From the NCBI RefSeq assembly GCF_900172375.1, contig NZ_FWFS01000011.1, positions 1 to 64,000 of the forward strand: a stretch of DNA of 64,000 nucleotides, given 5' to 3'. A program made the translations under genes and the position numbers. Below the pieces are notes generated by a model. It did not search any database and was not told the DNA's origin. It saw only the letters and a program-made list of their open reading frames with translations. Positions 1-64,000 of this stretch are shown one piece after another (the stretch's first letter is position 1; each line of letters opens with the position of its first letter). This DNA comes from Aquimixticola soesokkakensis. GTDB lineage: Bacteria > Pseudomonadota > Alphaproteobacteria > Rhodobacterales > Rhodobacteraceae.

Positions 1-475
1 CACAACCGCGACGTCACCACTCTCAAGTGCGCATCAGCCCATGTGCCACGTTTTTTAACGGGGTCCAGCCCACCAATAAGCCATCGGCAACTGCCCTTCG
101 GCGTCAGTGTAGCACAGGCTGTTTCTACCGCGCACAGGCGGGCGTCGGCCCAGAATGGTTTTTTAGGATGTCGCGCTCCGCCTTCAGCTTTGCGACCTCT
201 CGTCTAAGGCTGCGAACCTCTTCGTCCTCGGGCTTCAGTTGACCTTTGCCGGGGAAGGCATCCTGTCCGCTTGATCCAAACTCTCGGACCCACCGGCGCA
301 GCACTGTCGCATGCTCATCCAAATCCCTTGATGCTTGTGCCACGCTTACACCCCGCGCGACAACAAGCTGTGACGCCTCACGCTTAAACTCAGGACTGTA
401 AACGCTTCTCGCCATTGCTGATCTCCAATCTCATAAACACCTTATCTCGGTGGCCACGAAACAGGCAGCAGCTCA
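1..475 (-). mobile_element. IS3-family insertion sequence, partial (window edge)
   Basis: The stretch holds an IS3-type OrfA reading leftwards. Its outer end reads, on the minus strand, TGAGCTGCTGCCTGTTTCG from position 475. A TGA start followed by a GTTTCGTGG block is the usual look of IS3-family terminal repeats. No second end is visible, and the first 124 bases do not encode a recognisable OrfB start in any minus-strand frame. The element is therefore either decayed or rearranged, or continues past the window. It sits inside an amidohydrolase gene. The outer boundary is inferred from terminal-repeat resemblance, not from a target duplication. Confidence 0.75.
125..415 (-). CDS. IS3-family transposase OrfA
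   Basis: This 96-residue protein has the OrfA layout. Residues 1-45 form a helix-turn-helix of the HTH_8/LacI-like transposase type (YSPEFKREA, then VAQASRDL, then LRRWVREFG). A leucine-zipper-like segment follows at residues 60-86, ending in AERDILK. A run of six A residues occurs at the AERDILK codons (near 159-164 on the complement), which is where IS3 elements shift into orfB. After that point neither the 0 nor the -1 frame gives a recognisable DDE transposase N-terminus within the window. The element is probably not autonomous here unless orfB is rearranged. OrfA would bind the terminal repeats. Confidence 0.85.
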   Translation of the reverse strand: MARSVYSPEFKREASQLVVARGVSVAQASRDLDEHATVLRRWVREFGSSGQDAFPGKGQLKPEDEEVRSLRREVAKLKAERDILKNHSGPTPACAR

Positions 476-688
476 GTTGTCGTCGCCCTCGCCCGAGTTC
501 GGCTGAACCAGCAGCGCGTGGCCGAGATTATGGGCCTCAAAGACACGGGTGATCTGTGCGGCGGTCGCAATTTCCTGCCCGGTCGGGTGAAACGGAGACG
601 CGGGGTTGTAGGCAAATCTTTTCGGATCGAAAATATGGCAGTGGCAATCGATCCTGCGCTCTGCCTGCACGACGCTTTGTGTCATCAT
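476..688 (-). pseudogene. Amidohydrolase (PF04909 type), truncated by the IS element
   Basis: Only the first 71 residues remain. They carry the metal-binding start of amidohydrolase-2 enzymes, CHCHIFDP at residues 15-22, and the following VQPNSG segment. That resembles 2-pyrone-4,6-dicarboxylate lactonase (LigI)-like proteins, which are normally about 270-300 residues. The gene starts with ATGA overlapping the stop of the shikimate dehydrogenase-like gene, so it was the next gene of that operon. The stop codon at 473-475 is the first three bases of the IS end. Loss of most of the barrel means it cannot be active. A lactone or ring-opened acid of the neighbouring pathway is the likely lost substrate (inference). 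Confidence 0.75.
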
Positions 689-1518
689 CCCGCGATCCTG
701 GCGACCTCGCGCAGCTCATCGGGGGTGGTGGTGGGGAACCCGAAAAATTCCAGATAGGCCGGAATTTGTTCGAACAACATGTCGGTGCCGACCTGAAATG
801 CGCAGCCCTTTTCACGCACCGCTGCAAGAAAGGGGGTGATTTCCTGTTTCATCACCACTTCGCCCACAAAGGTCTCCGGCGCGATACGGCTCACATCCAT
901 CGGCAGCGGATCACCCTCTTTCATCCCAAGCGGGGTCGCATTGACCACCACGTCAAAACCCGCAGGATCTTTCGACCCCGTGGTCACGGTCAAATCGGGA
1001 CAATGCTGTTCCAGACGCATGGCGAGAGCGTTCATCATCGGTTCAAAGCTGTCGAACACTGCCATGCTGGCAACGCCGGCCTTGGCCAGCGAGGCGGCAA
1101 TCGCCGAGCCCACGCCGCCCGATCCCACGACCAGTACCCGCGCACCCGCCAGGGTTACCCCCTTGCGCAGCGCCCCGCGCACAAAACCCTCGCCGTCGAA
1201 CTGGTCGCCGACCAACGCCCCGTCCGCACCCAGACGGATCGCGTTGCATGACCCTGCCACGCGCGCGGTCGTCAGGGTTTCATCGAGCAGCGCCATGGTC
1301 GTGATCTTGTGCGGCATCGTCACCAGCGCGCCGTGGATGTTCGACAGGCGGAACACCAGCTTTAGAAACTCCGGGTAGTCCTCGGATTTACAGCCCATCG
1401 GCATTACCACAGCATCGATGTCGTGCTTGGTGAAATAGGGGTTGTAGATCATCGGCGCCCGAAAGGATTCGGTCGGATAGCCAAGGTGGGCGATCAGTTT
1501 TGTCTTGCCAGAAATCAT
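685..1518 (-). CDS. Shikimate/quinate dehydrogenase family protein
   Basis: This 277-residue NAD(P)-dependent dehydrogenase has the AroE fold. The catalytic lysine motif is TMPHK (Lys71), GDQFDGEGF lies at 104-112, the Rossmann loop VGSGGVG at 131-137, and NATPLGM at 193-199. The usual N-terminal substrate motif (S-x-S after HS) is replaced by GYPTESFRAP, and NTDG by QFDG. This suggests a catabolic paralogue (quinate/shikimate dehydrogenase or a YdiB/RifI-like enzyme), not the housekeeping biosynthetic AroE. AAAGG lies before the ATG. It is the third or fourth gene of the leftward TRAP operon and faces an AroQ gene across the GntR regulator, which supports a quinate/shikimate-type substrate. 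Confidence 0.8.
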   Translation of the reverse strand: MISGKTKLIAHLGYPTESFRAPMIYNPYFTKHDIDAVVMPMGCKSEDYPEFLKLVFRLSNIHGALVTMPHKITTMALLDETLTTARVAGSCNAIRLGADGALVGDQFDGEGFVRGALRKGVTLAGARVLVVGSGGVGSAIAASLAKAGVASMAVFDSFEPMMNALAMRLEQHCPDLTVTTGSKDPAGFDVVVNATPLGMKEGDPLPMDVSRIAPETFVGEVVMKQEITPFLAAVREKGCAFQVGTDMLFEQIPAYLEFFGFPTTTPDELREVARIAG

Positions 1519-1542
1519 CGAAAGTACCTTTGTCGCAAGTCG

Positions 1543-2838
1543 TTATCCGTCATAGCCAAACAGACGGGGGAGGAAGAGAACGATGCCGGGGAAAAAGATG
1601 AGGGCGAGCAGGGCCGCCACCAGCACAGCGAGAAACGGCAGAACCTCGCGGATGATGTCGCGCAGGGAAATCCCCGTCACCGCGTTGATGACGAACAGTA
1701 GAATGCCGTAGGGGGGCGTGATCAGACCGATCATGCAGTTCACCACGATGACCACCCCGAAATGCACCAGATCAATGCCAAGCAGGTTACAGGTCGGAAT
1801 GAACAGCGGGATGATGACGAGGATGATCGTCGTCGCATCCAGCAAACATCCCAGCACCAGCACCAACAGGTTCACCGCCAGAAAGAAGGTCAGGGGCGAG
1901 ACATCGACCTCGACCAGATAGGCGGCCAGAAGCGCGGGAATGTTCTCGGAGGCGACGATATAGTTGAGGATCAGCGCGCTGCCGATCACGATCCCGACGG
2001 CCGCCGAGGAGCGCGCACTATCGACCAGAATGGTGTAGAGCGTGCGCAGCTTCAACGCGCGGTAAAAGAACACCGACAGGATCAGCGCATAGGCGGCGGC
2101 CACGGCGGCGGCTTCGGTCGGCGTGGTGACGCCCCCGTAAATCCCGTAGAGCAGGATCACCGGCATCATCAGCGCCGGAAAGGCCCGCGCCGTTACCTTG
2201 GGCAGCTCGCGCAGCGGCACCGCTTCTTCGGTGGCAAACCCGCGCCGATGGGAAATCCAGTAGTTCATGGCCATCAACACCCCGCCCATCAACAGGCCCG
2301 GACCGATGCCGCCCAGAAACAGCGCCCCGATCGAGGCGTTGGACACCAGCGCATAAAGCACCATGGGGATCGAGGGGGGAATGATCGGGCCGATGGTGGC
2401 CGAGGCGGCAGTGATGGCGGCGGCATAGCCCGGCGGGAACCGGCCGTCCTTGCGCATCATGTCGATGATGATTTTGCCGATACCGGCCGCATCAGCAACC
2501 GCAGAGCCGGACATGCCCGAAAAAATCAGCGAAGCCATGACGTTGACGTGGCCAAGCCCGCCCTTGAAACGGCCCACCGTGGCAATACAGAAATTCAGCA
2601 ACCGGTCGGAAATCGAGCCGGCATTCATGATGTTGGAGGCGACGATAAACAGCGGCACCGCCAGGAGAAGGAAGCTTTGGTAGATCCCGTCGACCAGCGT
2701 TTTGCCAACCAGCCCCACGGAGGTGCCGCTCGACATCATATAGACCATGGCGGCCAGAATGATGGCATAGGCAATGGGCATGCCGATCCCGGCAAGCAGG
2801 AACAACGACCCGATCATTAGCGTGAGTTCAAAGGTCAT
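1543..2838 (-). CDS. dctM: TRAP transporter large permease (DctM family)
   Basis: This 431-residue, very hydrophobic protein has about 12 predicted membrane segments. It carries the DctM hallmarks: AIPLF/AVPLFIVAS near residue 60, FSGMSGSAVADAAGIG at about 107-122, and IPPSIPMVLYAL at about 150. It would form the ion-coupled channel of a tripartite ATP-independent periplasmic transporter for an organic acid. Its ATG overlaps the stop of the small permease gene by four bases, so the two are translationally coupled. The flanking shikimate dehydrogenase-like gene suggests a cyclic hydroxy acid such as quinate or shikimate as cargo, but the permease sequence alone does not show this. Confidence 0.92.
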   Translation of the reverse strand: MTFELTLMIGSLFLLAGIGMPIAYAIILAAMVYMMSSGTSVGLVGKTLVDGIYQSFLLLAVPLFIVASNIMNAGSISDRLLNFCIATVGRFKGGLGHVNVMASLIFSGMSGSAVADAAGIGKIIIDMMRKDGRFPPGYAAAITAASATIGPIIPPSIPMVLYALVSNASIGALFLGGIGPGLLMGGVLMAMNYWISHRRGFATEEAVPLRELPKVTARAFPALMMPVILLYGIYGGVTTPTEAAAVAAAYALILSVFFYRALKLRTLYTILVDSARSSAAVGIVIGSALILNYIVASENIPALLAAYLVEVDVSPLTFFLAVNLLVLVLGCLLDATTIILVIIPLFIPTCNLLGIDLVHFGVVIVVNCMIGLITPPYGILLFVINAVTGISLRDIIREVLPFLAVLVAALLALIFFPGIVLFLPRLFGYDG

Positions 2839-3401
2839 CTGTCGGCCTCGTCAGTCGTGAAATCATCATAGGGAAGCACGTGCATCTCGCGGTCGGCCCC
2901 GTGGCGCAACAAATCGATGACGCGCCACAGATAGCGGGCGCCCACAACGGCAAGGAACAGGAAATAGATCGAATAGATCGGCAACATCTTGACCGGCAGC
3001 GTCGCGGAAGATTTGATCCGCAGCAGCTTCATCTTGGCGTAGGTCGGATCGATCGACCCCCACAGCGCGACGATGATCACCACGGCACCAAAAAGCGCGA
3101 ACACGGTGCGGGTACGCGGACCGGCAAGGTTGTACACGATGTCAAAGGTGACGTGGTCGCGTTCACGCACGATAAAGGCGTTGCCCCAGAAAATCGTCCA
3201 GAGCCAGAGCACCAGAATGAACTCGACCGTCCAGCCGAATTGCGAGGCATTGACCGTCGTGCCGAAAATCGACACGAAAAGCGGCGTGCCCACGGCATAG
3301 CGCACAAAAATCTGGAGGATAAAGGTGCAAAAAACCACCGCCATCATGGCTGCGGCCACCCCTTCGGTCAGATGCCTGTATAGCGTTGAAATCGTCTTCA
3401 T
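2835..3401 (-). CDS. dctQ: TRAP transporter small permease (DctQ family)
   Basis: This 188-residue protein has four membrane segments and the DctQ pattern (AVVFCTFILQIFVRY, WTVEFILVLWLWTIFWGNAF, RDHVTFDIVY). The start is placed at 3401, where GGGAGGGGG precedes the ATG; an in-frame ATG nine codons upstream has no ribosome-binding site. It couples the binding protein to the large permease, and the last codons overlap the dctM start. The gap to the binding-protein gene upstream contains a short GC stem (3445-3450 with 3466-3471). Such a stem could reduce read-through, so that more binding protein than membrane subunit is made. Confidence 0.9.
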   Translation of the reverse strand: MKTISTLYRHLTEGVAAAMMAVVFCTFILQIFVRYAVGTPLFVSIFGTTVNASQFGWTVEFILVLWLWTIFWGNAFIVRERDHVTFDIVYNLAGPRTRTVFALFGAVVIIVALWGSIDPTYAKMKLLRIKSSATLPVKMLPIYSIYFLFLAVVGARYLWRVIDLLRHGADREMHVLPYDDFTTDEADR

Positions 3402-3496
3402 GGGGCCCCCTCCCGAACTGTCAAACAACCGGCTGTACCGGCAAGGGGCGACACGGCAACCGCACCGCCCCCCATCTCGCTCCGTCTCGTTCGGTC

Positions 3497-4501
3497 TTAG
3501 TTGCTGCCAAGCGCGTTGATGGCTTCCAAGGTGCCCTCGGGCCAGTCGGCGGCATAGTCACTGCCCAGATAGGCCGCCTGCACCGTCTCGCGGAACGCCG
3601 CTACATCCGGCTCGTACAGCTCCATCCCCTGCTCTTCCAGAAAGGACACAAGCTCGCTTTCTTTGGAAAGCTGCGCCTCGCGCTCGCTATCCCCGGCTGC
3701 CACGGCTGCGGCGGTAATCGCTTCCTGCTGCTCGGCGCTCAGACCGTTGAACAGCTCGGAAGAAATCGCGATGAAGTTCCAGTCGACCAGATGGGAGGTC
3801 AACGCGATCTGCTTGGTCACCTCGAAGAGCTTGGAATCGACCACCGTAGGCAGCGGGTTGTCCTGACCATCCACAGCGCCGGTTTGCAGCGCGGTATAGA
3901 CTTCGGCAAAGGCCATCGGCGTCGGGTTTGCCCCCAGCGCACGGCCAAGGAATTGCCAGGCATCCGAGCCGGGCATGCGCAGGTTGATCCCCGACAGATC
4001 CGCGGGGGTCTTCACATCAACCTCGGCGCGGGTCTGGCGCAGGTTGACGTGACGGCGACCCAGATACATCGGGGCAAGCAGACGCACCCCCAGCTCGTCC
4101 TCGACCTTTTGCTTGAACGGGTCCATCAGCGAATTGTTGAACACGGCAACCTGATGGTCGGCGTCCTGCATCACGTAGCCGGCGGCGAAAATCGACCATT
4201 CGGGAAAGAAGGTCGCAAGCTCCTGCGCCGAGGTGATCGACATCTCCAGATCGCCCGTGGCAATCGCTTCCAGTTCACTCCCCTGCGCAAAGAGCGTGGC
4301 ATTCCAATGCGGCTCGAAAGTCGCAAATTCGGAAACTGCCGGGCCAAAAACCTCCACCATGGCCACAGCGCGCTGATCAGTATCCGAGTTTACGGCCGAC
4401 AGGCGCAGGTTGATCTTGTCTTGCGCAAAAGCAGCGCCCGAGGTCAGCGCCAAGGCGGCGCTTGCCGCCAAAAGCGTCCGGCGGGTCAAATTCGTCATCA
4501 T
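3497..4501 (-). CDS. dctP: TRAP transporter substrate-binding protein (DctP family)
   Basis: This 334-residue precursor has a signal peptide at residues 1-26, TRRTLLAASAALALTSGAAFAQ; the twin arginine may allow Tat export. The mature part is a DctP-type solute receptor. The conserved region DLSGINLRMPGSDAW (about 165-180) includes the arginine that binds the carboxylate of TRAP ligands, and AFAEVYTALQTGAVDGQDNPL is the family signature. The protein would capture a carboxylic acid in the periplasm and hand it to DctQM. It is the first gene of a leftward operon with dctQ, dctM, the dehydrogenase and the broken amidohydrolase, divergent from the GntR gene. Confidence 0.92.
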   Translation of the reverse strand: MMTNLTRRTLLAASAALALTSGAAFAQDKINLRLSAVNSDTDQRAVAMVEVFGPAVSEFATFEPHWNATLFAQGSELEAIATGDLEMSITSAQELATFFPEWSIFAAGYVMQDADHQVAVFNNSLMDPFKQKVEDELGVRLLAPMYLGRRHVNLRQTRAEVDVKTPADLSGINLRMPGSDAWQFLGRALGANPTPMAFAEVYTALQTGAVDGQDNPLPTVVDSKLFEVTKQIALTSHLVDWNFIAISSELFNGLSAEQQEAITAAAVAAGDSEREAQLSKESELVSFLEEQGMELYEPDVAAFRETVQAAYLGSDYAADWPEGTLEAINALGSN

Positions 4502-4686
4502 AGTATCATCCTCCCTTTATGACTGACGGCCCTTTTCGTGTGGTCCGCACAAATCGTGATGCCTGTTCTAAGCAACAAAATCCACACCGTCCAGTAAAAT
4601 CGATTTCTTAACGTTCAATCTATTTTGCTGGTTTACATCGGATCTCAAGATCACCTATGGTTGCGGACATTAGAGGAAGTGAACCA
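4502..4686. promoter_or_regulatory. Divergent promoter region with candidate GntR/FCD operator
   Basis: This AT-richer spacer separates the TRAP operon from the regulator gene. It contains the partial palindrome TGTGGTCCGCACA at 4539-4551. The heptamer TGCGGAC occurs once on the complement there and once on the plus strand at 4662-4668, just before the regulator's ribosome-binding site. FCD-type GntR regulators often bind such GTCCG-like half-sites and repress both directions until an inducer acid binds. No convincing -35/-10 pair was assigned. Confidence 0.4.
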
Positions 4687-5427
4687 ATGGCCGAGCTACA
4701 TGACATCCCCAAGCCCGAGGGCAAGCCGACCATCGCCGGTCAAACCGAGGCCAAGTTACGCCATGACATTTTGCACGGCACCCTTGCGCCGGGCACCAAA
4801 CTGAACCTCGACAAGCTTCGCGAAACCATGGGGGTCGGACTGTCGCCCCTGCGCGAGGCGGTGACGCGGCTGGTCTCGGACGGGCTTCTGGAAGTGGCTG
4901 CGCAGCGCGGCTATTCGGTGACGCCCGTTTCTGTTGCCAACCTCGACGAGGTCGGTGCGCTGCGGATCGAGTTGGAACCCTACGCCCTGCGCCAAGCCAT
5001 CGCCAATGGCGGGCTGGAATGGGAAACCGCCGTCATGGGCGCGCTTTACCGCCTCAACAAAACCGACCGTATTGCCGGCAATAGTGACAGCCTTGCCCAA
5101 TGGGAAGCCGCCAACGAAGCCTTCCACTACACGCTGATTGCGCGCTGCGACATGCCGCTGCTGCTCAAGATGTACCGCTCTCTGGTCAGCCTTAGCGGGC
5201 GCTACCGCCATATCTACCTCAAAACCGCCACCGTCCAGCGCGACGTGCAGGCCGAGCATACGGCCATCGCCCAAGCCGCCGTCGAGCGGCGCGCCGACGA
5301 GGCCGCGGCCCTGTTGTCACAGCATATCCGCAATTCGACCAGCAACCTGCGCCGCCTGATTGTTGCCGACCTGCCCGCGCAACCACCGCACGCAACATCC
5401 GAGACGGCGCCGCAGGACGACATCTGA
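4687..5427 (+). CDS. GntR-family transcriptional regulator, FCD subfamily
   Basis: This 246-residue protein has an N-terminal winged helix (about residues 17-80: LRHDILHGTLAPGTKLNLDKL, then LSPLREAVTRLVSDGLLE). A helical FCD effector domain follows, with ELEPYALRQA, the metal-binding histidine region EAFHYTLI, and EHTAIAQAAVERRADEA. The start is placed at 4687 because AGAGGAAG precedes it; an ATG ten codons upstream lacks a ribosome-binding site. FCD regulators bind small carboxylates or sugar acids. The position between the divergent TRAP operon and the ring-cleavage operon makes it the probable regulator of both. Its stop overlaps the start of the next gene (TGATG), so it is cotranscribed with its targets. 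Confidence 0.9.
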   Translation: MAELHDIPKPEGKPTIAGQTEAKLRHDILHGTLAPGTKLNLDKLRETMGVGLSPLREAVTRLVSDGLLEVAAQRGYSVTPVSVANLDEVGALRIELEPYALRQAIANGGLEWETAVMGALYRLNKTDRIAGNSDSLAQWEAANEAFHYTLIARCDMPLLLKMYRSLVSLSGRYRHIYLKTATVQRDVQAEHTAIAQAAVERRADEAAALLSQHIRNSTSNLRRLIVADLPAQPPHATSETAPQDDI

Positions 5428-6218
5428 TGCAAAGCCTCGGCCTTGGGCATTTTACCTTTCTCGATCACTCTCCCGTGGAACTGGTCCGCCTTGCCCGCGG
5501 GGCGGGGTTTGCCTTCGTCGGTTTGCGGTTCCATCCCGTGGCACGCGACCAGCTCAACTGGCTGCCCGACGCCGCAGGGCTGCGCGAACTGCAAAAGGTG
5601 ATGCAGGGCGAGGGCGTGACGCTCTACGACATCGAAACCGTGGTGATCGATGCAGCCCTCGATCCCCGCGACCTCCTTGGCGCGCTTGAGGCCGCTGCAA
5701 CGCTTGGGGCGCGCCGCCTCAACACCTGCGCCGATCTGTTTGACGGGCTGCCCGACACTTTTGCCCGCATTTGCGCTCTGGCCGAAAGCTTTGGCATGGG
5801 GGTCGACCTCGAATGTATGGCGTGGCGCGGCCTGAACACTCCGGCGGCCTGCCTAGATCTGATCGAGCGCGCCGGCGCATCGAATGCCGCCTATCTGGTT
5901 GATGCGCTGCATCATTTCCGCTGTGGCGGCACCGTGCGCGACCTGCCCGCCGCGCGGATCGCCTCCGCCCAGCTTTGCGATGCGCCGCTGACGCCGCCGC
6001 AGGGCACCGATGGCCTTTTGGCCGAGGCGCGGGGCGGGCGGCTTTTGCCCGATGCGGGGGGCTTATCCCTGCGCGAACTTGTGGCCGCCCTGCCCGCCGA
6101 TACCGTCATCTCGGTCGAATTGCCCAATGCCACCGATCTCCGCCCGCCGCTGGAACGCGCCCGCGCCATCCACGCCGCCACCTTTCCGCTTCTCAACAAG
6201 GCAGCGCCATGCCCCTGA
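5427..6218 (+). CDS. Xylose-isomerase-fold TIM barrel, possible 3-dehydroshikimate dehydratase
   Basis: This 263-residue AP-endonuclease-2/xylose-isomerase-like barrel has the metal-ligand pattern of the fold: IETVVID near residue 72, [10 protein letters not shown] near 130, [12 protein letters not shown] near 160, SAQLCDAP near 185 and ISVELPNA near 230. The family includes sugar epimerases and the QuiC/AsbF-type 3-dehydroshikimate dehydratases. Because it is followed by a type II dehydroquinase and a ring-cleavage dioxygenase, dehydration of 3-dehydroshikimate to protocatechuate is the best guess. This is inference from context, as sequence alone does not separate the activities. It overlaps the upstream regulator by one base and the downstream aroQ by ten. 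Confidence 0.65.
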
Positions 6219-6643
6219 TTTACGTTCTCAACGGACCAAACCTGAACCTTCTGGGCAAACGCCAGCCTGCCATCTACGGCCATGAAACACTGGCCGATGT
6301 CGCCGCCCTGTGCACCGCCGCCTGCGCTGCCGGTTTCGAGACAAAGCTGTTGCAGTCCAATCACGAGGGCGAACTCATCGATTGGGTTCATGAGGCCCGC
6401 GACACAGCCGCCGGCATCGTGATCAACCCCGGCGCCCTCACCCATACCTCCATCGCCTTGATGGATGCGCTCAATACCTTCGAGCCGCCGGTGATCGAAG
6501 TGCACATCAGCCAGGTCCACAAACGCGAGGCCTTTCGCCACCATTCCTATGTCTCGCTGCGCGCCGATGGCGTGATCGCCGGACTGGGCACCGAAGGATA
6601 CGCCGCCGCGGTACGCCGCATTTGCCAGCTCGCGCGCGCCTGA
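6209..6643 (+). CDS. aroQ: Type II 3-dehydroquinate dehydratase
   Basis: This 144-residue enzyme is the standard length for a dodecameric type II dehydroquinase. Visible motifs are [15 protein letters not shown] (6-20), the catalytic tyrosine in [32 protein letters not shown] and [19 protein letters not shown] with the catalytic histidine. The reaction interconverts 3-dehydroquinate and 3-dehydroshikimate. It starts inside the end of the preceding gene (ten-base overlap). In this operon, next to a catabolic dehydrogenase and a TIM barrel, it is more likely a catabolic paralogue for quinate use than the biosynthetic copy. Confidence 0.95.
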
Positions 6644-6668
6644 CGACGGCAGTTTTAGGGAAACAACC

Positions 6669-7562
6669 ATGACACTCATTGCCAGCCAACAAGATGTGAC
6701 CCCTGCGGTTCTCAAGGTCATGCAACAGACCAACGATCCGCGTCTGCGCGAGATCATGACCAGCCTCATCACCCATCTGCACGCCTTTGTGCGCGATGTG
6801 CGTCTGAGCGAAAAAGAGTTCCAGCAGGCCACGCGCATTCTCAACACCATGGGCCAGCAAACCAGCGACACGCACAATGAATTCGTGCTGATGGCCGGAT
6901 CGCTGGGCGTCTCCTCGCTGGTCTGCCTGCTCAACAACGGCGACAATGGCACCACCGAAACCACCCAGTCCCTGCTCGGCCCGTTCTGGCGCCTGAACCA
7001 GCCGCTGACCGAAAACGGCGGCTCGATCCTGCGCTCGGACACGCCCGGCCCGCGGCTCTATGGCACCTTCCATTTTCGCGACCCCGAGGGCGCGCCGATC
7101 GAGGGGCTCGAAGTCGATATCTGGCATGCCTCGCCCATCGGCCTGTACGAAAATCAGGACGAAAGTCAGGCCGATTACAACCTGCGCGGCAAGTTCCTCA
7201 CCGATGCCCAGGGCATTGTCCGGTTCAAATCCGTCAAACCCATCGGCTATCCCATTCCGACGAATACCACTGTCGGCACCCTGCTCGAGGCCCAGAACCG
7301 GCATCCCTACCGCCCCGCGCATGTCCATGTTCTGGCCCATAAAGAAGGGTTCAAGACGTTGATAAACCAGACATATGTCGATGAAACCGACTATCTGACC
7401 TCGGATGTCCAATTCGGGGTGACCAAGGCGCTGGTGGGCGCGTTGATCCATCACACCGGCCCGCATCCCGAGGACGGCGATGTCGGCGAATGGTTCACGC
7501 TGGAACATACCCTGACCCTTGAGCCGGGCGTCTCCACCCTTCCTATTCCTCCGATCAAGTGA
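6669..7562 (+). CDS. Intradiol ring-cleavage dioxygenase (hydroxyquinol/catechol 1,2-dioxygenase type)
   Basis: This 297-residue protein has the N-terminal helical dimerisation domain (about 1-100) and the catalytic beta sandwich of catechol or hydroxyquinol 1,2-dioxygenases. The ferric ligands are evident: Tyr160 (IGLYENQ), Tyr194 (PIGYPIP), His218 and His220 (PAHVHVLAH). TQSLLGPFWRLNQP is the family linker. It cleaves an ortho-diol or hydroxyquinol between the hydroxyls, using O2. Overall it resembles hydroxyquinol 1,2-dioxygenases more than protocatechuate 3,4-dioxygenase. No maleylacetate reductase or cycloisomerase gene follows; instead the next genes are meta-pathway types, which is unusual. 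AGGGAAA precedes the start. Confidence 0.9.
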   Translation: MTLIASQQDVTPAVLKVMQQTNDPRLREIMTSLITHLHAFVRDVRLSEKEFQQATRILNTMGQQTSDTHNEFVLMAGSLGVSSLVCLLNNGDNGTTETTQSLLGPFWRLNQPLTENGGSILRSDTPGPRLYGTFHFRDPEGAPIEGLEVDIWHASPIGLYENQDESQADYNLRGKFLTDAQGIVRFKSVKPIGYPIPTNTTVGTLLEAQNRHPYRPAHVHVLAHKEGFKTLINQTYVDETDYLTSDVQFGVTKALVGALIHHTGPHPEDGDVGEWFTLEHTLTLEPGVSTLPIPPIK

Positions 7563-7568
7563 GCTGAC

Positions 7569-8351
7569 ATGCTAACCGACCAACAACGCCAAGACGCCGC
7601 CGACGCCATTCTGGCCGCCGAAAAAAGCCGCATTGTCTGCCCGCAGCTTTCCCAGACCTGGCCCGAGATGACGCTTGAAGACGCCTATGACGTCCAGCGC
7701 CGCTGGGCCGACGCGCGCATTGCCGCCGGGGCCAAGATCGTGGGTCGCAAGATCGGTCTGACGAGCCGTGCGATGCAGCAGGCCTCCAAAATGACCGAAC
7801 CCGACTACGGGGTCATTCTCGATGATGCGCTGTTTTATGACGGTGCGCGGATTTCTGCGGGCACCTTCATCAAACCGCGCCTTGAGGTCGAACTGGCCTT
7901 TGTCATGGGCGAGGATCTGTCGGGCGCCGGCTGTCAGGTGCATGACGTGCTGCGCGCCACCGAATTTGTCCAGCCCGCGCTCGAAATCATCGACTACCGC
8001 ACCAAAGTGCCGCGCCAGATCGTCGATACCATCGCCGATAACGCCGCTTTCGGGGCCATCGTCCTTGGCGGTCGGGTGATCGAACCCTTCGAGGTCGATC
8101 TGCGCTGGGTCGGGGCCACCCTGTCGCAAAACGGTGTGATCGAGGAAACCGGTCTTTCGGCAGGCGTGATGGGCCATCCGGCCGCGGGTCTGGCCTGGCT
8201 CGTCCGCAAGCTTGCACCCTTGGGCGGCGGGCTGAAAAAGGGCGACATCGTGCTGGGCGGCTCCTTTACCCGCCCCGTCGATATTACCTCGGGCGACGTG
8301 ATCTTTGCCGATTACGGCCCGCTCGGCGCGATCGGCGTCAGCTTCGAATAA
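7569..8351 (+). CDS. 2-oxo-hept-4-ene-1,7-dioate hydratase-like (HpaH/MhpD family)
   Basis: This 260-residue member of the fumarylacetoacetase-fold hydratase/decarboxylase family has GRKIGLTSRAMQ (about 57-68), PRLEVELAFVMGEDL, a metal-binding EIIDYR near 140, VLGG, and the C-terminal GDIVLGGSFTRP. Known relatives add water to 2-oxo-4-enoates made by extradiol cleavage (HpaH, MhpD) or decarboxylate them. It follows the dioxygenase by six bases and precedes an HpaI-like aldolase, the same order as the end of homoprotocatechuate degradation. Its exact substrate here is open, because the preceding dioxygenase is intradiol, not extradiol. Confidence 0.85.
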   Translation: MLTDQQRQDAADAILAAEKSRIVCPQLSQTWPEMTLEDAYDVQRRWADARIAAGAKIVGRKIGLTSRAMQQASKMTEPDYGVILDDALFYDGARISAGTFIKPRLEVELAFVMGEDLSGAGCQVHDVLRATEFVQPALEIIDYRTKVPRQIVDTIADNAAFGAIVLGGRVIEPFEVDLRWVGATLSQNGVIEETGLSAGVMGHPAAGLAWLVRKLAPLGGGLKKGDIVLGGSFTRPVDITSGDVIFADYGPLGAIGVSFE

Positions 8352-8374
8352 CGCGGCACAAAAGGATCTCTCCC

Positions 8375-9136
8375 ATGGATATGCCCAAAAACCTGTTCAA
8401 AGCGGCCCTGCGCGCGGGGGACACCCAGATCGGCATCTGGAGTGCGCTTTCGGACCCCACCGTGTCGGAAATTCTGGCGGGCTGCGGCTATGACTGGATG
8501 ATGATCGACACCGAACATTCGCCCATCGGCGCGCCCGAGGTCATCAGCTTTCTGCGCACCCTCGCCCCCTACCCCGTCAGCCCCGTGGTCCGCCCCGGCT
8601 GGAACAACCCGGTCGAGATCAAAAAGCTGCTCGACGCGGGCGCGCAAACCCTGCTGATCCCCTATGTCCAGAACGCCGACGAGGCGCGCGCCGCCGTTGC
8701 CGCCGTCACCTATCCGTCCAGCGGCATCCGCGGCGTGTCCGGCATCACCCGCGCCTCGCGCTACGGGGCCGTCAGCGGCTATCCCCTGAAGGCGCGCGAC
8801 GAAATCTGCCTGCTGGTGCAGGTCGAAACCCGCGAAGCGCTCGACAACCTCGACGAGATCGCACAGGTCCCAGGCGTCGACGGGGTGTTCTTTGGCCCTG
8901 CCGATCTGGCGGCCAGTTTCGGCTACCTCGGCCAACCCTCCCACCCGGAGGTCAAAGCGGCCATCCTTGACGGCATCGCAAAGCTCAAATCCCTTGGCGT
9001 GCCCGCAGGCATCCTGTCGCTGGACCAGGCGTTCCTGCGCGAGACCAAACAGGCCGGCGCCCAGTTCATCGCGGTGGATGTGGACAGTGGCCTGCTGCGC
9101 CGCGCGGCCCTTGCCCGTCGCGCCGATTGGTCCTGA
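8375..9136 (+). CDS. hpaI: HpcH/HpaI-family class II aldolase
   Basis: This 253-residue aldolase has the HpaI set: the general base His48 (MIDTEHSP), Arg73 (VVRPGWN), a metal-ligand glutamate in LLVQVETREA near 152, a metal-ligand aspartate in GVFFGPADLAASFG near 178, and YPSSGIRGVSG. Family members cleave 4-hydroxy-2-oxo acids into pyruvate and an aldehyde such as succinic semialdehyde. Placed directly after an HpaH-like hydratase, it would complete a hydration and aldol-cleavage pair that releases pyruvate. AAGGA precedes the ATG. The family is promiscuous, so the native substrate is inferred only from the operon. Confidence 0.85.
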   Translation: MDMPKNLFKAALRAGDTQIGIWSALSDPTVSEILAGCGYDWMMIDTEHSPIGAPEVISFLRTLAPYPVSPVVRPGWNNPVEIKKLLDAGAQTLLIPYVQNADEARAAVAAVTYPSSGIRGVSGITRASRYGAVSGYPLKARDEICLLVQVETREALDNLDEIAQVPGVDGVFFGPADLAASFGYLGQPSHPEVKAAILDGIAKLKSLGVPAGILSLDQAFLRETKQAGAQFIAVDVDSGLLRRAALARRADWS

Positions 9137-9138
9137 GC

Positions 9139-9780
9139 ATGACCGGCATTGCACCGGCATTGCGCGTCGGCTTCAACCTCAACAACACCGCCCTCGTCCA
9201 GAAAACGGCGACCGGCTACACCGGGGTGGCACCGGACCTTGCGCGGCGGATCGCCGAGGCGGCGGGGCGTGCGCTTGTGCCGGTGGACTATCCCAACGCG
9301 CGCAGCGCCGTCGAGGCAGTGGGCGATGGCTGGGACATCGCCTTTCTCGCGCTTGACCCCGCGCGGGCGGACCGGATGTGTTTCAGCACGCCCTATCACA
9401 GCGTCTCGGCCAGCTTCGCAGTGCCCAACGCCCATCCCGCACAAAGCTGCACCGATGTCCTGCACAGCGCGACCCCGATCGCCAGCCCCAAAGGCGCGGC
9501 CTTTCACACAAAACTCGTCGCCCTGACCCCGCAGGGCCCGCTGCATACCGCCCCCACGCCTGCCGAGGCCCGCGCCCTGTTCGAGGCCGATAGCACCACC
9601 GCGCTGGCCGGCATCCGCGACACCCTGCTTGCCGCCAATCTGGTCGGCTGCCGCGTGCTGAGCGACGAGTTCGCCCGCATCGAACAAGCCATCGCCCTCC
9701 CCAAAGGCGCCGACGCGCTGCTGGCGCTGGTCAACGAGATCGTCGAAAGCTTTCTGCACGCACGGGCCACAGACCCCTAG
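9139..9780 (+). CDS. Leaderless substrate-binding-fold protein (SBP_bac_3 type)
   Basis: This 213-residue protein matches the amino-acid-type periplasmic-binding fold throughout: LRVGFNLNN, GYTGVAPDLARRIAEA, WDIAFLALDPARADRMCFSTPY and VALPKGADALLALVNE-like elements. It lacks a signal peptide and the usual extra length, and no permease or ATPase gene is nearby. A cytoplasmic role is therefore likely. Precedents are enzymes of this fold such as cyclohexadienyl dehydratase, or a ligand sensor. It is the last gene of the ring-cleavage operon, three bases after the aldolase. ATG 9139 was chosen; a TTG four codons upstream is also open. Confidence 0.7.
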   Translation: MTGIAPALRVGFNLNNTALVQKTATGYTGVAPDLARRIAEAAGRALVPVDYPNARSAVEAVGDGWDIAFLALDPARADRMCFSTPYHSVSASFAVPNAHPAQSCTDVLHSATPIASPKGAAFHTKLVALTPQGPLHTAPTPAEARALFEADSTTALAGIRDTLLAANLVGCRVLSDEFARIEQAIALPKGADALLALVNEIVESFLHARATDP

Positions 9781-9819
9781 GGGCGACATCGCCTGCGCGC
9801 GCCCTGGTGTCGCGCCGAA

Positions 9820-9859
9820 GAGAAAAGGGCGGCGCATTCGCACGTGCGACCGCCGCCCT
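9820..9859 (-). terminator. Rho-independent terminator of the mocF-like gene
   Basis: The arms 9826-9834 (AGGGCGGCG) and 9851-9859 (CGCCGCCCT) form a perfect nine-pair stem with a 16-base loop. Read on the minus strand, the stem is followed by TTTTCTCTT, the expected U-rich tail. It lies about 30 bases past the stop of the ferredoxin reductase gene and also separates it from the convergent ring-cleavage operon. Confidence 0.75.
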
Positions 9860-9889
9860 GATGGCAGATCACCCTGGTGACAAGGCCCG

Positions 9890-11077
9890 CTATCTCGCTT
9901 TCAGGAGAGCTTTGAGGTTCAGGGCCGGATCGACCAGAACAGCGGGATCAACCGACATCTCGCGCTCGATCAGTTTTTCGAGAACCCGCAGATCCTTGGC
10001 GGTGGCGTTTCCCGGACCAATTCCCGCGGCGGCCGACAAGCGCCCGTCGCGGTCGCATTGGACCACGATACATGTGCCGCTCTGCGTTTCGCGTCGATGG
10101 ATTGGTCGCGTCAGGTCGAATACGCCTGCCACCTGCAAGGTCAGGTCGTATTGATCCGACCAGAACCACGGCACTTTTGCGTAGGATGCATCGCCGCCCA
10201 TCAGGACAGCGGCGGCATGTGCGCCCTGATCTTGTGCAATCTTCCAGCTTTCAAACCGCATACGGGTTGCGCGCCAGTCGATATTGCAGCAATCGCCAGC
10301 CGCGAAGATGTCGCGGGCAGAGGTGCGTAAACCGGCATCGACAACGATGCCGTTCTCGACATGTAACCCTGCCTCTTGGGCAATCTCGGTATTGGGCACT
10401 GCACCGACGCCCGCAATCACGGCGTCGAAGTCAAGTTCTGTGCCGTCCCCGAGGGTAATTTGCGTGGCGTTGGCCTGCACGACATCGGTCGAGGTCAGAA
10501 GGCGCACACCCTTTTGCGCGTGCAAACCATGCACCACCGAGGCAATTTCCGCGGGGATGGCGCGGCCCAAAAGACGCGGCGCGGCTTCGATCACGCTCAC
10601 CTCTGCGCCGGCCGCGCGCGCCGTCGCCGCAAGTTCCAGACCAATGAAGCCGCCACCGATGATCCCGATGCGCGCGCCGGGGATCAGGTGCTGCGCGATC
10701 CGCCGCATATCGGCGTCGCTGCGCAGGGTCAGGCAGCCCTCCATACCGGGGAAAAGCCGCGCCCGCGCCCCTGTGGCCAACAGCAGTTGGTCAAAGGAAA
10801 TCACCGTGCCATCGTCAAGCTGCACCTGATGCGCCACCGCATCCAGGGCCACAACACGTAAACCAAGCCGCAAGTCGATTCCCGCATCGGCGTAATCGCT
10901 CAGGCTTCGGATCAGCTTTGGCGGCGCTTGTATGTCCTTGGAAAGAGGAGGCCGTTCATAGGGCAGCACGGTTTCTGCCCCGATCAGCGTGACCGAGCCT
11001 TCAAAGCCGGCCTCGCGCAGCGCAAAGGCCGCCCGAACCCCGCATTCTCCTGCACCGACGATAACAATCGACTGCAT
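9890..11077 (-). CDS. mocF: FAD-dependent ferredoxin reductase (MocF-like)
   Basis: This 395-residue pyridine-nucleotide-disulfide-type oxidoreductase has the FAD-binding GAGECGVRAA (8-17), LPYERPPLSK, the NAD(P)H-binding GIIGGGFIGLELAA near 150, and the FAD-contacting DIFAAGDCCN near 268. The C-terminal domain is the Reductase_C type of Rieske-ferredoxin reductases. It would pass electrons from NAD(P)H to the Rieske ferredoxin encoded three bases upstream. With the di-iron hydroxylase gene at the other end of the operon it matches the MocD-MocE-MocF set of rhizobial rhizopine catabolism. The symbol is given by this family and context match. Confidence 0.85.
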   Translation of the reverse strand: MQSIVIVGAGECGVRAAFALREAGFEGSVTLIGAETVLPYERPPLSKDIQAPPKLIRSLSDYADAGIDLRLGLRVVALDAVAHQVQLDDGTVISFDQLLLATGARARLFPGMEGCLTLRSDADMRRIAQHLIPGARIGIIGGGFIGLELAATARAAGAEVSVIEAAPRLLGRAIPAEIASVVHGLHAQKGVRLLTSTDVVQANATQITLGDGTELDFDAVIAGVGAVPNTEIAQEAGLHVENGIVVDAGLRTSARDIFAAGDCCNIDWRATRMRFESWKIAQDQGAHAAAVLMGGDASYAKVPWFWSDQYDLTLQVAGVFDLTRPIHRRETQSGTCIVVQCDRDGRLSAAAGIGPGNATAKDLRVLEKLIEREMSVDPAVLVDPALNLKALLKAR

Positions 11078-11080
11078 GGA

Positions 11081-11389
11081 TCAGATCTCGATCAGAACGC
11101 GACCGCCCTCGACCTTGGTCGGGTAGGTTGCAAGGTTTTCACAGGCGGGGGGCGTTTCGACCTCGCCATCGGCAAAGTTGAAAATCGACGCATGTTTGGG
11201 GCACTCGATGGTGTTCTCGACCACAAGCCCGTCGCACAAATGGATTTCCTCATGGGTGCACAGACCATCGGTGCAGAAATAGGCATCCTCATGATTGCGA
11301 TAGATCGCAAAAGTGCGACCCTCGTGATCAAAGCGGATCACATCCTCGGCGTCGATATCATCGGTGGAACAAGCGTTTATCCAAGGCAT
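11081..11389 (-). CDS. mocE: Rieske [2Fe-2S] ferredoxin (MocE-like)
   Basis: This 102-residue soluble ferredoxin has the two cluster-binding motifs C44-T-H46 and C63-P-K-H66, the latter as CPKHASIFN. It begins with MPWINACSTDDI, typical of MocE-type ferredoxins of bacterial hydroxylases. An open extension of 31 codons lies upstream, but 11389 was chosen because it gives the normal family length. The protein would relay electrons from the reductase to the membrane hydroxylase encoded upstream in the same leftward operon. Confidence 0.88.
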   Translation of the reverse strand: MPWINACSTDDIDAEDVIRFDHEGRTFAIYRNHEDAYFCTDGLCTHEEIHLCDGLVVENTIECPKHASIFNFADGEVETPPACENLATYPTKVEGGRVLIEI

Positions 11390-11539
11390 GTCAGTCTCGT
11401 TTCGTTGAAGTTTCGCAAACGGCTTTTGCGGGGCAAAGGTGGCCAGAACCGCAAGAGCCGGAATAATTCGGGGAGACAGCACCCGGACAGGGCGCGCTGT
11501 GGGAGTCGGTCAGCGTGCAGCCGCCCCCCCGATCCGTCG

Positions 11540-12358
11540 CTAGAGGGTTGCAGGCGACGGATGCCCGTCAGCGGTGGCAAGGTCGCTGCTGATCTGTGCT
11601 TCGAGATCGGCCATGGTTTCGCCCCCCGCCATGAGATCGGTGATCTCTTCGCGTGATTTTTGACCTTTGACAAAATCGGCCGCAACCGCACCGCGGATCA
11701 GCACCGCAAAATGGTCCCCCACGGCCATGGCGTGCATCACCTGGTGGGTGATGAAAATCACGGCCAGGCCGCGCCGCTGTGCTTCTTTGACGATGCGCAG
11801 AACATGGGCGGCCTGTTTGACCCCGAGGGCGGCTGTCGGTTCGTCAAGGATCAGAACGCGGGCGCCAAAATGCACGGCACGCGCAATGGCAAGCGATTGA
11901 CGCTCGCCGCCCGACAGCCCGCCAATCAGGCGGTCGCCGTCGTCGACGCGGGTGATGCCGAAATCCTGCACCGCTTTGACGGCGATTTCATTCGCCTTTT
12001 TACGGTCGTAAATCTTGAACGGCCCCCAGCCTTTGGTCGGCTCGGCCCCGACGAAAAAGCTGCGCCCGATCGACATCAGCGGAAAGGTGCCGCCAAATTG
12101 GTGGACGGTGGCGATCCCCATGTCCTGGGCATCGCGCGGCCGGTCAAAGGAGACCTCCTTGCCATCCATCAGGATCTGGCCACGGGTCGGTTTATGCACG
12201 CCTGCGAGGGTTTTGATCAGTGTCGATTTACCGGCACCGTTATCGCCCAGCAGACAAAGCACCTCGCCGGCGCGGACCTTGAGAGAAATCTTGTGCAGCA
12301 CATCGATCGGACCAAAGGATTTATCGACGCTGCGCAGTTCCAGAACGGGAGTGGTCAT
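11540..12358 (-). CDS. Sugar ABC transporter ATP-binding protein (single-domain)
   Basis: This 272-residue ATPase has Walker A GDNGAGKST at 38-46, the Q-loop in VHQFGG, the signature LSGGERQSLAIARA near 148, Walker B VLILDEPTAALG near 170, and the switch ITHQV. It is a single nucleotide-binding domain related to one half of RbsA; two copies would act together. It energises import with the downstream-facing permease. It is flanked by MocE/MocF-like and MocD-like genes, so an inositol derivative is a reasonable cargo (inference). Confidence 0.9.
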   Translation of the reverse strand: MTTPVLELRSVDKSFGPIDVLHKISLKVRAGEVLCLLGDNGAGKSTLIKTLAGVHKPTRGQILMDGKEVSFDRPRDAQDMGIATVHQFGGTFPLMSIGRSFFVGAEPTKGWGPFKIYDRKKANEIAVKAVQDFGITRVDDGDRLIGGLSGGERQSLAIARAVHFGARVLILDEPTAALGVKQAAHVLRIVKEAQRRGLAVIFITHQVMHAMAVGDHFAVLIRGAVAADFVKGQKSREEITDLMAGGETMADLEAQISSDLATADGHPSPATL

Positions 12359-12368
12359 GATGTGGCCC

Positions 12369-13364
12369 TCACTTCTTTTTGGGCGCGTAGTTGAGCGCCA
12401 TATGCCGGAAGGTGTTGTTCATCAAAACGGCTGCCAAAAGCATCACGCCGATGATGAGGCTGGACCAGTTGCGATCAAAGCCGGTGAAATAGATGCCTTG
12501 GTTGACCACGGCAAAGGTGATGGTGCCAAACACGATGCCGACCACCGAACCAAAGCCGCCCGTCAGGACCACACCGCCGACCACCACCGAGATGATGACG
12601 TTAAAGATGTAGGACATGCCGGCCGAAACCTGCGCGGAGTTGAACAGGATCGCTTGGCACATGCCGACAAAGGACGCGCTGCAGGCGGACAGGATAAAGA
12701 GGGTGATGGTGACGCGGGTGGTCGGGATACCGGCGTTGCGCGCGCTTTCACGGTCGCCGCCAAGGGCAAAAATCCAGTTCCCGTATTTGGTGTAGTGGAC
12801 GTAAAACACCGACACCACACTCACCGCGACCCACCACAGGATGAGGACCTGATAGGTGCCGCCGATGAACTGGCCAAAGATGGCCTTGTACAGGGCGGGG
12901 GCCTTGATCGCGACACTCGTCGTGCCGGTGATGAGCACAGACAGGCCAAGGACCATGCCCGCGACCGCAAACAGCGTGCCAAGGGTGACGATCAACGACG
13001 GCACCGCGGTGCGGACGACGAGTAACCCGTTGATGGTGCCGATGATGGCGCCAAATCCAAGCACGGCGAGGATGGAGATCCACATGGGCAGCTCGTAGTG
13101 ACCCGACAGGATGGCCACGATCATCGAGCCTGCGGGGATCATCGAGCCGATGGAAATATCGAGCTCGCCTGCAATCATCAGCAGGCCAACGGGGATCGCG
13201 ATGATGCCAATGTTGGCCGCGACGTTGAGCCAGCTCGCGATACCGGCGGGTTTGAGGAAGTTCACCCCCCCGAACACCAGAAAGAAGAGGATAACCGCAA
13301 GCATTCCCAGAAATGCGCCAGCTTCCGGGCGGCGCAGGAGGTTGCCAATGGATAGGTTTGTCAT
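12369..13364 (-). CDS. Sugar ABC transporter permease (RbsC/BPD_transp_2 type)
   Basis: This 331-residue integral membrane protein has about ten segments and the CUT2 permease elements AGELDISIGSMIPAGSM (near 65), the EAA-like loop GGDRESARNAGIP (near 205) and GGVVLTGGFGSVVGIVFGT (near 255). The start at 13364 gives the usual N-terminus; 44 extra open codons upstream are Arg/Pro-rich and unlike a permease. A GC stem (13432-13438 with 13447-13453) lies between the binding-protein gene and this gene. Confidence 0.9.
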   Translation of the reverse strand: MTNLSIGNLLRRPEAGAFLGMLAVILFFLVFGGVNFLKPAGIASWLNVAANIGIIAIPVGLLMIAGELDISIGSMIPAGSMIVAILSGHYELPMWISILAVLGFGAIIGTINGLLVVRTAVPSLIVTLGTLFAVAGMVLGLSVLITGTTSVAIKAPALYKAIFGQFIGGTYQVLILWWVAVSVVSVFYVHYTKYGNWIFALGGDRESARNAGIPTTRVTITLFILSACSASFVGMCQAILFNSAQVSAGMSYIFNVIISVVVGGVVLTGGFGSVVGIVFGTITFAVVNQGIYFTGFDRNWSSLIIGVMLLAAVLMNNTFRHMALNYAPKKK

Positions 13365-13431
13365 AGAATTTTTCCCGATTGCGTCCCGATGCGCGCGCCG
13401 TTGTCGCGGCCTGCGCCTCTGGGGAGGGGAA

Positions 13432-13453
13432 GGCCCGCAGCACGCCGCGGGCC
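13432..13453 (-). other. Intercistronic stem-loop between binding-protein and permease genes
   Basis: GGCCCGC at 13432-13438 pairs with GCGGGCC at 13447-13453 around an eight-base loop. It lies after the stop of the binding-protein gene and before the permease start. Structures here commonly protect the upstream mRNA or stop part of the transcripts, so the binding protein is made in excess. No clear U-tail is present, so full termination is unlikely. Confidence 0.45.
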
Positions 13454-13467
13454 AATCCGGTAATGGC

Positions 13468-14433
13468 TTAACGGTAGCCTTGTTCGCCGCCCGCAAGGGT
13501 CGCGTCGATATTGGTCAGGTCAACGATCCCGGGGCCGGTCAGCAGCGGTGAGGTCGCCATGGCAAGCCCGTAGTTGACATAGCCATCCGCCAGGGTGACC
13601 GCGAGGAACCCTTGCAGCCACGGCTGTTGGTCGATGGCAAACAGCTGTTCGCTGTCGCGGATACGCTCAAGCCCGGCGACGTTCATGTCAAAGGACCCCA
13701 GCTGCACGCTGTCAAGTTTGCCGGCTTGTTGCATGGCGGTATAGGCACTGTCGGCATCGGCCGAGGAAATCGCGAAAACCCCGTCAATCGTGTCATCGCC
13801 CAGCAAGGTGGCTTTGATCGCTTCGGCCACGGCTGTCGGATCGCCAAAGGAGCTGGCGGGCAGCGGCAATTGCTCGGCGGTGACCCCCGCCTCTGCCATA
13901 CCGTCTGCCAGACCGCGGCAGCGATCCTCGATATTGCCCGAACCGGGCACGGTATTGACGCAGATGACATGTTTCGCGCCGTGCTCGGCAAAATATTTGC
14001 CGCCCGCAAACCCTGCGGGATATTCTTCGTTGCCGATGTAGTTGATCGCGCCCAGTTCGGCCGCCTTCTCGCCACCGCCTGCGTTATAGAGGATCACCGC
14101 AATGCCTGCGTTCATCGCCGCCTTGATGGCTTCGTCCTGAGTATCGGGCACCCAGTTGGGCACGGCAATGATATCGACATTCTGGCTCATCGCAGTGCGC
14201 ACAAGGTTGGCCGCATCGCCGCCGATGTTGTCATAGGTTTGCAGCTGCAGGTAGTTCACCGTGCCACCATGCGCTTCGACCACCAGGGTCGCATCGGTGA
14301 TCCCCTTTGCGATTTTGGCAAAGAAGGCATCATCCGATTTACCGCCAATGATGGCGATGTCTGCGGCAGATGCGGTGGTCACGCAAACTGCGGCGACGGC
14401 GGCACCCGCCATGAGGGTTCTGAGTTTAGACAT
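13468..14433 (-). CDS. Sugar ABC transporter substrate-binding protein
   Basis: This 321-residue precursor has a signal peptide of about 23 residues (LMAGAAVAAVCVTTASA). The mature part is a Peripla_BP_4/ribose-binding-like receptor, recognisable from IAIIGGKSDDAFFAKIAKG, the NVDIIAVPNWVPD hinge region, NEEYPAGFAGGKYFAEHGAK and GVFAISSADADSAYTAM. It heads the transport part of the Moc-like operon. Rhizobial MocB is a binding protein of the same superfamily, but identity as a rhizopine or inositol receptor cannot be read from the sequence. Confidence 0.9.
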   Translation of the reverse strand: MSKLRTLMAGAAVAAVCVTTASAADIAIIGGKSDDAFFAKIAKGITDATLVVEAHGGTVNYLQLQTYDNIGGDAANLVRTAMSQNVDIIAVPNWVPDTQDEAIKAAMNAGIAVILYNAGGGEKAAELGAINYIGNEEYPAGFAGGKYFAEHGAKHVICVNTVPGSGNIEDRCRGLADGMAEAGVTAEQLPLPASSFGDPTAVAEAIKATLLGDDTIDGVFAISSADADSAYTAMQQAGKLDSVQLGSFDMNVAGLERIRDSEQLFAIDQQPWLQGFLAVTLADGYVNYGLAMATSPLLTGPGIVDLTNIDATLAGGEQGYR

Positions 14434-14602
14434 TTAGGTTCCTCCCTGTTTTTGTTTCTCAATAACGATCGGTACACCGGTTTGGGCACCTTCGGATTTG
14501 CCCCGCTTTGGCGCTATGTGGCGCGGTGTGATCGCGATCTCTCGCCTGCGCCAAACCGGTCTCCTCAGCTCGGTTTGCGCGCAGTCGATCCCTTTCGCGG
14601 GC

Positions 14603-15625
14603 CTACTCGGCCGGCGTTGTTCCCTTGGCCGCATTTGCCCGGGCCTTCTTGCGGCGAAAGCGCTCCTTCATGATCTGGTCGCCCTCAGGGGTGCCATCGT
14701 GCCAAGTGCCCATCCAGCGGTCCAGTGGCATCATCCCGTCTGCGTAGTTCACCTCGAAATATTTGTGGTGCAGGTAATGCGCATAGGCATGTGTGGTCAC
14801 CGCGCTGTCTTCGCCTGCCTCGAGCTTGTCAAAGCCGACATGCCCCACGACAGCGCCCGTCCCTGACAGCTGCAAATGGTACAGCAGCAACAGCGGATGC
14901 GAGGGGACGATGAGGTGGATCAGCGTGCCCGACCAGTAGAGCAGATGCTCGACAGGATGCATCGACAACGAGGACCACGGCGAGGGGTTGATCGAATTGT
15001 GGTGAACCGAATGCACCCACTTGTAGAGCAGAGGGGTGTGGATCAGACGGTGGATGCAGTAAAAGTGAAATTCGTGAAAGATCGGCAGGATCAGCCCGAC
15101 AAAGATCAGCCAGACCGGATGGAGCGAAAACACCGCCCAAGGCCCGACATCATTTGACCACGCCCAGAGCAATAGCACTTCGTAGGCGGTCCAGATCGGC
15201 AGACCGGTGCCAAAGGTGCGGATGATGTTATCGATGTTCTGGCTTTTGAACATGAACACATCCGAAGGGTGTTCGGCGGGAAATTTCGCGTTGTATTTGA
15301 AACTCGTTCCCTGACGGCGCTTGATATACAGCCGCGTTTCGAGAAAGCCGTAGAACGCGATGACGAGGGCGGCGTTGCGCGCCAGAAGATACAGCGGCCA
15401 GCCCCATGTCAGATCCTGCATGGTCTCGCGCGCGGGTGTCATGAAAAACCAGAACACCGCCGCAATGGCGAAAAACAGCGCGTTCCACGGCAGAAAATAC
15501 CCCGGCAACCAGCGTATGAATTTGCTGATGCTCCACGGCCAGACAAACAGCGGCGCGCTGCCCAAGGCCTCATTGGGACGCCAGTTCCCGCGTTTGTCAC
15601 GTGTGCCGAATTTCAAGTCATCCAT
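14603..15625 (-). CDS. mocD: Membrane di-iron hydroxylase, fatty-acid-hydroxylase superfamily (MocD-like)
   Basis: This 340-residue membrane protein carries the histidine clusters of the sterol-desaturase/fatty-acid-hydroxylase superfamily: His184 and His187 (HEFHFYC), His192 and His196 (HRLIH), H205xxHH209, H223xxxH227 and H283xxHH287. Hydrophobic stretches at about 42-62, 75-95, 140-158 and 170-190 place it in the membrane. Such enzymes use O2 and a Rieske or ferredoxin electron supply. In rhizobial rhizopine catabolism, MocD with MocE and MocF removes the O-methyl group of 3-O-methyl-scyllo-inosamine. The same trio, with an importer between, supports O-demethylation of a methylated inositol-type compound. 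It is probably the first gene of the leftward operon. Confidence 0.85.
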   Translation of the reverse strand: MDDLKFGTRDKRGNWRPNEALGSAPLFVWPWSISKFIRWLPGYFLPWNALFFAIAAVFWFFMTPARETMQDLTWGWPLYLLARNAALVIAFYGFLETRLYIKRRQGTSFKYNAKFPAEHPSDVFMFKSQNIDNIIRTFGTGLPIWTAYEVLLLWAWSNDVGPWAVFSLHPVWLIFVGLILPIFHEFHFYCIHRLIHTPLLYKWVHSVHHNSINPSPWSSLSMHPVEHLLYWSGTLIHLIVPSHPLLLLYHLQLSGTGAVVGHVGFDKLEAGEDSAVTTHAYAHYLHHKYFEVNYADGMMPLDRWMGTWHDGTPEGDQIMKERFRRKKARANAAKGTTPAE

Positions 15626-15834
15626 GCGGTCCTCCCAAGACAGGCTCTGCTCCTGTCTTTTTCTTGCCGTCTAAAGTGCTGCTAAAATCCCTGATCGAAA
15701 GCCGGATGCCGGTCCCGATTCCTCCGTTAGCCAGTGTGAAAACCTTAACTTCCGCCTGCGGCAATCTCACGCAGACAACTGATTGATTTACATCAGTCGT
15801 CGTGCGAAAGTGAAATCAGTTTCCAAAAAGTATA
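15626..15834. promoter_or_regulatory. Divergent promoter region with candidate LacI operator
   Basis: The spacer separates the Moc-like operon from its LacI regulator. At 15779-15796 it contains CTGATTGATTTACATCAG, with CTGAT/ATCAG half-sites. A near copy (15 of 18 bases) stands before the aldo/keto reductase gene at 16934-16951. This suggests that the regulator controls itself, the Moc-like operon and the reductase operon together. Confidence 0.55.
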
Positions 15835-16902
15835 GTGAAAACAATGGCCCCAACCGAAAAGCCGCGCCCTAAACTAAAGGATGTCGCCCGTCTGGCGGGC
15901 GTCGGTTCCGCGACAGTGGACCGCGTGCTCAACGAGCGCGGCAATGTGAGCGAGGAGGTGCGGCGCAAGGTGATCGAGGCCGCGCGTGAAATCGGCCTGC
16001 GCCGTCAATTGCCGCCCTCCTATATGCCGCTCGTCCGCATCAATCTGGTGCTTGCGCGCCCCGACCTGCCGCTGTTGCAACGCATGGCGACGGAATTTCG
16101 CGACCTTGCCAAAACCATAGATCGCCGGGTGCGGCTGCAAATCACCAAGCTGCCCGACGAGGATCCGCACACCATCGGAGAGGCTCTGCGCGCAACACAG
16201 TGCAACGCAGTTGTGGTTTATGCGCAGGACAGCGCCGTGATCCGCACGGCGATTGCCGATCTTGAGGCGCGCGGCATCCCGGTCATCACCATCATTTCCG
16301 ATCTGCCTGCCTCCAAACGGCTGGCCTATGCGGGCACCGATCACCATGCGGCGGGGCGCACCACGGGCTTTTTCTTGTCGCGCATGATTCCTGCGGGCGG
16401 GCCGGTCGTCGTACTGTGCAATCAGCTTGGCTTTAGTTCCCACGCCGAACGGGTAGAAGGGCTGCGGGCCTATTTTGCCGAGCGCGCGCCGCATCTGATG
16501 ATCGAACGGGTGATCGAGGGGCTCGATGACAGGGTCCGCACAAGGGCGCGGCTTGAAACCGCCTTTCACGAATGCCCCGATACCGTGGCCGTGTATAACG
16601 TGGGGGCGGCAAACCTTGGGGTGCGCGCGGCGATCGAGGCCGATATCCTGCCGCGCCGGCCGCTATTTGTCGGGCATGAATTGACTGTCCACACAACGCG
16701 GATGCTGCGCGAGGGGTTGATGACGCTGACGCTGGATCAAAACCCCCGCCTGCAAGCGCGCTTTACGCTGGATGTGCTACTTGACCACTTCGGATACGAG
16801 GGGATGAGCGTCACGCGGCCCTACCAGTCGAACGTGCCGATTGTGCTTTATAGCCCCGAAAACATACCGACCGGCCCGGACGGACTGTTGATCGCGCCCT
16901 GA
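15835..16902 (+). CDS. LacI-family transcriptional regulator
   Basis: This 355-residue regulator has an N-terminal LacI helix-turn-helix (LKDVARLAGVGSATVDRVLNERG, about 13-35) and a periplasmic-binding-like effector domain typical of sugar sensing (VIRTAIADLEARGIPVITI, RLAYAGTDHHAAGR, HELTVHTTRMLREG). The start is uncertain: GTG at 15835 or ATG at 15844, both with weak ribosome-binding sites. It lies between the Moc-like operon and the reductase/creatininase pair, and matching palindromes precede both. It most likely represses them in the absence of an inositol-type ligand. Confidence 0.9.
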   Translation: MKTMAPTEKPRPKLKDVARLAGVGSATVDRVLNERGNVSEEVRRKVIEAAREIGLRRQLPPSYMPLVRINLVLARPDLPLLQRMATEFRDLAKTIDRRVRLQITKLPDEDPHTIGEALRATQCNAVVVYAQDSAVIRTAIADLEARGIPVITIISDLPASKRLAYAGTDHHAAGRTTGFFLSRMIPAGGPVVVLCNQLGFSSHAERVEGLRAYFAERAPHLMIERVIEGLDDRVRTRARLETAFHECPDTVAVYNVGAANLGVRAAIEADILPRRPLFVGHELTVHTTRMLREGLMTLTLDQNPRLQARFTLDVLLDHFGYEGMSVTRPYQSNVPIVLYSPENIPTGPDGLLIAP

Positions 16903-16933
16903 CGCAGTCGCCAAATCCCGCGTTTTGCTCGCT

Positions 16934-16951
16934 TTGATTGTTTCACATCAG
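16934..16951 (+). promoter_or_regulatory. Candidate LacI operator upstream of the aldo/keto reductase gene
   Basis: TTGATTGTTTCACATCAG matches the element at 15779-15796 in 15 of 18 positions. It lies 94 bases before the start of the aldo/keto reductase gene, a suitable place for a repressor site. The pairing to the adjacent LacI protein is inferred from repetition and position. Confidence 0.5.
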
Positions 16952-17045
16952 TGTCGGGCGTAACCCCCGAGCCGCAGTTTCGATAGCCTGTGCCCAATGA
17001 AAACGAACCGCCCTCTTGTCGGGGACGGACAGGGAGGGGCAGCAG

Positions 17046-18020
17046 ATGCAGTATCGCGATTTTGGACGGACCGGATGGAAAGTGTCGGAAATCGGCTTTG
17101 GGGGATGGCAGATCGGGGGCGCTTGGGGCGCGGTGGACGATGACGCCTCGGTGCGCACGCTGTTGCATGCCTTCGAGCGCGGGATCAATTTTGTCGATAC
17201 GGCTGAACTATACGGCGCAGGCCATTCGGAAACGGTCATCGGACGGGCGCTCAAGCAATGGCGCGGTCCCAAAATCTATGTGGCGACCAAGGCCCAGCCC
17301 ACAGTCTGGCCGAACCCCTCTGACAATGCGCCCGCGTTTCGCGCCAGATTTCCCGCATGGCATCTGCGCGAGAACGTCGAAAACTCGCTTAAACGTCTTG
17401 GCGTCGAGCGGCTCGACCTGTTCCAACTTCATACTTGGGGGCCGACAGGGCATCTCGAACTCGACTGGCTGGAAACGCTCAACGCCCTGCGCGCGGAGGG
17501 CAAGATCGACCAGATCGGCGTGTCCTTGCGCGACAACCAGGCCGATGAAGGGGTGGATTTGGCCCGGCTCGGACTTGTCGCCTCCGAGCAGGTGATCTTC
17601 AACATGTTCGAACAACATCCGCGAGAGCGCCTTTTCCCCGCGGCGCAAAGCACGAATACAGCGATCATCGCGCGGGTTCCCCTCGATAGTGGCGCCTTGG
17701 TGGGCCATTGGACGCCCGACAGTTACGCGCACTGGCAAGAGGGCTCTCAGCAGCATCAGATGTTTCGCGGCGAGCGCTTTGGCGAAACCCTGAAGCGGGT
17801 CGAAGCGCTCAAAGCCGAAGTCGGCGCGCAGTACGCAACACTCGCCGAAGCAGCGATGCGGTATGTTCTGTCGCATCAGGCTGTGAGCGTCTTGATTCCG
17901 GGAATGAAAACGCCCCAGGAGGTCGATATGAACATCGCCTACTCCGATGGAGGCCTGTTGCCCGAGGCCCTCATCGAGCGGCTGAAAAACCACGCATGGA
18001 CACGGAATTTTTACGTATGA
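17046..18020 (+). CDS. Aldo/keto reductase family oxidoreductase
   Basis: This 324-residue (beta/alpha)8 NAD(P)H-dependent enzyme shows the catalytic tetrad: Asp and Tyr in FVDTAELYG (near 46-54), Lys in VATKAQ (near 80) and His in LFQLHTWG (near 131). The start at 17046 has GGGAGG upstream. Members act on sugar aldehydes, lactols or inositols, and some oxidise rather than reduce. Gene order with a creatininase-family hydrolase (four-base overlap) suggests a two-step oxidation and ring-opening or lactone-hydrolysis unit for a cyclic sugar or polyol, under the adjacent LacI regulator. Confidence 0.88.
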   Translation: MQYRDFGRTGWKVSEIGFGGWQIGGAWGAVDDDASVRTLLHAFERGINFVDTAELYGAGHSETVIGRALKQWRGPKIYVATKAQPTVWPNPSDNAPAFRARFPAWHLRENVENSLKRLGVERLDLFQLHTWGPTGHLELDWLETLNALRAEGKIDQIGVSLRDNQADEGVDLARLGLVASEQVIFNMFEQHPRERLFPAAQSTNTAIIARVPLDSGALVGHWTPDSYAHWQEGSQQHQMFRGERFGETLKRVEALKAEVGAQYATLAEAAMRYVLSHQAVSVLIPGMKTPQEVDMNIAYSDGGLLPEALIERLKNHAWTRNFYV

Positions 18021-18703
18021 CGAGACAGTTGGAACGACTTCGGCCGCATGAAATTCGCGCTGAACTGGCGCAACACTCTCTTATCTGGCTTCCGCTGGGC
18101 ACGATCGAATGGCACTGCGAACATCTGCCGGTCGGACTGGATGCGCTGACAGCCCACGGCCTTTGCCTGGCGGCGGCCCATCGCGCCGGCGGGTTGGTTA
18201 TGCCGCCGCTCTACTTTGGAACCGGCGGAGGTCACGGCGCCTATCCCTGGACCATCATGATGCCCGGGCCAGAGCAGATCGACGTGCTTCTGGCCCGCAC
18301 CGCCGAACGGTTACAAGCGATGAAGGTCGAGCGTCTGGTCATTTTCAGCGGTCATTTCGCAGAGGAACAGCTGCAGATGATTGACCGTTTCTCAGAGGTC
18401 TGGAATGCCTCAGGTGCCAAACCCCGCATCACGGCAACAGCCGTCAACCGATGCGCCGCAGCGGGGATGGATCCCGATCACGCGGGGGCGTTCGAGACGG
18501 TGCTGATGCATGCCATCGCGCCGGAAACAGTCGATCTGTCTTGCCTTCCGGCGCTGGTTGAGGCCCCTGACACCTACGACCGGCACGATCCCGAAAGCCC
18601 CATCTGGGGGGTGATCGGCAAAGATCCCCGCACGGTCGATCTGGCCCAGGGCAGCGCATTGCTGGAGCGCATGACCGACTGGCTGTCGCGCCAATCAACC
18701 TGA
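18017..18703 (+). CDS. Creatininase-family hydrolase
   Basis: This 228-residue protein has the creatininase/formamide-hydrolase fold: WLPLGTIEWHCEHLPVGLDALTAHG (about 24-48) with the metal-binding Glu, His and Asp residues, then FGTGGGHGAYPWT, FSGHFAEEQ and the DPDHAGAFETVLM motif. Members hydrolyse cyclic or linear amides, and some act on lactone-like substrates. The ATG overlaps the stop of the aldo/keto reductase as ATGA, so the two enzymes are made together. An alternative in-frame ATG at 17996 exists. It may open a ring produced by the reductase; the substrate is unknown. Confidence 0.82.
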   Translation: MTRQLERLRPHEIRAELAQHSLIWLPLGTIEWHCEHLPVGLDALTAHGLCLAAAHRAGGLVMPPLYFGTGGGHGAYPWTIMMPGPEQIDVLLARTAERLQAMKVERLVIFSGHFAEEQLQMIDRFSEVWNASGAKPRITATAVNRCAAAGMDPDHAGAFETVLMHAIAPETVDLSCLPALVEAPDTYDRHDPESPIWGVIGKDPRTVDLAQGSALLERMTDWLSRQST

Positions 18704-18733
18704 AAAGGCATCCCCCGGAATCCCGGCGCCAAG

Positions 18734-18770
18734 GGCGACAACAGCCCGTGCGACGGGGCCGCCTTGTCGC
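18734..18770. terminator. Possible hairpin terminator between convergent operons
   Basis: GCGACAA at 18735-18741 pairs with TTGTCGC at 18764-18770, and an inner stem CCCGT/ACGGG extends it. It lies between the stops of the creatininase gene and the convergent small membrane protein gene. There is no strong T-run on either side, so the call is tentative. Confidence 0.35.
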
Positions 18771-18772
18771 GG

Positions 18773-18994
18773 CTAATCGATGTCTTTTGACGCCTCTGTG
18801 GTTTTGCGGGCCTCTTTGTCGGGGTCAAAGGTCACGAAAAACCGGTAGGCCGCGAAGAAGCCGACCGCGCCAAAGAGGATGGCGAATCCGGGCGACCCTG
18901 TCGTCAGTTCGACGATGGCCCAGCCCAGAGACAGGATCACGATCCCCAACCGCAGCCAGAGGGGGCGGTAGAATGGCAGGTCGAAATTGAACAT
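18773..18994 (-). CDS. Small two-segment membrane protein, unknown function
   Basis: This 73-residue protein has two hydrophobic helices (about 14-31 and 35-53) joined by a TGSPG turn, and a charged C-terminal tail (DPDKEARKTTEASKD). AAAGGAAA precedes the ATG. It is the last gene of the leftward inositol operon, 58 bases after iolE. Small proteins of this shape are common at the ends of Rhodobacterales operons, but I do not recognise a function. Confidence 0.65.
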   Translation of the reverse strand: MFNFDLPFYRPLWLRLGIVILSLGWAIVELTTGSPGFAILFGAVGFFAAYRFFVTFDPDKEARKTTEASKDID

Positions 18995-19052
18995 CAGGTT
19001 TCCTTTCAGTCATGTCCGGCCTGCCCGTTTGCACGATCACAGGGGTCAGCGG

Positions 19053-19958
19053 TCAGGCAGCCGTCAGTCCCGTTTCGCGGGCAATCCGTTTGAGGGTATG
19101 CAGACCGAGGGTCTGGTACAACAGCGGGTTGCGCGTGTGGGGGTCCTGTTCAGCCTCGATCACGATCCAGCCATCATAGCCTGCCTGCGCAAGAATGGCG
19201 AGAAGGGGCGCGAAATCCACCGCGCCCTCCTGATCGCCCGGAACGGTAAAGGCACCGGCCAGTACCCCGTCCAGAAAAGACATATCCGCGCTGCGCACGC
19301 GGGCGGTGACATCGGGGCGGATGTTTTTGGCGTGGAAATGCGCCACGCGGTGAACATGTTTGCGCAGCACCGCTTCGGGATCGCCACCACCAAACGTACA
19401 ATGTCCCGCATCAAACAGCAGATGGGTGTGCGGGCCGCTTGCCGCCATAAAGGCGTCGATTTCAGCGGGGCTTTCGACAACGGTTCCCATGTGGTGGTGA
19501 TAGGCGAGCCGCACGCCCTCACCCGCCAGATAGGCGGCAAACTGTTCCATTTTCTGCGCAAAAGCGGTCATCTCCGCATCGCTCAGAACGGGGCGGTTGT
19601 TGACCGGCGTTGTCGGGTTTCCGTGAACCGTGTTGGAACATTCGCACACGATGCACACCGTGCTGCCGGTGTGTTTCAGCTTGGCCAGATGGGGTTGCAC
19701 AGCGGCAATTTCATCCTCGAGCGAGCGGGTCAAAAGCTCGGTTGAATACCAGCCGGAGACGAATACAAGCCCGTAATCCGCCAGCAAGGCGCGTAACGCC
19801 TCGGGGTCGTCTTGCGGCCAGCGATGGCCGTTTTCGATGCCGTCAAAGCCGATCAAACGGCCTGCCTCCTGCAAAATACGCGCGGTGGGAATATCCGCAC
19901 CGATACTTTGGTCATCATCATTGGCCCATGCGATGGGATTGGTGCCGAAACGGATCAT
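19053..19958 (-). CDS. iolE: Myo-inosose-2 dehydratase (IolE/MocC family)
   Basis: This 301-residue TIM barrel starts with the IolE-typical GTNPIAWANDD (5-15). It continues with IGFDGIENGHRWP, LVFVSGWYS, LAYHHHMGTVVES, HLLFDAGHCTFGGG, HFHAKNIRPDV and FTVPGDQEGAVDF. These contain the glutamate, aspartate and histidine ligands of the metal-dependent dehydratase that turns 2-keto-myo-inositol into the 3,5/4-trihydroxycyclohexane-dione. It ends the leftward inositol operon but lies behind a terminator-like hairpin (19992-20017), so its level may be set separately. Rhizobial MocC belongs to the same family. Confidence 0.88.
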   Translation of the reverse strand: MIRFGTNPIAWANDDDQSIGADIPTARILQEAGRLIGFDGIENGHRWPQDDPEALRALLADYGLVFVSGWYSTELLTRSLEDEIAAVQPHLAKLKHTGSTVCIVCECSNTVHGNPTTPVNNRPVLSDAEMTAFAQKMEQFAAYLAGEGVRLAYHHHMGTVVESPAEIDAFMAASGPHTHLLFDAGHCTFGGGDPEAVLRKHVHRVAHFHAKNIRPDVTARVRSADMSFLDGVLAGAFTVPGDQEGAVDFAPLLAILAQAGYDGWIVIEAEQDPHTRNPLLYQTLGLHTLKRIARETGLTAA

Positions 19959-19976
19959 GCTGTGCTCTACTGTGTT

Positions 19977-20017
19977 GAAAGAAAACGAAAAGGACCCGCC
20001 AACAAAGCAGCCGGTCC
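19977..20017 (-). terminator. Terminator-like hairpin inside the inositol operon
   Basis: On the minus strand GGACCGGC (20017-20010) pairs with GCGGGTCC (19999-19992) except for one mismatch, around a ten-base loop. It is followed by TTTTTCGTTTTC. This has the form of a Rho-independent terminator, located between the IolI-like gene and iolE. Either transcription stops partly here or iolE has its own promoter in the 80-base gap. Confidence 0.6.
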
Positions 20018-20038
20018 AAGCCTGGGCACGGCGCGGGC

Positions 20039-20824
20039 CTAGAGCTGCGCGCTGATGTAATCCATGCTCTCGCGCAGGGCCGCTTGCGGATCAGAGACCT
20101 CGTGAACCTCTGTCGCGAAAGGCTCGAAGCTATAGGCCCCCTCATAGCCAAGCGCCGCCAGTTTGCGGATCTGGGCGATGTTTTCGAGACGGTCCGCGCC
20201 GTCCACCAAGACCCGATGCCCATCCAGCATGTCCGCGACTGTGACATCGGGATCCGTGACCCCGGAGATATGCACAAGCCCGGTCCATTCGGGGAAGAAT
20301 TCGGTCTCGCTGGCCAGATGATGGTGGAACGTGTCGTGCATCAGCTTGTAGGTGCTCTCCCCGCCCGCCGCTTTGATCGCCTCGATCGCCACGGATTTCT
20401 TGCGCAGCGAGGAGACAGGAAAGCCCAGCGGTTCGACAAGGCCGGTCAGGCCGCGCGCATCCAGGATCGGTTTCATCGCTTTGAGTGCGGCGACGAGATC
20501 CTCGAACGACACCTCTGTGCCGTCGTTGAGCGGGCACATCACGAGGGCCTTCGCACCACAGGCCTGTGCGTAATCCGCCATCGCCTGCGCGCGTGCCGGC
20601 AAATCGCCCGACCAGACGTTGAAGGGATAGAGCGCGTTGATCGAAATCAGCGTTATGCCCTGGGCCTCGGCCGCTGCCTTGACCTCGGCCGGTGTCATGC
20701 TGCCCAGAATGTCGGGCAGGTCGTTGCGGATTTCGACCTCACTGATGCCCAATTCCTTTGACATGGCAAAGAAATCCTCAAGCGAGAGCTTCGGTGCCGC
20801 GATATGGTTCATTGCGTAACGCAT
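20039..20824 (-). CDS. TIM-barrel isomerase, IolI-like (2-keto-myo-inositol isomerase candidate)
   Basis: This 261-residue xylose-isomerase-like barrel has metal-ligand segments LVEPLGFPVSSLR (near 128), KLMHDTFHHHL (near 160), GLVHISGV (near 182) and YSFEPFA (near 230). The pattern fits IolI, which isomerises inososes so that scyllo- and D-chiro-inositol can join the main pathway. It lies ten bases downstream of the inositol dehydrogenase in the same operon. Other sugar epimerases share the fold, so the specific activity is inferred from the neighbours. Confidence 0.75.
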   Translation of the reverse strand: MRYAMNHIAAPKLSLEDFFAMSKELGISEVEIRNDLPDILGSMTPAEVKAAAEAQGITLISINALYPFNVWSGDLPARAQAMADYAQACGAKALVMCPLNDGTEVSFEDLVAALKAMKPILDARGLTGLVEPLGFPVSSLRKKSVAIEAIKAAGGESTYKLMHDTFHHHLASETEFFPEWTGLVHISGVTDPDVTVADMLDGHRVLVDGADRLENIAQIRKLAALGYEGAYSFEPFATEVHEVSDPQAALRESMDYISAQL

Positions 20825-20833
20825 GGAGAAACC

Positions 20834-21844
20834 TCAGGAATAAAGCGCAGGACGCGCGGGGTTGGTGATGGTGACGGCGGCGCCGTCCGCATCTTGCGCG
20901 GTGACGCAGGCATCGCAGGTCACGGCCGCCATATAGCCGTCCCATGCCGAAGGCCCCGCAGCGGTGCCAGCCGTCGCAGCCTTGATGAAATCCTGAAGCT
21001 CGACATCGTAAGACGCCACAAAGCGCTCTTTCCAATCGGTCATGATGTCGTTTTGCAGCTTGGCCCCCAGACGCATGGTGATTGCCTGCGGCTCGGGCAG
21101 GTTCGCGGTGCCCTCCTCGCCCACGACCTGACACTGGATGTCGTAGCCGTATTTGCAGTTCACAAAGATCTCGGTGGTGATGACAACGCCCTTGGCCGTG
21201 GTCAGCGTGACGATCTGCGGGTCGCGCAGCGCGGCATGCGAGGCCGAGGTCGCGCGCGGAAAGGTCACCCGTGCGGACACGTAATCATCGTCGAGCAACC
21301 AGCGGAACACGTCGATTTCATGCACAAATGTGTCGTGGATCGCCATGGGCGTCACATATTGCTCGGGCACGGCGGGGTTGCGATGCGCGGCGTGAACCAT
21401 AAGCGGCGCGCCGGTGTGGGTGTCGACCGCCGATTTCAGCGCGACATAGCCCGCATCATAGCGACGCATGAAACCCACCTGCACAAGGCGTTTGCCATGG
21501 GCCACTTCGGCGTCAACGATGCGTTTCGCACCATCGGCCGTGGTGGCCAGCGGTTTCTCGCAAAAGCAGGGTTTGCCAGCGGCGATGGCGGCCAGAACAT
21601 AGGCCTCATGGGTCGCGCCGGTGGAGCAAACCAGCACTGCATCCACGTCGCTGGCCGCGATCAGGTCCTCGCCTTTGTCGTAGATTTTCGCATCCGGTGC
21701 CAGATCGGCCCCCACGGCGCGGGCCGCATCGGGGGAATAGTCGCTCAGGGCGACGACCTGCGCGCCAGCAAGCACCTGTTGAAGACGGCGGGTATGATCG
21801 CGACCGATCATGCCCGTGCCGATTACGCCTACTCTGAGGGTCAT
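20834..21844 (-). CDS. iolG: Inositol 2-dehydrogenase (Gfo/Idh/MocA family)
   Basis: This 336-residue oxidoreductase has the Rossmann motif [12 protein letters not shown] (6-17), the cofactor and catalytic EKPLATT with lysine near 97, [12 protein letters not shown], and [18 protein letters not shown] with the catalytic Asp/His pair near 172-176. The sequence is typical of IolG, which oxidises myo- or scyllo-inositol with NAD+. It is third after the ABC transporter genes and directly before the IolI-like and IolE genes, a classic inositol catabolic order. No iolB, iolC or iolD is in the window, so later steps must be encoded elsewhere. Confidence 0.9.
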
Positions 21845-21855
21845 TTTGTCAGTCC

Positions 21856-22755
21856 TTACTTGAAGTATTTGTCGACGTAGCGCTGGATTTCCGAGCGCAT
21901 GAAGGTGCCGGAGGCGTCCTTGCGGTCCTCCCAGGCAAAGACGCAGGCGGTCATGATGCCGTCAAAACCGATCTCGGCCAGCGTGCCGAAAAAGTCGTCC
22001 CACGGCACTTCGCCCTGACCGATATCAAGGTGCTGGTGAATGCGCGCATTGGTCCCGGGAGGGTTCAGAATATAGCGCAGACCCGAGCTTGCCTTGTGGT
22101 TGAACGTGTCGGCCACGTGCACATGCGCGATCACATCCTTGGAGGCGCGCAGCATTTCCTTGGTGTCGTCGCCGAAATAGTAGGTATGGGGCGCGCAGTA
22201 GAGGAATTTGACGTTTTTCGAATTCACCGTGCGGATGATATCGAGCGCGGGCTGAAGCGTTTCGCACCAATCCTCGGGATGGGGTTCGATGTGCAGGTTG
22301 ATGCCTTCGCGCTCGACGAGCGGCACCAGTTCCTCCATCGAGCGCCACCACGCATCTTCGGCGCTTTCGATCTGGCTGCCGGTGTGGCAGCAGTAGCACC
22401 CGCCTTTGTCGGGATGGGTGCCGCGACCGAATTCCGAGTTCATCGTGTCCACGCCCAGCTCGACGCAAATCTCGATGGCGCGTTTCCAATGTCTGACGGC
22501 GGCTTGGCGCTCGGCCTCGTCGGGCGACGCCCAGCGGTACATCGGCAACAAGGAGGCCACGCCGACATTGGCGTCAGACAGCGCTTTCTTGAAGGACTTC
22601 ACGCGTTCGGGGAACACGCGCGGCGCTTTGAACCATTCGAGGAAATCCGCGCGCGGGCTGAGTTCGATCCAATCGTAGCCCAGCTCTGCCACTTTGGAGG
22701 GCAGGGCTTCGAGCGAAAGATCGCGGTGCATAAACGGGTCGAGAGCGATTTTCAT
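21856..22755 (-). CDS. Sugar phosphate isomerase/epimerase-like TIM barrel
   Basis: This 299-residue barrel of the xylose-isomerase-like superfamily has [35 protein letters not shown] (metal glutamate near 165), [25 protein letters not shown] and the C-terminal [22 protein letters not shown]. The start at 22755 gives the family N-terminus [10 protein letters not shown]; 48 upstream open codons are low-complexity. It lies in the inositol operon between the ABC ATPase and iolG and probably epimerises an inosose or keto-sugar. Many inositol and polyol operons carry such a gene, but I cannot name its reaction. Confidence 0.75.
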
Positions 22756-22840
22756 CAGGAAAACTTTCGATGGCAGTGAAATTAAGGGGCGCCCGCGGGG
22801 GAGGAGGGGAGACGCGGGCGCCCGGGAAGGAGGCGCCGTG

Positions 22841-23626
22841 TCAGGCGGCCTCGGGGAACTCCGCGCCGGTTTTGGCACCGGTGATATAGGCCACAACATC
22901 TTGCGGGTCCGTCTCGCTCACCTTGAGGTTCGCGCAGATGCGCCCGCGACGGAACACCACGATGCGGTCCATCAAATCAAAGACCTGGCGCATGTTGTGA
23001 CTGATCAGGATCAGCGGCTCGCCTTGGCCCTTGAGGGTGCGGATGATGTTTTCGACCTGTGCGGTTTCCTGCACGCCAAGGGCGGCAGTTGGCTCGTCCA
23101 TGATGGTCAGCTTGGAGGCAAAAGCCGCCGTGCGCGCGATGGCCACACATTGGCGCTGGCCGCCGGACATGTTTTCGATCGAGTTCAGGATATTGGGGAT
23201 TTTCACCCCCGTTTTTTCCAGACCCGCCATCGTGGCCTCACGCATCGCTTTGTTGTCGAGGATCGAAAAGGGGCCGAATTTGAACTTTACCTTTTCGCGC
23301 CCCAAAAACAGGTTCGACGGTACATCGAGGTGATCGGCAAGGGCGAGGTTTTGAAACACGGTCTCGATCCCCGCTTCGCGCGCCGCGATGGGCGAGGAAA
23401 AATGTGTGGGCTTGCCGTGCAGCAAGACATCGCCGCGCGTGCGCTGTTCAACGGCGGTAATCTGGCGCACAAAGGTGGATTTCCCCGCCCCGTTGTCGCC
23501 CATGATGGCAACATGTTCCCCTTGGTGGATGACGAAATTGGCCCCTTCCAGCGCGTGAACACCGCCGTAGTGTTTGGTCAGGTCACGGGTTTCCAGAACA
23601 ACGTTGGCGTTGGTAAAATCGGTCAT
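22841..23626 (-). CDS. Inositol-type ABC transporter ATP-binding protein
   Basis: This 261-residue single nucleotide-binding domain has Walker A GDNGAGKST at 43-51, the Q-loop in VFQNLALAD, the signature MSGGQRQCVAIARTAA near 152, Walker B LTIMDEPTAALGV near 172 and the switch LISHNM. AAGGAGG precedes the start. It belongs with the permease and binding protein upstream and the iol enzymes downstream, so import of inositol or a derivative is likely. The half-size form contrasts with the double-domain ATPase of the erythritol locus. Confidence 0.9.
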   Translation of the reverse strand: MTDFTNANVVLETRDLTKHYGGVHALEGANFVIHQGEHVAIMGDNGAGKSTFVRQITAVEQRTRGDVLLHGKPTHFSSPIAAREAGIETVFQNLALADHLDVPSNLFLGREKVKFKFGPFSILDNKAMREATMAGLEKTGVKIPNILNSIENMSGGQRQCVAIARTAAFASKLTIMDEPTAALGVQETAQVENIIRTLKGQGEPLILISHNMRQVFDLMDRIVVFRRGRICANLKVSETDPQDVVAYITGAKTGAEFPEAA

Positions 23627-23638
23627 TTCATTGCCTCC

Positions 23639-24709
23639 TTACATCCGCGACGCGGCGCGTTGTTGGCGGAACTGGTCCAGAACGACCGCGCCCACGATGA
23701 TCACGCCCTTGACCATTTCCTGGTAATAGGCGTCGAGTTTGAGGAAGGTGAACCCGGAGATGATCACCCCGAAAATCAGCGCCCCCAGAACCGTTCCAAG
23801 GATCGATCCGCGTCCGCCCGTCAACGACACGCCGCCGATCACGACCATGGCAATGGCGTCGAGTTCATACATGACCCCCATGCCTGCCTGCGCGGTCAGG
23901 TTCTTGGACGACAGCACCACGGCAGCAAGGGCGGCGAGCGCACCGGCGATGGTGTAGACAAGCATTTTGTGACGCTCGACCTTGATGCCGGACATGCGGC
24001 TTGCCTGCTCGTTCGAGCCAATGGCGTAAGTATGTTTGCCGTAGACCGTGTATTTGAGGATCAGGTGAAACAAGATGGCGAGCAGGATGAAGATCACCAC
24101 CGGCATCATGCCCTTGCCCAAAGCGGCGTAGCCGTCGGTGGGGAAAGAAATCGGCTGGCCTTTGGACCACCATTTGGCGGCACCGCGCGCCGTGACCATC
24201 ATGCCAAGCGTGGCGATGAAGGGCGGAATTTTGGTATAGGCGATGAGCGCCCCGTTGACGGCCCCCGCCAGAATGCCCACGCACAGCCCGACAAGAACGG
24301 GCAGGATCACGGGCAGGTTGTAGATGCCCTCGAACATCAGTTTGGGATTTGCCATCCCGTTGATTTCACCGACCTGCGCAAAAGACATGGCCACCATGGC
24401 GGTGACCCCGACCACCGAGCCAGGCGACAGATCAATGCCACCCAGAATGATGACCTGCGTGGACCCAAGGGCAATAATGCCGATGATCGCGACCTGCAAA
24501 ATGATGATTTTAAGGCGGGCTTCGTTAAAAATGGTGCCGAACCGGTCGCCGGTATCAAACAAAAGGCTCTGCCCCATCAGGGCCTGTCCCAGCCCCTCGA
24601 AGATCACGACGATCAGCAGCAAGGCAAAGAATACGTTCCATTCCGGCGCGCGCGCTTTTTTCTTGCTGTCGAAGGTCAGCCCCCCGATGCCATGTTGGTT
24701 TTTCGACAT
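23639..24709 (-). CDS. Inositol-type ABC transporter permease
   Basis: This 356-residue CUT2-family permease has a cytosolic N-terminus and about ten membrane segments. Family marks are GGIDLSPGSVVGVTAMVAM, the cytoplasmic loop GSNEQASRMSGIKVERHK near 235, and GGVSLTGGRGSILGTVLGAL near 290. GGGAGC precedes the ATG. It lies between the binding protein and ATPase genes in the leftward iol operon. Confidence 0.9.
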   Translation of the reverse strand: MSKNQHGIGGLTFDSKKKARAPEWNVFFALLLIVVIFEGLGQALMGQSLLFDTGDRFGTIFNEARLKIIILQVAIIGIIALGSTQVIILGGIDLSPGSVVGVTAMVAMSFAQVGEINGMANPKLMFEGIYNLPVILPVLVGLCVGILAGAVNGALIAYTKIPPFIATLGMMVTARGAAKWWSKGQPISFPTDGYAALGKGMMPVVIFILLAILFHLILKYTVYGKHTYAIGSNEQASRMSGIKVERHKMLVYTIAGALAALAAVVLSSKNLTAQAGMGVMYELDAIAMVVIGGVSLTGGRGSILGTVLGALIFGVIISGFTFLKLDAYYQEMVKGVIIVGAVVLDQFRQQRAASRM

Positions 24710-24763
24710 GTAGTGCTCCCAGAATCAGCTCCCCCTGCGGCCCGCAGCCACCGGAGGAAGAAG

Positions 24764-24790
24764 GGAGCGGCCCCCGATCGGTGCCGCTCC
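24764..24790 (-). other. Intercistronic stem-loop between binding protein and permease
   Basis: GGAGCGGC at 24764-24771 pairs perfectly with GCCGCTCC at 24783-24790. It lies in the 121-base gap after the binding-protein stop. As in the Moc-like operon, a strong stem here would favour high binding-protein mRNA relative to permease mRNA. Confidence 0.5.
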
Positions 24791-24830
24791 GTCCGTTTCG
24801 ACGCGCCCAAGACGGCGCATCAAACGTGGA

Positions 24831-25775
24831 TTAGTTTTTGGTGGTGTAATCGGCGAGATTTGCAGGGGTCACCAACTCGAAGGGAATGTAGACTTTCTGG
24901 TCCACATCTTCGCCCGCCGCGAGTTTGAGGGCAGCATCAAGCGCCCCTGCCCCTTGGCCTGCCGCATTCTGGAAGACAGTCACGTCCAACTCGCCCGCTG
25001 CCATCGCGGCAAGCGCATCCGCCGTTGCATCCACACCGCCGACTTCGACGCTGTCCATGTCAATGCCTGCGGCTTTCATCGCCTGCAGCGCGCCAATGGC
25101 CATCTCGTCGTTATTGGCGATCAGCGCATCAAAGGGCTCGCCCGAAGACAGCCAGTTGGTCATCAGGTTCTGGGCTTCGTCGCGCGACCACAGGGCGGTC
25201 TGCTGATCAACCACCTCGATAAAGCTGCACATGTCGGTGGCCAGAACATCCTCGATGTCTTTGGTACGCTGCACGGCCGCCTGGTTGGACAGCTCGCCCA
25301 TCATGATGTAGGCGCGCGCGCCCGCACCTTTGCCCGCTGCACGCAGGTTTTTGCAGATTTCAAAGGTTTCCAGCGTGCCGGATTCGACTTCGTTGGAGGC
25401 CACGAACGCCTGATTGTCCGGAAGCGTGTCGACGTTGATCGGCTGGCGGTTCACATAGACCAGCGGCACACCGGCCGCTTCTGCCGCTGCCGTCATCGCT
25501 TGGGTTGCGGAGGTGTCAACCGGGTTCACGATGATCGCATCGACACCGGAGGCCACGAAATTGTTGATTTGATCCAGTTGTTTCGCCACGTCGTTCTGCG
25601 CGTCTTCAACCTGGATCTCGACACCCTCCATGGCGTCGGCTTTCTCGATCAGGCCGTTGCGCAGCACCGTGAGAAAGTTGTCATCGAACAGCGCCATGGA
25701 CACACCAACGGTTTGCGCCATTGCGGTGGTGGACAGGAGCGACAAAAGGCCAGCGGCCAGGAAAGTCTTTTTCAT
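24831..25775 (-). CDS. Inositol-type ABC transporter substrate-binding protein
   Basis: This 314-residue precursor has a signal peptide MKKTFLAAGLLSLLSTTAMAQ (21). The mature part is a Peripla_BP_4 receptor: VGVSMALFDDNFLTVLRNG, GVDAIIVNPVDTSATQAM, VPLVYVNRQPIN, LIANNDEMAIGALQAMKAAG and GGVDATADALAAM. The pattern is close to inositol/ribose-binding proteins such as Caulobacter IbpA. The start at 25775 is preceded by GGGAGG; an upstream ATG would disrupt the leader. It is first in the operon, which continues with permease, ATPase and inositol enzymes. Confidence 0.9.
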   Translation of the reverse strand: MKKTFLAAGLLSLLSTTAMAQTVGVSMALFDDNFLTVLRNGLIEKADAMEGVEIQVEDAQNDVAKQLDQINNFVASGVDAIIVNPVDTSATQAMTAAAEAAGVPLVYVNRQPINVDTLPDNQAFVASNEVESGTLETFEICKNLRAAGKGAGARAYIMMGELSNQAAVQRTKDIEDVLATDMCSFIEVVDQQTALWSRDEAQNLMTNWLSSGEPFDALIANNDEMAIGALQAMKAAGIDMDSVEVGGVDATADALAAMAAGELDVTVFQNAAGQGAGALDAALKLAAGEDVDQKVYIPFELVTPANLADYTTKN

Positions 25776-26115
25776 TCTGGTATTCCTCCCTTGCCAGCGT
25801 CCGGAATGCACTGGCGTATAAAATAGCCGGACAGCCTCCCTCCCGGAGACTGCGATCCCGCGCCACGGGGGTGGCGAAGGGTCAATTTCTTGTCAAAAGA
25901 CAAAGCGCAGCCGCCCCTCCGCCAATGGCGAAAAGCGTGGAATATGCCGTTCGGCAGTCCCGTGAAACGCTGCGATGTCCTCCCCTCGAAGCGCCGTTCA
26001 ACCCTGCGCCTCTCGTGGGGTTAATCTGCGCCTTTCGACACATCCGCGTCAATCTTCAGGAAAGATTAAACATCAAAGATGATGTAATATGGCGCCAAAT
26101 TTTGATGTAATCACA
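25776..26115. promoter_or_regulatory. Promoter region of the inositol ABC/iol operon
   Basis: This 340-base gap carries no gene. Its left end overlaps the end of the LacI gene and includes the palindrome at 26102-26119 and a second half-site TGATGTAAT at 26080-26088, spaced 23 bases from the matching half of the palindrome. The part nearer the binding-protein gene is GC-rich with no feature I can support. Confidence 0.5.
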
Positions 26116-26119
26116 TCAA
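26102..26119 (+). promoter_or_regulatory. Candidate LacI operator (iol)
   Basis: TTGATGTAATCACATCAA is self-complementary in 16 of 18 positions. A variant, TTGATGAAATCTCATCAA, occurs before the other inositol operon at 28304-28321. The site overlaps the last codons of the LacI gene that ends at 26116, and stands upstream of the leftward inositol operon. Either adjacent LacI protein could bind it. Confidence 0.65.
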
Positions 26120-27150
26120 GAAAAGGACTCCGGCAGGTAGATATGCGGCTGAAGAAAATGCTGACCGGGAAGCTCGGAACTTCCGTTTTTCGTAGCATTT
26201 ACCATCATTTCCACCATGTCGCGGCACAGTTGGCGCAGCGGCGTCGCAATCACCATGGTCACATATCCCTCCAAAAGCGCGCTCTTGGAATCCTCGGTCA
26301 GCTCGTTGACGACGAGGGTGACATCGCGTGGGGCGACCGATTCTCGCAGCGCCGAAATCGCGCCCTCCATACCGCCCCCTGCCACGTAGAGGCCTTTCAG
26401 ATCGGGGTGGCGCGCCAAGAGATCCAAGGTTGCTTCATAGGTCAGCTGACGCGTTTCAAGATTGACCAAAGTATCGAGGACATGAAAATCCGCAGCACTG
26501 TCGCGCACATAGCTGCGAAAGCCGGTTTCGCGCAATTCATGGCCGTGCCAGCGGTTGCCCCCGACAAATACCCCCAGCTTGCCAACGCCCTGCGCGGCGG
26601 TCGTCACCATCCATGCCGCCAGACGGCCAACTTGCAAGTTATTGAGACCAAGGTAATTTTCCCGAATTCCCTGCCCGAAATCATTGAGGAGCGCAAAGGT
26701 CGGGATGCCACGATCCTTGAGGCGCTCGATCTCTTGGGTGATGCTTTGATGATTGACCGCAGAACTCCCGATCGCATCGACCAGCGGAGCGATCGCATCT
26801 ATTTCCGCCAGAAAATCGTTGGGCGACTGGGACACGGAAAAGCGGATGATGGCCCGCCCGCGAATATCCTGGCGCTCGGCAATCGCACGTTCGATTTCAT
26901 TGGCAAAATTCTGGTAGAAGGCCTGCTTGCCCTTATGCAGAACAAAGCCGAAGGTCATGGCGGGGCGCTGCGGATCAAGCCGTTGCGCCAGAAGCGCCGA
27001 GGCGTGATAGCCGACGCGATACGCCGCCTCGGCCACGCGTCGCACCGTTTCCTCGCGCACCGTGCCGCGCCCGTTAAGAACACGGTCCACCGTGGCGGTT
27101 CCCACACCTGCTTCACGCGCCACATCCTGAATCGTCGGTCGGTTTGCCAT
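26116..27150 (-). CDS. LacI-family transcriptional regulator (inositol operon)
   Basis: This 344-residue regulator has a helix-turn-helix at about 5-27 (TIQDVAREAGVGTATVDRVLNGRG) and a periplasmic-binding-like sensor domain (FALLNDFGQGIRENYLGLNNLQVGRLAAW, GLYVAGGGMEGAISALRE, VVNELTEDSKSALLEGYV). It is encoded upstream of the leftward inositol ABC/iol operon, with an operator-like palindrome at its 3' end and a half-site (TTTGATGAAAT on the complement, near 27173-27183) just before its start. Autoregulation and control of both inositol operons are likely. Confidence 0.9.
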   Translation of the reverse strand: MANRPTIQDVAREAGVGTATVDRVLNGRGTVREETVRRVAEAAYRVGYHASALLAQRLDPQRPAMTFGFVLHKGKQAFYQNFANEIERAIAERQDIRGRAIIRFSVSQSPNDFLAEIDAIAPLVDAIGSSAVNHQSITQEIERLKDRGIPTFALLNDFGQGIRENYLGLNNLQVGRLAAWMVTTAAQGVGKLGVFVGGNRWHGHELRETGFRSYVRDSAADFHVLDTLVNLETRQLTYEATLDLLARHPDLKGLYVAGGGMEGAISALRESVAPRDVTLVVNELTEDSKSALLEGYVTMVIATPLRQLCRDMVEMMVNATKNGSSELPGQHFLQPHIYLPESFS

Positions 27151-27216
27151 GACAGATGATGCCCTTTAAATCATTTCATCAAAGGCAATCAGATTGAAGC
27201 GACCCTCCGCCCGAGG

Positions 27217-28227
27217 TCAACAGTTTTCCCGAAAATAGAGATGCAGCGGCGTTTCCGGGGTCGGGGCGTCAACGCGTCGGCCAAAGGCATGGGCAAGCAC
27301 CTCAAGCGCCACTCTGACTTCCTGCGCGGGGGACTGATCGATCACCGCGTGCAGCGTTCCGCGCACCAGCAGCTCCCGCCGTTCGGGCGTCAACTCATGC
27401 GTGACAAACACCACCTCGTTTGCCTGACCGGCGCGTTCGAGGGCCTGCGCCATCGGAACCGCCCCCGAGGAGGCGTTGTAAATCGCCCGCAAGCCGGGGG
27501 AGCGCGCCAGGGCCTCTGTCACCAACCTGCCCGCGCGCGCGCTGTCCTCGCCGCTTTCGCGGACCGCGACCACGCGACACAACGGGTAGCGCTCGGCCAG
27601 GACATCCTCGCACCCCATGCGCCGTTCGGACTGGCCGGTCATCGACAAAAATCCCGCGACAACCAAAACCTCGCCCCCCGCCGCACCGACCAGCCGACCG
27701 ATCAGATCCCCCGCAACCCGCCCCGCACGATAGTTGTCAGGCCCCACATAAACCGCCTGCGCCGCACCAATATCGGTGGCCAGGGTCACAACGGGTTTGC
27801 CGCGCTCGGCCAGCCCGTCCAGCGCCGCGGCCAGACCCGCACTCTCGGGCAGGCAGACGACGAAGGCATCGTGACTGCTCTCGGCCTGCGCCAGCGCGGC
27901 CATGATTTTCGCGGGCTGCCCGGGGTCCAGATGAAAGATCCGGCTTTGCATGTTATACGGGTTGCTGCCGGTGTTATGCGCCATAAAAGCCGCTTGCAGC
28001 GCGGCGTGAAACGGATTGCGCCGCGGCTGCAAAAAGACGGCGATGCGCAAGGTGCGCGCAACGCGCAGATCGAGTGCGCGGTCGATTTTCAGATCGCGCG
28101 CCGCCACGAGCACACGCCGCTCTTTTTCCGCCGCGACCCCGCCGCGCCCGTTGAGCACGCGGTCCACCGTCGCGGGCGAAACACCGGCCGCGCGGGCAAC
28201 ATCGGCTGCTGTGATCTTGCGTGTCAT
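27217..28227 (-). CDS. LacI-family transcriptional regulator (second, divergent from iolG operon)
   Basis: This 336-residue LacI protein has a helix-turn-helix at about 5-27 (TAADVARAAGVSPATVDRVLNGRG) and a sensor domain with VVTLATDIGAAQAVYVGPDNYRAGRVAGDLIG, AIYNASSGAVPMAQALERAG and THELTPERRELLVRGTLHAVIDQSP. AGGAAAA precedes the start. It is transcribed away from the rightward inositol operon, and the palindrome at 28304-28321 lies between them. It differs clearly from the neighbouring LacI gene, so the pair is not a recent tandem duplication. Two sensors may distinguish different inositol stereoisomers. Confidence 0.9.
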   Translation of the reverse strand: MTRKITAADVARAAGVSPATVDRVLNGRGGVAAEKERRVLVAARDLKIDRALDLRVARTLRIAVFLQPRRNPFHAALQAAFMAHNTGSNPYNMQSRIFHLDPGQPAKIMAALAQAESSHDAFVVCLPESAGLAAALDGLAERGKPVVTLATDIGAAQAVYVGPDNYRAGRVAGDLIGRLVGAAGGEVLVVAGFLSMTGQSERRMGCEDVLAERYPLCRVVAVRESGEDSARAGRLVTEALARSPGLRAIYNASSGAVPMAQALERAGQANEVVFVTHELTPERRELLVRGTLHAVIDQSPAQEVRVALEVLAHAFGRRVDAPTPETPLHLYFRENC

Positions 28228-28303
28228 TCTGTTTTTCCTGCGCCCATCTTCCTGTGAGCGGCCGCGCGCCCAAAGGCAGGCGCACCGCCGCTCACAGGTC
28301 CGC

Positions 28304-28321
28304 TTGATGAAATCTCATCAA
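28304..28321 (+). promoter_or_regulatory. Candidate LacI operator before the rightward iolG operon
   Basis: TTGATGAAATCTCATCAA is self-complementary in 16 of 18 positions and matches the palindrome at 26102-26119 in all but two positions. It lies 71 bases upstream of the dehydrogenase start and 77 upstream of the divergent LacI start, well placed to control both. Confidence 0.65.
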
Positions 28322-28391
28322 ACATGCTTTGGGAAAGCGCATCGCGCAACTGTATTCTTTCGGGCAACAGACCAGAGTTAGGGAGGCTCTC

Positions 28392-29426
28392 ATGTTGAAA
28401 CTCGCGTGCTTCGGGGCGGGACGGATCGGTCAGGTGCATGCCACCAACGCCGCCGCTCATCCTGACGTTGATCTTGTGTATCTTGTTGATCCTGTTGACA
28501 CATCTACACGCAACGCGCTTGCAACGCAGACCGGCGCGCGGATCGTGACGCCTCAGGAGGTCTTTGATGATCCCCAGATCGACGGCCTTATCATTGCCAG
28601 TTCTACCGACAGTCACGCCGATCTGCTGCTCAAAGCCGCGCAGGCGGGCAAAGCCGTGTTTTGCGAAAAACCCATCAGTCTTGATTTTGCACTGACCCGG
28701 CGCGTGGTCGCGGCGGTCGAAGCGGCGAATGTGCCCTGCATGATGGGGTTTCAGCGCCGCTATGACACCTCCTTTCGCGCCGTACAAAAACGGATCGCCT
28801 CGGGCGCAAGCGGGCCGCTCGAACAGCTCACGATGTCCTCGCGCGACCCCTCCCCGCCCCCGCGCAGCTATGTCGAGACCTCCGGCGGCATGTTTCGCGA
28901 CAGCACCATCCACGATGTCGACATGGCGCGTTTCCTCTTGAACGAGGACATCGCCACCGTCTACGCGGTCGGGTCCTGCCTGATCAGCGAGGACATCGGC
29001 GCGGCGGGCGACATCGACAGCCTGATGGTCACCTTGACCACGCCAAGCGGCCGGATGGCGCAGATCACCGCCTGCCGTCGCGGACCGATGGGCTATGACC
29101 AGCGCCTCGAAGCGCTTTGTGCCGCCGAGGTCCTCGCTGTCGAGAACCAGCCCCAGCACCAGATGACCATCGCGCGCCCCGAGGGCAAAACAACTGCCGC
29201 GCCGGAAAACTATTTCATCGAACGCTTTCGTCAGGCCTATCGCGACGAGATCCACGCCTTTGTCGATCTGATCCGCGACGGCACGGCCCCGCTTGCGGGG
29301 ATTCGCGACGGCTATGAGGCGCAGCGCCTGGTCGAGGCGGCGCTGGTGTCCTGTCAAACCGGCGCGCCTGTCGCCTTTGGTGCCGACTGGCAGCCGGCAC
29401 AGGAGGATGCCCATGGCCCTGCCTGA
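28392..29426 (+). CDS. iolG: Inositol 2-dehydrogenase (Gfo/Idh/MocA family), second copy
   Basis: This 344-residue oxidoreductase has FGAGRIGQVHATN (8-20), CEKPISLDF with the catalytic lysine near 96, MMGFQRRYDTSF, and DSTIHDVDMARFLL with the conserved Asp and His near 173-177. The start at 28392 follows GGGAGG. It has the IolG pattern and differs from the copy at 20834-21844, so the two probably act on different inositols. It is followed 13 bases inside its end by an IolE-type gene, then two more Gfo/Idh genes. Confidence 0.88.
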   Translation: MLKLACFGAGRIGQVHATNAAAHPDVDLVYLVDPVDTSTRNALATQTGARIVTPQEVFDDPQIDGLIIASSTDSHADLLLKAAQAGKAVFCEKPISLDFALTRRVVAAVEAANVPCMMGFQRRYDTSFRAVQKRIASGASGPLEQLTMSSRDPSPPPRSYVETSGGMFRDSTIHDVDMARFLLNEDIATVYAVGSCLISEDIGAAGDIDSLMVTLTTPSGRMAQITACRRGPMGYDQRLEALCAAEVLAVENQPQHQMTIARPEGKTTAAPENYFIERFRQAYRDEIHAFVDLIRDGTAPLAGIRDGYEAQRLVEAALVSCQTGAPVAFGADWQPAQEDAHGPA

Positions 29427-30312
29427 CGCTGTAAAACTGGGCGTCAGCCCCTTGTCGTGGACCAATGACGTGCTTGAGGACCTGGGCGGCGCGATCGCGT
29501 TGGAAACCTGCCTCGATCAGGCCGCTGCGGCAGGATTTGGGGGAATTGAACTTGGCCGCAAGTTCCCGCGCGATGTGGACAGCCTGCGCCCGCTTCTGGA
29601 CAGGCACGCGCTGTCGCTGGTGTCGGGATGGTATTCCGGCGCGCTTGCAAGCGGCGATGTCGCAACGGAAATCGCCGCCGTGGCCCCACATGCGCAACTT
29701 TTGCACGATATGGGCTGCGAGGTGATGGTCTACGGCGAAGTGGCGATGATGACCGGCGACACGCCCCTCGATGTCGCCATGTCGACCCGCACGCGGATGC
29801 CCGAGGCCGCGCGCGCCGCCTATGGCGCGCGCTTGACCGCTTTTGCCGCCCATCTGCAGGCGCACTACGGGTTGCGGCTGGCCTATCACCACCACCTGAT
29901 GATGGTTGCCGAAACCCTCGACGAGATTGACGCCATCCTCAGCGCCTGCGGACCCGAAGTGGGTCTGTTGCTGGACACGGGTCATGCGGTGGGGGCGGGG
30001 TTCGATTACGGCGCGCTGATTGAGCGCTTTGGCGCGCGCATCGCCCATATTCACCTCAAGGACATCCGCCCCGAGGTGATGGCGAAGGTGCGCACCCGTG
30101 ATCTCGGGTTCAATCAGGGTGTGCGCGCGGGCATGTTCACCGTCCCGGGCGACGGCTGCATCGATTTCGCGCCGCTCGCGCGGTTCGTGATCGACAGCGG
30201 CTATCGCGGCTGGTTGGTGATCGAAGCCGAACAGGATCCTGCCAAAGCCGAACCGCAAGCCGCGGTCCGGCAGGGAAAATCCCATATTCTGTCCGTTTTT
30301 GACGGGTTTTGA
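29413..30312 (+). CDS. iolE: IolE/MocC-family inosose dehydratase-like TIM barrel, second copy
   Basis: This 299-residue barrel matches IolE: KLGVSPLSWTNDVLEDLGG (8-26), GFGGIELGRKFP, LSLVSGWYSG, LAYHHHLMMVAETLDE, LLLDTGHAVGAG, HIHLKDIRPEV and FTVPGDGCIDF. AGGAGG sits six bases before ATG 29413; another ATG at 29407 is too close to it. It overlaps the dehydrogenase gene end. Together with that dehydrogenase it would convert an inositol to its inosose and then dehydrate it. Confidence 0.85.
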   Translation: MALPDAVKLGVSPLSWTNDVLEDLGGAIALETCLDQAAAAGFGGIELGRKFPRDVDSLRPLLDRHALSLVSGWYSGALASGDVATEIAAVAPHAQLLHDMGCEVMVYGEVAMMTGDTPLDVAMSTRTRMPEAARAAYGARLTAFAAHLQAHYGLRLAYHHHLMMVAETLDEIDAILSACGPEVGLLLDTGHAVGAGFDYGALIERFGARIAHIHLKDIRPEVMAKVRTRDLGFNQGVRAGMFTVPGDGCIDFAPLARFVIDSGYRGWLVIEAEQDPAKAEPQAAVRQGKSHILSVFDGF

Positions 30313-30322
30313 GGCGAAAAAT

Positions 30323-31489
30323 ATGACCAAAACACTGAACATCGGGCTGATCGGCTCGGGCTTTATGGGGCAGGCTCATGCCGATGCCTTCCGGCGCGCC
30401 GCGCTGCTCTATCCCGACCTGCCCGCCCGGCCGCATCTCTACATGCTGGCCGACGCGACCGAGACGCTGGCGGCAAGCGCTGCCGCCCGTTTCGGCTTTG
30501 AGAAACACACAGGTGACTGGCGCCAGCTGGTCACTGATCCAGAGGTTGATGTGGTCGATATCACCTCCCCCAATTTTCTGCATTTCGATATGGCCATGGC
30601 CGCGATTGCCGCGGGCAAGCATGTCTATTGCGAAAAACCGCTGGCGGTCACAACCGAACAGGCTGCGCAAATGACGGCGGCGGCGCAGGCGGCAGGTGTC
30701 AAGACGATGGTGGCTTTCAACAACGTGAAAACACCCGCCGCCATGCTGGCAAAACAGCTGATCACGGCAGGCGAGATCGGCCAGCCCATGCGCTTTCGCG
30801 GCTGGTTCGATCAGGGGTTCTTCAACGATCCCGACCTGCCGTTTTCCTGGCGCTGCACCCGCGCACAGGCGGGGTCGGGCGCCTTGGGCGATCTGGGCAG
30901 CCATGTGATTTCGGTGGCGCAATATCTGATGGGCGATATCGAAAGCACCATCGCCCAGACCCAGACCTATTTCCCCACACGCCCCGAACCGCAAGGGGCG
31001 GCGGGCTATAGCGCCAAGGCGACGGCCGATGCGCCCCGCCGCGCGGTCGAAAACGAAGACCAGATCCAGACGATGGTGCGCTTTGCCTCCGGTGCGGGCG
31101 GCACGATCGAGGCCAGCCGCGTGTCGGCGGGCAAGGTCTTTGGCATCTATTGGGAAATCTCGGGGACCCAAGGCACGATCCTCATGGACGGGGAGCGGTT
31201 CAACGAATTGAAACTCTCGCGCTTTAGCGACCCCAAGCCCGAGCGGGGCTTTACCACCCTGCTGGCGGGCAGCCAGATTCCGCAGTTCAGCGCGTTTTTC
31301 CCCTTTGATTTCGCGGGCGGCGGTCTTGGCTATTTTGATGTGAAAGTGATCGAGGTCCGTGATCTTATCGACGGGATTTGTGGCACCGGACCCTGCTATC
31401 CCGATTTTGCCTTCGGGCTTGCCAACAACCGGATCATCGACGCGATGGAGCGCTCCTTGATCACGAAAACATGGGAAACTATTCAATGA
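30323..31489 (+). CDS. Gfo/Idh/MocA-family oxidoreductase
   Basis: This 388-residue protein has the Rossmann motif GLIGSGFMGQAHADAFRRA (8-26), YCEKPLAVTTEQA near 98, and GSGALGDLGSHVISVAQYLMG with the catalytic Asp and His near 190. The longer C-terminal half with QGTILMDGERFNEL resembles MocA-like dehydrogenases of inositol and rhizopine loci more than IolG itself. It is third in a rightward four-gene operon. The substrate is probably another inositol isomer or an inosose derivative (inference). Confidence 0.85.
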   Translation: MTKTLNIGLIGSGFMGQAHADAFRRAALLYPDLPARPHLYMLADATETLAASAAARFGFEKHTGDWRQLVTDPEVDVVDITSPNFLHFDMAMAAIAAGKHVYCEKPLAVTTEQAAQMTAAAQAAGVKTMVAFNNVKTPAAMLAKQLITAGEIGQPMRFRGWFDQGFFNDPDLPFSWRCTRAQAGSGALGDLGSHVISVAQYLMGDIESTIAQTQTYFPTRPEPQGAAGYSAKATADAPRRAVENEDQIQTMVRFASGAGGTIEASRVSAGKVFGIYWEISGTQGTILMDGERFNELKLSRFSDPKPERGFTTLLAGSQIPQFSAFFPFDFAGGGLGYFDVKVIEVRDLIDGICGTGPCYPDFAFGLANNRIIDAMERSLITKTWETIQ

Positions 31490-32520
31490 CCGCCTTTCCT
31501 GATCGCCTCCCTACCGCGCGCATTCCCGATCCCATGGCCGCACCCGCGCTGAATTGGGGGATTCTGGGCACGGGCTGGATCGCCGAGCAATTCATTGCCT
31601 CCACGCGCGCCCATACCCGTCAGGTCATCGCCGCCGTCGGATCGCGCAGCGCCGCGACCGCGCAGAAGTTTGCCGCGAAATGGGATATTCCCACGGCTTA
31701 CGGCACTTACGAGGCGCTGGTGGCGGACCCTGCGATTGACGTGATCTATGTCGCCACACCGCACAACCTGCATTTTGCCCATGTCAAACTGGCACTCGAA
31801 GCGGGCAAAAACGTCCTGGTCGAAAAGCCCATGGCCATGAACCATGCACAGGGCGCCGAACTGGTGGCAATTGCCCGCGCGGGGGGGCTGTTTTTTGCCG
31901 AAGCGCTCTGGACCTATTTCCTGCCGAAATTTGATGTCCTCGCGCAGGTCTTTGACAGCGGCATGTTGGGGGAAATCAAGTCGATCCATTCTGAATACGG
32001 CGAATTTTTCACCCGAGACCATCGCATCTTCAACCCCGCGCTGGCGGGGGGGCCCTTGCTGGATCTCGGGACCTACCCTTTGTCGCTGATCACCCGGTTG
32101 ATGGGCGTCCCCCGCGAGGTTGTGGGCGCGGTGCAAATGGACGAAAGCGGCGTTCATGGTCAACTTTCGGCCATTTTGTCCGACCGCTCCGGCAATCAGG
32201 CCAGTTTCGCGACCACGCTTTACGGGCTGACGCCGACCAATGCGGCCATTGTCGGCACGAAAGGCACGGTGCGTTTCGACAGTGAATTCAACCTGCCGGG
32301 CGGTTTTCAGGTCCTCAGTACCGATGGCAGCAAGGTGCTGCGCTACACCGAGCCTACGGGGCGTCATTTCGAGGGGCTATTTTACGAAGCCGCAGAGGTG
32401 GCGCGCTGCATTGCGGCAGGGGCAACGCAAACGCAGTGCCGCCCCCTCGCGGACACGCTCGCGATGCTCGAAGCCCTCGACATGATCGTCGCGCGCCTCG
32501 GGATCGACTACGGGCTGTAA
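31486..32520 (+). CDS. Gfo/Idh/MocA-family oxidoreductase, short type
   Basis: This 344-residue protein has the Rossmann motif WGILGTGWIAEQF (about 24-36), VEKPMAMNHAQ near 118, EALWTYFLPKF and GGPLLDLGTYPLSLITRLMG near 205. These belong to the dihydrodiol/glucose-fructose-type branch (FAD-free, NAD(P)-dependent). It starts in the ATGA of the preceding gene and ends the rightward inositol operon. The EALW motif separates it from the IolG copies, so a different keto-sugar or scyllo-inosose reduction is possible. Confidence 0.85.
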   Translation: MTAFPDRLPTARIPDPMAAPALNWGILGTGWIAEQFIASTRAHTRQVIAAVGSRSAATAQKFAAKWDIPTAYGTYEALVADPAIDVIYVATPHNLHFAHVKLALEAGKNVLVEKPMAMNHAQGAELVAIARAGGLFFAEALWTYFLPKFDVLAQVFDSGMLGEIKSIHSEYGEFFTRDHRIFNPALAGGPLLDLGTYPLSLITRLMGVPREVVGAVQMDESGVHGQLSAILSDRSGNQASFATTLYGLTPTNAAIVGTKGTVRFDSEFNLPGGFQVLSTDGSKVLRYTEPTGRHFEGLFYEAAEVARCIAAGATQTQCRPLADTLAMLEALDMIVARLGIDYGL

Positions 32521-32835
32521 ATACCCCGCCTCGCAGAGCCGCCCCCGCACGCGGCTTTCACGCGGCTCTGCCGGTATCCCAACAGCCACTTCACGGCGGC
32601 GCAATTGCGCCCGATCAACCTGTTTTGCCAGAAAATCGATCCCAACCGCCGCCGACTGCATCCCCCCAAAGGCGATGCAAGGGCGAAGCTTTTGACGTTA
32701 AAGGGTTGATTTCAGGAGGCTAAAGTGACAGGAAATAGCCTTGCATGAGTTTTTTTGACGCAGTGCCGATCAAGGTGATATCCCGTCAGATGGCATACAG
32801 ATTGTGAGCTGATCGTTTTCCACAGAGAGGGTACC
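32521..32835. other. Intergenic region, operon-end hairpin and AT-richer leader
   Basis: This 315-base gap has no gene I can support. GCAGAGCCGC (32533-32542) pairs with GCGGCTCTGC (32562-32571), and flanking ATACC/GGTAT extend the stem. It lacks a T-run, so it is at best a weak terminator or processing site for the inositol operon. The right part is less GC-rich and contains TTTTTTTGACG (around 32751), a possible -35 region for the polysaccharide genes; I see no firm -10. Confidence 0.45.
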
Positions 32836-33612
32836 ATGAGTGACAAGACTATAGCTGAAATAGCAGAAGAGGTGAGCCTTTTGCTCCAGCTTGACCGCAC
32901 CCGTCACCAGGTTAGCAGCAAGGTGGATATGGCCGTTTTGGCGAATATTCCGGCCCATATCGCCTCGACCTTTGAAAAGGCAAACGCGATTGGCACGGAG
33001 TTGTCGCCAAACCAGGCCTATGACCTCATCAACAAGCGCGTGTCCGAAATTCAGGCGCAGGTCTATCTGATGCGCCTTGAGCTGGAAAACCGCGACCCGC
33101 ATGATCCGGCGAATATCTACGCTGACCCTATGGTGATTTCGGCCTACGGCGAGCGTCTTGAAGGCATGATCGCACAGCCCAAAAGCTTTACGTTCGGGCC
33201 CGAAATCCTGGCCGAAGGTTGGTATTCCAGAGAAATGTCGGGGGAAAGCAGCCATCGCTGGATGCGTCCGGCGGACATGTCGCTTGCCTGTGTGCCCCAT
33301 CTCGGGACGCTCGCGCAAACCCTGGAAATTCAGGGCTATGTTGTGCATGCCGAGCAGCTTGAAGGGCTGAGTATCCGTGCCGCCGGAAAAGAGGCGAAAA
33401 TCGCGGTGACCCCGAGCGGCAATGCGGCGCAGTTCACGGCGACTTTGACGCTGGATGCAAAAGACGTGAAATCGGCCAATTACCTGCCGGTCGAATTCCG
33501 GATGAGCAGCTTTAAAAAGCCCAATGAACAGGACAGCCGCCTGCTGGGGGCCAATATCAACCGCTTTACGTGCAAAAGCCTCCAAGAGGCCGCGGATGCC
33601 AGCACCTCATGA
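32836..33612 (+). CDS. Unknown protein of the polysaccharide block
   Basis: This 258-residue protein has no signal peptide or membrane segment. The N-terminal third is helical (EIAEEVSLLLQLDRTRHQV, NKRVSEIQAQVYLMRLELEN). The C-terminal half looks like a beta sandwich, with GWYSREMSGESSHRWMRPADM at about 136-156. That W-rich GWY...RWM pattern occurs in domains fused to polysaccharide glycosyltransferases, so a role in surface glycan synthesis is plausible. AGAGGG precedes the start, and the stop overlaps the glycosyltransferase start. I do not recognise a named family. Confidence 0.65.
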   Translation: MSDKTIAEIAEEVSLLLQLDRTRHQVSSKVDMAVLANIPAHIASTFEKANAIGTELSPNQAYDLINKRVSEIQAQVYLMRLELENRDPHDPANIYADPMVISAYGERLEGMIAQPKSFTFGPEILAEGWYSREMSGESSHRWMRPADMSLACVPHLGTLAQTLEIQGYVVHAEQLEGLSIRAAGKEAKIAVTPSGNAAQFTATLTLDAKDVKSANYLPVEFRMSSFKKPNEQDSRLLGANINRFTCKSLQEAADASTS

Positions 33613-34739
33613 AGGTCGCCGCAGTTTGTGATTTCCCGTATTGGGAGGGGCGTATCGGCTCGGCGGTCCGGATGGAAAGCCTGTGCCAGTCCCTGGCGCA
33701 GGTCTGTGATCTGAGCGTGATCTGCTCCTTGACCATCTCGAGCCAATATCAGGCAGGCATGGAGGCGGCGCCGTACACTTTGTATGATCGCAAGGCGCTG
33801 AAAAACGCCAATGAACTTGATCCGGGGCCGCCGATCGCCGGGGTGCGGCCCAACCGGCAGGTCACGGTCAACGGCGTGAAACGGCTGGTCGAAGCCGGCG
33901 GTTATGATGCGGTTTTGATCCCCTATTTCAACCGGTCCTGGATGATCGAACATATTCGCCCCGATATCTTGCGTATTGTGGATACGATCGATTGCCAGTC
34001 CCAGCGAGCGCGTTCTTTTGCCGCCCACGGGCTGACGCCGACCTTTCCGATGACAGCGCAAGAAGAAGGCGTTGCAATCGACCGTTTCGATGTCGCTTTG
34101 GCCATTTCGGACGAAGATCAGAACGAATTTTCGGCCTTCACCGACACGCCCGTGATTACCGCGCCGTTCCGGCTTGCGCCCAAGCCGATTTATGCAGCGC
34201 GCGAAAATGCAAGCGAAGTGTTGTTTATCGCCGCGCAAAGCGATGTGAACAACATGACGCTGGCCTATTTGATGGAAGAGATCCTGCCGTTGGTCCGGCG
34301 CCCCCTGACCCTGCATGTCGTGGGAAATGTAACCATTCCTGATAGTTGCCCGGACCATATCACGCTGGTGCGTCACGAGAATGTGTCGGATGTGGGCTGG
34401 ATTTACCGCTCTGTCGATCTGGCGTTGAACCCGACCTATGCCGGGGGCGGGATCAAGACCAAGACTTTGGAAGCGATGGCCTACGGTGTCCCTGTTTTGA
34501 CCTCGGACGAGGGCGCGCGCGGCCTGTCCGATCTGCTGCCTGGCGAGCTTGTAATCAATGACAAGGAAACCTTTGCCTACCGGATCGGCACTTTGCTGGA
34601 TGATCAGGACGGGCGTCGCCGGCTGTCCGAGCAAATCATCGCCAACATGCAGGCTGAGGATAACACAAGCTGGACCTCGACACTGGCCCTTGTTTTGCGG
34701 GCCCTGAAGGCGCGCCAAAAAGAGAAAGAGCAGGCATGA
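33609..34739 (+). CDS. Glycosyltransferase, GT-B fold (GT4-like)
   Basis: This 376-residue protein has an N-terminal acceptor half starting MKVAAVCDFPYWEGRIGSAVRM. The C-terminal donor-binding half carries EVLFIAAQSDVNN, HVVGNVTIPDS, DVGWIYRSVDLALNPTYAGGGIKTKTLEAMAYGVPVLTSDEGARGL; the GxGIKxKxLEAMA segment is the GT4/GT1 nucleotide-sugar site. It would add a sugar to a growing surface glycan in the cytoplasm. It overlaps both neighbours by four bases, forming a coupled three-gene unit. Acceptor and sugar are unknown. Confidence 0.85.
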   Translation: MKVAAVCDFPYWEGRIGSAVRMESLCQSLAQVCDLSVICSLTISSQYQAGMEAAPYTLYDRKALKNANELDPGPPIAGVRPNRQVTVNGVKRLVEAGGYDAVLIPYFNRSWMIEHIRPDILRIVDTIDCQSQRARSFAAHGLTPTFPMTAQEEGVAIDRFDVALAISDEDQNEFSAFTDTPVITAPFRLAPKPIYAARENASEVLFIAAQSDVNNMTLAYLMEEILPLVRRPLTLHVVGNVTIPDSCPDHITLVRHENVSDVGWIYRSVDLALNPTYAGGGIKTKTLEAMAYGVPVLTSDEGARGLSDLLPGELVINDKETFAYRIGTLLDDQDGRRRLSEQIIANMQAEDNTSWTSTLALVLRALKARQKEKEQA

Positions 34740-35911
34740 GTGAAAGCCCTCCCACCACCCGTGCATCTGTCTGCCAGCCGGTGCAGCCGCGCGCGGCCAA
34801 ACGGATCGTGTTTACGGGGGACTTCCTGCGCCCCTCGGGCGGGGGAATGCACCCCACGCAGCATGAGAATATCCGCTGGATCTATCAGCTGTTGAAAACC
34901 CCGCTGGAAATGGCCACCGGCCTGCCGACGGAAATTGTTCATTGGGACAACGACTGGCGCAATGGCTCGCGCCTGGACCGCGGCACGGTCGAGGCCGTGT
35001 ATCGAATGATGGGGCTGCGGGCGCAAATCCAGTCCTGGCCTTGGGTCTTTTCGGCAAAAACCCTTCCGGCCTCGGTCGAGGATCTATTTTTGCGGATGTT
35101 TTGCGACAGCATCGTCGTCGGTTTTGAACTGCCGCCCTACCTTGTGAACTTTCTGAACCGGCACAAAATCGGCTTTGTCGATTGTTCCCTGTCCCCTGTA
35201 CGCTTCATGGATGACGTCATGTTCGAAATGAGTTCGAACATAGAGGGCATCACACAGGCTCTGAAAACCTTTGCGGTAGGGGAAGATTATATTCGCCTGC
35301 AAGCCGGCATCATGTCCTCGAATGTTGCCAAGGGAAATCCGAACCCGCCAATGCCCAATAGCCTTCTGGTGATTTTGCAAACGCGTTTTGATAAGGTTGT
35401 GATCGAAAACAAGCGCTTTGTGACGGTGATGGAGCATCTTGATACGCTCAAATCCGTTGCACAGGATTACGATCATGTTCTGATCAAGGAACATCCGCTG
35501 GAAGGCCAGCCACAGACCCTTGAGCGTTTGCAGCGCTATCTGCCCCAGGCTCAGGCCACCAAGGATAATTTCTACCGTCTCGTCTCCCATAAAAATGTGG
35601 CAGGGGTTGCGGCCCTGTCGTCCAGCTGTGTGCTGGAAGCGACGTATTTCGGTCGCAAGGGGCATTATTTGTTGCCCGGATTTACCCCGGATACCTTTAC
35701 GGTTGGCCTTGAGGGTGTCCACATCGACGATGCCATCATTTGCCCGGATTTCTGGCGCGATATCCTCGCCGGCTTTCCCTGCCCGGTGACGCAAAAGGAC
35801 GGCTTGCGCTTGCCCAGCAAGGCGAACCGGTTCCGCAAGCAATTGCGGACCGCCTGGAGTTTCAACGAGCTTGATACAGATATTGCCGTGCAATGGGCGG
35901 CGAGCGCATAA
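34736..35911 (+). CDS. Putative surface-polysaccharide biosynthesis protein
   Basis: This 391-residue soluble protein has no clear named domain. KRIVFTGDFLRPSGGGMHPTQHENIRW at 22-48 and the later segments HVLIKEHPLEGQPQTLERL and NVAGVAALSSSCVLEATYFGRKGHYLLPG resemble capsular-polysaccharide proteins of the KpsS/CDP-glycerol-transferase kind. In those, an HP motif and an SSSxxLEA motif form the donor site. It begins in the ATGA of the glycosyltransferase gene. A glycosyl- or phospho-sugar transferase role in capsule or exopolysaccharide assembly is likely but not certain. Confidence 0.65.
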   Translation: MSESPPTTRASVCQPVQPRAAKRIVFTGDFLRPSGGGMHPTQHENIRWIYQLLKTPLEMATGLPTEIVHWDNDWRNGSRLDRGTVEAVYRMMGLRAQIQSWPWVFSAKTLPASVEDLFLRMFCDSIVVGFELPPYLVNFLNRHKIGFVDCSLSPVRFMDDVMFEMSSNIEGITQALKTFAVGEDYIRLQAGIMSSNVAKGNPNPPMPNSLLVILQTRFDKVVIENKRFVTVMEHLDTLKSVAQDYDHVLIKEHPLEGQPQTLERLQRYLPQAQATKDNFYRLVSHKNVAGVAALSSSCVLEATYFGRKGHYLLPGFTPDTFTVGLEGVHIDDAIICPDFWRDILAGFPCPVTQKDGLRLPSKANRFRKQLRTAWSFNELDTDIAVQWAASA

Positions 35912-35972
35912 CAGCATCCTTCGACACCCTGTCGCCCTAGGTGCTTTATCGACAACGAAAGAACAGGACGAT

Positions 35973-37766
35973 ATGACATCTGCGAAGTTGCCGGCCAGCC
36001 CAACACGTCATTCGGTCTCGCCAGACCTGCACGGGGCGTTGTCGCATGTGCTCGACGGGGACGCGACGATCGCGCCTTTTCGCGCGCATCCACTGGTGAT
36101 CGGGCGCATTCCCCAGCTCAAAGCCGCTTATGCGCTGGCGGGCACGGGCCATGCATTGGAATTCGGTGTCTTCAAAGGCGAGTCGATCCGCGCGCTGGCT
36201 TTTGCCCATCCCGAGCGCCACTTCGTAGGGTTCGATTCCTTTAGCGGACTGCCCGAAGACTGGGTGCGCAGTGCGGACAGCACGTACCAAGCAGGGCATT
36301 TCGCCTTGCGCGCATTGCCCGATGTTCCCAAGAATGTGACGCTTGTGAAAGGGTTTTTCGAGGACACCCTGACGGATTGGCTGGCGCAAAACCCCGGGCC
36401 TGTTTCCTTCGTGCATATCGATTGCGACCTCTACGGCGGCTGTCGCTACGCGCTGGACAAGCTCACGCCACGGCTTGTGGACGGGGCTGTGATCGTGTTC
36501 GACGAATTATGCGATTGGGCGCAAGGCGGGGTCTATCCCAATTGGGAGGAGCACGAATGGCGCGCCTTGAAAGAATGGTTGCACGAGACCGGGTTTTGCA
36601 TGCGGATTTTGTCACGCGACGGGCAATTTTCCTGTGCGGTTCAGGTGTTTCGAACCCCGCCTTCGGCCTGGACGGCGAAACAAATCCACGCGTTTCTGTC
36701 GCAGGTCCGCTCTGCGGGCGAACGGGCGACAGCTCTGGCGTTCTTTGCGCAGGATTTCGATGCGACGCGCGCGCCGATCATCATCACCCACGCGCTTGCC
36801 ACATGGCAGCTTGAGGCAGGGGCCCCAAAAGCGGGTCTGGAGGTGTTGGAAACCGCGATTTCGCGATTGGACAAGCGCACGCCTGCCGACGTCCACGAAA
36901 TGTTCGACCTGTTGAAGATCGCGCTGCTGGTGGGCTGTGATCGCCTTGAGGCCGCAACCGAGATGCTGACCCGCCGGCTGCGCAGCAGTCCCAAGAATGT
37001 GGAGGCCTTGGCGCTTGGGGCCAAGCTGGCGCAAAGCCGTCGGGACTATGAAGCGGCCGCAGCGTATTTGCGCAAGGCCCATCACCTCAGCGGCAAGGCT
37101 GAATACGACAAACAGGCCCAGGCGATGGCGCAACTGGCGACAATCCGCCCCGAATTTCGCGCATCGGATTTCAGCGGCCTTCTGATCCAGCATCTGGTGG
37201 ACCGGCGGCGCTTTGAGACGGTTCTGGATGTCGGAAGCGGGGCGGGGGATCAGGCCAGAATGCTGCGTGCGCATGGCAAACGCGTGACCGAACTGGATTA
37301 CGGCGAAAGCCATTATTTCAAGCAAGCAACGCACCCGAGTGAATCCGATATTTTGCGCGGTGATTTTGTCACGATGCCGATTGCGCAGACATTCGACTGT
37401 GTCATCGCCTCTCACGTGCTGGAGCATCAGCCGAATGTGAACCTGTTTTTGCGCAAGGCGCATGCGGTTCTGCGCGAAGGCGGCGTTCTGGGGCTGTCCG
37501 TGCCGCCCCTCAAGCATCAGATTGTTGGCGGGCACCTGACGCTTTGGAATGCCGGACTGGTTTTGTACAATCTTGTTCTGGCCGGCTTTGACTGCCGCCA
37601 GCCCTGGATCCGCCGCTATGGCTATAATATTTCCGTGGTGATCGAAAAGAAAAGCATCACCCCAGAGGGGCTGGTTTTCGACAACGGCGACATCGACCGG
37701 ATTTCCCAATACCTCCCCGAAGGCTTTGGTGAAGGATTTGACGGCAATATTACCAGCCACGGCTGA
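35973..37766 (+). CDS. Fused double methyltransferase: TylF-like + TPR linker + class I SAM methyltransferase
   Basis: This 597-residue protein has three parts. Residues about 45-230 are a TylF/MacrocinOMT-like methyltransferase: ALEFGVFKGESIRALA, FVGFDSFSGLPEDW, FVHIDCDLYGGCRYALDKL and VFDELCDW. Residues about 245-390 are helical, TPR-like repeats (ATWQLEAGAPKAGLEVLETA, LEAATEMLTRRLRSSPKNVEALALGAKLAQ). Residues about 400-560 are a Methyltransf_11 domain (TVLDVGSGAGDQARML, DCVIASHVLEHQPNVNLFLRKAHAVLREGGVLGLSVPP). It probably puts methyl groups on sugars of the glycan made by the preceding genes. AGGACGAT precedes the start; the fusion looks intact. Confidence 0.85.
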   Translation: MTSAKLPASPTRHSVSPDLHGALSHVLDGDATIAPFRAHPLVIGRIPQLKAAYALAGTGHALEFGVFKGESIRALAFAHPERHFVGFDSFSGLPEDWVRSADSTYQAGHFALRALPDVPKNVTLVKGFFEDTLTDWLAQNPGPVSFVHIDCDLYGGCRYALDKLTPRLVDGAVIVFDELCDWAQGGVYPNWEEHEWRALKEWLHETGFCMRILSRDGQFSCAVQVFRTPPSAWTAKQIHAFLSQVRSAGERATALAFFAQDFDATRAPIIITHALATWQLEAGAPKAGLEVLETAISRLDKRTPADVHEMFDLLKIALLVGCDRLEAATEMLTRRLRSSPKNVEALALGAKLAQSRRDYEAAAAYLRKAHHLSGKAEYDKQAQAMAQLATIRPEFRASDFSGLLIQHLVDRRRFETVLDVGSGAGDQARMLRAHGKRVTELDYGESHYFKQATHPSESDILRGDFVTMPIAQTFDCVIASHVLEHQPNVNLFLRKAHAVLREGGVLGLSVPPLKHQIVGGHLTLWNAGLVLYNLVLAGFDCRQPWIRRYGYNISVVIEKKSITPEGLVFDNGDIDRISQYLPEGFGEGFDGNITSHG

Positions 37767-38034
37767 GGCCATGCCTTGAGCCCGGGGCAAACGGGCTTCG
37801 AGTCGCGCCCTCCCCAGCCGCGTGGACGCGCGCACCGTGGCGCACCATCACATCCTGACACCCAACCTCGTGGTGCGCGCCAGCAGTTAACGCATATGCG
37901 TCAATGTGCCAGAACCGCTCGCTTTCGCAAAAAATTTTCCCCTGCCCGACTTGCAGGCGCAGAGGTTCCCCGTTCAGATAGCCCCGCGCTTGCGAGCGCA
38001 AAACGCTCCTCATCCCAACAGAAAGACCGCCCTG

Positions 38035-38997
38035 ATGCGCGCCCTCAAACGCTTCGGCATCGACACCTACATGATCCTGCTCCTCGCGACCGTGGTTGCG
38101 GGTGCGGTTCTCCCCGCGCAGGGCGAGGCCGCCAGCCTGTTGCGGCAGGTGACTTTTTGGGCCGTTGCGCTCCTGTTCCTGATCTATGGCGCGAAATTGG
38201 ACCCCGCCTCCGTGCGCGCGGGATTTTTGAACTGGAAACTACAGAGCCTGACGTTTGGCGCGACCTTCGTGCTGTTTCCCCTGCTCGGCCTCTGTGTCGT
38301 GACGCTCTTTGGCCGCTGGCTCGGGCCCGACATGATCACCGGCGTGCTCTTTTTGTCGATCCTGCCCTCGACGGTCCAAAGCTCCATCGCATTCACCTCG
38401 ATGGCAGGCGGGAATGTGCCCGCCGCGATCTGCTCGGCCTCGGTGTCCAACATCATCGGCGTGGCCCTGACCCCGCTTCTTGCCTCAATCGTATTGCATC
38501 AAAATGGTACTGGAATTTCGCTTGGATCAATTGGGAAAATTGGTCAGCAAATCATTTTACCATTCATAATTGGCCAAGTCTTGCGCCCCTATATCGGCGC
38601 TTTCATCGCGCGGCACAAACGGCTCACCATGGTGGTGGATCGCGGCTCGATCCTGTTGATCGTCTATGCCGCCTTCAGCGCCGGAACCGTCGCAGGGCTT
38701 TGGACCCAAGTCCCCCCCCAACAGCTCGTTGTGCTGATCCTCATCGTCGAGGTATTCCTCGGACTGGCCTTTGGCGTGATGCTTCTGGCGGGCCCGCTGC
38801 TGGGCCTTGTGCAGGCCGATCGCATCGTCTTGCTGTTTTGCGGCTCGACCAAAAGCCTCGCCAGCGGCCTGCCCATTGCCACCGCGCTGTTTGCGCCCGA
38901 CATCCTGGGGGCCATCGTGCTGCCAACGATGATCTTCCACCTCTCGCAACTTCTGCTGTCCTCGGCGCTGGCGCAACGTCTCGCCCCCGAGGCCTAG
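38035..38997 (+). CDS. Bile-acid:sodium symporter-family transporter (SBF-like)
   Basis: This 320-residue membrane protein has about ten segments in the SBF/PF13593 pattern: LLFLIYGAKLDPASVRAG, GVLFLSILPSTVQSSIAFTSMAGGNVPAAICSASVSNIIGV and LFCGSTKSLASGLPIATALFAP with the discontinuous helices that bind sodium and substrate. The start at 38035 was chosen because the 43 upstream codons do not resemble a membrane protein. Residues encoded at 38481-38580 lie in a strikingly AT-rich stretch. Substrates in this family include organic anions; nothing here shows which. Confidence 0.85.
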   Translation: MRALKRFGIDTYMILLLATVVAGAVLPAQGEAASLLRQVTFWAVALLFLIYGAKLDPASVRAGFLNWKLQSLTFGATFVLFPLLGLCVVTLFGRWLGPDMITGVLFLSILPSTVQSSIAFTSMAGGNVPAAICSASVSNIIGVALTPLLASIVLHQNGTGISLGSIGKIGQQIILPFIIGQVLRPYIGAFIARHKRLTMVVDRGSILLIVYAAFSAGTVAGLWTQVPPQQLVVLILIVEVFLGLAFGVMLLAGPLLGLVQADRIVLLFCGSTKSLASGLPIATALFAPDILGAIVLPTMIFHLSQLLLSSALAQRLAPEA

Positions 38998-39043
38998 ACA
39001 GCGAAACCAAACCCGCGCGCCGCCTAAGGCCCTGTGGCGCAAC

Positions 39044-39076
39044 CAAAAAGCCGGACGGGCCTAAACCCGTCCGGCT
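39044..39076 (-). terminator. Rho-independent terminator of tkt
   Basis: The 11-base arms 39049-39059 and 39066-39076 (AGCCGGACGGG / CCCGTCCGGCT) form a perfect stem with a six-base loop. On the minus strand it is followed by TTTTTGG. It lies about 60 bases past the transketolase stop. Confidence 0.85.
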
Positions 39077-39136
39077 CGCTCCCAGCAACGGGCGGCAAAT
39101 TGGCCCTATGCCCCCGTTGCTGCGAAACCTGCGCCC

Positions 39137-41206
39137 TCAGGCGACCCTGGCGGCGGCTGCAAGCGCCTGCGCGCGCGCCACGATTGCCTCTTTGGTAAGT
39201 CCGAAATGCGCATAGAGCGCCTCGATCGGGCCGGAGGCGCCAAAGCTGTCCATGCCGATCACATCCGCCTCGCTGGCGACATAGCGGGTCCAGCCGAATT
39301 TGCCTGCCGCTTCGACGGCCAGACGCGGCGCCACCCCCAAAACCTGCGCGCGGTAGGCGGCCTCTTGCGCCTCGAACAGCTCCCAGCACGGCATGGACAC
39401 GACAGCCACCGACAGCCCCTGCTCAGACAGCGCGTGCGCCGCCTCGACCGCCAGTGCCACTTCGGTTCCCGTCGCCAAAAGCGTCACATCGCGCCCCTCC
39501 CCGAACTGGCGGATCACATAGGCCCCGCGTTCGGACAGGTTTTCGCCCGTCTCGGCCTCTCGCAACTGCGGCACGCCCTGACGCGACAGCGCCATCAACG
39601 AAGGCGTCTTGCGCGCGCGCGCCGCAATGTCCCAGCATTCCAGCGTTTCCACCGCATCGGCCGGGCGCATCACATAGAGGTTCGGCATCGCCCGCAACGC
39701 TGCCAGATGTTCGACCGGCTGGTGGGTCGGACCGTCTTCGCCCAAGCCGATGCTGTCATGGGTCATCACGTAAATCGTGCCGACTTCCATCAGCGCCGAC
39801 AGGCGGATCGCGTTGCGCACATAGTCCGAAAACACCATGAACGTCCCGCCGTAGGGCATCAACCCGCCGTGGTTCATCATGCCGTTCATCGCCGCGCCCA
39901 TGGCAAATTCGCGCACGCCGTAGCCGATGTAGCGCCCTGCCGTGTCGCGGGTGAACTGGCTGTCGACCGCCGGCACACGCGTCAGGTTCGATCCGGTCAA
40001 ATCCGCCGAGCCCCCGATCATCTCGGGCAAGGCAGGCGCGAGGGCCGCAAGCGCCATCTGGCTGGCCTTGCGGGTTGCGACCTTGGCGGGCGTGGCAAAG
40101 AGCGCCGCGCGGGCCTTGGCCACCGCTGCGCCGTACCCCTCGGGCAGGTCATGCGCCATGCGGCGGGTGAATTCGCAGCGCAGCGCAGCGGGTGCCGCCG
40201 CAAGCCGTGCCTCCCAAGCCGCGCGCGCATCGCCCCCCTGCGCGCCGATCGCGCGCCATGTTTTCAACGCCGCGTCGTCCAGTTCAAACGGCGTCTGGCT
40301 GAGGCCCAACAGGTCTTTGACAACCGCGCATTCCTCCGTCCCCAAAGGCGCTCCGTGCACACCGGCCGTGCCATGTTTCGCCGGAGAGCCAAAGCCGATC
40401 ACCGTTTTCATCGCTACCAAAGACGGTTTGCCCGTCTCGGCCTTTGCCGCCGCAATCGCCGCATCAAGCGCGCCGGCATCGTGCCCGTCGCAGGACTGCA
40501 CATGCCAGCTACAGGCCGCAAGCCGCGCGGGAATATCGTCGGAAAACGACACCGAAGTCGGCCCGTCGATGGTGATGGCATTGTCGTCATAAAGCACGAT
40601 CAACTTGCCCAGACCTAGGTGTCCGGCAAGGGAAATCGCCTCTTGGCCGATGCCCTCTTGCAAGCAACCATCCCCCAAAAACACATAGGTGTGGTGATCG
40701 ACCAGATCGCCGCCAAACTCCGCCGCCAAGGCCTTTTCCGCCAAGGCCATGCCGACAGCCGCCGCCAGACCCTGCCCGAGCGGGCCGGTGGTGGTTTCGA
40801 TTCCCTTGGCGTGGCCGAATTCGGGGTGACCGGCGGTTTTTGCGCCGAGCTGGCGAAAGTTCTTCACCTCCTCCAGCGTCATATCCGCATAGCCCGTCAC
40901 ATGCAGCATCGCATAGAGCAGCGCCGAGGCGTGGCCGTTTGACAAAATCACACGGTCACGATCCGCCCAATCGGGATCGCTTGCGTCGAATTTCAGATGG
41001 TTTTGCAACAGAACCGTTGCCGCGTCGGCCATGCCCATCGGCGCACCGGGGTGACCGGAATTTGCCGCTTCCACCGCATCAATCGCCAAGCCCCGCAGGC
41101 AATTGGCCAGCGCAAAGTGTTGCGGGTCGCGTGCTGCGACCTCTTTGACAAAGGCAATATGCGCCTGTGCGACGCCCTTTGCGACTTCACTCAATTCAGC
41201 ACTCAT
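39137..41206 (-). CDS. tkt: Transketolase
   Basis: This 689-residue single-chain transketolase shows ANSGHPGAPMGMADAATVL (near 48), LSNGHASALLYAMLHVTGY, the thiamine-diphosphate segment FLGDGCLQEGIGQEA..YDDNAITIDG, GSADLTGSN and the catalytic-glutamate region RYIGYGVREFAMGA. Its N-terminus is about 25-30 residues longer than usual, but AGGAGG sits just before the ATG. It transfers two-carbon units between sugar phosphates and can use erythrose 4-phosphate, the end product of erythritol breakdown. It is divergent from the DeoR-eryH-eryI operon and thus a likely member of the erythritol regulon. Confidence 0.95.
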   Translation of the reverse strand: MSAELSEVAKGVAQAHIAFVKEVAARDPQHFALANCLRGLAIDAVEAANSGHPGAPMGMADAATVLLQNHLKFDASDPDWADRDRVILSNGHASALLYAMLHVTGYADMTLEEVKNFRQLGAKTAGHPEFGHAKGIETTTGPLGQGLAAAVGMALAEKALAAEFGGDLVDHHTYVFLGDGCLQEGIGQEAISLAGHLGLGKLIVLYDDNAITIDGPTSVSFSDDIPARLAACSWHVQSCDGHDAGALDAAIAAAKAETGKPSLVAMKTVIGFGSPAKHGTAGVHGAPLGTEECAVVKDLLGLSQTPFELDDAALKTWRAIGAQGGDARAAWEARLAAAPAALRCEFTRRMAHDLPEGYGAAVAKARAALFATPAKVATRKASQMALAALAPALPEMIGGSADLTGSNLTRVPAVDSQFTRDTAGRYIGYGVREFAMGAAMNGMMNHGGLMPYGGTFMVFSDYVRNAIRLSALMEVGTIYVMTHDSIGLGEDGPTHQPVEHLAALRAMPNLYVMRPADAVETLECWDIAARARKTPSLMALSRQGVPQLREAETGENLSERGAYVIRQFGEGRDVTLLATGTEVALAVEAAHALSEQGLSVAVVSMPCWELFEAQEAAYRAQVLGVAPRLAVEAAGKFGWTRYVASEADVIGMDSFGASGPIEALYAHFGLTKEAIVARAQALAAAARVA

Positions 41207-41374
41207 GTCGGTCCTCCTGTTGCGCTCTTGCTAGACAGCCACGCCAAAAATAACAATCTAAAATATCAAAATCACAAAAATAATGTTGAAAACAAAATTT
41301 CTGCTGTTACAACTCCCCTATCGCAGCGGCTCAGGCTACCCTGTGGCCAGACCACTGTGACAAAGGAGATTCCG
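41207..41374. promoter_or_regulatory. AT-rich divergent promoter between tkt and the DeoR gene
   Basis: Positions about 41248-41312 are strongly AT-rich, with repeated AAAATA/AAAAT words (TAAAATATCAAAATCACAAAAAT), in an otherwise GC-rich region. DeoR regulators bind AT-rich direct repeats, so this is the probable operator for both tkt and the DeoR-eryHI operon. I did not assign exact promoter boxes. Confidence 0.5.
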
Positions 41375-42136
41375 GTGAAACGCGACGACAGACGACAGGC
41401 CATTATGGACATGCTGGTGCGCGACGGGGCGGTCGAACTCGACGCGCTGGCCGAGCATTTCATCGTGTCGAAAATGACCATCCACCGCGATCTCGACGAT
41501 CTGGAGGCCGCGGGGGTGCTGCGCAAAATTCGCGGCGGCGCCACCATCGAGGCAGGCACCCAGTTCGAAAGCGATTTCCGCTTTCGCGCGCAGCAAGGTC
41601 TGGACGCCAAGACTCGCATGGCCGATGCCGCGCTGGCGCTGGTCGAACCGGGCATGAATGTGATCATCAACGACGGCTCGATGGCCGCCGTTCTGGGCGC
41701 GCGTCTGGTCGAAAAACGCCCCCTCACCGTCATCACCAACAATGCGGCCGTGATTGATGCGCTCAAATCCGAAGCAGGCATCACCCTGATCGCCTTGGGC
41801 GGCATCTATTCGGCCAAATACAACGCCTATTTCGGCATGGTGACCGAAACCGCCCTGTCCGTGCTGCGCGCCGATATCGCCTTTGTGTCCACCCCTGCCA
41901 TCAGCGGCACAGAGGTGTTCCACATGGACGAATCCGTGGTGCGGACCAAACGGGCGATGATGGGCGCGGCGGTGACCTCTTGCCTGCTGGCCAACCACGC
42001 CCGCTTCGGGCGCACCGCGCTGCATAAACTCGCTGAACTGTCGGATTTCGACACGATCATCACCGACAAAACCCCCGCCGCCCCCGACGAGGCGCCCATC
42101 GCGCGCGCGGGGCTCGCGCTGACAATTGCCGCCTGA
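41375..42136 (+). CDS. eryR: DeoR-family transcriptional regulator of the erythritol isomerase operon
   Basis: This 253-residue DeoR protein has a helix-turn-helix at about 6-60 (RRQAIMDMLVRDGAVELDALAEHFIVSKMTIHRDLDDLEAAG) and a sugar-phosphate-binding DeoRC domain (VIINDGSMAAVLGARLV, TVITNNAAVIDAL, GGIYSAKYNAYFG, AFVSTPAI). The start is GTG at 41375, preceded by AAGGAG (41362-41367). It is first in an operon with eryH and eryI; rhizobial erythritol loci carry the same trio. The ligand is probably a phosphorylated tetrose intermediate (inference). Confidence 0.9.
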   Translation: MKRDDRRQAIMDMLVRDGAVELDALAEHFIVSKMTIHRDLDDLEAAGVLRKIRGGATIEAGTQFESDFRFRAQQGLDAKTRMADAALALVEPGMNVIINDGSMAAVLGARLVEKRPLTVITNNAAVIDALKSEAGITLIALGGIYSAKYNAYFGMVTETALSVLRADIAFVSTPAISGTEVFHMDESVVRTKRAMMGAAVTSCLLANHARFGRTALHKLAELSDFDTIITDKTPAAPDEAPIARAGLALTIAA

Positions 42137-42155
42137 GCGGCCGGAAAGACAAACT

Positions 42156-42923
42156 ATGACACATCCCGCCTTCTGGATCGGCACAAGCTGGAAAATGAAC
42201 AAAACGCTGGCGCAGGCGCAAAGCTTTGCCCGCGCTTTGCAGTCCGCCGATGCAGCGCGCGACCCGCGCATCCAGCGCTTTGTGATCCCCCCCTTCACCA
42301 TGGTGCGCGAGGTAAAACAGATCCTCGCCGACACCTCGGTCAAGGTCGGGGCGCAAAACATGCACTGGGCCGATGCGGGGGCGTGGACGGGCGAAGTGTC
42401 CCCCCTCATGCTCACCGATTGCCATCTGGATATTGTCGAACTCGGCCACTCCGAGCGGCGCGAATTTTTCGGGGAAACGGACGAAACCGTTGGCCTGAAA
42501 ACACAAGCCGCCGTGCGCCACGGTCTGGTGCCGCTGATCTGCATCGGCGAGACGCTGGACCAGCGCAACGCGGGCCGCGCCAGCGCGGTGCTGGAAGCCC
42601 AGGTGCGGGCCGCTTTGGGCAAGCTCGACGCCGATCAAAAAGCCGCGCCGATCCTGCTGGCCTATGAACCGGTCTGGGCGATTGGCGAAAACGGCATTCC
42701 GGCGACCAGCGATTATGCCGATGCCCGTCACGGTGAAATCATCGCCGTGGCACAGGAGGTTCTGGGGCAAACCCTGCCCTGCCTCTACGGCGGATCGGTC
42801 AATCCAGACAATTGCGAAGAACTCATTTCCTGCCCGCATATCAACGGCTTGTTTATCGGCCGCTCGGCATGGAACGTCGAGGGCTACCTCGACATCCTCG
42901 CAAAATGCAGCGCCAAAATCTGA
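42156..42923 (+). CDS. eryH: L-erythrulose 1-phosphate isomerase (triosephosphate isomerase family)
   Basis: This 255-residue TIM barrel has the triosephosphate-isomerase active site: Lys13 in GTSWKMN (9-15), His98 in ELGHSERR, Glu171 in AYEPVWAIG, and the phosphate loop YGGSVNPDN. GTSWKMN instead of the GNWKMN of true TpiA is the mark of the TpiA2/EryH group. EryH of Brucella converts L-erythrulose 1-phosphate to D-erythrulose 4-phosphate. Placement between the DeoR gene and an RpiB-like gene, with eryABCD 8 kb away, supports this. Confidence 0.92.
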   Translation: MTHPAFWIGTSWKMNKTLAQAQSFARALQSADAARDPRIQRFVIPPFTMVREVKQILADTSVKVGAQNMHWADAGAWTGEVSPLMLTDCHLDIVELGHSERREFFGETDETVGLKTQAAVRHGLVPLICIGETLDQRNAGRASAVLEAQVRAALGKLDADQKAAPILLAYEPVWAIGENGIPATSDYADARHGEIIAVAQEVLGQTLPCLYGGSVNPDNCEELISCPHINGLFIGRSAWNVEGYLDILAKCSAKI

Positions 42924-42947
42924 CCCATTCCTGAGGAGGACACGACC

Positions 42948-43403
42948 ATGAAAATCGCGATTGCCGGTGATAGTGCGGGCGAAGAGCTTGCCAAGATTCT
43001 CGCCCAATACCTGTCCAACAGCCATGAGGTCGCGGAAATTTCGCGCACCGAATCCGGCCCTGACGCCTTTTATGCCAACCTCTCGGACCGCGTGGCGACG
43101 GCTGTTCTCGATGGCACTTATGAGCGCGCCATTCTGATCTGCGGCACCGGCATCGGCGTCTGTCTGGCGGCCAACAAAGTGCCCGGAATCCGCGCCGCGC
43201 AGTGCCACGACACCTATTCCGCCGCCAAAGCCGCCACTTCCAACAACGCCCAGATCATCACGATGGGTGCGCGGGTGATCGGCGCGGAACTTGCCAAAGA
43301 TATCGCCGACAGCTTTCTCAATGCGGCCTTCGACCCCGCAGGCCGCTCGGCCACCAATGTCGAGGCCATCAACACTGTCGATGCGAAATACCACAGCGCC
43401 TAG
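42948..43403 (+). CDS. eryI: D-erythrulose 4-phosphate isomerase (RpiB family)
   Basis: This 151-residue RpiB/LacAB-type isomerase has [15 protein letters not shown], the catalytic Cys65 in [16 protein letters not shown] and the ring-opening His87 in [18 protein letters not shown] lies before the start. Brucella EryI (RpiB2) turns D-erythrulose 4-phosphate into D-erythrose 4-phosphate, the last erythritol-specific step. It follows eryH by 24 bases and ends the operon before a strong terminator. Confidence 0.92.
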
Positions 43404-43492
43404 ATCGACAGGCCGCCCCCGTCGGCGTGGCGGTGATCCTATGCCTTCGCGCAGACCTATCCCTCAAGACCGCGCGGCTTGCGAGCCCGCAC

Positions 43493-43528
43493 AGGCCGGA
43501 CCTTTCCTCCCGAAGGTCCGGCCTTTTT
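43493..43528 (+). terminator. Rho-independent terminator of the eryR-eryH-eryI operon
   Basis: AGGCCGGACCTT (43493-43504) pairs with AAGGTCCGGCCT (43513-43524) around an eight-base loop and is followed by a T-run ending at 43528. The 12-pair stem is perfect. It insulates the FMN riboswitch that begins about 90 bases later. Confidence 0.9.
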
Positions 43529-43616
43529 GGTGATTTTTTCATCAAAACAGCACATTGCACCCTCAATCAAAAAACGCACAGCTCCTGTGCCTTTACCCCA
43601 AGGCGCCGGCGCGATA

Positions 43617-43775
<159 letters not shown>

Positions 43776-43835
43776 ACCCCCGTCACCGTGATCCTTATGC
43801 TCTGGGATTTAGTCTATGTTGCAAGGAGCAATTCG

Positions 43836-44312
43836 ATGACTCAATCCCTGTCTTTCGCTTTTATTTCCGCCAGTTGGCACGCCGATATCGTCGATCAGGC
43901 CCGCAAGGGTTTCGAGGCGCGCATCCGCGAGACCCTCCCCGATGCGGTGATTGATACATTCGCGGTTCCGGGCGCTTTCGAAATGCCGCTGGTCGCCAAG
44001 AAACTCGCGCAAACCGGCAAATACAGCGCCATCGCCGCCGGCGCGCTTGTGGTCGATGGTGGCATCTACCGCCATGAATTCGTTGCGCAATCCGTGGTGC
44101 AGGGGTTGATGGATGTCGGGCTCGAGACGGGCATTCCGGTGCTCTCGGTCTCCCTCACGCCCCATCATTTCCAGCCCACTGAGGACCATCAGGCGTTCTT
44201 CTTTGACCATTTCGAGGGCAAGGGGCGCGAAGCCGCAAACGCTGCGCTGCAACTTGCCGCTTTGGAGGGCCGCCTGACGGCCACGCCGCTGCGCGACACC
44301 TCCGCCGCCTGA
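43836..44312 (+). CDS. ribH2: 6,7-dimethyl-8-ribityllumazine synthase, type II (RibH2)
   Basis: This 158-residue lumazine synthase joins 3,4-dihydroxy-2-butanone 4-phosphate with the pyrimidine precursor of riboflavin. FISASWHADIVD with a tryptophan (8-19), VPGAFEMPL, AAGALVVDGGIYRHEFVAQSV and LSVSLTPHHF are typical of the decameric RibH2 group of Brucella and rhizobia, not the icosahedral RibH1. The start at 43836 has AAGGAG nine bases upstream. It stands alone behind an FMN riboswitch, as in other alphaproteobacteria. Confidence 0.93.
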   Translation: MTQSLSFAFISASWHADIVDQARKGFEARIRETLPDAVIDTFAVPGAFEMPLVAKKLAQTGKYSAIAAGALVVDGGIYRHEFVAQSVVQGLMDVGLETGIPVLSVSLTPHHFQPTEDHQAFFFDHFEGKGREAANAALQLAALEGRLTATPLRDTSAA

Positions 44313-45302
44313 TCAGCGCGCCACGCGTCCCAGCACCAGCCGCACGATCACAGCCGCACCGATCAGCGCCGCGCCCGAGGGGCCGGCGCTGGCCACAATG
44401 TCGCGGTCCAGGCCCAATTGGGCGACCAGCAAAAAGCCGATATTGGCATCGATTGCGATGCCTGCCGTGCGCGGGGCGGCGCGCAAAAACGACCCCGCAA
44501 GCAGGATCGCGCCCAGCACCCCGCCAAAGAGCAGCGGCCCGGGGGCTGCGTACCAGATCAACGCGCTGAACCCCCAAGCCACCAGAACCCCGATCACCGT
44601 CCCCGGCACAACCCCGCGCAGGAAGGGGCCGGGATCATGCATGGAAGCCCCGAGCGCGGTCAAAATCGCCAACCCCATGCCCGCCACCATCACGGGCTGC
44701 GAGGGCAAAGCAACCAGAACCAGCGCGCTGCCGGTTGCCGCCGCGAACATCACCGCCCCGCGGACCAGCGCGCCCCGCAGCGGGCGCACGCCAACAACCG
44801 CCTGCGTGCCGGGGGCGCTCTGGGTGCTTGGGGGGATCTGCGCCTTGGGGCGATACATCACGACCGAAATGCACAGCACCCCGATCAGCGTGGCGATCAC
44901 ACGATCGACCGCATGGGCCAAGGGGCTTGGCGGACCGGCAAGATAGGGCAGAATGATCACCACCAGCGTGATCGCGCTCACCGTCGCGCCGTAGCTGCGA
45001 TGCGCGGGCAGGCGCTGCGCCGCGATGACACAGAGCGCGCAAAGCCCCCCCGCGGCAAGGCTGAGCGCCACGGGGTCTTGCACCTGCGATAGCAGCGCAA
45101 GCCCGATGCCCGCCCCCACCAGCGTTCCCACGATCCGCATCAGGCTGCGATTCAACAGGTCACTGCCCTGTCGCTGCGCAATCACCCAGATCGGAATGCC
45201 CGCCCAATAGGCGTGCTCCAACCCCAAGGTCATCGCCACGCTCAAGGCCACCGCGGCGGCCGCGAAGAGTTTCAGCGCGGTGCGCACCACCTCCTGCGTC
45301 AT
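44313..45302 (-). CDS. FUSC-family inner-membrane protein
   Basis: This 329-residue protein consists of two sets of hydrophobic helices (about 10-140 and 180-325), with TLGLEHAYWAGIPIWVIAQ and RIVGTLVGAGIGLALL in the first. That is the FUSC/aromatic-acid-exporter (AaeB/YccS-like) transmembrane pattern. Relatives export aromatic or other toxic acids, but the soluble domain of AaeB is lacking. It converges on ribH2 with no gap. No partner membrane-fusion gene is present, so function remains general: an efflux-type membrane protein. Confidence 0.75.
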   Translation of the reverse strand: MTQEVVRTALKLFAAAAVALSVAMTLGLEHAYWAGIPIWVIAQRQGSDLLNRSLMRIVGTLVGAGIGLALLSQVQDPVALSLAAGGLCALCVIAAQRLPAHRSYGATVSAITLVVIILPYLAGPPSPLAHAVDRVIATLIGVLCISVVMYRPKAQIPPSTQSAPGTQAVVGVRPLRGALVRGAVMFAAATGSALVLVALPSQPVMVAGMGLAILTALGASMHDPGPFLRGVVPGTVIGVLVAWGFSALIWYAAPGPLLFGGVLGAILLAGSFLRAAPRTAGIAIDANIGFLLVAQLGLDRDIVASAGPSGAALIGAAVIVRLVLGRVAR

Positions 45303-45428
45303 CGCGCAGCGCCCCGCAGCGTCCTAAAGGCAGGGAAGAGAAGGGCAAAAGCACGCATAACGAGGATGGGTCCGGTTCAAAAAGCTCCCCTTCCTTTGCC
45401 ACAGTTGCGCAGCGCGCCCAAGATGAAA

Positions 45429-45851
45429 CTAGCGAGCGGCGTTCAGCGCCTTGTCCATCAGGGCCTTGATATCGTCGCGCGCCGTGCCCGCAACGATGCG
45501 GCCCAACTCGGTGTCGCCCTGCAAGGCCACCAGCGTCGAGCGGCGCGGGATGTTGAGGTCACGCGCGATCGGCGCGCGCCCGTAGTCGTCCCAATCGACC
45601 GTGATGAAGGTCACCTTTTGCGCATAGGCCGGATTTTGCGCCTTGAGCGCCGCCATCACCCGATCCTGCGCAGCGCAGGTCGAACACCAGCTTGCCCAGA
45701 AATCCAGAAAGACCACCTTGCCCTCGGCCAGCGCTGTTTCCACCACGCCGGGACTGTAGAACACCCGCTCGGGCGCGGGATCAGCCGCAAGGCCCAGCTG
45801 CGGCACCGCCACAAGCGTGGCCGCAGAAATCAAAAAAGCACGTCGTTGCAT
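45429..45851 (-). CDS. Periplasmic thioredoxin-like protein
   Basis: This 140-residue precursor has a signal peptide of about 22 residues (RRAFLISAATLVAVPQLGLAA) and a thioredoxin fold with the active site WCSTC (about 54-58) in FLDFWASWCSTCAAQD. The cis-proline region is IPRRSTLV, with Arg-Ser in place of the usual Thr-Pro. It lies 12 bases after a CcdA-type gene, which would pass reducing power across the membrane to it. A role in periplasmic disulfide reduction or cytochrome c maturation is likely. Confidence 0.88.
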   Translation of the reverse strand: MQRRAFLISAATLVAVPQLGLAADPAPERVFYSPGVVETALAEGKVVFLDFWASWCSTCAAQDRVMAALKAQNPAYAQKVTFITVDWDDYGRAPIARDLNIPRRSTLVALQGDTELGRIVAGTARDDIKALMDKALNAAR

Positions 45852-45863
45852 CGTCGCATTCCT

Positions 45864-46577
45864 TTACAAAATGACAGAGAAATCAATCAGCCATGCGGGC
45901 AGATTTTGGATGAGATAGGCGTCAACCAGATGGTTGAGCCGGAAAAACAACGCCAGCCCGACAAGGACGAACACCGCGCCCAGAACGGGTTTGGACCGCG
46001 CCGCCAACCGGCGCATCAGCCCCATGTTGCGCGACAGCCACGCGCGCGCACCATAGGCCAGCGCCAGGATCAGCGTGCTCACCCCAAGGGCAAAGGCGAC
46101 CATGATCGCCCCCGCGCGCCACAGGTCCTGCCCCTGGCTCGCCAGCGCGATCGCCGCGCCCAGCGTCGGCCCGATGCAGGGGCTCCAGACCGCGCCCAAC
46201 AGGGCACCCCCCGCGGCTTGCCCTGCCAAACCGCGCTTGGCCGTGGCGTCGATCCCCGCATCGGCGCGCGCCGCCAATCCGGCACTGGCGCGGGCGAACA
46301 GGCCGCCAAAACTCGGCACCAGCATCACCAGACCAAAGGCCACCATCACCACCGCCGCCCCGCGCGACACCACATCTTCGGTCACCCCAAGCGCGGGGCC
46401 AAGGCTCGCAACCCCCAATCCCAGCGCCACAAAGCTGACGCTCATGCCCGCCGCCAAAGCCAGCGGCGCCCGCCGGTCGGCCTGCAAGGACGCGGCGATG
46501 ACAATCGGCAGCACCGGCAGAACGCAGGGGTTGATCAGGGTCAACAGCCCCGCAAGATATCCAAAAATCAGGTCCAA
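45864..46577 (-). CDS. ccdA: CcdA/DsbD-type transmembrane electron carrier
   Basis: This 237-residue protein has six membrane segments and the paired cysteines of CcdA: Cys in LINPCVLPVLP (about residue 18) and Cys in GAVWSPCIGPTLG (about 133). It moves electrons from cytoplasmic thioredoxin to the periplasmic thioredoxin encoded just downstream. The start is TTG at 46577: AAGGAGG (46589-46583) stands before it, and the codons after it begin the first helix directly. A further 29 open codons upstream are Arg-rich and unlikely. No cytochrome c assembly genes are near. Confidence 0.85.
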   Translation of the reverse strand: MDLIFGYLAGLLTLINPCVLPVLPIVIAASLQADRRAPLALAAGMSVSFVALGLGVASLGPALGVTEDVVSRGAAVVMVAFGLVMLVPSFGGLFARASAGLAARADAGIDATAKRGLAGQAAGGALLGAVWSPCIGPTLGAAIALASQGQDLWRAGAIMVAFALGVSTLILALAYGARAWLSRNMGLMRRLAARSKPVLGAVFVLVGLALFFRLNHLVDAYLIQNLPAWLIDFSVIL

Positions 46578-46742
46578 ACGGGCCTCCTTATCACGCGCGC
46601 TCACGGTCCCTGACCAATTTTGCGCAGCTCGAAACCATACGGCGCAGCGCGCCCCCCGGATCACAATGCGAGCCCATTGGTCTTAGCGGCCAATACGCGC
46701 AGGGTGGAAAAATGTTACACCCCTCACACAGCCGTGAACGCG

Positions 46743-46771
46743 AAAAAGCCCCGCGCATCGCTGCACGGGGC
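46743..46771 (-). terminator. Rho-independent terminator of the erythritol transporter operon
   Basis: GCCCCG (46748-46753) pairs with CGGGGC (46766-46771) and is followed on the minus strand by TTTTT (46747-46743). It starts about 25 bases past the stop of the binding-protein gene, the last gene of the operon. Confidence 0.75.
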
Positions 46772-46796
46772 CAGATCCTGCTTTGAACGCAATGAC

Positions 46797-47768
46797 TTAT
46801 TCGGACAGAACGAAAGGCGCTGTGTACATGTCCGCATTGTCTTGGGTGATCAAAAGACAGTCGAACAACTGCTTTTCGGTCTCGACCATGGGCGTGCCGT
46901 TCTTGATGTAGTGATCGGCCTGACGCACCGCCGCTTCGGAAAACACCGCGACCGGCTGAAGCACCGTATAGGCCAATTCGCCCGCTTTGACCGCATCCAC
47001 CGCATCGGGCGAGCCGTCGAAACCACCCACGATCACGCCGTCCATTTTGCCCGCTTCCTTGAGCGCCGCAATCGCGCCCAAAGCCATTTCATCGTTGCCC
47101 GCGATCACCGCGTCGATGCTGTCATTGGCCTGGATGATCGATTGCATTTTGGTGTAGCCCTGGGTGCGGTCCCAATTGGCCACTTCCTCGGCCACTTGCG
47201 TCAACTCGGGGTACTGCGAGATGACGGTTTTATAGCCGTTGGAACGGGTCGCGGCGTTGTTGTCCGACGGGTTGCCAAAGAACTCGACGAAATTGGCCGC
47301 CTCGTTTTCCATGAACCGCGGCGAGGTGGTGACAAGGTCAACCCACTGGATCGCGCCCATCGCCGCACCCTGGGCGTTGTTGGACACCAGCTGCGCAATC
47401 GCAAGGCCGGATTCGTTGATTTCGGCGTTCACCAGAAACACGGGGATGTCGGCCGCAATCGCCTTTTTCACCGCCCCGATGGAGCCATCGGCATTGGCCG
47501 GATCAAGGATGATCGCCGCCGCCTTATTGGTGATCGCCGTGTCGATCAGCGTGCTTTCGGCGTTGGTGTCGCCCTTATGCGCCGACACGCTTGCCTCATA
47601 GCCCAGCTCGATCGCGGTGGCTTTGGCCACTTCGCCTTCCGTGAACCAATAGGGGTTGGCAGGGTCGTTGACGATGATCGAAATCAACCCTTCCGCCCAA
47701 GCGCCCCCCGCCATCAGCGGCAAGGTGGCAACACCGATCAAAAGCGCGCGTTTGGTCATTTTCAACAT
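46797..47768 (-). CDS. eryG: Erythritol ABC transporter substrate-binding protein
   Basis: This 323-residue precursor has a signal peptide of about 25 residues (ALLIGVATLPLMAGGAWA). The Peripla_BP_4 body contains ISIIVNDPANPYWFTEGEVAKATA, NKAAAIILDPANADGSIGAVKKA, IPVFLVNAEINESG, AVIAGNDEMALGAIAALKEAG and VGGFDGSPDAVDAVKAGE. It is the last gene of the leftward operon with DUF2291, ATPase and permease, divergent from eryABCD. That matches the eryEFG order of rhizobial erythritol loci; the symbol rests on this context. Confidence 0.88.
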   Translation of the reverse strand: MLKMTKRALLIGVATLPLMAGGAWAEGLISIIVNDPANPYWFTEGEVAKATAIELGYEASVSAHKGDTNAESTLIDTAITNKAAAIILDPANADGSIGAVKKAIAADIPVFLVNAEINESGLAIAQLVSNNAQGAAMGAIQWVDLVTTSPRFMENEAANFVEFFGNPSDNNAATRSNGYKTVISQYPELTQVAEEVANWDRTQGYTKMQSIIQANDSIDAVIAGNDEMALGAIAALKEAGKMDGVIVGGFDGSPDAVDAVKAGELAYTVLQPVAVFSEAAVRQADHYIKNGTPMVETEKQLFDCLLITQDNADMYTAPFVLSE

Positions 47769-47871
47769 GTGGTTCTCTCCCGTTTGAAAAAATCTACCGG
47801 ATCTCCGGTGGTGGTTTCACGCTGGCGCCTCCTCGCGCCAATCTGTCGTGAAAATTGTCTGTACGGCCGCC

Positions 47872-48921
47872 CTAGCGCTTGCGGGGCCCGCCGTACTGGA
47901 TGGAATTGAGCAGAACAGCGAGCACGATCACCGCGCCGGTGAAAACCGTCTGCCAATAGGCCGAGACGCCGATGATCACGAGACCGTCCGACAGGAAGCC
48001 GATCACAAAGGCCCCCAGCACCGTGCCCAGCACCGTGCCGCGCCCCCCCGTCAGCGCCGCGCCGCCAATGACCACCGCCGCAATCGCCGTCAATTCGTAG
48101 GTGGTGCCCGCAGTCGGCCCCGCCGAGGTCAGTTGCGAACTCAACACCAGCCCCGCGATAGAGGCACAGACCCCCGACAGCACATAGACGATGATCTGCA
48201 CGCGCTTGACCGGAACGCCGGACAGTTGCGCCGCCCGCTCGTTCCCGCCCGAGGCATAAAGCCAGCGCCCGAAAGCCGAGCGGGTCAACATCACCGCCGT
48301 TGCAACCGCCAGCACCGCAAAGATGATCACCCCGATGGGCACATTGGCCAGACGGTTGAACCCGAGCCAGTCAAAGCCCGTGTTGCCAAATGAGGCGTCG
48401 CCCGAAAGATTGTTGTAGGTCAGCCCGTTGGTCATCAACAACCCGATGCCGCGCGCCACATAGAGCGAGCCAAGCGTGGCGACAAAGGCGGGCACTTTGA
48501 AAAAGGCGACCAGCACGCCGTTCACCAGACCCACGGTCGCGCCCACGCAGAGCGTCAGCACCACAACGGCCCAGACCGGCGGGTATAAAATCACGCCATT
48601 CGCGCCCAAACCGCCCAGTTCGACGCCCTGCATCAACCATCCCGCAAAGACGCCCGACAGGCCCAGCACCGAGCCGACCGACAGGTCGATGCCGCCGTTC
48701 AGGATCACCAGCAACATGCCGATGGCGAGCAGGCCGAAAATGGCCACGTGGTTGGACATGATCAAAAAGTTGCCCAGCGAGGCATAGTTGGGCGACAGCG
48801 ACGAAAACGTCACGATGATCGCGATCAGCGCAAAGAACGCCCGCCCTTCCAGAAGGATCTTGATCAGGCTGAACCCGCCGCTGTTCTTGGCCGCGGAGCC
48901 GTTGGTGGTCAGTGCCGACAT
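47872..48921 (-). CDS. eryF: Erythritol ABC transporter permease
   Basis: This 349-residue CUT2 permease has about ten membrane segments. Family motifs are LNGGIDLSVGSVLGLSGVFAG near 85, GGNERAAQLSGVPVKRVQ near 225 and GGAALTGGRGTVLGTVLGAFVIG near 290. The start at 48921 has AGGGAG upstream; 47 further open codons upstream overlap the ATPase gene and are unlike a permease. It would form the erythritol channel with EryE. Confidence 0.9.
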   Translation of the reverse strand: MSALTTNGSAAKNSGGFSLIKILLEGRAFFALIAIIVTFSSLSPNYASLGNFLIMSNHVAIFGLLAIGMLLVILNGGIDLSVGSVLGLSGVFAGWLMQGVELGGLGANGVILYPPVWAVVVLTLCVGATVGLVNGVLVAFFKVPAFVATLGSLYVARGIGLLMTNGLTYNNLSGDASFGNTGFDWLGFNRLANVPIGVIIFAVLAVATAVMLTRSAFGRWLYASGGNERAAQLSGVPVKRVQIIVYVLSGVCASIAGLVLSSQLTSAGPTAGTTYELTAIAAVVIGGAALTGGRGTVLGTVLGAFVIGFLSDGLVIIGVSAYWQTVFTGAVIVLAVLLNSIQYGGPRKR

Positions 48922-48941
48922 TGTGGCGTCTCCCTGAATTT

Positions 48942-50462
48942 CTATGCGACCAATTGCTCGCCAGAGGCGGCCATGATGGCTTCTTTTGTGGTGGTGTGGG
49001 GGAAGGTGGCGGAAATCTCGCCCCGCCGCATGACGATGATGCGATGGGCAATCGACAGACATTCGCTGACCTCCGAGGTGGTGTAGACCACCGCCAGCCC
49101 CGCTTTTGCGCGCTCGGCCAACAGGCGGAACACCTCGGCCTTGGCACCGATATCGATCCCGCGCGACGGCTCGTCCAGCATGATGACCGTGGGGTCGGTG
49201 ACCAGCATCTTGCCGATGACAACCTTTTGCTGGTTACCCCCCGACAGCGACCCGATGGGCGCATTCGGCCCATCGGTTTTGACCGTCACATCGCGGATAC
49301 TGTCGCGCACGATCACCTCTTCGTCGCGCCGCGAGGTGAAGATCCCCCGCGTGAAATTCCTGATCGAGGCCAGCGACAGATTGCGCCCGACACTCATCGT
49401 CTGCACCAGACCGTCGCGTTGGCGATCTTCGGGCACCAACACCAGCCCGGCGTTGATCCGCTGCGCGATGGACAGGCGCGACACGTCGCGACCGTGCAAT
49501 TCCACATGGCCTGCCACCGCTTTCAAGCGGCCCGCCGCGCATTCCATCAACTCGGTGCGCCCCGCGCCCATCAGCCCGTAGATGCAGACGATCTCGCCCG
49601 CGCGCACCTCAAGGTCCATCGCGTCCACCGCCAGCCCGCCCGCATGAGAGGCCACCGAAAGCCCCTTGATCGCCAGCGCAGGCGCGCCGAAATCATAGCC
49701 CTGCGGCGGGCTGCCAAGGTCGAAATTCTCCCCCACCATGTTGCGCACGATCCATTCCAGATCGATCTGCGCGCGCGGCGCATAGGCGGTCATCGCCCCG
49801 TCGCGCAGCACCACGGCGTGATCGGTGATGGTCAGCGCCTCTTCGAGGTGGTGGGAAATATAGACAATGGACACGCCCTTGGCCTTGAGGTCGCGGATTA
49901 CCTTGAACAGCACCTCGACTTCGGCGGCCGACAGGGCAGAGGTGGGTTCGTCCATGATCAGAATGCGCGCATCCACCGACAAGGCCCGCGCGATTTCAAC
50001 GATCTGCTGCTGGCCGAGGCGCAGGTCCTCGACACGCGCCAGCGGATCGATGTCTTCCTCAAGTTCGGCCATCAGCGCGCGCACCTGCCGCTCCTCCTCG
50101 GCGTAATCCACACCAAAGGCACCTTTGATTTCGCGGCCCATGAAAATATTGTCGCGCACACTCAGGTTCGGCGCGAGCGACAGTTCCTGATGGATGATGC
50201 AAATGCCGCGGGCCTGCGCCTCGGTCGTCGAGCCCAAGACAACGGGCACACCGTCCAGAATGATCTCCCCCGAGGTCGGTTTCTGCACCCCCGACAGGAT
50301 CTTCATCAAGGTCGATTTGCCCGCACCGTTTTCGCCAAACAGCGTGGTGACAAGGCCATAATGCACATCGAAATTAACCCCCTTGAGCGCCTGAACAGGC
50401 CCAAAGGATTTTGCCACATCGCGCGCGGCCAGCACCACATCACCGGTTTTCACAGCGCTCAT
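48942..50462 (-). CDS. eryE: Erythritol ABC transporter ATP-binding protein, double-domain (RbsA type)
   Basis: This 506-residue protein has two fused nucleotide-binding domains. Domain 1 has Walker A GENGAGKST at 43-51, signature RLGQQQIVEIARAL (variant of LSxGQ) and Walker B ILIMDEPTSALS. Domain 2 has a degenerate P-loop YGLMGAGRTEL near 288, an intact LSGGNQQKVVIGK and Walker B VIMLDEPSRGID. Asymmetry of this kind is normal for RbsA/XylG ATPases. It starts in the ATGA of the DUF2291 gene and precedes the permease. Confidence 0.92.
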   Translation of the reverse strand: MSAVKTGDVVLAARDVAKSFGPVQALKGVNFDVHYGLVTTLFGENGAGKSTLMKILSGVQKPTSGEIILDGVPVVLGSTTEAQARGICIIHQELSLAPNLSVRDNIFMGREIKGAFGVDYAEEERQVRALMAELEEDIDPLARVEDLRLGQQQIVEIARALSVDARILIMDEPTSALSAAEVEVLFKVIRDLKAKGVSIVYISHHLEEALTITDHAVVLRDGAMTAYAPRAQIDLEWIVRNMVGENFDLGSPPQGYDFGAPALAIKGLSVASHAGGLAVDAMDLEVRAGEIVCIYGLMGAGRTELMECAAGRLKAVAGHVELHGRDVSRLSIAQRINAGLVLVPEDRQRDGLVQTMSVGRNLSLASIRNFTRGIFTSRRDEEVIVRDSIRDVTVKTDGPNAPIGSLSGGNQQKVVIGKMLVTDPTVIMLDEPSRGIDIGAKAEVFRLLAERAKAGLAVVYTTSEVSECLSIAHRIIVMRRGEISATFPHTTTKEAIMAASGEQLVA

Positions 50463-51127
50463 GGCTGCACCTCGAAGGCCACCGGCGTGATCATCCAGTT
50501 GCGCGGGTTGATCAAGGTGAACGCCCCCGTCAGGGTCACCGTCCGACCGCTCAGGCTGTCGCGCTCCAACCCTTGCAAAACCTCTGCCGCCATCGCGCGG
50601 TTCAACCCCGCCCCCGCATCCTGATATTCGATCTGGTTGGTGAACTGGCCAAAGGCGATGTCGCCGGTGATGTCGCGCAAATCGGTGCCGTTGATCGCAG
50701 GTCCGGTCTGCACCCGCAGCTTGATGGTGTCGGGCACCCCCGCCACGGTCAGATCGAACACCCCCGAGCGCGCATCGCCCAAAGTACCGGTCAGCGTGAC
50801 GGGCATCACCGCCCCCATGCCCGCCTTGGTGCCAAAGGCCTCGATCGCGGCGGCCTTGTCGGCGGCAATCGCAGCCGCCAGATCGCCAGCCGGTTGCGCC
50901 CGCGCCAAAACCGCGTCGCGGATCCGTGGAAATTCGCTTGTGCCAAAGCTGTCAGGATTAAAGGCCTGCACGCGCAGATCGTCCTGCGACCCCACATGCA
51001 CCACTTTCGTATCGAGCGCGATGGCCCCCAAAAGCGCGACCGCGCAGAGCGGCAGCACGAACCGCGCCTTGCCGCGCCCTTTGGGCGAAACCCGCGCATC
51101 CTGCGATGGTGTGGCGCTTGTGGTCAT
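50459..51127 (-). CDS. DUF2291-family lipoprotein-like protein of the erythritol transporter operon
   Basis: This 222-residue protein has one N-terminal membrane anchor (FVLPLCAVALLGAIALDTKVV, about 23-43) and a periplasmic domain. Visible DUF2291 elements are LRVQAFNPDSFG, VTLTGTLGDARSGVFDLTVAGVPDTIKLRVQTGPAINGTDLRD and FGQFTNQIEYQDAGAGLNRAM. The family regularly accompanies CUT2 sugar importers, but its role is unknown; an accessory to substrate capture or transporter assembly is possible. GAGGGAG precedes the start. It heads the transporter operon, divergent from eryA. Confidence 0.85.
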   Translation of the reverse strand: MTTSATPSQDARVSPKGRGKARFVLPLCAVALLGAIALDTKVVHVGSQDDLRVQAFNPDSFGTSEFPRIRDAVLARAQPAGDLAAAIAADKAAAIEAFGTKAGMGAVMPVTLTGTLGDARSGVFDLTVAGVPDTIKLRVQTGPAINGTDLRDITGDIAFGQFTNQIEYQDAGAGLNRAMAAEVLQGLERDSLSGRTVTLTGAFTLINPRNWMITPVAFEVQP

Positions 51128-51480
51128 AACGTTGCTCCCTCAAATGCACGGCGCAGCGCGCTAAACCCGCCCCGCCGCCGACAGCGCCCGCAAGCACCGC
51201 CTCTCCTGATCCCGAGAGAAAGACGCCCGCGGCGTCCGTCTCCTCCCCTGTTGCGCCCCTGTGGTCTCCTCCCCAGCGGCGCAGGATGAGGACAGGGCAA
51301 CCGCCCGACTCCTCACCGCGTCTTGCCCTCACCGTAAGTGAAAAAAATATCTTTGTCTGCAAAAAAATTCACACGGCGGAAATTCTTTGTGCTAGAACCA
51401 ATCCCAACAGATCGGACCAGCGCTGGAGGAGCGCCGCTTTGATCCGCCCTCATACCGGGGCGCAAAAGGGAGGACACCGC
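51128..51480. promoter_or_regulatory. Divergent control region of the erythritol transporter and eryABCD operons
   Basis: This 353-base spacer has no gene. Most of it is GC-rich, but about 51338-51395 is AT-rich. GTGAA at 51338-51342 and TTCAC at 51368-51372 are inverted around A-runs (AAAAAAATATC and AAAAAAATTC), and TCTTTGT occurs twice nearby. This is the best candidate for the EryD (SorC-family) operator controlling both directions. The promoter boxes remain unassigned. Confidence 0.5.
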
Positions 51481-53097
51481 ATGGGCAGGCCCTGCGACAT
51501 CATTATCGGCATTGACGCCGGCACCTCGGTGATCAAGGCCGTCGCCTTTGATCTGCAGGGCACGCAACTGGCCAGCAGCGCCGTGCGCAACCGCTACCAG
51601 ATGGGCGATGCGGCCAGCGGCACCAACCGTGCCGCCACGCAGAACCTCGCCCAGACATGGGCCGATTGCGCCAGCGCGCTGCGCGGGCTTGGCGACAAGG
51701 TAGAAGGGCTGGCCGCGCGCTGCGTGGCCCTGTCGGTGACGGGCCAGGGCGATGGCACCTGGCTGATCGACGCGGCAGGCGAGGCGGTGGGCGATGCCTG
51801 GCTCTGGCTGGACGCAAGAGCGGCCCCCACGGTCGAAACCCTCAGCCAAAGCCCGCAGAACCGCGCGCGCTTCGAAGCGACAGGCACCGGATTGAACACC
51901 TGCCAGCAAGGCGCGCAGATGGCGCATATGGACCGCCACCACCGCGACCTGCTGGACCGCGCCACCACGGCCTTCCACTGCAAGGACTGGGTGTTTTTCA
52001 ACCTGACCGGCCTGCGCGCCACCGACCCTTCCGAGGCGTCGTTTACCTTTGGCGACTTTCGCACCCGCCAGTATAGCGACACGGTGATCGAGGCGCTCGG
52101 CCTTGCGCATCGCCGCGCGCTTTTGCCCGAAATCATCGACGGATCGCGGCGCACCGTGCCTCTGTGTCCGCGGGCCGCACTGGCCAGCGGGCTGCGCGCG
52201 GGCACGCCTGTGTCCCTTGGCTATGTGGATATGGTGATGACCGCCTTGGGCGCGGGCGTCCACACGGGGGATGCGGGCACGGCCTGTTCCACCGTGGGAT
52301 CAACCGGCGTTCACATGCGGGCGGTTCACGCCGATCAGGTCCACCTGAACGCCGCTGGCACCGGCTATGTCATCTGCCTGCCGGCGCCCGATCTGGTCAC
52401 CCAGGTTCAAACGAATATGGCCGCGACGCTCAATCTGGATTGGGCGCTGGAACTTGCCGCAACCCTGCTTGCGGAATTCGGCACCCAGGTCACCCACGCG
52501 CAAATGGTTGCCAGGATCGACGACTGGATGGCGCGCACCACTCCCGCGCAGCTGGTCTACCACCCCTATATTTCCAAAGCGGGCGAGCGCGGGCCGTTTA
52601 TCGACGCCGAGGCGCGCGCCAGCCTCATCGGCCTCTCCTCGGATCACGGCTTTGCCGAGCTGATCCGCGCGGTGATCGAGGGACTGGGCATGGCCGCGCG
52701 CGATTGCTACAGCGCGATGGGCGCCATGCCGCGCGAGCTGCGGCTCACCGGCGGGGCGGCGCGCTCGAACGCCCTGCGCGGCGTGCTGGCCGCAAGCCTG
52801 AACACCCCCGTGCGCGTGTCCCAACGCGCCGAAGCCGGTGCGGCAGGCTGCGCGATGATGGCCGCCGTGGCCATCGGCGCCTACGGCGACATGGACGCCT
52901 GCATCGCGCAATGGGTCACCCCCCTTCTGGGCGCGCCCGAAGCGCCCGATCCGACCCTGACCCGGCGCTATTCGCAACTTTTCGACAGCTACACGCGCAG
53001 CCGTGACGCTCTTGCCCCCCACTGGGGCGGGCTTGCGCAGCTGCGCGCCAACACCCGTCGCACCCGCGACGTCTTGCAAAAGGACATCCCCCAATGA
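51481..53097 (+). CDS. eryA: Erythritol kinase (FGGY family)
   Basis: This 538-residue carbohydrate kinase has the N-terminal phosphate motif IIGIDAGTSVIKAVAFD (about 8-24), VTGQGDGTWLID, DAWLWLDARA, the central GYVDMVMTALGAGVHTGDAGTACSTVGSTG, and the C-terminal adenosine motif LRLTGGAARSNALRGVLAASL. EryA phosphorylates erythritol to D-erythritol 1-phosphate. GGGAGG precedes the ATG. It leads the rightward eryABCD operon, whose gene order matches Brucella and rhizobia. Confidence 0.94.
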   Translation: MGRPCDIIIGIDAGTSVIKAVAFDLQGTQLASSAVRNRYQMGDAASGTNRAATQNLAQTWADCASALRGLGDKVEGLAARCVALSVTGQGDGTWLIDAAGEAVGDAWLWLDARAAPTVETLSQSPQNRARFEATGTGLNTCQQGAQMAHMDRHHRDLLDRATTAFHCKDWVFFNLTGLRATDPSEASFTFGDFRTRQYSDTVIEALGLAHRRALLPEIIDGSRRTVPLCPRAALASGLRAGTPVSLGYVDMVMTALGAGVHTGDAGTACSTVGSTGVHMRAVHADQVHLNAAGTGYVICLPAPDLVTQVQTNMAATLNLDWALELAATLLAEFGTQVTHAQMVARIDDWMARTTPAQLVYHPYISKAGERGPFIDAEARASLIGLSSDHGFAELIRAVIEGLGMAARDCYSAMGAMPRELRLTGGAARSNALRGVLAASLNTPVRVSQRAEAGAAGCAMMAAVAIGAYGDMDACIAQWVTPLLGAPEAPDPTLTRRYSQLFDSYTRSRDALAPHWGGLAQLRANTRRTRDVLQKDIPQ

Positions 53098-54605
53098 GCA
53101 CCCCCCAACAGGTCGATCTTTTTGTGATTGGTGGCGGCATCAACGGCGCCGGATTTACCCGCGACGCCGCCGGCCGCGGACTGTCGGTCGTTCTGTGCGA
53201 AAAGGACGACCTCGCCGAAGGCACCTCGTCGCGCTCGGGCAAACTCGTGCACGGCGGATTGCGCTATCTTGAATATTACGAATTCCGGCTGGTGCGCGAG
53301 GCGCTGATCGAACGCGAAGTGCTGATGAACGCCGCGCCCCATATCATCTGGCCGCTGCGCTTTGTGCTGCCCCACTCGCCGCAGGACCGCCCCGCGTGGC
53401 TGGTACGGCTGGGGCTGTTTCTCTACGACCACCTTGGGGGGCGCAAGAAATTGCCCGGCGCGCGGACGCTCAACCTGCGCCGCGACCCCGAAGGCGCGCC
53501 GATCCTCGATCACTACCCGCGCGGCTTTGAATATTCCGACTGCTGGGTCGATGACGCCCGCCTCGTGGTGCTGAACGCCCTGGACGCCGCCGAGCGGGGC
53601 GCCACCGTCCTGACCCGCTCCCCCGCCGTGTCCGCGCGCCGCGAAAACGGGATGTGGCACATCACCACCCAGGACAAAACCAGCGGCGAGACCCGCGATT
53701 TCACCGCCCGCCTGCTGGTCAATGCCGCAGGCCCCTGGGTCACGGATGTGCTCACCCGTGTGGCGGGGGCCAATTCCGCGCGCAATGTGCGGCTGGTCAA
53801 GGGCTCGCATATCATCACCCGCAAATTCTGGGAGGGGCCGCACAGCTACCTCGTGCAAAACACCGACAAGCGGGTGATTTTCATCAATGCCTATGAGGGC
53901 GACAAGGCGCTGATCGGCACCACCGATATCGCCTATGAAGGCCGCGCCGAAGATGTGTCCTGCGATCCGGCGGAAATCGACTATCTGCTGGGGGCGGTGA
54001 ACCGCTATTTCAAGGAAAAGCTGACCCCCGAGGATGTCATCGAAACCTTCTCCGGTGTGCGCCCGCTGTTCGACGACGGGCAGGGCAACCCCTCTGCCGT
54101 AACGCGCGACTATGTGTTTGATCTCGACGACACGGGCGGCGCGCCCCTGCTCAACATCTTTGGCGGTAAAATCACCACCTACCGCGAACTGGCCGAACGC
54201 GGGATGCATAAAATCGCCCATGTTTTCCCGGCCCTCAAGCCCGACTGGACCGCCACAGCCCCCCTGCCCGGCGGTGACATGGAAAACGCCGACTACGATC
54301 TGTTTCGCAACAAGCTGAAAACCGACTACCCGTGGATGCCGCGCGAATTGCGCGAATATTACGGACGCCGCTATGGCACCCGCACCGCGCGGATTGTGGG
54401 AGAGGCGCGCACGATCAGCGGCCTTGGCCGGCATTTCGGCGCGCATCTCTACGAGGCCGAAGTGCGCTACCTCGTGGCGCATGAATGGGCCCGGACCGCC
54501 CAGGATGTGATCTGGCGGCGCACCAAGAACCGTCTGGATATGTCCGAGGCGCAAATCGCCGCCTTCACCACATGGTTCGACACCAGTTTCGCCAAGGAGG
54601 CCTGA
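53094..54605 (+). CDS. eryB: D-erythritol 1-phosphate dehydrogenase (GlpD family)
   Basis: This 503-residue FAD enzyme of the glycerol-3-phosphate dehydrogenase family has the dinucleotide motif DLFVIGGGINGAGFTRDAAGRG (8-29), EGTSSRSGKLVHGGLRYLEYYEFRLVREAL, LVNAAGPWVTDVL, DKRVIFINAYEGDKALIGTTD and NIFGGKITTYRELAE. EryB oxidises D-erythritol 1-phosphate to D-erythrulose 1-phosphate. It overlaps the kinase gene by four bases (ATGA). Confidence 0.94.
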   Translation: MSTPQQVDLFVIGGGINGAGFTRDAAGRGLSVVLCEKDDLAEGTSSRSGKLVHGGLRYLEYYEFRLVREALIEREVLMNAAPHIIWPLRFVLPHSPQDRPAWLVRLGLFLYDHLGGRKKLPGARTLNLRRDPEGAPILDHYPRGFEYSDCWVDDARLVVLNALDAAERGATVLTRSPAVSARRENGMWHITTQDKTSGETRDFTARLLVNAAGPWVTDVLTRVAGANSARNVRLVKGSHIITRKFWEGPHSYLVQNTDKRVIFINAYEGDKALIGTTDIAYEGRAEDVSCDPAEIDYLLGAVNRYFKEKLTPEDVIETFSGVRPLFDDGQGNPSAVTRDYVFDLDDTGGAPLLNIFGGKITTYRELAERGMHKIAHVFPALKPDWTATAPLPGGDMENADYDLFRNKLKTDYPWMPRELREYYGRRYGTRTARIVGEARTISGLGRHFGAHLYEAEVRYLVAHEWARTAQDVIWRRTKNRLDMSEAQIAAFTTWFDTSFAKEA

Positions 54606-54606
54606 C

Positions 54607-55539
54607 ATGGCGCTCACCCTTTCGCTCAACACCAATCCGCTGGTCAACCGCTTTGCCGAGCCTGCCGATCTGATCGACACCACCGCGCGCGACCTGCGCA
54701 TCCGCGATCTGCAACTCACCCATGAATTCATCAACCCCGGCTGGCCCGCGCCGCTGATCCGCCGCCTCACCCGCGACATGGACCGCGCCTGCGCGCGCAC
54801 CGGCGTGCGGGTGACCTCGGGCATGACGGGCCCCTACGGGCGGCTCAACCATTTCGGTCACCCCGACCCCGATGTGCGGCGCTACTACGTCGACTGGTTC
54901 AAAACCTTTGCCGATATCATCGCCGATCTGGGCGGCACTTCGGTGGGCACCCAGTTTGCGATCTTCACCTACCGCGATTTCGATGACGCCGCGCGGCGCG
55001 AAGAGCTGATCAAGATCGCGATCGAGTGCTGGGCCGAGGTCGCAGAACACGCCAAAGCCGCCGGCCTGTCCTATGTATTCTGGGAACCCATGTCGGTGGG
55101 GCGCGAATTCGGCGAAACGATTCCCGCCGCTCTGGCCCTGCAAAAACGCCTCACGCAGGCGCGGATGGCCGTGCCGATGTGGATGATGGCCGATATCGAC
55201 CACGGCGATGTGACCTCGCCCGATCCAAATGACACCGACCCCTACGCCTGGGCGCGCGCGGTGCCGCCTGTGTCGCCGATCATCCACATCAAACAATCGA
55301 TGACGGATAAATCGGGCCACCGCCCCTTCACCGAGGCCTTCAATGCCAAGGGCGCGATCCAGCCCGATCCGCTGCTGGCGGCCTTCGCCAAAGGCGGCGC
55401 GCGCGACAATGAAATCTGCCTCGAACTGTCCTTCAAGGAACGCGAGCCCAACGACCGTCAGGTCATCGCCGACATCGCGCAAAGTATCGCCTTTTGGGCG
55501 CCCCATATCGACAGCGGTGCGCAGGACCTGCGCATATAA
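54607..55539 (+). CDS. eryC: D-erythrulose 1-phosphate 3-epimerase (EryC, xylose-isomerase-like barrel)
   Basis: This 310-residue TIM barrel belongs to the AP-endonuclease-2/xylose-isomerase-like superfamily. It contains RDLRIRDLQLTHEFINP, GVRVTSGMTGPYGRLNHFGHPD, LSYVFWEPMSVGREFGET, MWMMADIDHGDVTSPD, IHIKQSM and ICLELSFKERE, with Glu, Asp, His and Glu at the metal positions. In Brucella EryC epimerises D- to L-erythrulose 1-phosphate before EryH acts. AAGGAGG lies before the start, and the gene follows eryB by one base. Confidence 0.92.
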   Translation: MALTLSLNTNPLVNRFAEPADLIDTTARDLRIRDLQLTHEFINPGWPAPLIRRLTRDMDRACARTGVRVTSGMTGPYGRLNHFGHPDPDVRRYYVDWFKTFADIIADLGGTSVGTQFAIFTYRDFDDAARREELIKIAIECWAEVAEHAKAAGLSYVFWEPMSVGREFGETIPAALALQKRLTQARMAVPMWMMADIDHGDVTSPDPNDTDPYAWARAVPPVSPIIHIKQSMTDKSGHRPFTEAFNAKGAIQPDPLLAAFAKGGARDNEICLELSFKEREPNDRQVIADIAQSIAFWAPHIDSGAQDLRI

Positions 55540-55603
55540 GCCTGCCTCTTGACGCCATCAGACCCAAAGCCGCATAAGGATTAACGCCCGTAAAGGAACC
55601 CGC

Positions 55604-56560
55604 ATGGCCCGCGACCGCACCAGCCCCGATAGCGACTACTCCCTCGCCATCCGCGCGGCCTGGCTGCATTATGTCGGCGGGCTGACGCAGGCCAAAGTCG
55701 CCAAAAAGCTTGGCGTTCCCTCCCTCAAGGCGCATCGTTTGATCGCGCGCGCAGTGGCAGAGGGCGCGGTCAAAGTATCCATCGACAGCGACATCACCGA
55801 GTGTATCGAACTTGAAGACCGCCTCAGCACCGCCTTTGGCCTCGACACCTGCGAAATTGCCCCCGATCTGGGCGAAGAGGGCGTGCCCTTCAAAACCCTC
55901 GCCCTCGCGGGGGCCGAGCGGCTGAAACGCTGGCTCGACACGGGCAACCATCCGGTGATCGGCATCGGCCACGGGCGCACGCTCGCAGCCGCCGTGCGCG
56001 CCATGCCGCGCCACGAAACCACCGGCCTCAGCTTTGTGTCGCTGCTGGGCGGGCTGACGCGCAATTTCGCCGCCAACCCGCACGACGTGATGCATCTTCT
56101 GGCCGAAAAAACCGGCGCGCGCGCCTATGTCATGCCGGTGCCCTTTTTCGCCAATACCACGCAGGACCGCCACGTTCTGCTGTCCCAGAACGGCGTCAAG
56201 GATGTGTTCGAGATCGCCCAGAATGCCACCCTCAAAGTGGTCGGCATCGGCACGGTGGACGCCCATACCCAACTGGTGACCAGCGGCATGATCGAGCAAT
56301 CGGAAATCACCCAGATCAGCGAAGCTGGCGGCGTGGGCGAAATGCTGGGCTATTTTTTCGACGACGCCGGCAACCGCCTCGAAACCCCGCTGACCGAGCG
56401 CACGCTGGCCGTGTCGCTGGATGCGGGCAAGACCGAACGCATCGTGGCGCTCGCCGGCGGCCCTGCCAAGGTCCCCGCCCTGCGCGCCGTCCTGAAATCG
56501 GGTTGGCTGTCGGGGCTGATCACCGACGAGGCCACGGCACGCGCCCTGCTTGCGGACTGA
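55604..56560 (+). CDS. eryD: Erythritol regulator EryD (SorC family)
   Basis: This 318-residue SorC/DeoR-type regulator has an N-terminal helix-turn-helix (IRAAWLHYVGGLTQAKVAKKLGVPSLKAHRLIARAVAEG, about 13-52). The sugar-binding domain has VIGIGHGRTLAAAV, LGGLTRNFAANPHDV, KVVGIGTVD, GAVGEMLG-like GGVGEMLGYFFDDAGN and RIVALAGGPAKVPALRAVLKSGWLSGLITDEATARALL. EryD represses the ery genes and is relieved by erythritol. It ends the eryABCD operon; AAAGGAA precedes the start. Confidence 0.93.
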   Translation: MARDRTSPDSDYSLAIRAAWLHYVGGLTQAKVAKKLGVPSLKAHRLIARAVAEGAVKVSIDSDITECIELEDRLSTAFGLDTCEIAPDLGEEGVPFKTLALAGAERLKRWLDTGNHPVIGIGHGRTLAAAVRAMPRHETTGLSFVSLLGGLTRNFAANPHDVMHLLAEKTGARAYVMPVPFFANTTQDRHVLLSQNGVKDVFEIAQNATLKVVGIGTVDAHTQLVTSGMIEQSEITQISEAGGVGEMLGYFFDDAGNRLETPLTERTLAVSLDAGKTERIVALAGGPAKVPALRAVLKSGWLSGLITDEATARALLAD

Positions 56561-56640
56561 AACCTTGTGAAGCTGTCGTTCAGACGCCTCAAAGCCCAGC
56601 TTCCCAAAGACAGCGGCGCAGGCGCGTGGTATCAGACCCC

Positions 56641-57639
56641 ATGGTCAATGATTTCAACCTCAACGCAATGAACTATTTCGAGGCGGTCGCCCGCCTTGGC
56701 GGCGTCACCAAAGCCGCCGAGGAACTGCGCGTCTCGCCCTCCGCCGTCAGCCAGCAGATCCGCCAGCTCGAACAGCAATTCGGGGTGCGCCTGTTTCGCC
56801 GTGAAAAACGCCGCCTCTTGCTGACGCTCGATGGCGAGCGCCTGTTCCAGACCACCACGCAGGCGTTCCGCATGATGCGCGATGTGCGCTCGGCCATCCA
56901 GCGCCAGCGCGAGAACCGCCATTTCAACATCCGCGTCTCGCCGTCTTTTGCGGTGCGCTGGCTGGGACCGCGGGTCAAAGCCTTTCTCGACCATTGCCCC
57001 GACTGGGATCTGCGCATCGACGCCGCGCCGAATTTTTCCGACTTCGAAACCGAGGTTGTCGATCTCGATCTGCGCTATGGCGAGGGGCAGTGGTCCGGCC
57101 TTCACACCGAATGCATGGTGCATGATGTGGTGCTGCCGATGTGTTCGCCCGACTATCTTGCCACCCTGCGCGCCGCCTCAAACGATCCCATCGGGCAGTT
57201 GCGCGCCGCGCGGCTGATCGATTCCGTCAAAACCCACTACCGCTGGGATTTCTGGCTCGCGCAGCGCGGGGTGATGGGCGAACGCATGATCTATCCGCTG
57301 CGCTTTGACCGCTCCTCGATGGCGCTGCAACTGGCGGTGGATGGCGGCGGTGTGGTGCTGGAAAGCTCGACCTTGGCGCTCAATGAACTGGAAAGCGGCG
57401 CGCTTGTGCCCCTCTCGACCGCCTTCGAGGCGATCCGCTTTCCCGCCTATTGGATCGCTTGCCCGGCGCGCCACACCAACCGGCGGATCGTGCGGATTTT
57501 CTCGGACTGGATGCGCAGCGAAGGCCGCCTGCACGATGCACGCGCCGCCGCGCTGATCACCCGCCTTGGCTGTCGCATCCGCGATGAAACCGGTCCTCAA
57601 GTCCCCGGCGCGCAGTTCATCGGCCCTCTGCCCGAATAG
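56641..57639 (+). CDS. LysR-family transcriptional regulator (GcvA-like)
   Basis: This 332-residue LysR protein has a helix-turn-helix at about 9-40 (NYFEAVARLGGVTKAAEELRVSPSAVSQQIRQLEQQFGVRLF) and a co-inducer domain with FNIRVSPSFAVRWLGPRVKAFL, DLDLRYGEGQWSG and RRFDRSSMALQLAVDGGGVVLESS-like segments. This is the GcvA/AmpR branch. The start at 56641 is by homology; no ribosome-binding site is clear. It lies 80 bases after eryD and converges on the second TRAP operon, which it may or may not control. Confidence 0.9.
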   Translation: MVNDFNLNAMNYFEAVARLGGVTKAAEELRVSPSAVSQQIRQLEQQFGVRLFRREKRRLLLTLDGERLFQTTTQAFRMMRDVRSAIQRQRENRHFNIRVSPSFAVRWLGPRVKAFLDHCPDWDLRIDAAPNFSDFETEVVDLDLRYGEGQWSGLHTECMVHDVVLPMCSPDYLATLRAASNDPIGQLRAARLIDSVKTHYRWDFWLAQRGVMGERMIYPLRFDRSSMALQLAVDGGGVVLESSTLALNELESGALVPLSTAFEAIRFPAYWIACPARHTNRRIVRIFSDWMRSEGRLHDARAAALITRLGCRIRDETGPQVPGAQFIGPLPE

Positions 57640-57669
57640 ACCCTAACCCAGCGGTTAGAGCCACATCGC

Positions 57670-57700
57670 AAAGCCCCCCGCACAGGATGCAGGGGGCTTT
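57670..57700. terminator. Bidirectional terminator between the LysR gene and dctM
   Basis: AAAGCCCCC (57670-57678) pairs with GGGGGCTTT (57692-57700) around a 13-base loop. The plus strand continues TTCGCTTT; the minus strand has only three T. It lies six bases from the dctM stop and 30 from the LysR stop, so it can serve both convergent genes. Confidence 0.8.
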
Positions 57701-57705
57701 TCGCT

Positions 57706-58962
57706 TTAGTAGATCGTCAGGAACGGCACGAAGGAGATCAGCAACAACACCGCCACCGCCATGAGGTAAAAGGGCACCAGCGCCTTGACCACCGCGCCTA
57801 TTCGCGCCTCGGCAATCGCCGCCGAGATGAACAGCGTTGTGCCAACAGGTGGCGTGTAAAGCCCCACGGCCAGGTTCACGACCATCATCAGCCCGAGCTG
57901 CACAAGGTCCAGACCGATCGCCTGCGCGATGGTGACAAACAGCGGCCCCAGCAGCAGCACCGCTGCGGGAAGGTCCAGAAATGTGCCCACGATCAACATG
58001 ATCACATTCATCGCCAGAATGACCATCCACGGCTCGCTGAACACGCCCGTCACCCACATCGCCATCATCTGCGGCGTGCGCTCGGCGGTCAGCATCCACT
58101 GGATGGCCGAGGAGGCCATGATGATCAACATCACCGCGCCGGTCATCGTGCCGGTTTCCACCATGGCTTTCCAGATCGTCTTGCGGTCCAGATCCCGGTA
58201 GATCACCCCCGACACCAGCAAGGCATAGGCCACCGCCATGACCGAGACTTCGGTCGGGGTCGCGATGCCAAAGCGCAGCGTGCCGATGACGAAAATCGGC
58301 ATGACCAGCGCGGGCAGCGCATGGACCAGTTCTTTGCGATAGGCGCGAAACCCACCGGGCATCGGCGCCGTCGGCAAGCCGAGGCGTTTGGCGACGAACC
58401 ACACGCAGCTGAACATGCCAAGGCCGAGCATCACACCGGGCAAAATCCCCGCCACGAAGAGGTCGATGATCGAGGTATTGGACACCAACCCGTATAAAAT
58501 CAGCGGGATCGAGGGCGGGATCAGCACCGACACGGTCGAGGAGGAGGCATTGACCGCCGCCGCAAAGCCGCGCGGATAGCCCTCTTTGACCTGCACGGGG
58601 ATCAGCGCGTTGCCAAGTGCGGAGGCATCGGCAACCGCCGAACCGGACACGCCGCCAAACATCACCGACCCGATGATCGACACCTGCGCCAGCCCGCCTT
58701 TGAAGCGGCCCACAAACAGCTTGGCGATATTGACCAGATGTTTACCGAAAGTGCCCGACATCATCAGACTGCCGGCCAGAATGAAAAACGGGATCGCGAG
58801 CATGGGAAAGCTTTGGGTGGGCGAATAGAGCCGCTGGGCAATCACCGCCATCGGCTTGTCGTTTGCCCAAAGGGCAACACCCGTGGCCCCGATCATCGCC
58901 TGCCCCACGGGCACCGAGATCACGAGGAAAACGGGGAACAACCAGATAAGAAGTTTGACCAT
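57706..58962 (-). CDS. dctM: TRAP transporter large permease (DctM family), second system
   Basis: This 418-residue, 12-segment permease has LAIPFFILAGSLM near 55, MFGGVSGSAVADASALGNALIP near 95, IPPSIPLILYGLVSN and LGLYTPPVGTTLF-like VGLYTPPVGTTLFISAAIAE near 365. The start at 58962 gives the normal N-terminus. It ends a leftward operon with dctP, dctQ, an SDR gene and a split transketolase, so the cargo is probably a sugar acid or keto-sugar acid rather than a dicarboxylate (inference). Confidence 0.92.
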   Translation of the reverse strand: MVKLLIWLFPVFLVISVPVGQAMIGATGVALWANDKPMAVIAQRLYSPTQSFPMLAIPFFILAGSLMMSGTFGKHLVNIAKLFVGRFKGGLAQVSIIGSVMFGGVSGSAVADASALGNALIPVQVKEGYPRGFAAAVNASSSTVSVLIPPSIPLILYGLVSNTSIIDLFVAGILPGVMLGLGMFSCVWFVAKRLGLPTAPMPGGFRAYRKELVHALPALVMPIFVIGTLRFGIATPTEVSVMAVAYALLVSGVIYRDLDRKTIWKAMVETGTMTGAVMLIIMASSAIQWMLTAERTPQMMAMWVTGVFSEPWMVILAMNVIMLIVGTFLDLPAAVLLLGPLFVTIAQAIGLDLVQLGLMMVVNLAVGLYTPPVGTTLFISAAIAEARIGAVVKALVPFYLMAVAVLLLISFVPFLTIY

Positions 58963-58972
58963 CTGTGCGCTC

Positions 58973-59536
58973 CTAGCTGAAACTGGTTTGGGTCGGATCG
59001 ACCATGGGATCTTCGTAGGCAAACGCACCGCGCAGCGCGGCCAACCCTGCGTTCAGCGCCATCGCGCCAAAGGTGTAGTACAGGCTGAGGTAGCCCCAAT
59101 ATTGCGTCACGGGAATGCCCGACAGCCGCTGGAATTTCGCGGCGTTGATGATCGGCCCGCTGGTGCGCAGCACACCAATCGCAATGGCGCAGATCAGCAC
59201 ACAGACCAGCACCCAAAGCGCGCGGCGCAGGCTGGGCGGCAGGATGTCGACCAGCACCGTCACGCTGATATGGCGCGATTTGACCGAGGCCACGACAACG
59301 CCGCCTGCGACCAGCCACGGGAACAGGATCGCGTGGATTTCATAGGCCCAGGCCATGCCCTCGCCAAACACATAGCGCAGCACGACATTGGCCAAAAGCG
59401 CGGCAAAGGCCGCCGTCAGGGTCACGCCGATGATCAGCGCGCCGGAGGTTTCCAGCACACGGTCCACCGCGCCGCTGACGCGCAAAAGAAGGCGGCCAAA
59501 GCCGCCTCCTTCGCTCATGGATGGCTTGGCCGTCAC
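58973..59536 (-). CDS. dctQ: TRAP transporter small permease (DctQ family), second system
   Basis: This 187-residue protein has four membrane segments and the DctQ pattern (ALLANVVLRYVFGEGMAWAYEIHAILFPWLVAGGVVVASVKSRHISV). The start is GTG at 59536, overlapping the dctP stop as GTGA, with GAGG upstream; an internal ATG six codons later is the alternative. It bridges the binding protein and the large permease. Confidence 0.88.
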   Translation of the reverse strand: MTAKPSMSEGGGFGRLLLRVSGAVDRVLETSGALIIGVTLTAAFAALLANVVLRYVFGEGMAWAYEIHAILFPWLVAGGVVVASVKSRHISVTVLVDILPPSLRRALWVLVCVLICAIAIGVLRTSGPIINAAKFQRLSGIPVTQYWGYLSLYYTFGAMALNAGLAALRGAFAYEDPMVDPTQTSFS

Positions 59537-60504
59537 TGCGTGGCCTCACGCAGGGTGGCGATCAGATCCCCGAACTGGCCTTCGTATTTTTCATAAACCG
59601 GTGCGGTGGCGTCGATAAAGGCCTGACGATCCTCGACTTCGGCAAAAATCGCGCCCTCGGCCGCCATGGTTTCGCGCAGCGCAGCGCCCTGCATCAACGA
59701 CTGGCCGCGCTGATACCAACCCGCGGACTTGGCCGCACCCTGGATACAGTCCTGCGTGGCCTCATCCAGACCCGACCACCACACCATCGACGCCAGAACC
59801 GGCGTCGATTCATATTTGTGGCCGGTGAGCGTGATGTAGGGGGTGATTTCATGCAGTTTGGCCGAATAGATATTGGTCAGCGGATTTTCCTGACCGGCAA
59901 ACACACCCGATTGCAAAGCGGTGGGCAGTTCGGACCATGCCAGCGGCGCAGGCGAGGCCCCCAGAGCTTCGAAAGTGGCAATCGTCACCTCGTCGGACGG
60001 CGTGCGGATCTGCATGCCTTCCAGATCGGCAGGGGTCGGCACGTTCTTGTCGACGTGGCTGACGTGGCGGATGCCGTTGTCCCAGAACGTCAGCACCTTC
60101 AGGCCCGCCATCTGCGCCTTTTCGTCGATCATGTCGCCGACTTCGCCGTCAACCACCGACCACACCGCGGGCAGATCGGCAAAGAGGAACGGCAGGCCAA
60201 GCATCCCGACTTCGGGCACGATTTGCGCCAGCGGCCCCTGGCTGTTGGCGGTGATCTGGATCACGCCCGCCGAGGTCGAGGTCAGCATTTCAACGTCATT
60301 GCCCAGCGTCGCGGAGGCGGCCACGTTCACGGTCGTCTCGCCAGCGGTGCAGGCCGGCACAAGGGCCGCAAACATCTGCGCGGCGTCATAGCGCGGATTG
60401 CCCGGGTTCGCGCCATGGGCAAAAATGATTTCATCGGCAAAGGCGGGGGTGGCCGTGGCCAAAAGCGTCGCGCCCAACAGAACAGATTTGATCGGATTTT
60501 TCAT
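59533..60504 (-). CDS. dctP: TRAP transporter substrate-binding protein (DctP family), second system
   Basis: This 323-residue precursor has a signal peptide of about 23 residues (SVLLGATLLATATPAFA). The receptor has NPRYDAAQMFAALV, DLEGMQIRTPSDEVTIATFEALGASPAPLAWSELPTALQSGVFAGQENPLTNI and YLTLTGHKYESTPVL-like YITLTGHKYE; the arginine in MQIRTP binds the ligand carboxylate. AGGGAGAAGACA precedes the ATG, and the same leader occurs before the SDR gene. The start at 60504 was chosen over a 62-codon upstream extension rich in Arg. Confidence 0.92.
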   Translation of the reverse strand: MKNPIKSVLLGATLLATATPAFADEIIFAHGANPGNPRYDAAQMFAALVPACTAGETTVNVAASATLGNDVEMLTSTSAGVIQITANSQGPLAQIVPEVGMLGLPFLFADLPAVWSVVDGEVGDMIDEKAQMAGLKVLTFWDNGIRHVSHVDKNVPTPADLEGMQIRTPSDEVTIATFEALGASPAPLAWSELPTALQSGVFAGQENPLTNIYSAKLHEITPYITLTGHKYESTPVLASMVWWSGLDEATQDCIQGAAKSAGWYQRGQSLMQGAALRETMAAEGAIFAEVEDRQAFIDATAPVYEKYEGQFGDLIATLREATQ

Positions 60505-60641
60505 TGTCTTCTCCCTAAATGAAAGCGGTCTCCTCGCCGCTTTTGCCGGATTGGTCCGACGGGTGCTGCCCCCGTATCTAAACGGGAAGAGCAGCGCGGG
60601 CCAGCCGCCGCACAGGCGAAAGCCAGCCAAAAACTTATGGC

Positions 60642-61397
60642 TTAGTGAATAAGCGATCCGCCGTTCACATCGACTTCGGTGCCGGTGCAATAGGCCGACA
60701 GATCGGAGGCAAGGAACAGCGCGCAGCCCGCCACATCAAGGGCGGTGCCTGCCCGGCCCATCGGGATGCCCTCAAGCACGGAAGCGCGCTGCGCATCGGT
60801 GAGTTTACCGGCGGTGATGTCGGTGGCGATAAACCCGGGGCACAGCGCGTTCAAGCGGATGCCATCGGGCGCAAGTTCGCGCGCCATCGCCTTGGTCAGG
60901 CCCAGAATGCCCGCCTTGGCCGCCGAATAATGCGGCCCGCCAAAGATGCCGCCGCCGCGCTGTGCGGACACGGAGGACAGGTTGACGACCGACCCGGATT
61001 TGCGCGAGCGGAAATGCGGGATCAGCGCCTGCGTCATGTACAAAGTGCCGCGCAGGTTCACATCCAGCACGTCCTCGTAGTTCTTGGGGCCGATCTCCAT
61101 GATCTTGAGCGGCTGGGTGATGCCGGCGTTATTCACCAGAATATCCACCGCGCCCCATTTGGCGACCAGCGCATCCGCCGCCGCCTGACAGGCGGCCAGA
61201 TCGGTGACGTTGCAGGCCAGACCCACATGCCCCGCGCCCGGCAGATCGGCCGCAGCCGCTTCGGCCTGCGCCAGATCGAGGTCCAGAATGGCCACCGTCG
61301 CGCCATGTTCGGCAAACAGCTTTGCCGTTGCCTTGCCCAAACCGCGCGGGCTGGCCGCCCCCGTCACCACGGCGAATTTTCCGTCCAAAAGTCCCAT
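60642..61397 (-). CDS. Short-chain dehydrogenase/reductase (SDR, FabG-like)
   Basis: This 251-residue classical SDR has TGAASPRGLGKA (12-23), LVNNAGITQP near 91, the catalytic Ser in VVNLSSVSAQRGGG near 138, and Tyr/Lys in HYSAAKAG near 155. The C-terminal NALCPGFIATDI is typical. It probably oxidises or reduces a sugar, polyol or hydroxy acid delivered by the TRAP system. The gene lies between the transketolase subunits and the TRAP binding protein. Confidence 0.88.
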   Translation of the reverse strand: MGLLDGKFAVVTGAASPRGLGKATAKLFAEHGATVAILDLDLAQAEAAAADLPGAGHVGLACNVTDLAACQAAADALVAKWGAVDILVNNAGITQPLKIMEIGPKNYEDVLDVNLRGTLYMTQALIPHFRSRKSGSVVNLSSVSAQRGGGIFGGPHYSAAKAGILGLTKAMARELAPDGIRLNALCPGFIATDITAGKLTDAQRASVLEGIPMGRAGTALDVAGCALFLASDLSAYCTGTEVDVNGGSLIH

Positions 61398-61422
61398 TGT
61401 CTTCTCCCTTTTCGTGCGGCTG

Positions 61423-62451
61423 TCACAGCCAGCTTTTGATCTGGTCCGCCACTTTTTCAGTGCTCAAACCGTACATGTCGTGCAGCGTGGGCAGCGCCCC
61501 CGCTTCCAGAAACTGATCGGGCAAACCGATCTGGCGGAACGTCGGCGTGACACCGGCGCGCAGCAATGTGCCCGCCACGGCTTCGCCCAGACCGCCCACC
61601 ACCGTGTGGTTTTCCGCCGTCACCAGCAGACGCCCCTTGCCCGCTTCGCGCAGGATCGTTTCGCTATCGAGCGGCTTGATCGTGGGGCAATGCAGCACCG
61701 CCACATCCACCCCGTCTTTGGCAAGCCGTTCGGCGGCATCCAGCGCGCGCATGGTCATGATGCCGCTCGACACCACCAACACATCACCGCCCTCGCGGAT
61801 CATCTGCGCGCGCCCCAGTTCGAACCGGTAGTCCGGCTTGTAGCGCGGGATGACATTGGCCACCTTGCCGCGCAGCAGGCGGGCATAGACCGGACCGTCA
61901 TGGGCAATCATCGCAGGCACCATCTGGGTCACATCCGCCGCGTCGCAGGGGTCGATGATCGTGAGGTTCGGCAGGCCGCGAAAGATCGCCAGATCCTCGC
62001 TCGCCTGATGGCTCGGACCATAGCCCGTGGTCAGCCCCGGCAGGCCGCACACGATTTTGACCGGCAGGTTTTCCTCGGCAATCGCCATGCAAATGAAATC
62101 ATAGGCGCGGCGCGAGGCAAAAACCGAATAGGTCGTGGCAAAGGGAATGAACCCCTCATGCGCCAGCCCCGCCGCCGCCGACATCAACAGCTGTTCGGCC
62201 ATGCCCATCTGGTAAAACCGGTCGGGATTTTCCTGCGCGAAGATGTGCAGATCGGTGTATTTCGCCAGATCGGCACTCAGCCCCACGATCCGCGGATCGT
62301 CCTTGGCCGCCGCATTCAGCGCATGGCCAAAGGGGGCAGAAACCGTGTCATAGCCTTCGGCGGCAAGCGAGGCGATCATCGCAGAGGTCGCAACTTTCAC
62401 CTCTGGCACTTTGCGCGGTTCATATTTACGCGCGCGGGCAAGAGCGGTCAT
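61423..62451 (-). CDS. Transketolase, C-terminal subunit (split type)
   Basis: This 342-residue protein has the transketolase pyrimidine-binding and C-terminal domains: SAPFGHALNAAAKDDPRIVGLSADLAKYTDL, QMGMAEQLLMSAAAGLAHEGFIPFATTYSVFASRRAYDFI (with the catalytic glutamate in MAEQ) and GLTTGYGPSHQASEDLAIFRGLPNLTIIDPCDA. It needs the N-terminal subunit encoded upstream; the starts and stops overlap as ATGA. Split transketolases of this kind often serve specific catabolic sugars (e.g. apulose 4-phosphate) instead of the pentose phosphate cycle. Confidence 0.9.
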   Translation of the reverse strand: MTALARARKYEPRKVPEVKVATSAMIASLAAEGYDTVSAPFGHALNAAAKDDPRIVGLSADLAKYTDLHIFAQENPDRFYQMGMAEQLLMSAAAGLAHEGFIPFATTYSVFASRRAYDFICMAIAEENLPVKIVCGLPGLTTGYGPSHQASEDLAIFRGLPNLTIIDPCDAADVTQMVPAMIAHDGPVYARLLRGKVANVIPRYKPDYRFELGRAQMIREGGDVLVVSSGIMTMRALDAAERLAKDGVDVAVLHCPTIKPLDSETILREAGKGRLLVTAENHTVVGGLGEAVAGTLLRAGVTPTFRQIGLPDQFLEAGALPTLHDMYGLSTEKVADQIKSWL

Positions 62452-63314
62452 GCGGGGACTCCCTGATCCAGAATTTCAAGGGCTTTCGTCCATTCATCCG
62501 CCTCGACGCGCACAAAATGGTTGCTTTCGCGCGCCTCCAGAAACGGCACGCCCTTGCACATCAACGTGTTGCAAATGATCACGCGCGGCCCTTTGCCCGC
62601 ATGGCTGCGCGCCGCGTCAAAGGCCGCGACCAGCGCGTCGATGTCGTTGCCATCCACCTCTTGGGCGAACCAGCCGAAGGCCTCCCATTTGGGCGCCTCT
62701 GCCCCGACCGCCAAAGCCGCGCGCGTCGGCCCGTCGGCCTGCTGGTTGTTGAAATCGACGAGGCAAATCAGGTTGTCGAGCTGCCACTGGGTCGCGGACA
62801 TCACCGCCTCCCATGTCGACCCCTCGCCCAACTCGCCATCCGACATCAGGTTGTAGACGAATTGGTCGCCGCCCTTGCGTTTGAGGCCCAAAGCCATGCC
62901 CACCGCAATGCCCAGCCCATGGCCCAGCGACCCGCCGGTGATTTCCATTCCCGGCGTGTAAGAGGCCATGCCCGACATCGGCATCCGGCTGTCATCCATG
63001 CCATAGGTGGCGATCTCGTTTTCGGGCAACACATCGGCCTCGATCAACGCGGCATAGAGCGCGATGGCGTAATGGCCGATGGACAGCAAGAACCGGTCGC
63101 GCCCCTCCCATTCGGGATCGCGCGCCCGCAGCGTCAGCGCATGGAAATAGGACACCGCCAAAACATCCGCCACGCCAAGCGCCTGACCGACATAGCCCTG
63201 CCCCTGCACTTCGCCCATCTGCAAAGCCTTGCGCCGAATTCCCCAGGCGCGGCGTGCCAGTGACACGTTCAAGCGCGGGTTTGACGACGGCAAAGCCGCT
63301 GTTTCCTGTGACAT
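62448..63314 (-). CDS. Transketolase, N-terminal subunit (split type)
   Basis: This 288-residue subunit has the thiamine-diphosphate-binding half: GYVGQALGVADVLAVSYFHAL, RDRFLLSIGHYAIALYAALIEADVL, GGSLGHGLGIAVGMALG, and the cofactor motif NLMSDGELGEGSTWEAVMSATQWQLDNLICLVDFNN near 155-190. The start at 63314 has GGGGGAGGG upstream. It begins the leftward operon with the C-terminal subunit, SDR and TRAP genes. A partner sugar kinase is not in the window. Confidence 0.9.
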   Translation of the reverse strand: MSQETAALPSSNPRLNVSLARRAWGIRRKALQMGEVQGQGYVGQALGVADVLAVSYFHALTLRARDPEWEGRDRFLLSIGHYAIALYAALIEADVLPENEIATYGMDDSRMPMSGMASYTPGMEITGGSLGHGLGIAVGMALGLKRKGGDQFVYNLMSDGELGEGSTWEAVMSATQWQLDNLICLVDFNNQQADGPTRAALAVGAEAPKWEAFGWFAQEVDGNDIDALVAAFDAARSHAGKGPRVIICNTLMCKGVPFLEARESNHFVRVEADEWTKALEILDQGVPA

Positions 63315-63537
63315 GATCCCTCCCCCGATGCGCCTCCAACGCCGCATCTGTTGCCCTGACCATGCCCTCGGGGCGGTCGAAATTAAAAGAAAGAATCCTT
63401 ACAGACATGTGAAGAATTTCTAAACAACTTGATGTCGGGTTTCGTTTCCCTCCCCTGCCCGCTTGCGCTTAGGTCAAGAGCAGGAGGAGCGCGCCCGAGA
63501 CGACGGACGCGCCACAAGGGAAATACTGGAGGATCAC
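63315..63537. promoter_or_regulatory. Divergent promoter region, split transketolase / TIM-barrel genes
   Basis: This 223-base gap carries the starts of two divergent transcripts. The middle (63380-63430) is AT-richer (AATTAAAAGAAAGAATCC) and is the likely promoter zone. GGAGG at about 63528-63532 serves the rightward gene. I see no clear palindrome. Confidence 0.4.
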
Positions 63538-64000
63538 ATGAAGCTCGGACTGGGCAGCTACACCTATCGCTGGTCGATCGGTCTCAAGGACCGCATCCCC
63601 GCGACCCCGCTCACCGCATTCGACCTGCTTGAGCGCGCGCAGGCGCTTGGCCTGTCTGTGGTGCAATATGCCGACAACATGCCGCTCGACCGCCTGTCAC
63701 AAGCCGACCACCACCGCCTCTACGAGGCCGCGCAGGCCAAAGGACTGGCGCTGGAACTGGGCACACAATGCTTTGATGCCGACGAGGTGGACCGCTACCT
63801 CGACATCGGCGAACGCCTGCACGCCAGGATCATGCGCGTCGCCCTCGACGAGGCCGACGGCCACCTCAGCGTGCCCGATCTGGCCGAACAACTGCGCCCG
63901 CGCATCGACAAAGCCCGCGCCAAGGGCATGAAAATCGCCATCGAAAACCACTTCAACTACCCCAGCGCGCGCATGGTCGAGCTGCTGGAAACGGTGGATG
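63538..64000 (+). CDS. Sugar phosphate isomerase/epimerase-like TIM barrel, cut by window end
   Basis: The first 154 residues are visible and still open at the window edge. MKLGLGSYTYRWSIG starts a xylose-isomerase-like barrel. ALGLSVVQYADNMPL, KGLALELGTQCFD, GERLHARIMRVALDEADG and MKIAIENHFNY (metal glutamate near 144) follow in the expected order. GGAGG lies five bases before the ATG. It is divergent from the split transketolase operon and may isomerise the same keto-sugar or sugar acid. About half of the protein is missing, so the specific group cannot be named. Confidence 0.8.
   Translation, partial: MKLGLGSYTYRWSIGLKDRIPATPLTAFDLLERAQALGLSVVQYADNMPLDRLSQADHHRLYEAAQAKGLALELGTQCFDADEVDRYLDIGERLHARIMRVALDEADGHLSVPDLAEQLRPRIDKARAKGMKIAIENHFNYPSARMVELLETVD

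Follow-up and report, generated by a model that had tools for sequence, protein, structure and literature searches.

Two different methyltransferase domains joined by a TPR-like linker in a protein of Aquimixticola soesokkakensis

Why would a bacterium join two different methyltransferase domains through a helical repeat in one chain, and what would the two heads methylate? The question is raised by a gene at 35973..37766 (+ strand) of the window, by which we mean the whole 64,000-nucleotide stretch of contig NZ_FWFS01000011.1 analysed here. The 597-residue product consists of a TylF-type domain, a TPR-like linker and a class I methyltransferase domain. A preliminary description, made from the sequence alone, had proposed that the protein methylates two positions of a sugar, or that its repeats count or hold a glycan chain.

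Architecture of the two-headed protein

The frame is uninterrupted from the ATG at 35973 to the stop codon at 37764-37766 (597 aa), and an AGGA motif is found four bases upstream of the ATG. A longer alternative ORF begins with TTG at 35871, but this start is less likely because of the AGGA ahead of the ATG and because the orthologues described below have 585-586 residues. The AlphaFold2 model of the full 597-residue protein (50-row alignment, mean pLDDT 91.8, pTM 0.81) comprises a Rossmann-type domain, nine helices in region 235-388 and another Rossmann-type domain. As Foldseek searches with the whole model returned mixed two-domain alignments, we relied on VIA-align for the domains and on a separate model for the linker. 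The presence of two different methyltransferase domains in one protein, as initially described, is borne out by Pfam, with Methyltransf_24/TylF and Methyltransf_11 all above their cut-offs, and the two motifs pointed out at that stage, VHIDCDLYGG and VLDVGSGAGD, are both found in the translated protein. The Pfam and NCBIfam libraries hold no name for such a two-headed unit, and no description of the architecture was found in open-licence PMC papers. The fusion is a new arrangement of known enzyme families.

The N domain (aa 40-228; 36090..36656, + strand) is of the TylF/CalS11 type, as indicated by Pfam, its fold and its conserved residues. Methyltransf_24 matches aa 62-178 with 45.8 bits (cut-off 26.3) and TylF (PF05711) aa 119-181 with 32.8 bits (cut-off 23), the latter match spanning merely positions 172-231 of the 264 of the profile. 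The best structural match in VIA-align is the TDP-rhamnose 3'-O-methyltransferase CalS11 (Z 18.3, rmsd 2.3, 172 residues aligned, 28% identity), and SpnH (Z 16.6) and NovP (Z 16.3) also match the fold. Enzymes of the TylF family are metal-dependent. D150, D177 and E178 are acidic residues of the N domain. In the profile alignment, the DxD motif of the family aligns with D150/D152 and the FDEL motif of CalS11 with F176-L179. By hand count on that alignment, D152 corresponds to Asp191 of CalS11, which PMC4760980 presents as the putative catalytic base. Residues E63, G65, D88, D150, D152, D177 and E178 do not vary across the 25 N rows, sequences hand-picked for the structure alignment from which the 29 C rows used below also come. 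With its SAM-site signature and the aligned catalytic Asp intact, the N head looks active, as far as sequence can tell.

The C domain (aa 391-597; 37143..37763, + strand) is identified as a second class I head by Pfam, its VLDVGSG motif and its conserved residues. Methyltransf_11 matches aa 418-506 with 55.6 bits against a cut-off of 21.2, and Methyltransf_23 and Methyltransf_25 likewise score above their cut-offs in the last third of the protein. All 29 C rows share D419, G421, G423, D475, H481, E484, H485, P511, P512, the GGH at 519-521 and N526. Two further positions are partly kept, G425 in 24/29 rows and D442 in 18/29, and the window protein has both. The positions of motif I are thus kept in both domains (25/25 N rows and 29/29 C rows), which answers the concern that one of them might lack SAM-binding residues. 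An inactive second domain is ruled out for the residues checked, all of which are present. No solved relative specific to the C domain was found, its structural matches being general class I enzymes.

Between the two heads, the linker (aa 235-388; 36675..37136, + strand) folds into nine helices according to the models and the alignment. Pfam TPR models score below their cut-offs on it (16.8 versus 23.5 for TPR_14, 18.5 versus 42 for TPR_CcmH_CycH). The linker modelled alone (four rows, pLDDT 87.1) has as its top VIA match a subunit of the APC/C (8a3t_J, Z 16.9), followed by a consensus TPR protein (9gzg, Z 15.9, 152 residues aligned, rmsd 3.3); it also matches MamA (3vty, Z 15.2). The proposed joining of the domains via TPR-like repeats is therefore upheld by the modelled fold, a superhelix of hairpins, and we use the term TPR-like rather than TPR because of the Pfam scores. 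Stretches of helical repeats were also seen by eye ahead of unpaired TylF-type domains at two other loci (L003 and L006).

A protein with the same N-TPR-C order was recovered in three further records, Rhodobacteraceae EL53, an uncultured Jannaschia and a Lentibacter MAG, with lengths of 585-586 aa. Since these records share the three-part protein, an assembly error or a chance fusion is ruled out. The architecture is rare, with a full-length match in 2 of 394 genomes of the family at E<=1e-25, the own genome included. Among the four proteins, identity amounts to 57-61% in the N part (40-228) and to 60-70% in the C part, and both ends of the fusion are, judging from the sequences, under constraint. 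At 18-31% identity, the linker is the least conserved region.

Gene neighbourhood and the putative glycan

The fusion gene is the last of four co-directional genes. The first (32836..33612, + strand) codes for a 258-residue protein that has no Pfam or NCBIfam match; it is conserved (50-66%) in four other Rhodobacterales, where it likewise opens the glycan block. It is followed by a gene for a GT4 glycosyltransferase identified by Pfam (33570..34739, + strand), whose 3' end overlaps the start of the next gene. The latter (34736..35911, + strand), directly upstream of the fusion, codes for a 391-residue protein with a weak, polysialyltransferase-like match (A-2_8-polyST) below cut-off, probably a glycosyltransferase of the GT-B type. 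Of the neighbours examined outside this operon, those upstream match AP_endonuc_2 and GFO_IDH_MocA in Pfam, and the one downstream codes for an SBF-like transporter. The surface-glycan setting assumed in the preliminary description is supported by this glycosyltransferase neighbourhood.

The three upstream genes form a block conserved in the same order in Pseudosulfitobacter (66-70% identity) and in Sulfitobacter S190, Roseovarius THAF27 and genome G110 (50-59%). In these four relative operons, gmd comes next, then a gene for a large glycosyltransferase (835-857 aa) and, at some distance, manC, so that the fusion occupies the position held there by gmd. Three plasmid versions of the operon additionally carry a methyltransferase gene, and the Pseudosulfitobacter and Sulfitobacter versions also have an annotated sulfotransferase gene. 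One version lies beside KpsF and Kdo genes, and those of Sulfitobacter and Roseovarius adjoin type I secretion genes. Genome G122 has in common with the window merely the GT4 gene (29% identity) and the 34736 gene (40%). In the genome of A. soesokkakensis itself, homologues of gmd (72%) and of the large glycosyltransferase (36%) are found on another contig, C21, near genes for an ABC-2 membrane protein and an ABC ATPase.

The family of the 34736 gene is rare: 3 of 147 relatives, counting this genome, have a match. A homologue (24.8% identity, E 2e-14) lies directly before a fusion of the same two domains in the reverse order, C-N, in Pseudomonas sp. 8AS (locus L028). There, an FkbM gene and the 34736 homologue precede the fusion, a gene for a two-domain GT2 protein follows it and a flagellin gene is found about 4 kb further on; the island also has aminotransferase and ACP synthase III genes. 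Comparisons of the 34736 product with the Capsule_synth protein beside a phage copy (L113) and with a Lysobacter glycosyltransferase (L025) gave no significant match.

The vicinity of flagellin raises the possibility that a protein, flagellin or some other secreted one, is the acceptor recognised through the TPR part, and that the two heads methylate its glycan. Caulobacter FlmG offers a precedent, an N-terminal TPR part joined to a GT-B domain, whose interaction with flagellin was assayed by two-hybrid in the work described in PMC7591256. The L028 island and the type I secretion genes next to the Sulfitobacter and Roseovarius operons point in the same direction, and the genome of A. soesokkakensis encodes a flagellin. 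However, the fusion in the Pseudomonas flagellin island has no TPR linker, and in A. soesokkakensis the operon and the flagellin gene are on separate contigs. We consider a protein acceptor doubtful.

The settings of the three orthologues are an argument against seeing the gene purely as part of a glycan operon. In EL53 (L021:7836-9593), the fused gene is inserted in the ribosomal superoperon, between adk and the gene for ribosomal protein S13, and in Lentibacter (L023:7932-9692) it is likewise within the ribosomal superoperon, between secY and the S13 gene. In Jannaschia it lies between short-chain dehydrogenase and CoA-transferase genes. No glycan genes were seen close to the fused gene in any of these three records.

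Recurrent pairing of the two domains in bacteria and phages

Such pairing extends beyond the N-TPR-C proteins. A genome scan that used a two-row alignment, with its search patterns placed in the N domain, gave 42 loci. Eight of them have both domains at thresholds of 80 bits for C and 60 bits for N: three N-TPR-C loci, four C-N loci and one with adjacent genes. The C-N fusions are single chains of 415-476 aa without a TPR linker, found in Lysobacter antibioticus (for which we chose the start codon), Lysobacteraceae 2PB, a Hyphomicrobiales MAG and Pseudomonas sp. 8AS. The gene of the Hyphomicrobiales MAG adjoins a gene for a phage-type endolysin. In Gilvimarinus, the two domains are encoded by two neighbouring genes.

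Among cellular genomes, at E<=1e-25, the profile of the C domain matched 4 of 385 genomes of the class, 2 of 398 of the phylum and 3 of 295 of the family, the own genome being included each time. In the 2.9 million viral contigs of IMG/VR, 99 C relatives were confirmed and 80 kept, with up to 54% identity; given collections of unlike size and searches of different types, the cellular and viral counts do not lend themselves to comparison as rates. With the Gilvimarinus C domain as query, 50,697 named phage records yielded two weak matches only (28.9% identity). Genes near the viral C copies include those for DNA polymerase B, Hsp20, portal, major head, sulfotransferase and Capsule_synth proteins, and with neighbours such as the portal and major head genes, several of the sampled contigs are clearly phage.

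Other contexts of the C domain were also encountered. A C domain is encoded on the pSymB plasmid of Sinorhizobium meliloti, beside glycosyltransferase and capsule genes. In Qingshengfaniella (L083:11986-14037), likewise on a plasmid, a C-type methyltransferase precedes a glycosyltransferase in one chain, and the start codon annotated for it falls downstream of where the C match begins. In some phage contigs, a family B DNA polymerase gene is followed by a C-type methyltransferase gene, as in L117, where the polymerase gene (303-2834) directly precedes a free-standing C-type gene starting at 2831.

In IMG/VR, with 80 loci kept per domain, both domains were found in 5/80 C loci and 2/80 N loci. 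Four phage contigs have directly overlapping gene pairs, in the order C then N in L158 and L169 and N then C in L171 and L172, the last two being near-relatives (69% identity for N, 83% for C); in L141-L143, the two domains are about 4 kb apart. The surroundings include, within about 4 kb, a T4-like portal gene in L171 and tail sheath and tail tube genes in L172, as well as a tail fibre gene about 3.4 kb upstream of the pair in L158 and a terminase gene about 2.7 kb downstream of it in L169.

Some of the adjacent genes deserve mention in their own right. The one immediately ahead of the N-C pair in L171 (2087-2968) matches Pfam Collagen (49.7 bits, cut-off 27.2), and its product is possibly a fibre protein and a candidate glycan carrier; the corresponding gene in L172 has a start resembling it. 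The 369-residue protein encoded directly before the C-N pair in L158 (4890-5999) appears by eye to have a short helical repeat followed by a glycosyltransferase, with no Pfam or PHROGs family match at the limits used. Unpaired phage TylF genes are found in similar cassettes (L175:4556-10077, L181, L187 and L195); one gene of the L175 cassette matches the heptose-phosphate adenylyltransferase family, and a gene in L187 has similar first residues.

Most phage copies are unpaired in the records examined, some of which may be fragments. Searches of whole records for chosen contigs found N in 4 of 50 phage C records and C in 0 of 50 unpaired phage N records, the latter set having no positive record and showing little by itself. 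As most of the phage copies examined are unpaired, each head can presumably work without the other. This solitary occurrence fits the idea that the heads methylate two unrelated substrates and that their fusion is merely a convenient co-regulation. What that idea hardly explains is that one TylF clade is paired recurrently, in both orders and in bacteria as well as phages, unless the heads share a substrate or a product, and we regard it as quite improbable. Repeated fusion or adjacency in either order substantiates the coupling of the two domains, and the occurrence of both orders suggests that the heads share a substrate or that one passes its product on to the other.

How often the coupling arose was addressed with trees of the two domains, from which duplicate loci of the window, EL53 and Qingshengfaniella were excluded beforehand. 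For N, 148 sequences were reduced to 91 by thinning at 70% identity and the 80 best-scoring rows used; for C, thinning at 75% reduced 98 to 64, L172 being among those removed. In the N tree (80 rows), all 13 paired rows fall into a single group that excludes the 67 unpaired ones; its support of 93/83 is moderate, below the 95/80 level of the tool. Within this tree, the N-TPR-C group of the window has a support of 100/97. In the C tree (64 rows), in which the bootstrap had not quite settled and the L083 branch is very long, the four N-TPR-C rows group together (99/96) and the C-N fusions are scattered elsewhere among phage sequences. Constraining the 12 paired C rows to one clade was rejected (p-AU 0.013), and the eight fused C rows alone, constrained together, gave p 0.038 in the AU test; the groups for these tests were named only after inspection of the tree. 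The searches also favour kin of the paired form because the profiles came from paired bacterial loci.

Since the paired N rows form one group and their C partners do not form one clade, the two domains were coupled, or their couplings reshuffled, on more than one occasion, or else N was lost several times. We read this as one TylF sub-clade having taken C partners more than once, or having swapped them; alternatively, N genes may have been lost from the phages that now hold C alone. It is tempting to go one step further and see here a mobile double-methylation module, in which this TylF sub-clade was repeatedly joined to a methyltransferase of a family carried by phages too, the pair methylating two positions of a glycan that would serve as a phage receptor or be borne by phage fibres. 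We deem this broader proposal unlikely.

A probable two-headed glycan O-methyltransferase

The explanation that we favour, with some confidence, is that the window protein is a cytoplasmic two-headed surface-glycan O-methyltransferase, both heads of which act on one glycan while the TPR spacer serves for docking. The TylF-type head would methylate a hydroxyl of a sugar, probably a deoxy-sugar, and the second head would act elsewhere on that sugar or on an adjacent residue of the glycan. The spacer would keep the heads together and would probably dock them onto the glycosyltransferases whose genes directly precede the fusion gene, or onto the acceptor. That the two heads decorate the same surface sugar chain is probable, and methylation of two positions of one sugar, as first envisaged, is plausible. 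A sugar hydroxyl as acceptor, a single product for both heads and docking by the TPR part are inferences; the acceptor could be other than a sugar. The two-headed account is the most economical.

As for the linker, the preliminary description had also suggested that the repeats count or hold the glycan chain, as in a chain-terminating methylation. A role in counting or measuring finds no backing here: a search with the linker profile and inspection did not find the TPR linker in the nine other paired loci, the linker is poorly conserved among the orthologues, its model has no long or extended coiled coil, with a longest helix of 17 residues, and neither a kinase gene nor a gene for a glycan exporter was found in the four-gene operon. 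A chain-length ruler is therefore unsupported. For a spacer that changes fast and whose profile matches no other paired protein among the loci compared, docking is a likelier role than that of a ruler.

The same observations bear on the resemblance to WbdD. A WbdD-type terminator would cap the non-reducing end of an ABC-exported polysaccharide, with the repeats as a ruler, and the window protein shares with WbdD a methyltransferase next to a helical spacer in a polysaccharide setting. The glycan operon, the version of it beside KpsF and Kdo genes and the ABC genes of contig C21 near the gmd and large glycosyltransferase homologues are compatible with such a function, and a TPR-like bundle was reported for one terminating glycosyltransferase (PMC11231755). 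Nevertheless, the rulers of the terminating enzymes described in PMC11231755 are coiled coils, and WbdD is presented there as having a kinase beside its methyltransferase and a coiled-coil ruler. The window protein has two methyltransferase heads, no coiled coil and no kinase family, as judged from Pfam at E up to 1 and the best 25 of 27 NCBIfam rows. Given also the variable linker and an operon in which no exporter gene was found, a terminator of this type is very unlikely.

Other known systems resemble the two-headed O-methyltransferase in part. FlmG and TPR-bearing capsule polymerases likewise combine a TPR domain and a glycan enzyme in one chain, and their TPR parts have been tied to protein contacts and processivity (PMC7591256 for FlmG, PMC11666461 for the polymerases), but they carry glycosyl- or phosphotransferase domains rather than methyltransferases. 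The L028 island resembles in setting the viosamine island of Pseudomonas syringae, with its aminotransferase, ACP synthase III, long GT2 gene and flagellin; there, according to PMC3927599, loss of vioM yields a terminal sugar with one methyl group less. VioM, of 241 aa (PMC3927599), is too short for two such heads, and the likeness noted here is one of setting. Its phenotype shows what an enzyme can do in an L028-like setting.

The N domain is akin to the TylF/CalS11/NovP sugar O-methyltransferases, as seen from the TylF match above cut-off, the CalS11 fold and the catalytic Asp. However, the matched solved chains of 250-283 residues have no space for a second head, whereas the group that contains the N domain described here is coupled to another methyltransferase. 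Phosphoethanolamine N-methyltransferase also has two class I methyltransferase domains in one chain that act in succession, on a phosphobase acceptor, and one such enzyme, AtPMT2 (5wp5), ranks 50th among the whole-model Foldseek matches. In contrast with the window protein, its domains are of different families and it has no TPR part.

Methyl groups on surface sugars can alter the recognition of a cell by phages and other partners. If the two domains do form a mobile module, the same chemistry would serve for receptor masking in the cell and for virion decoration in the phage. A module fused both ways, or split, in phages and bacteria would offer a direct handle on glycan modification. Close relatives of both heads are found in phage contigs, which suggests an exchange of genes for glycan methylation between phages and their hosts.
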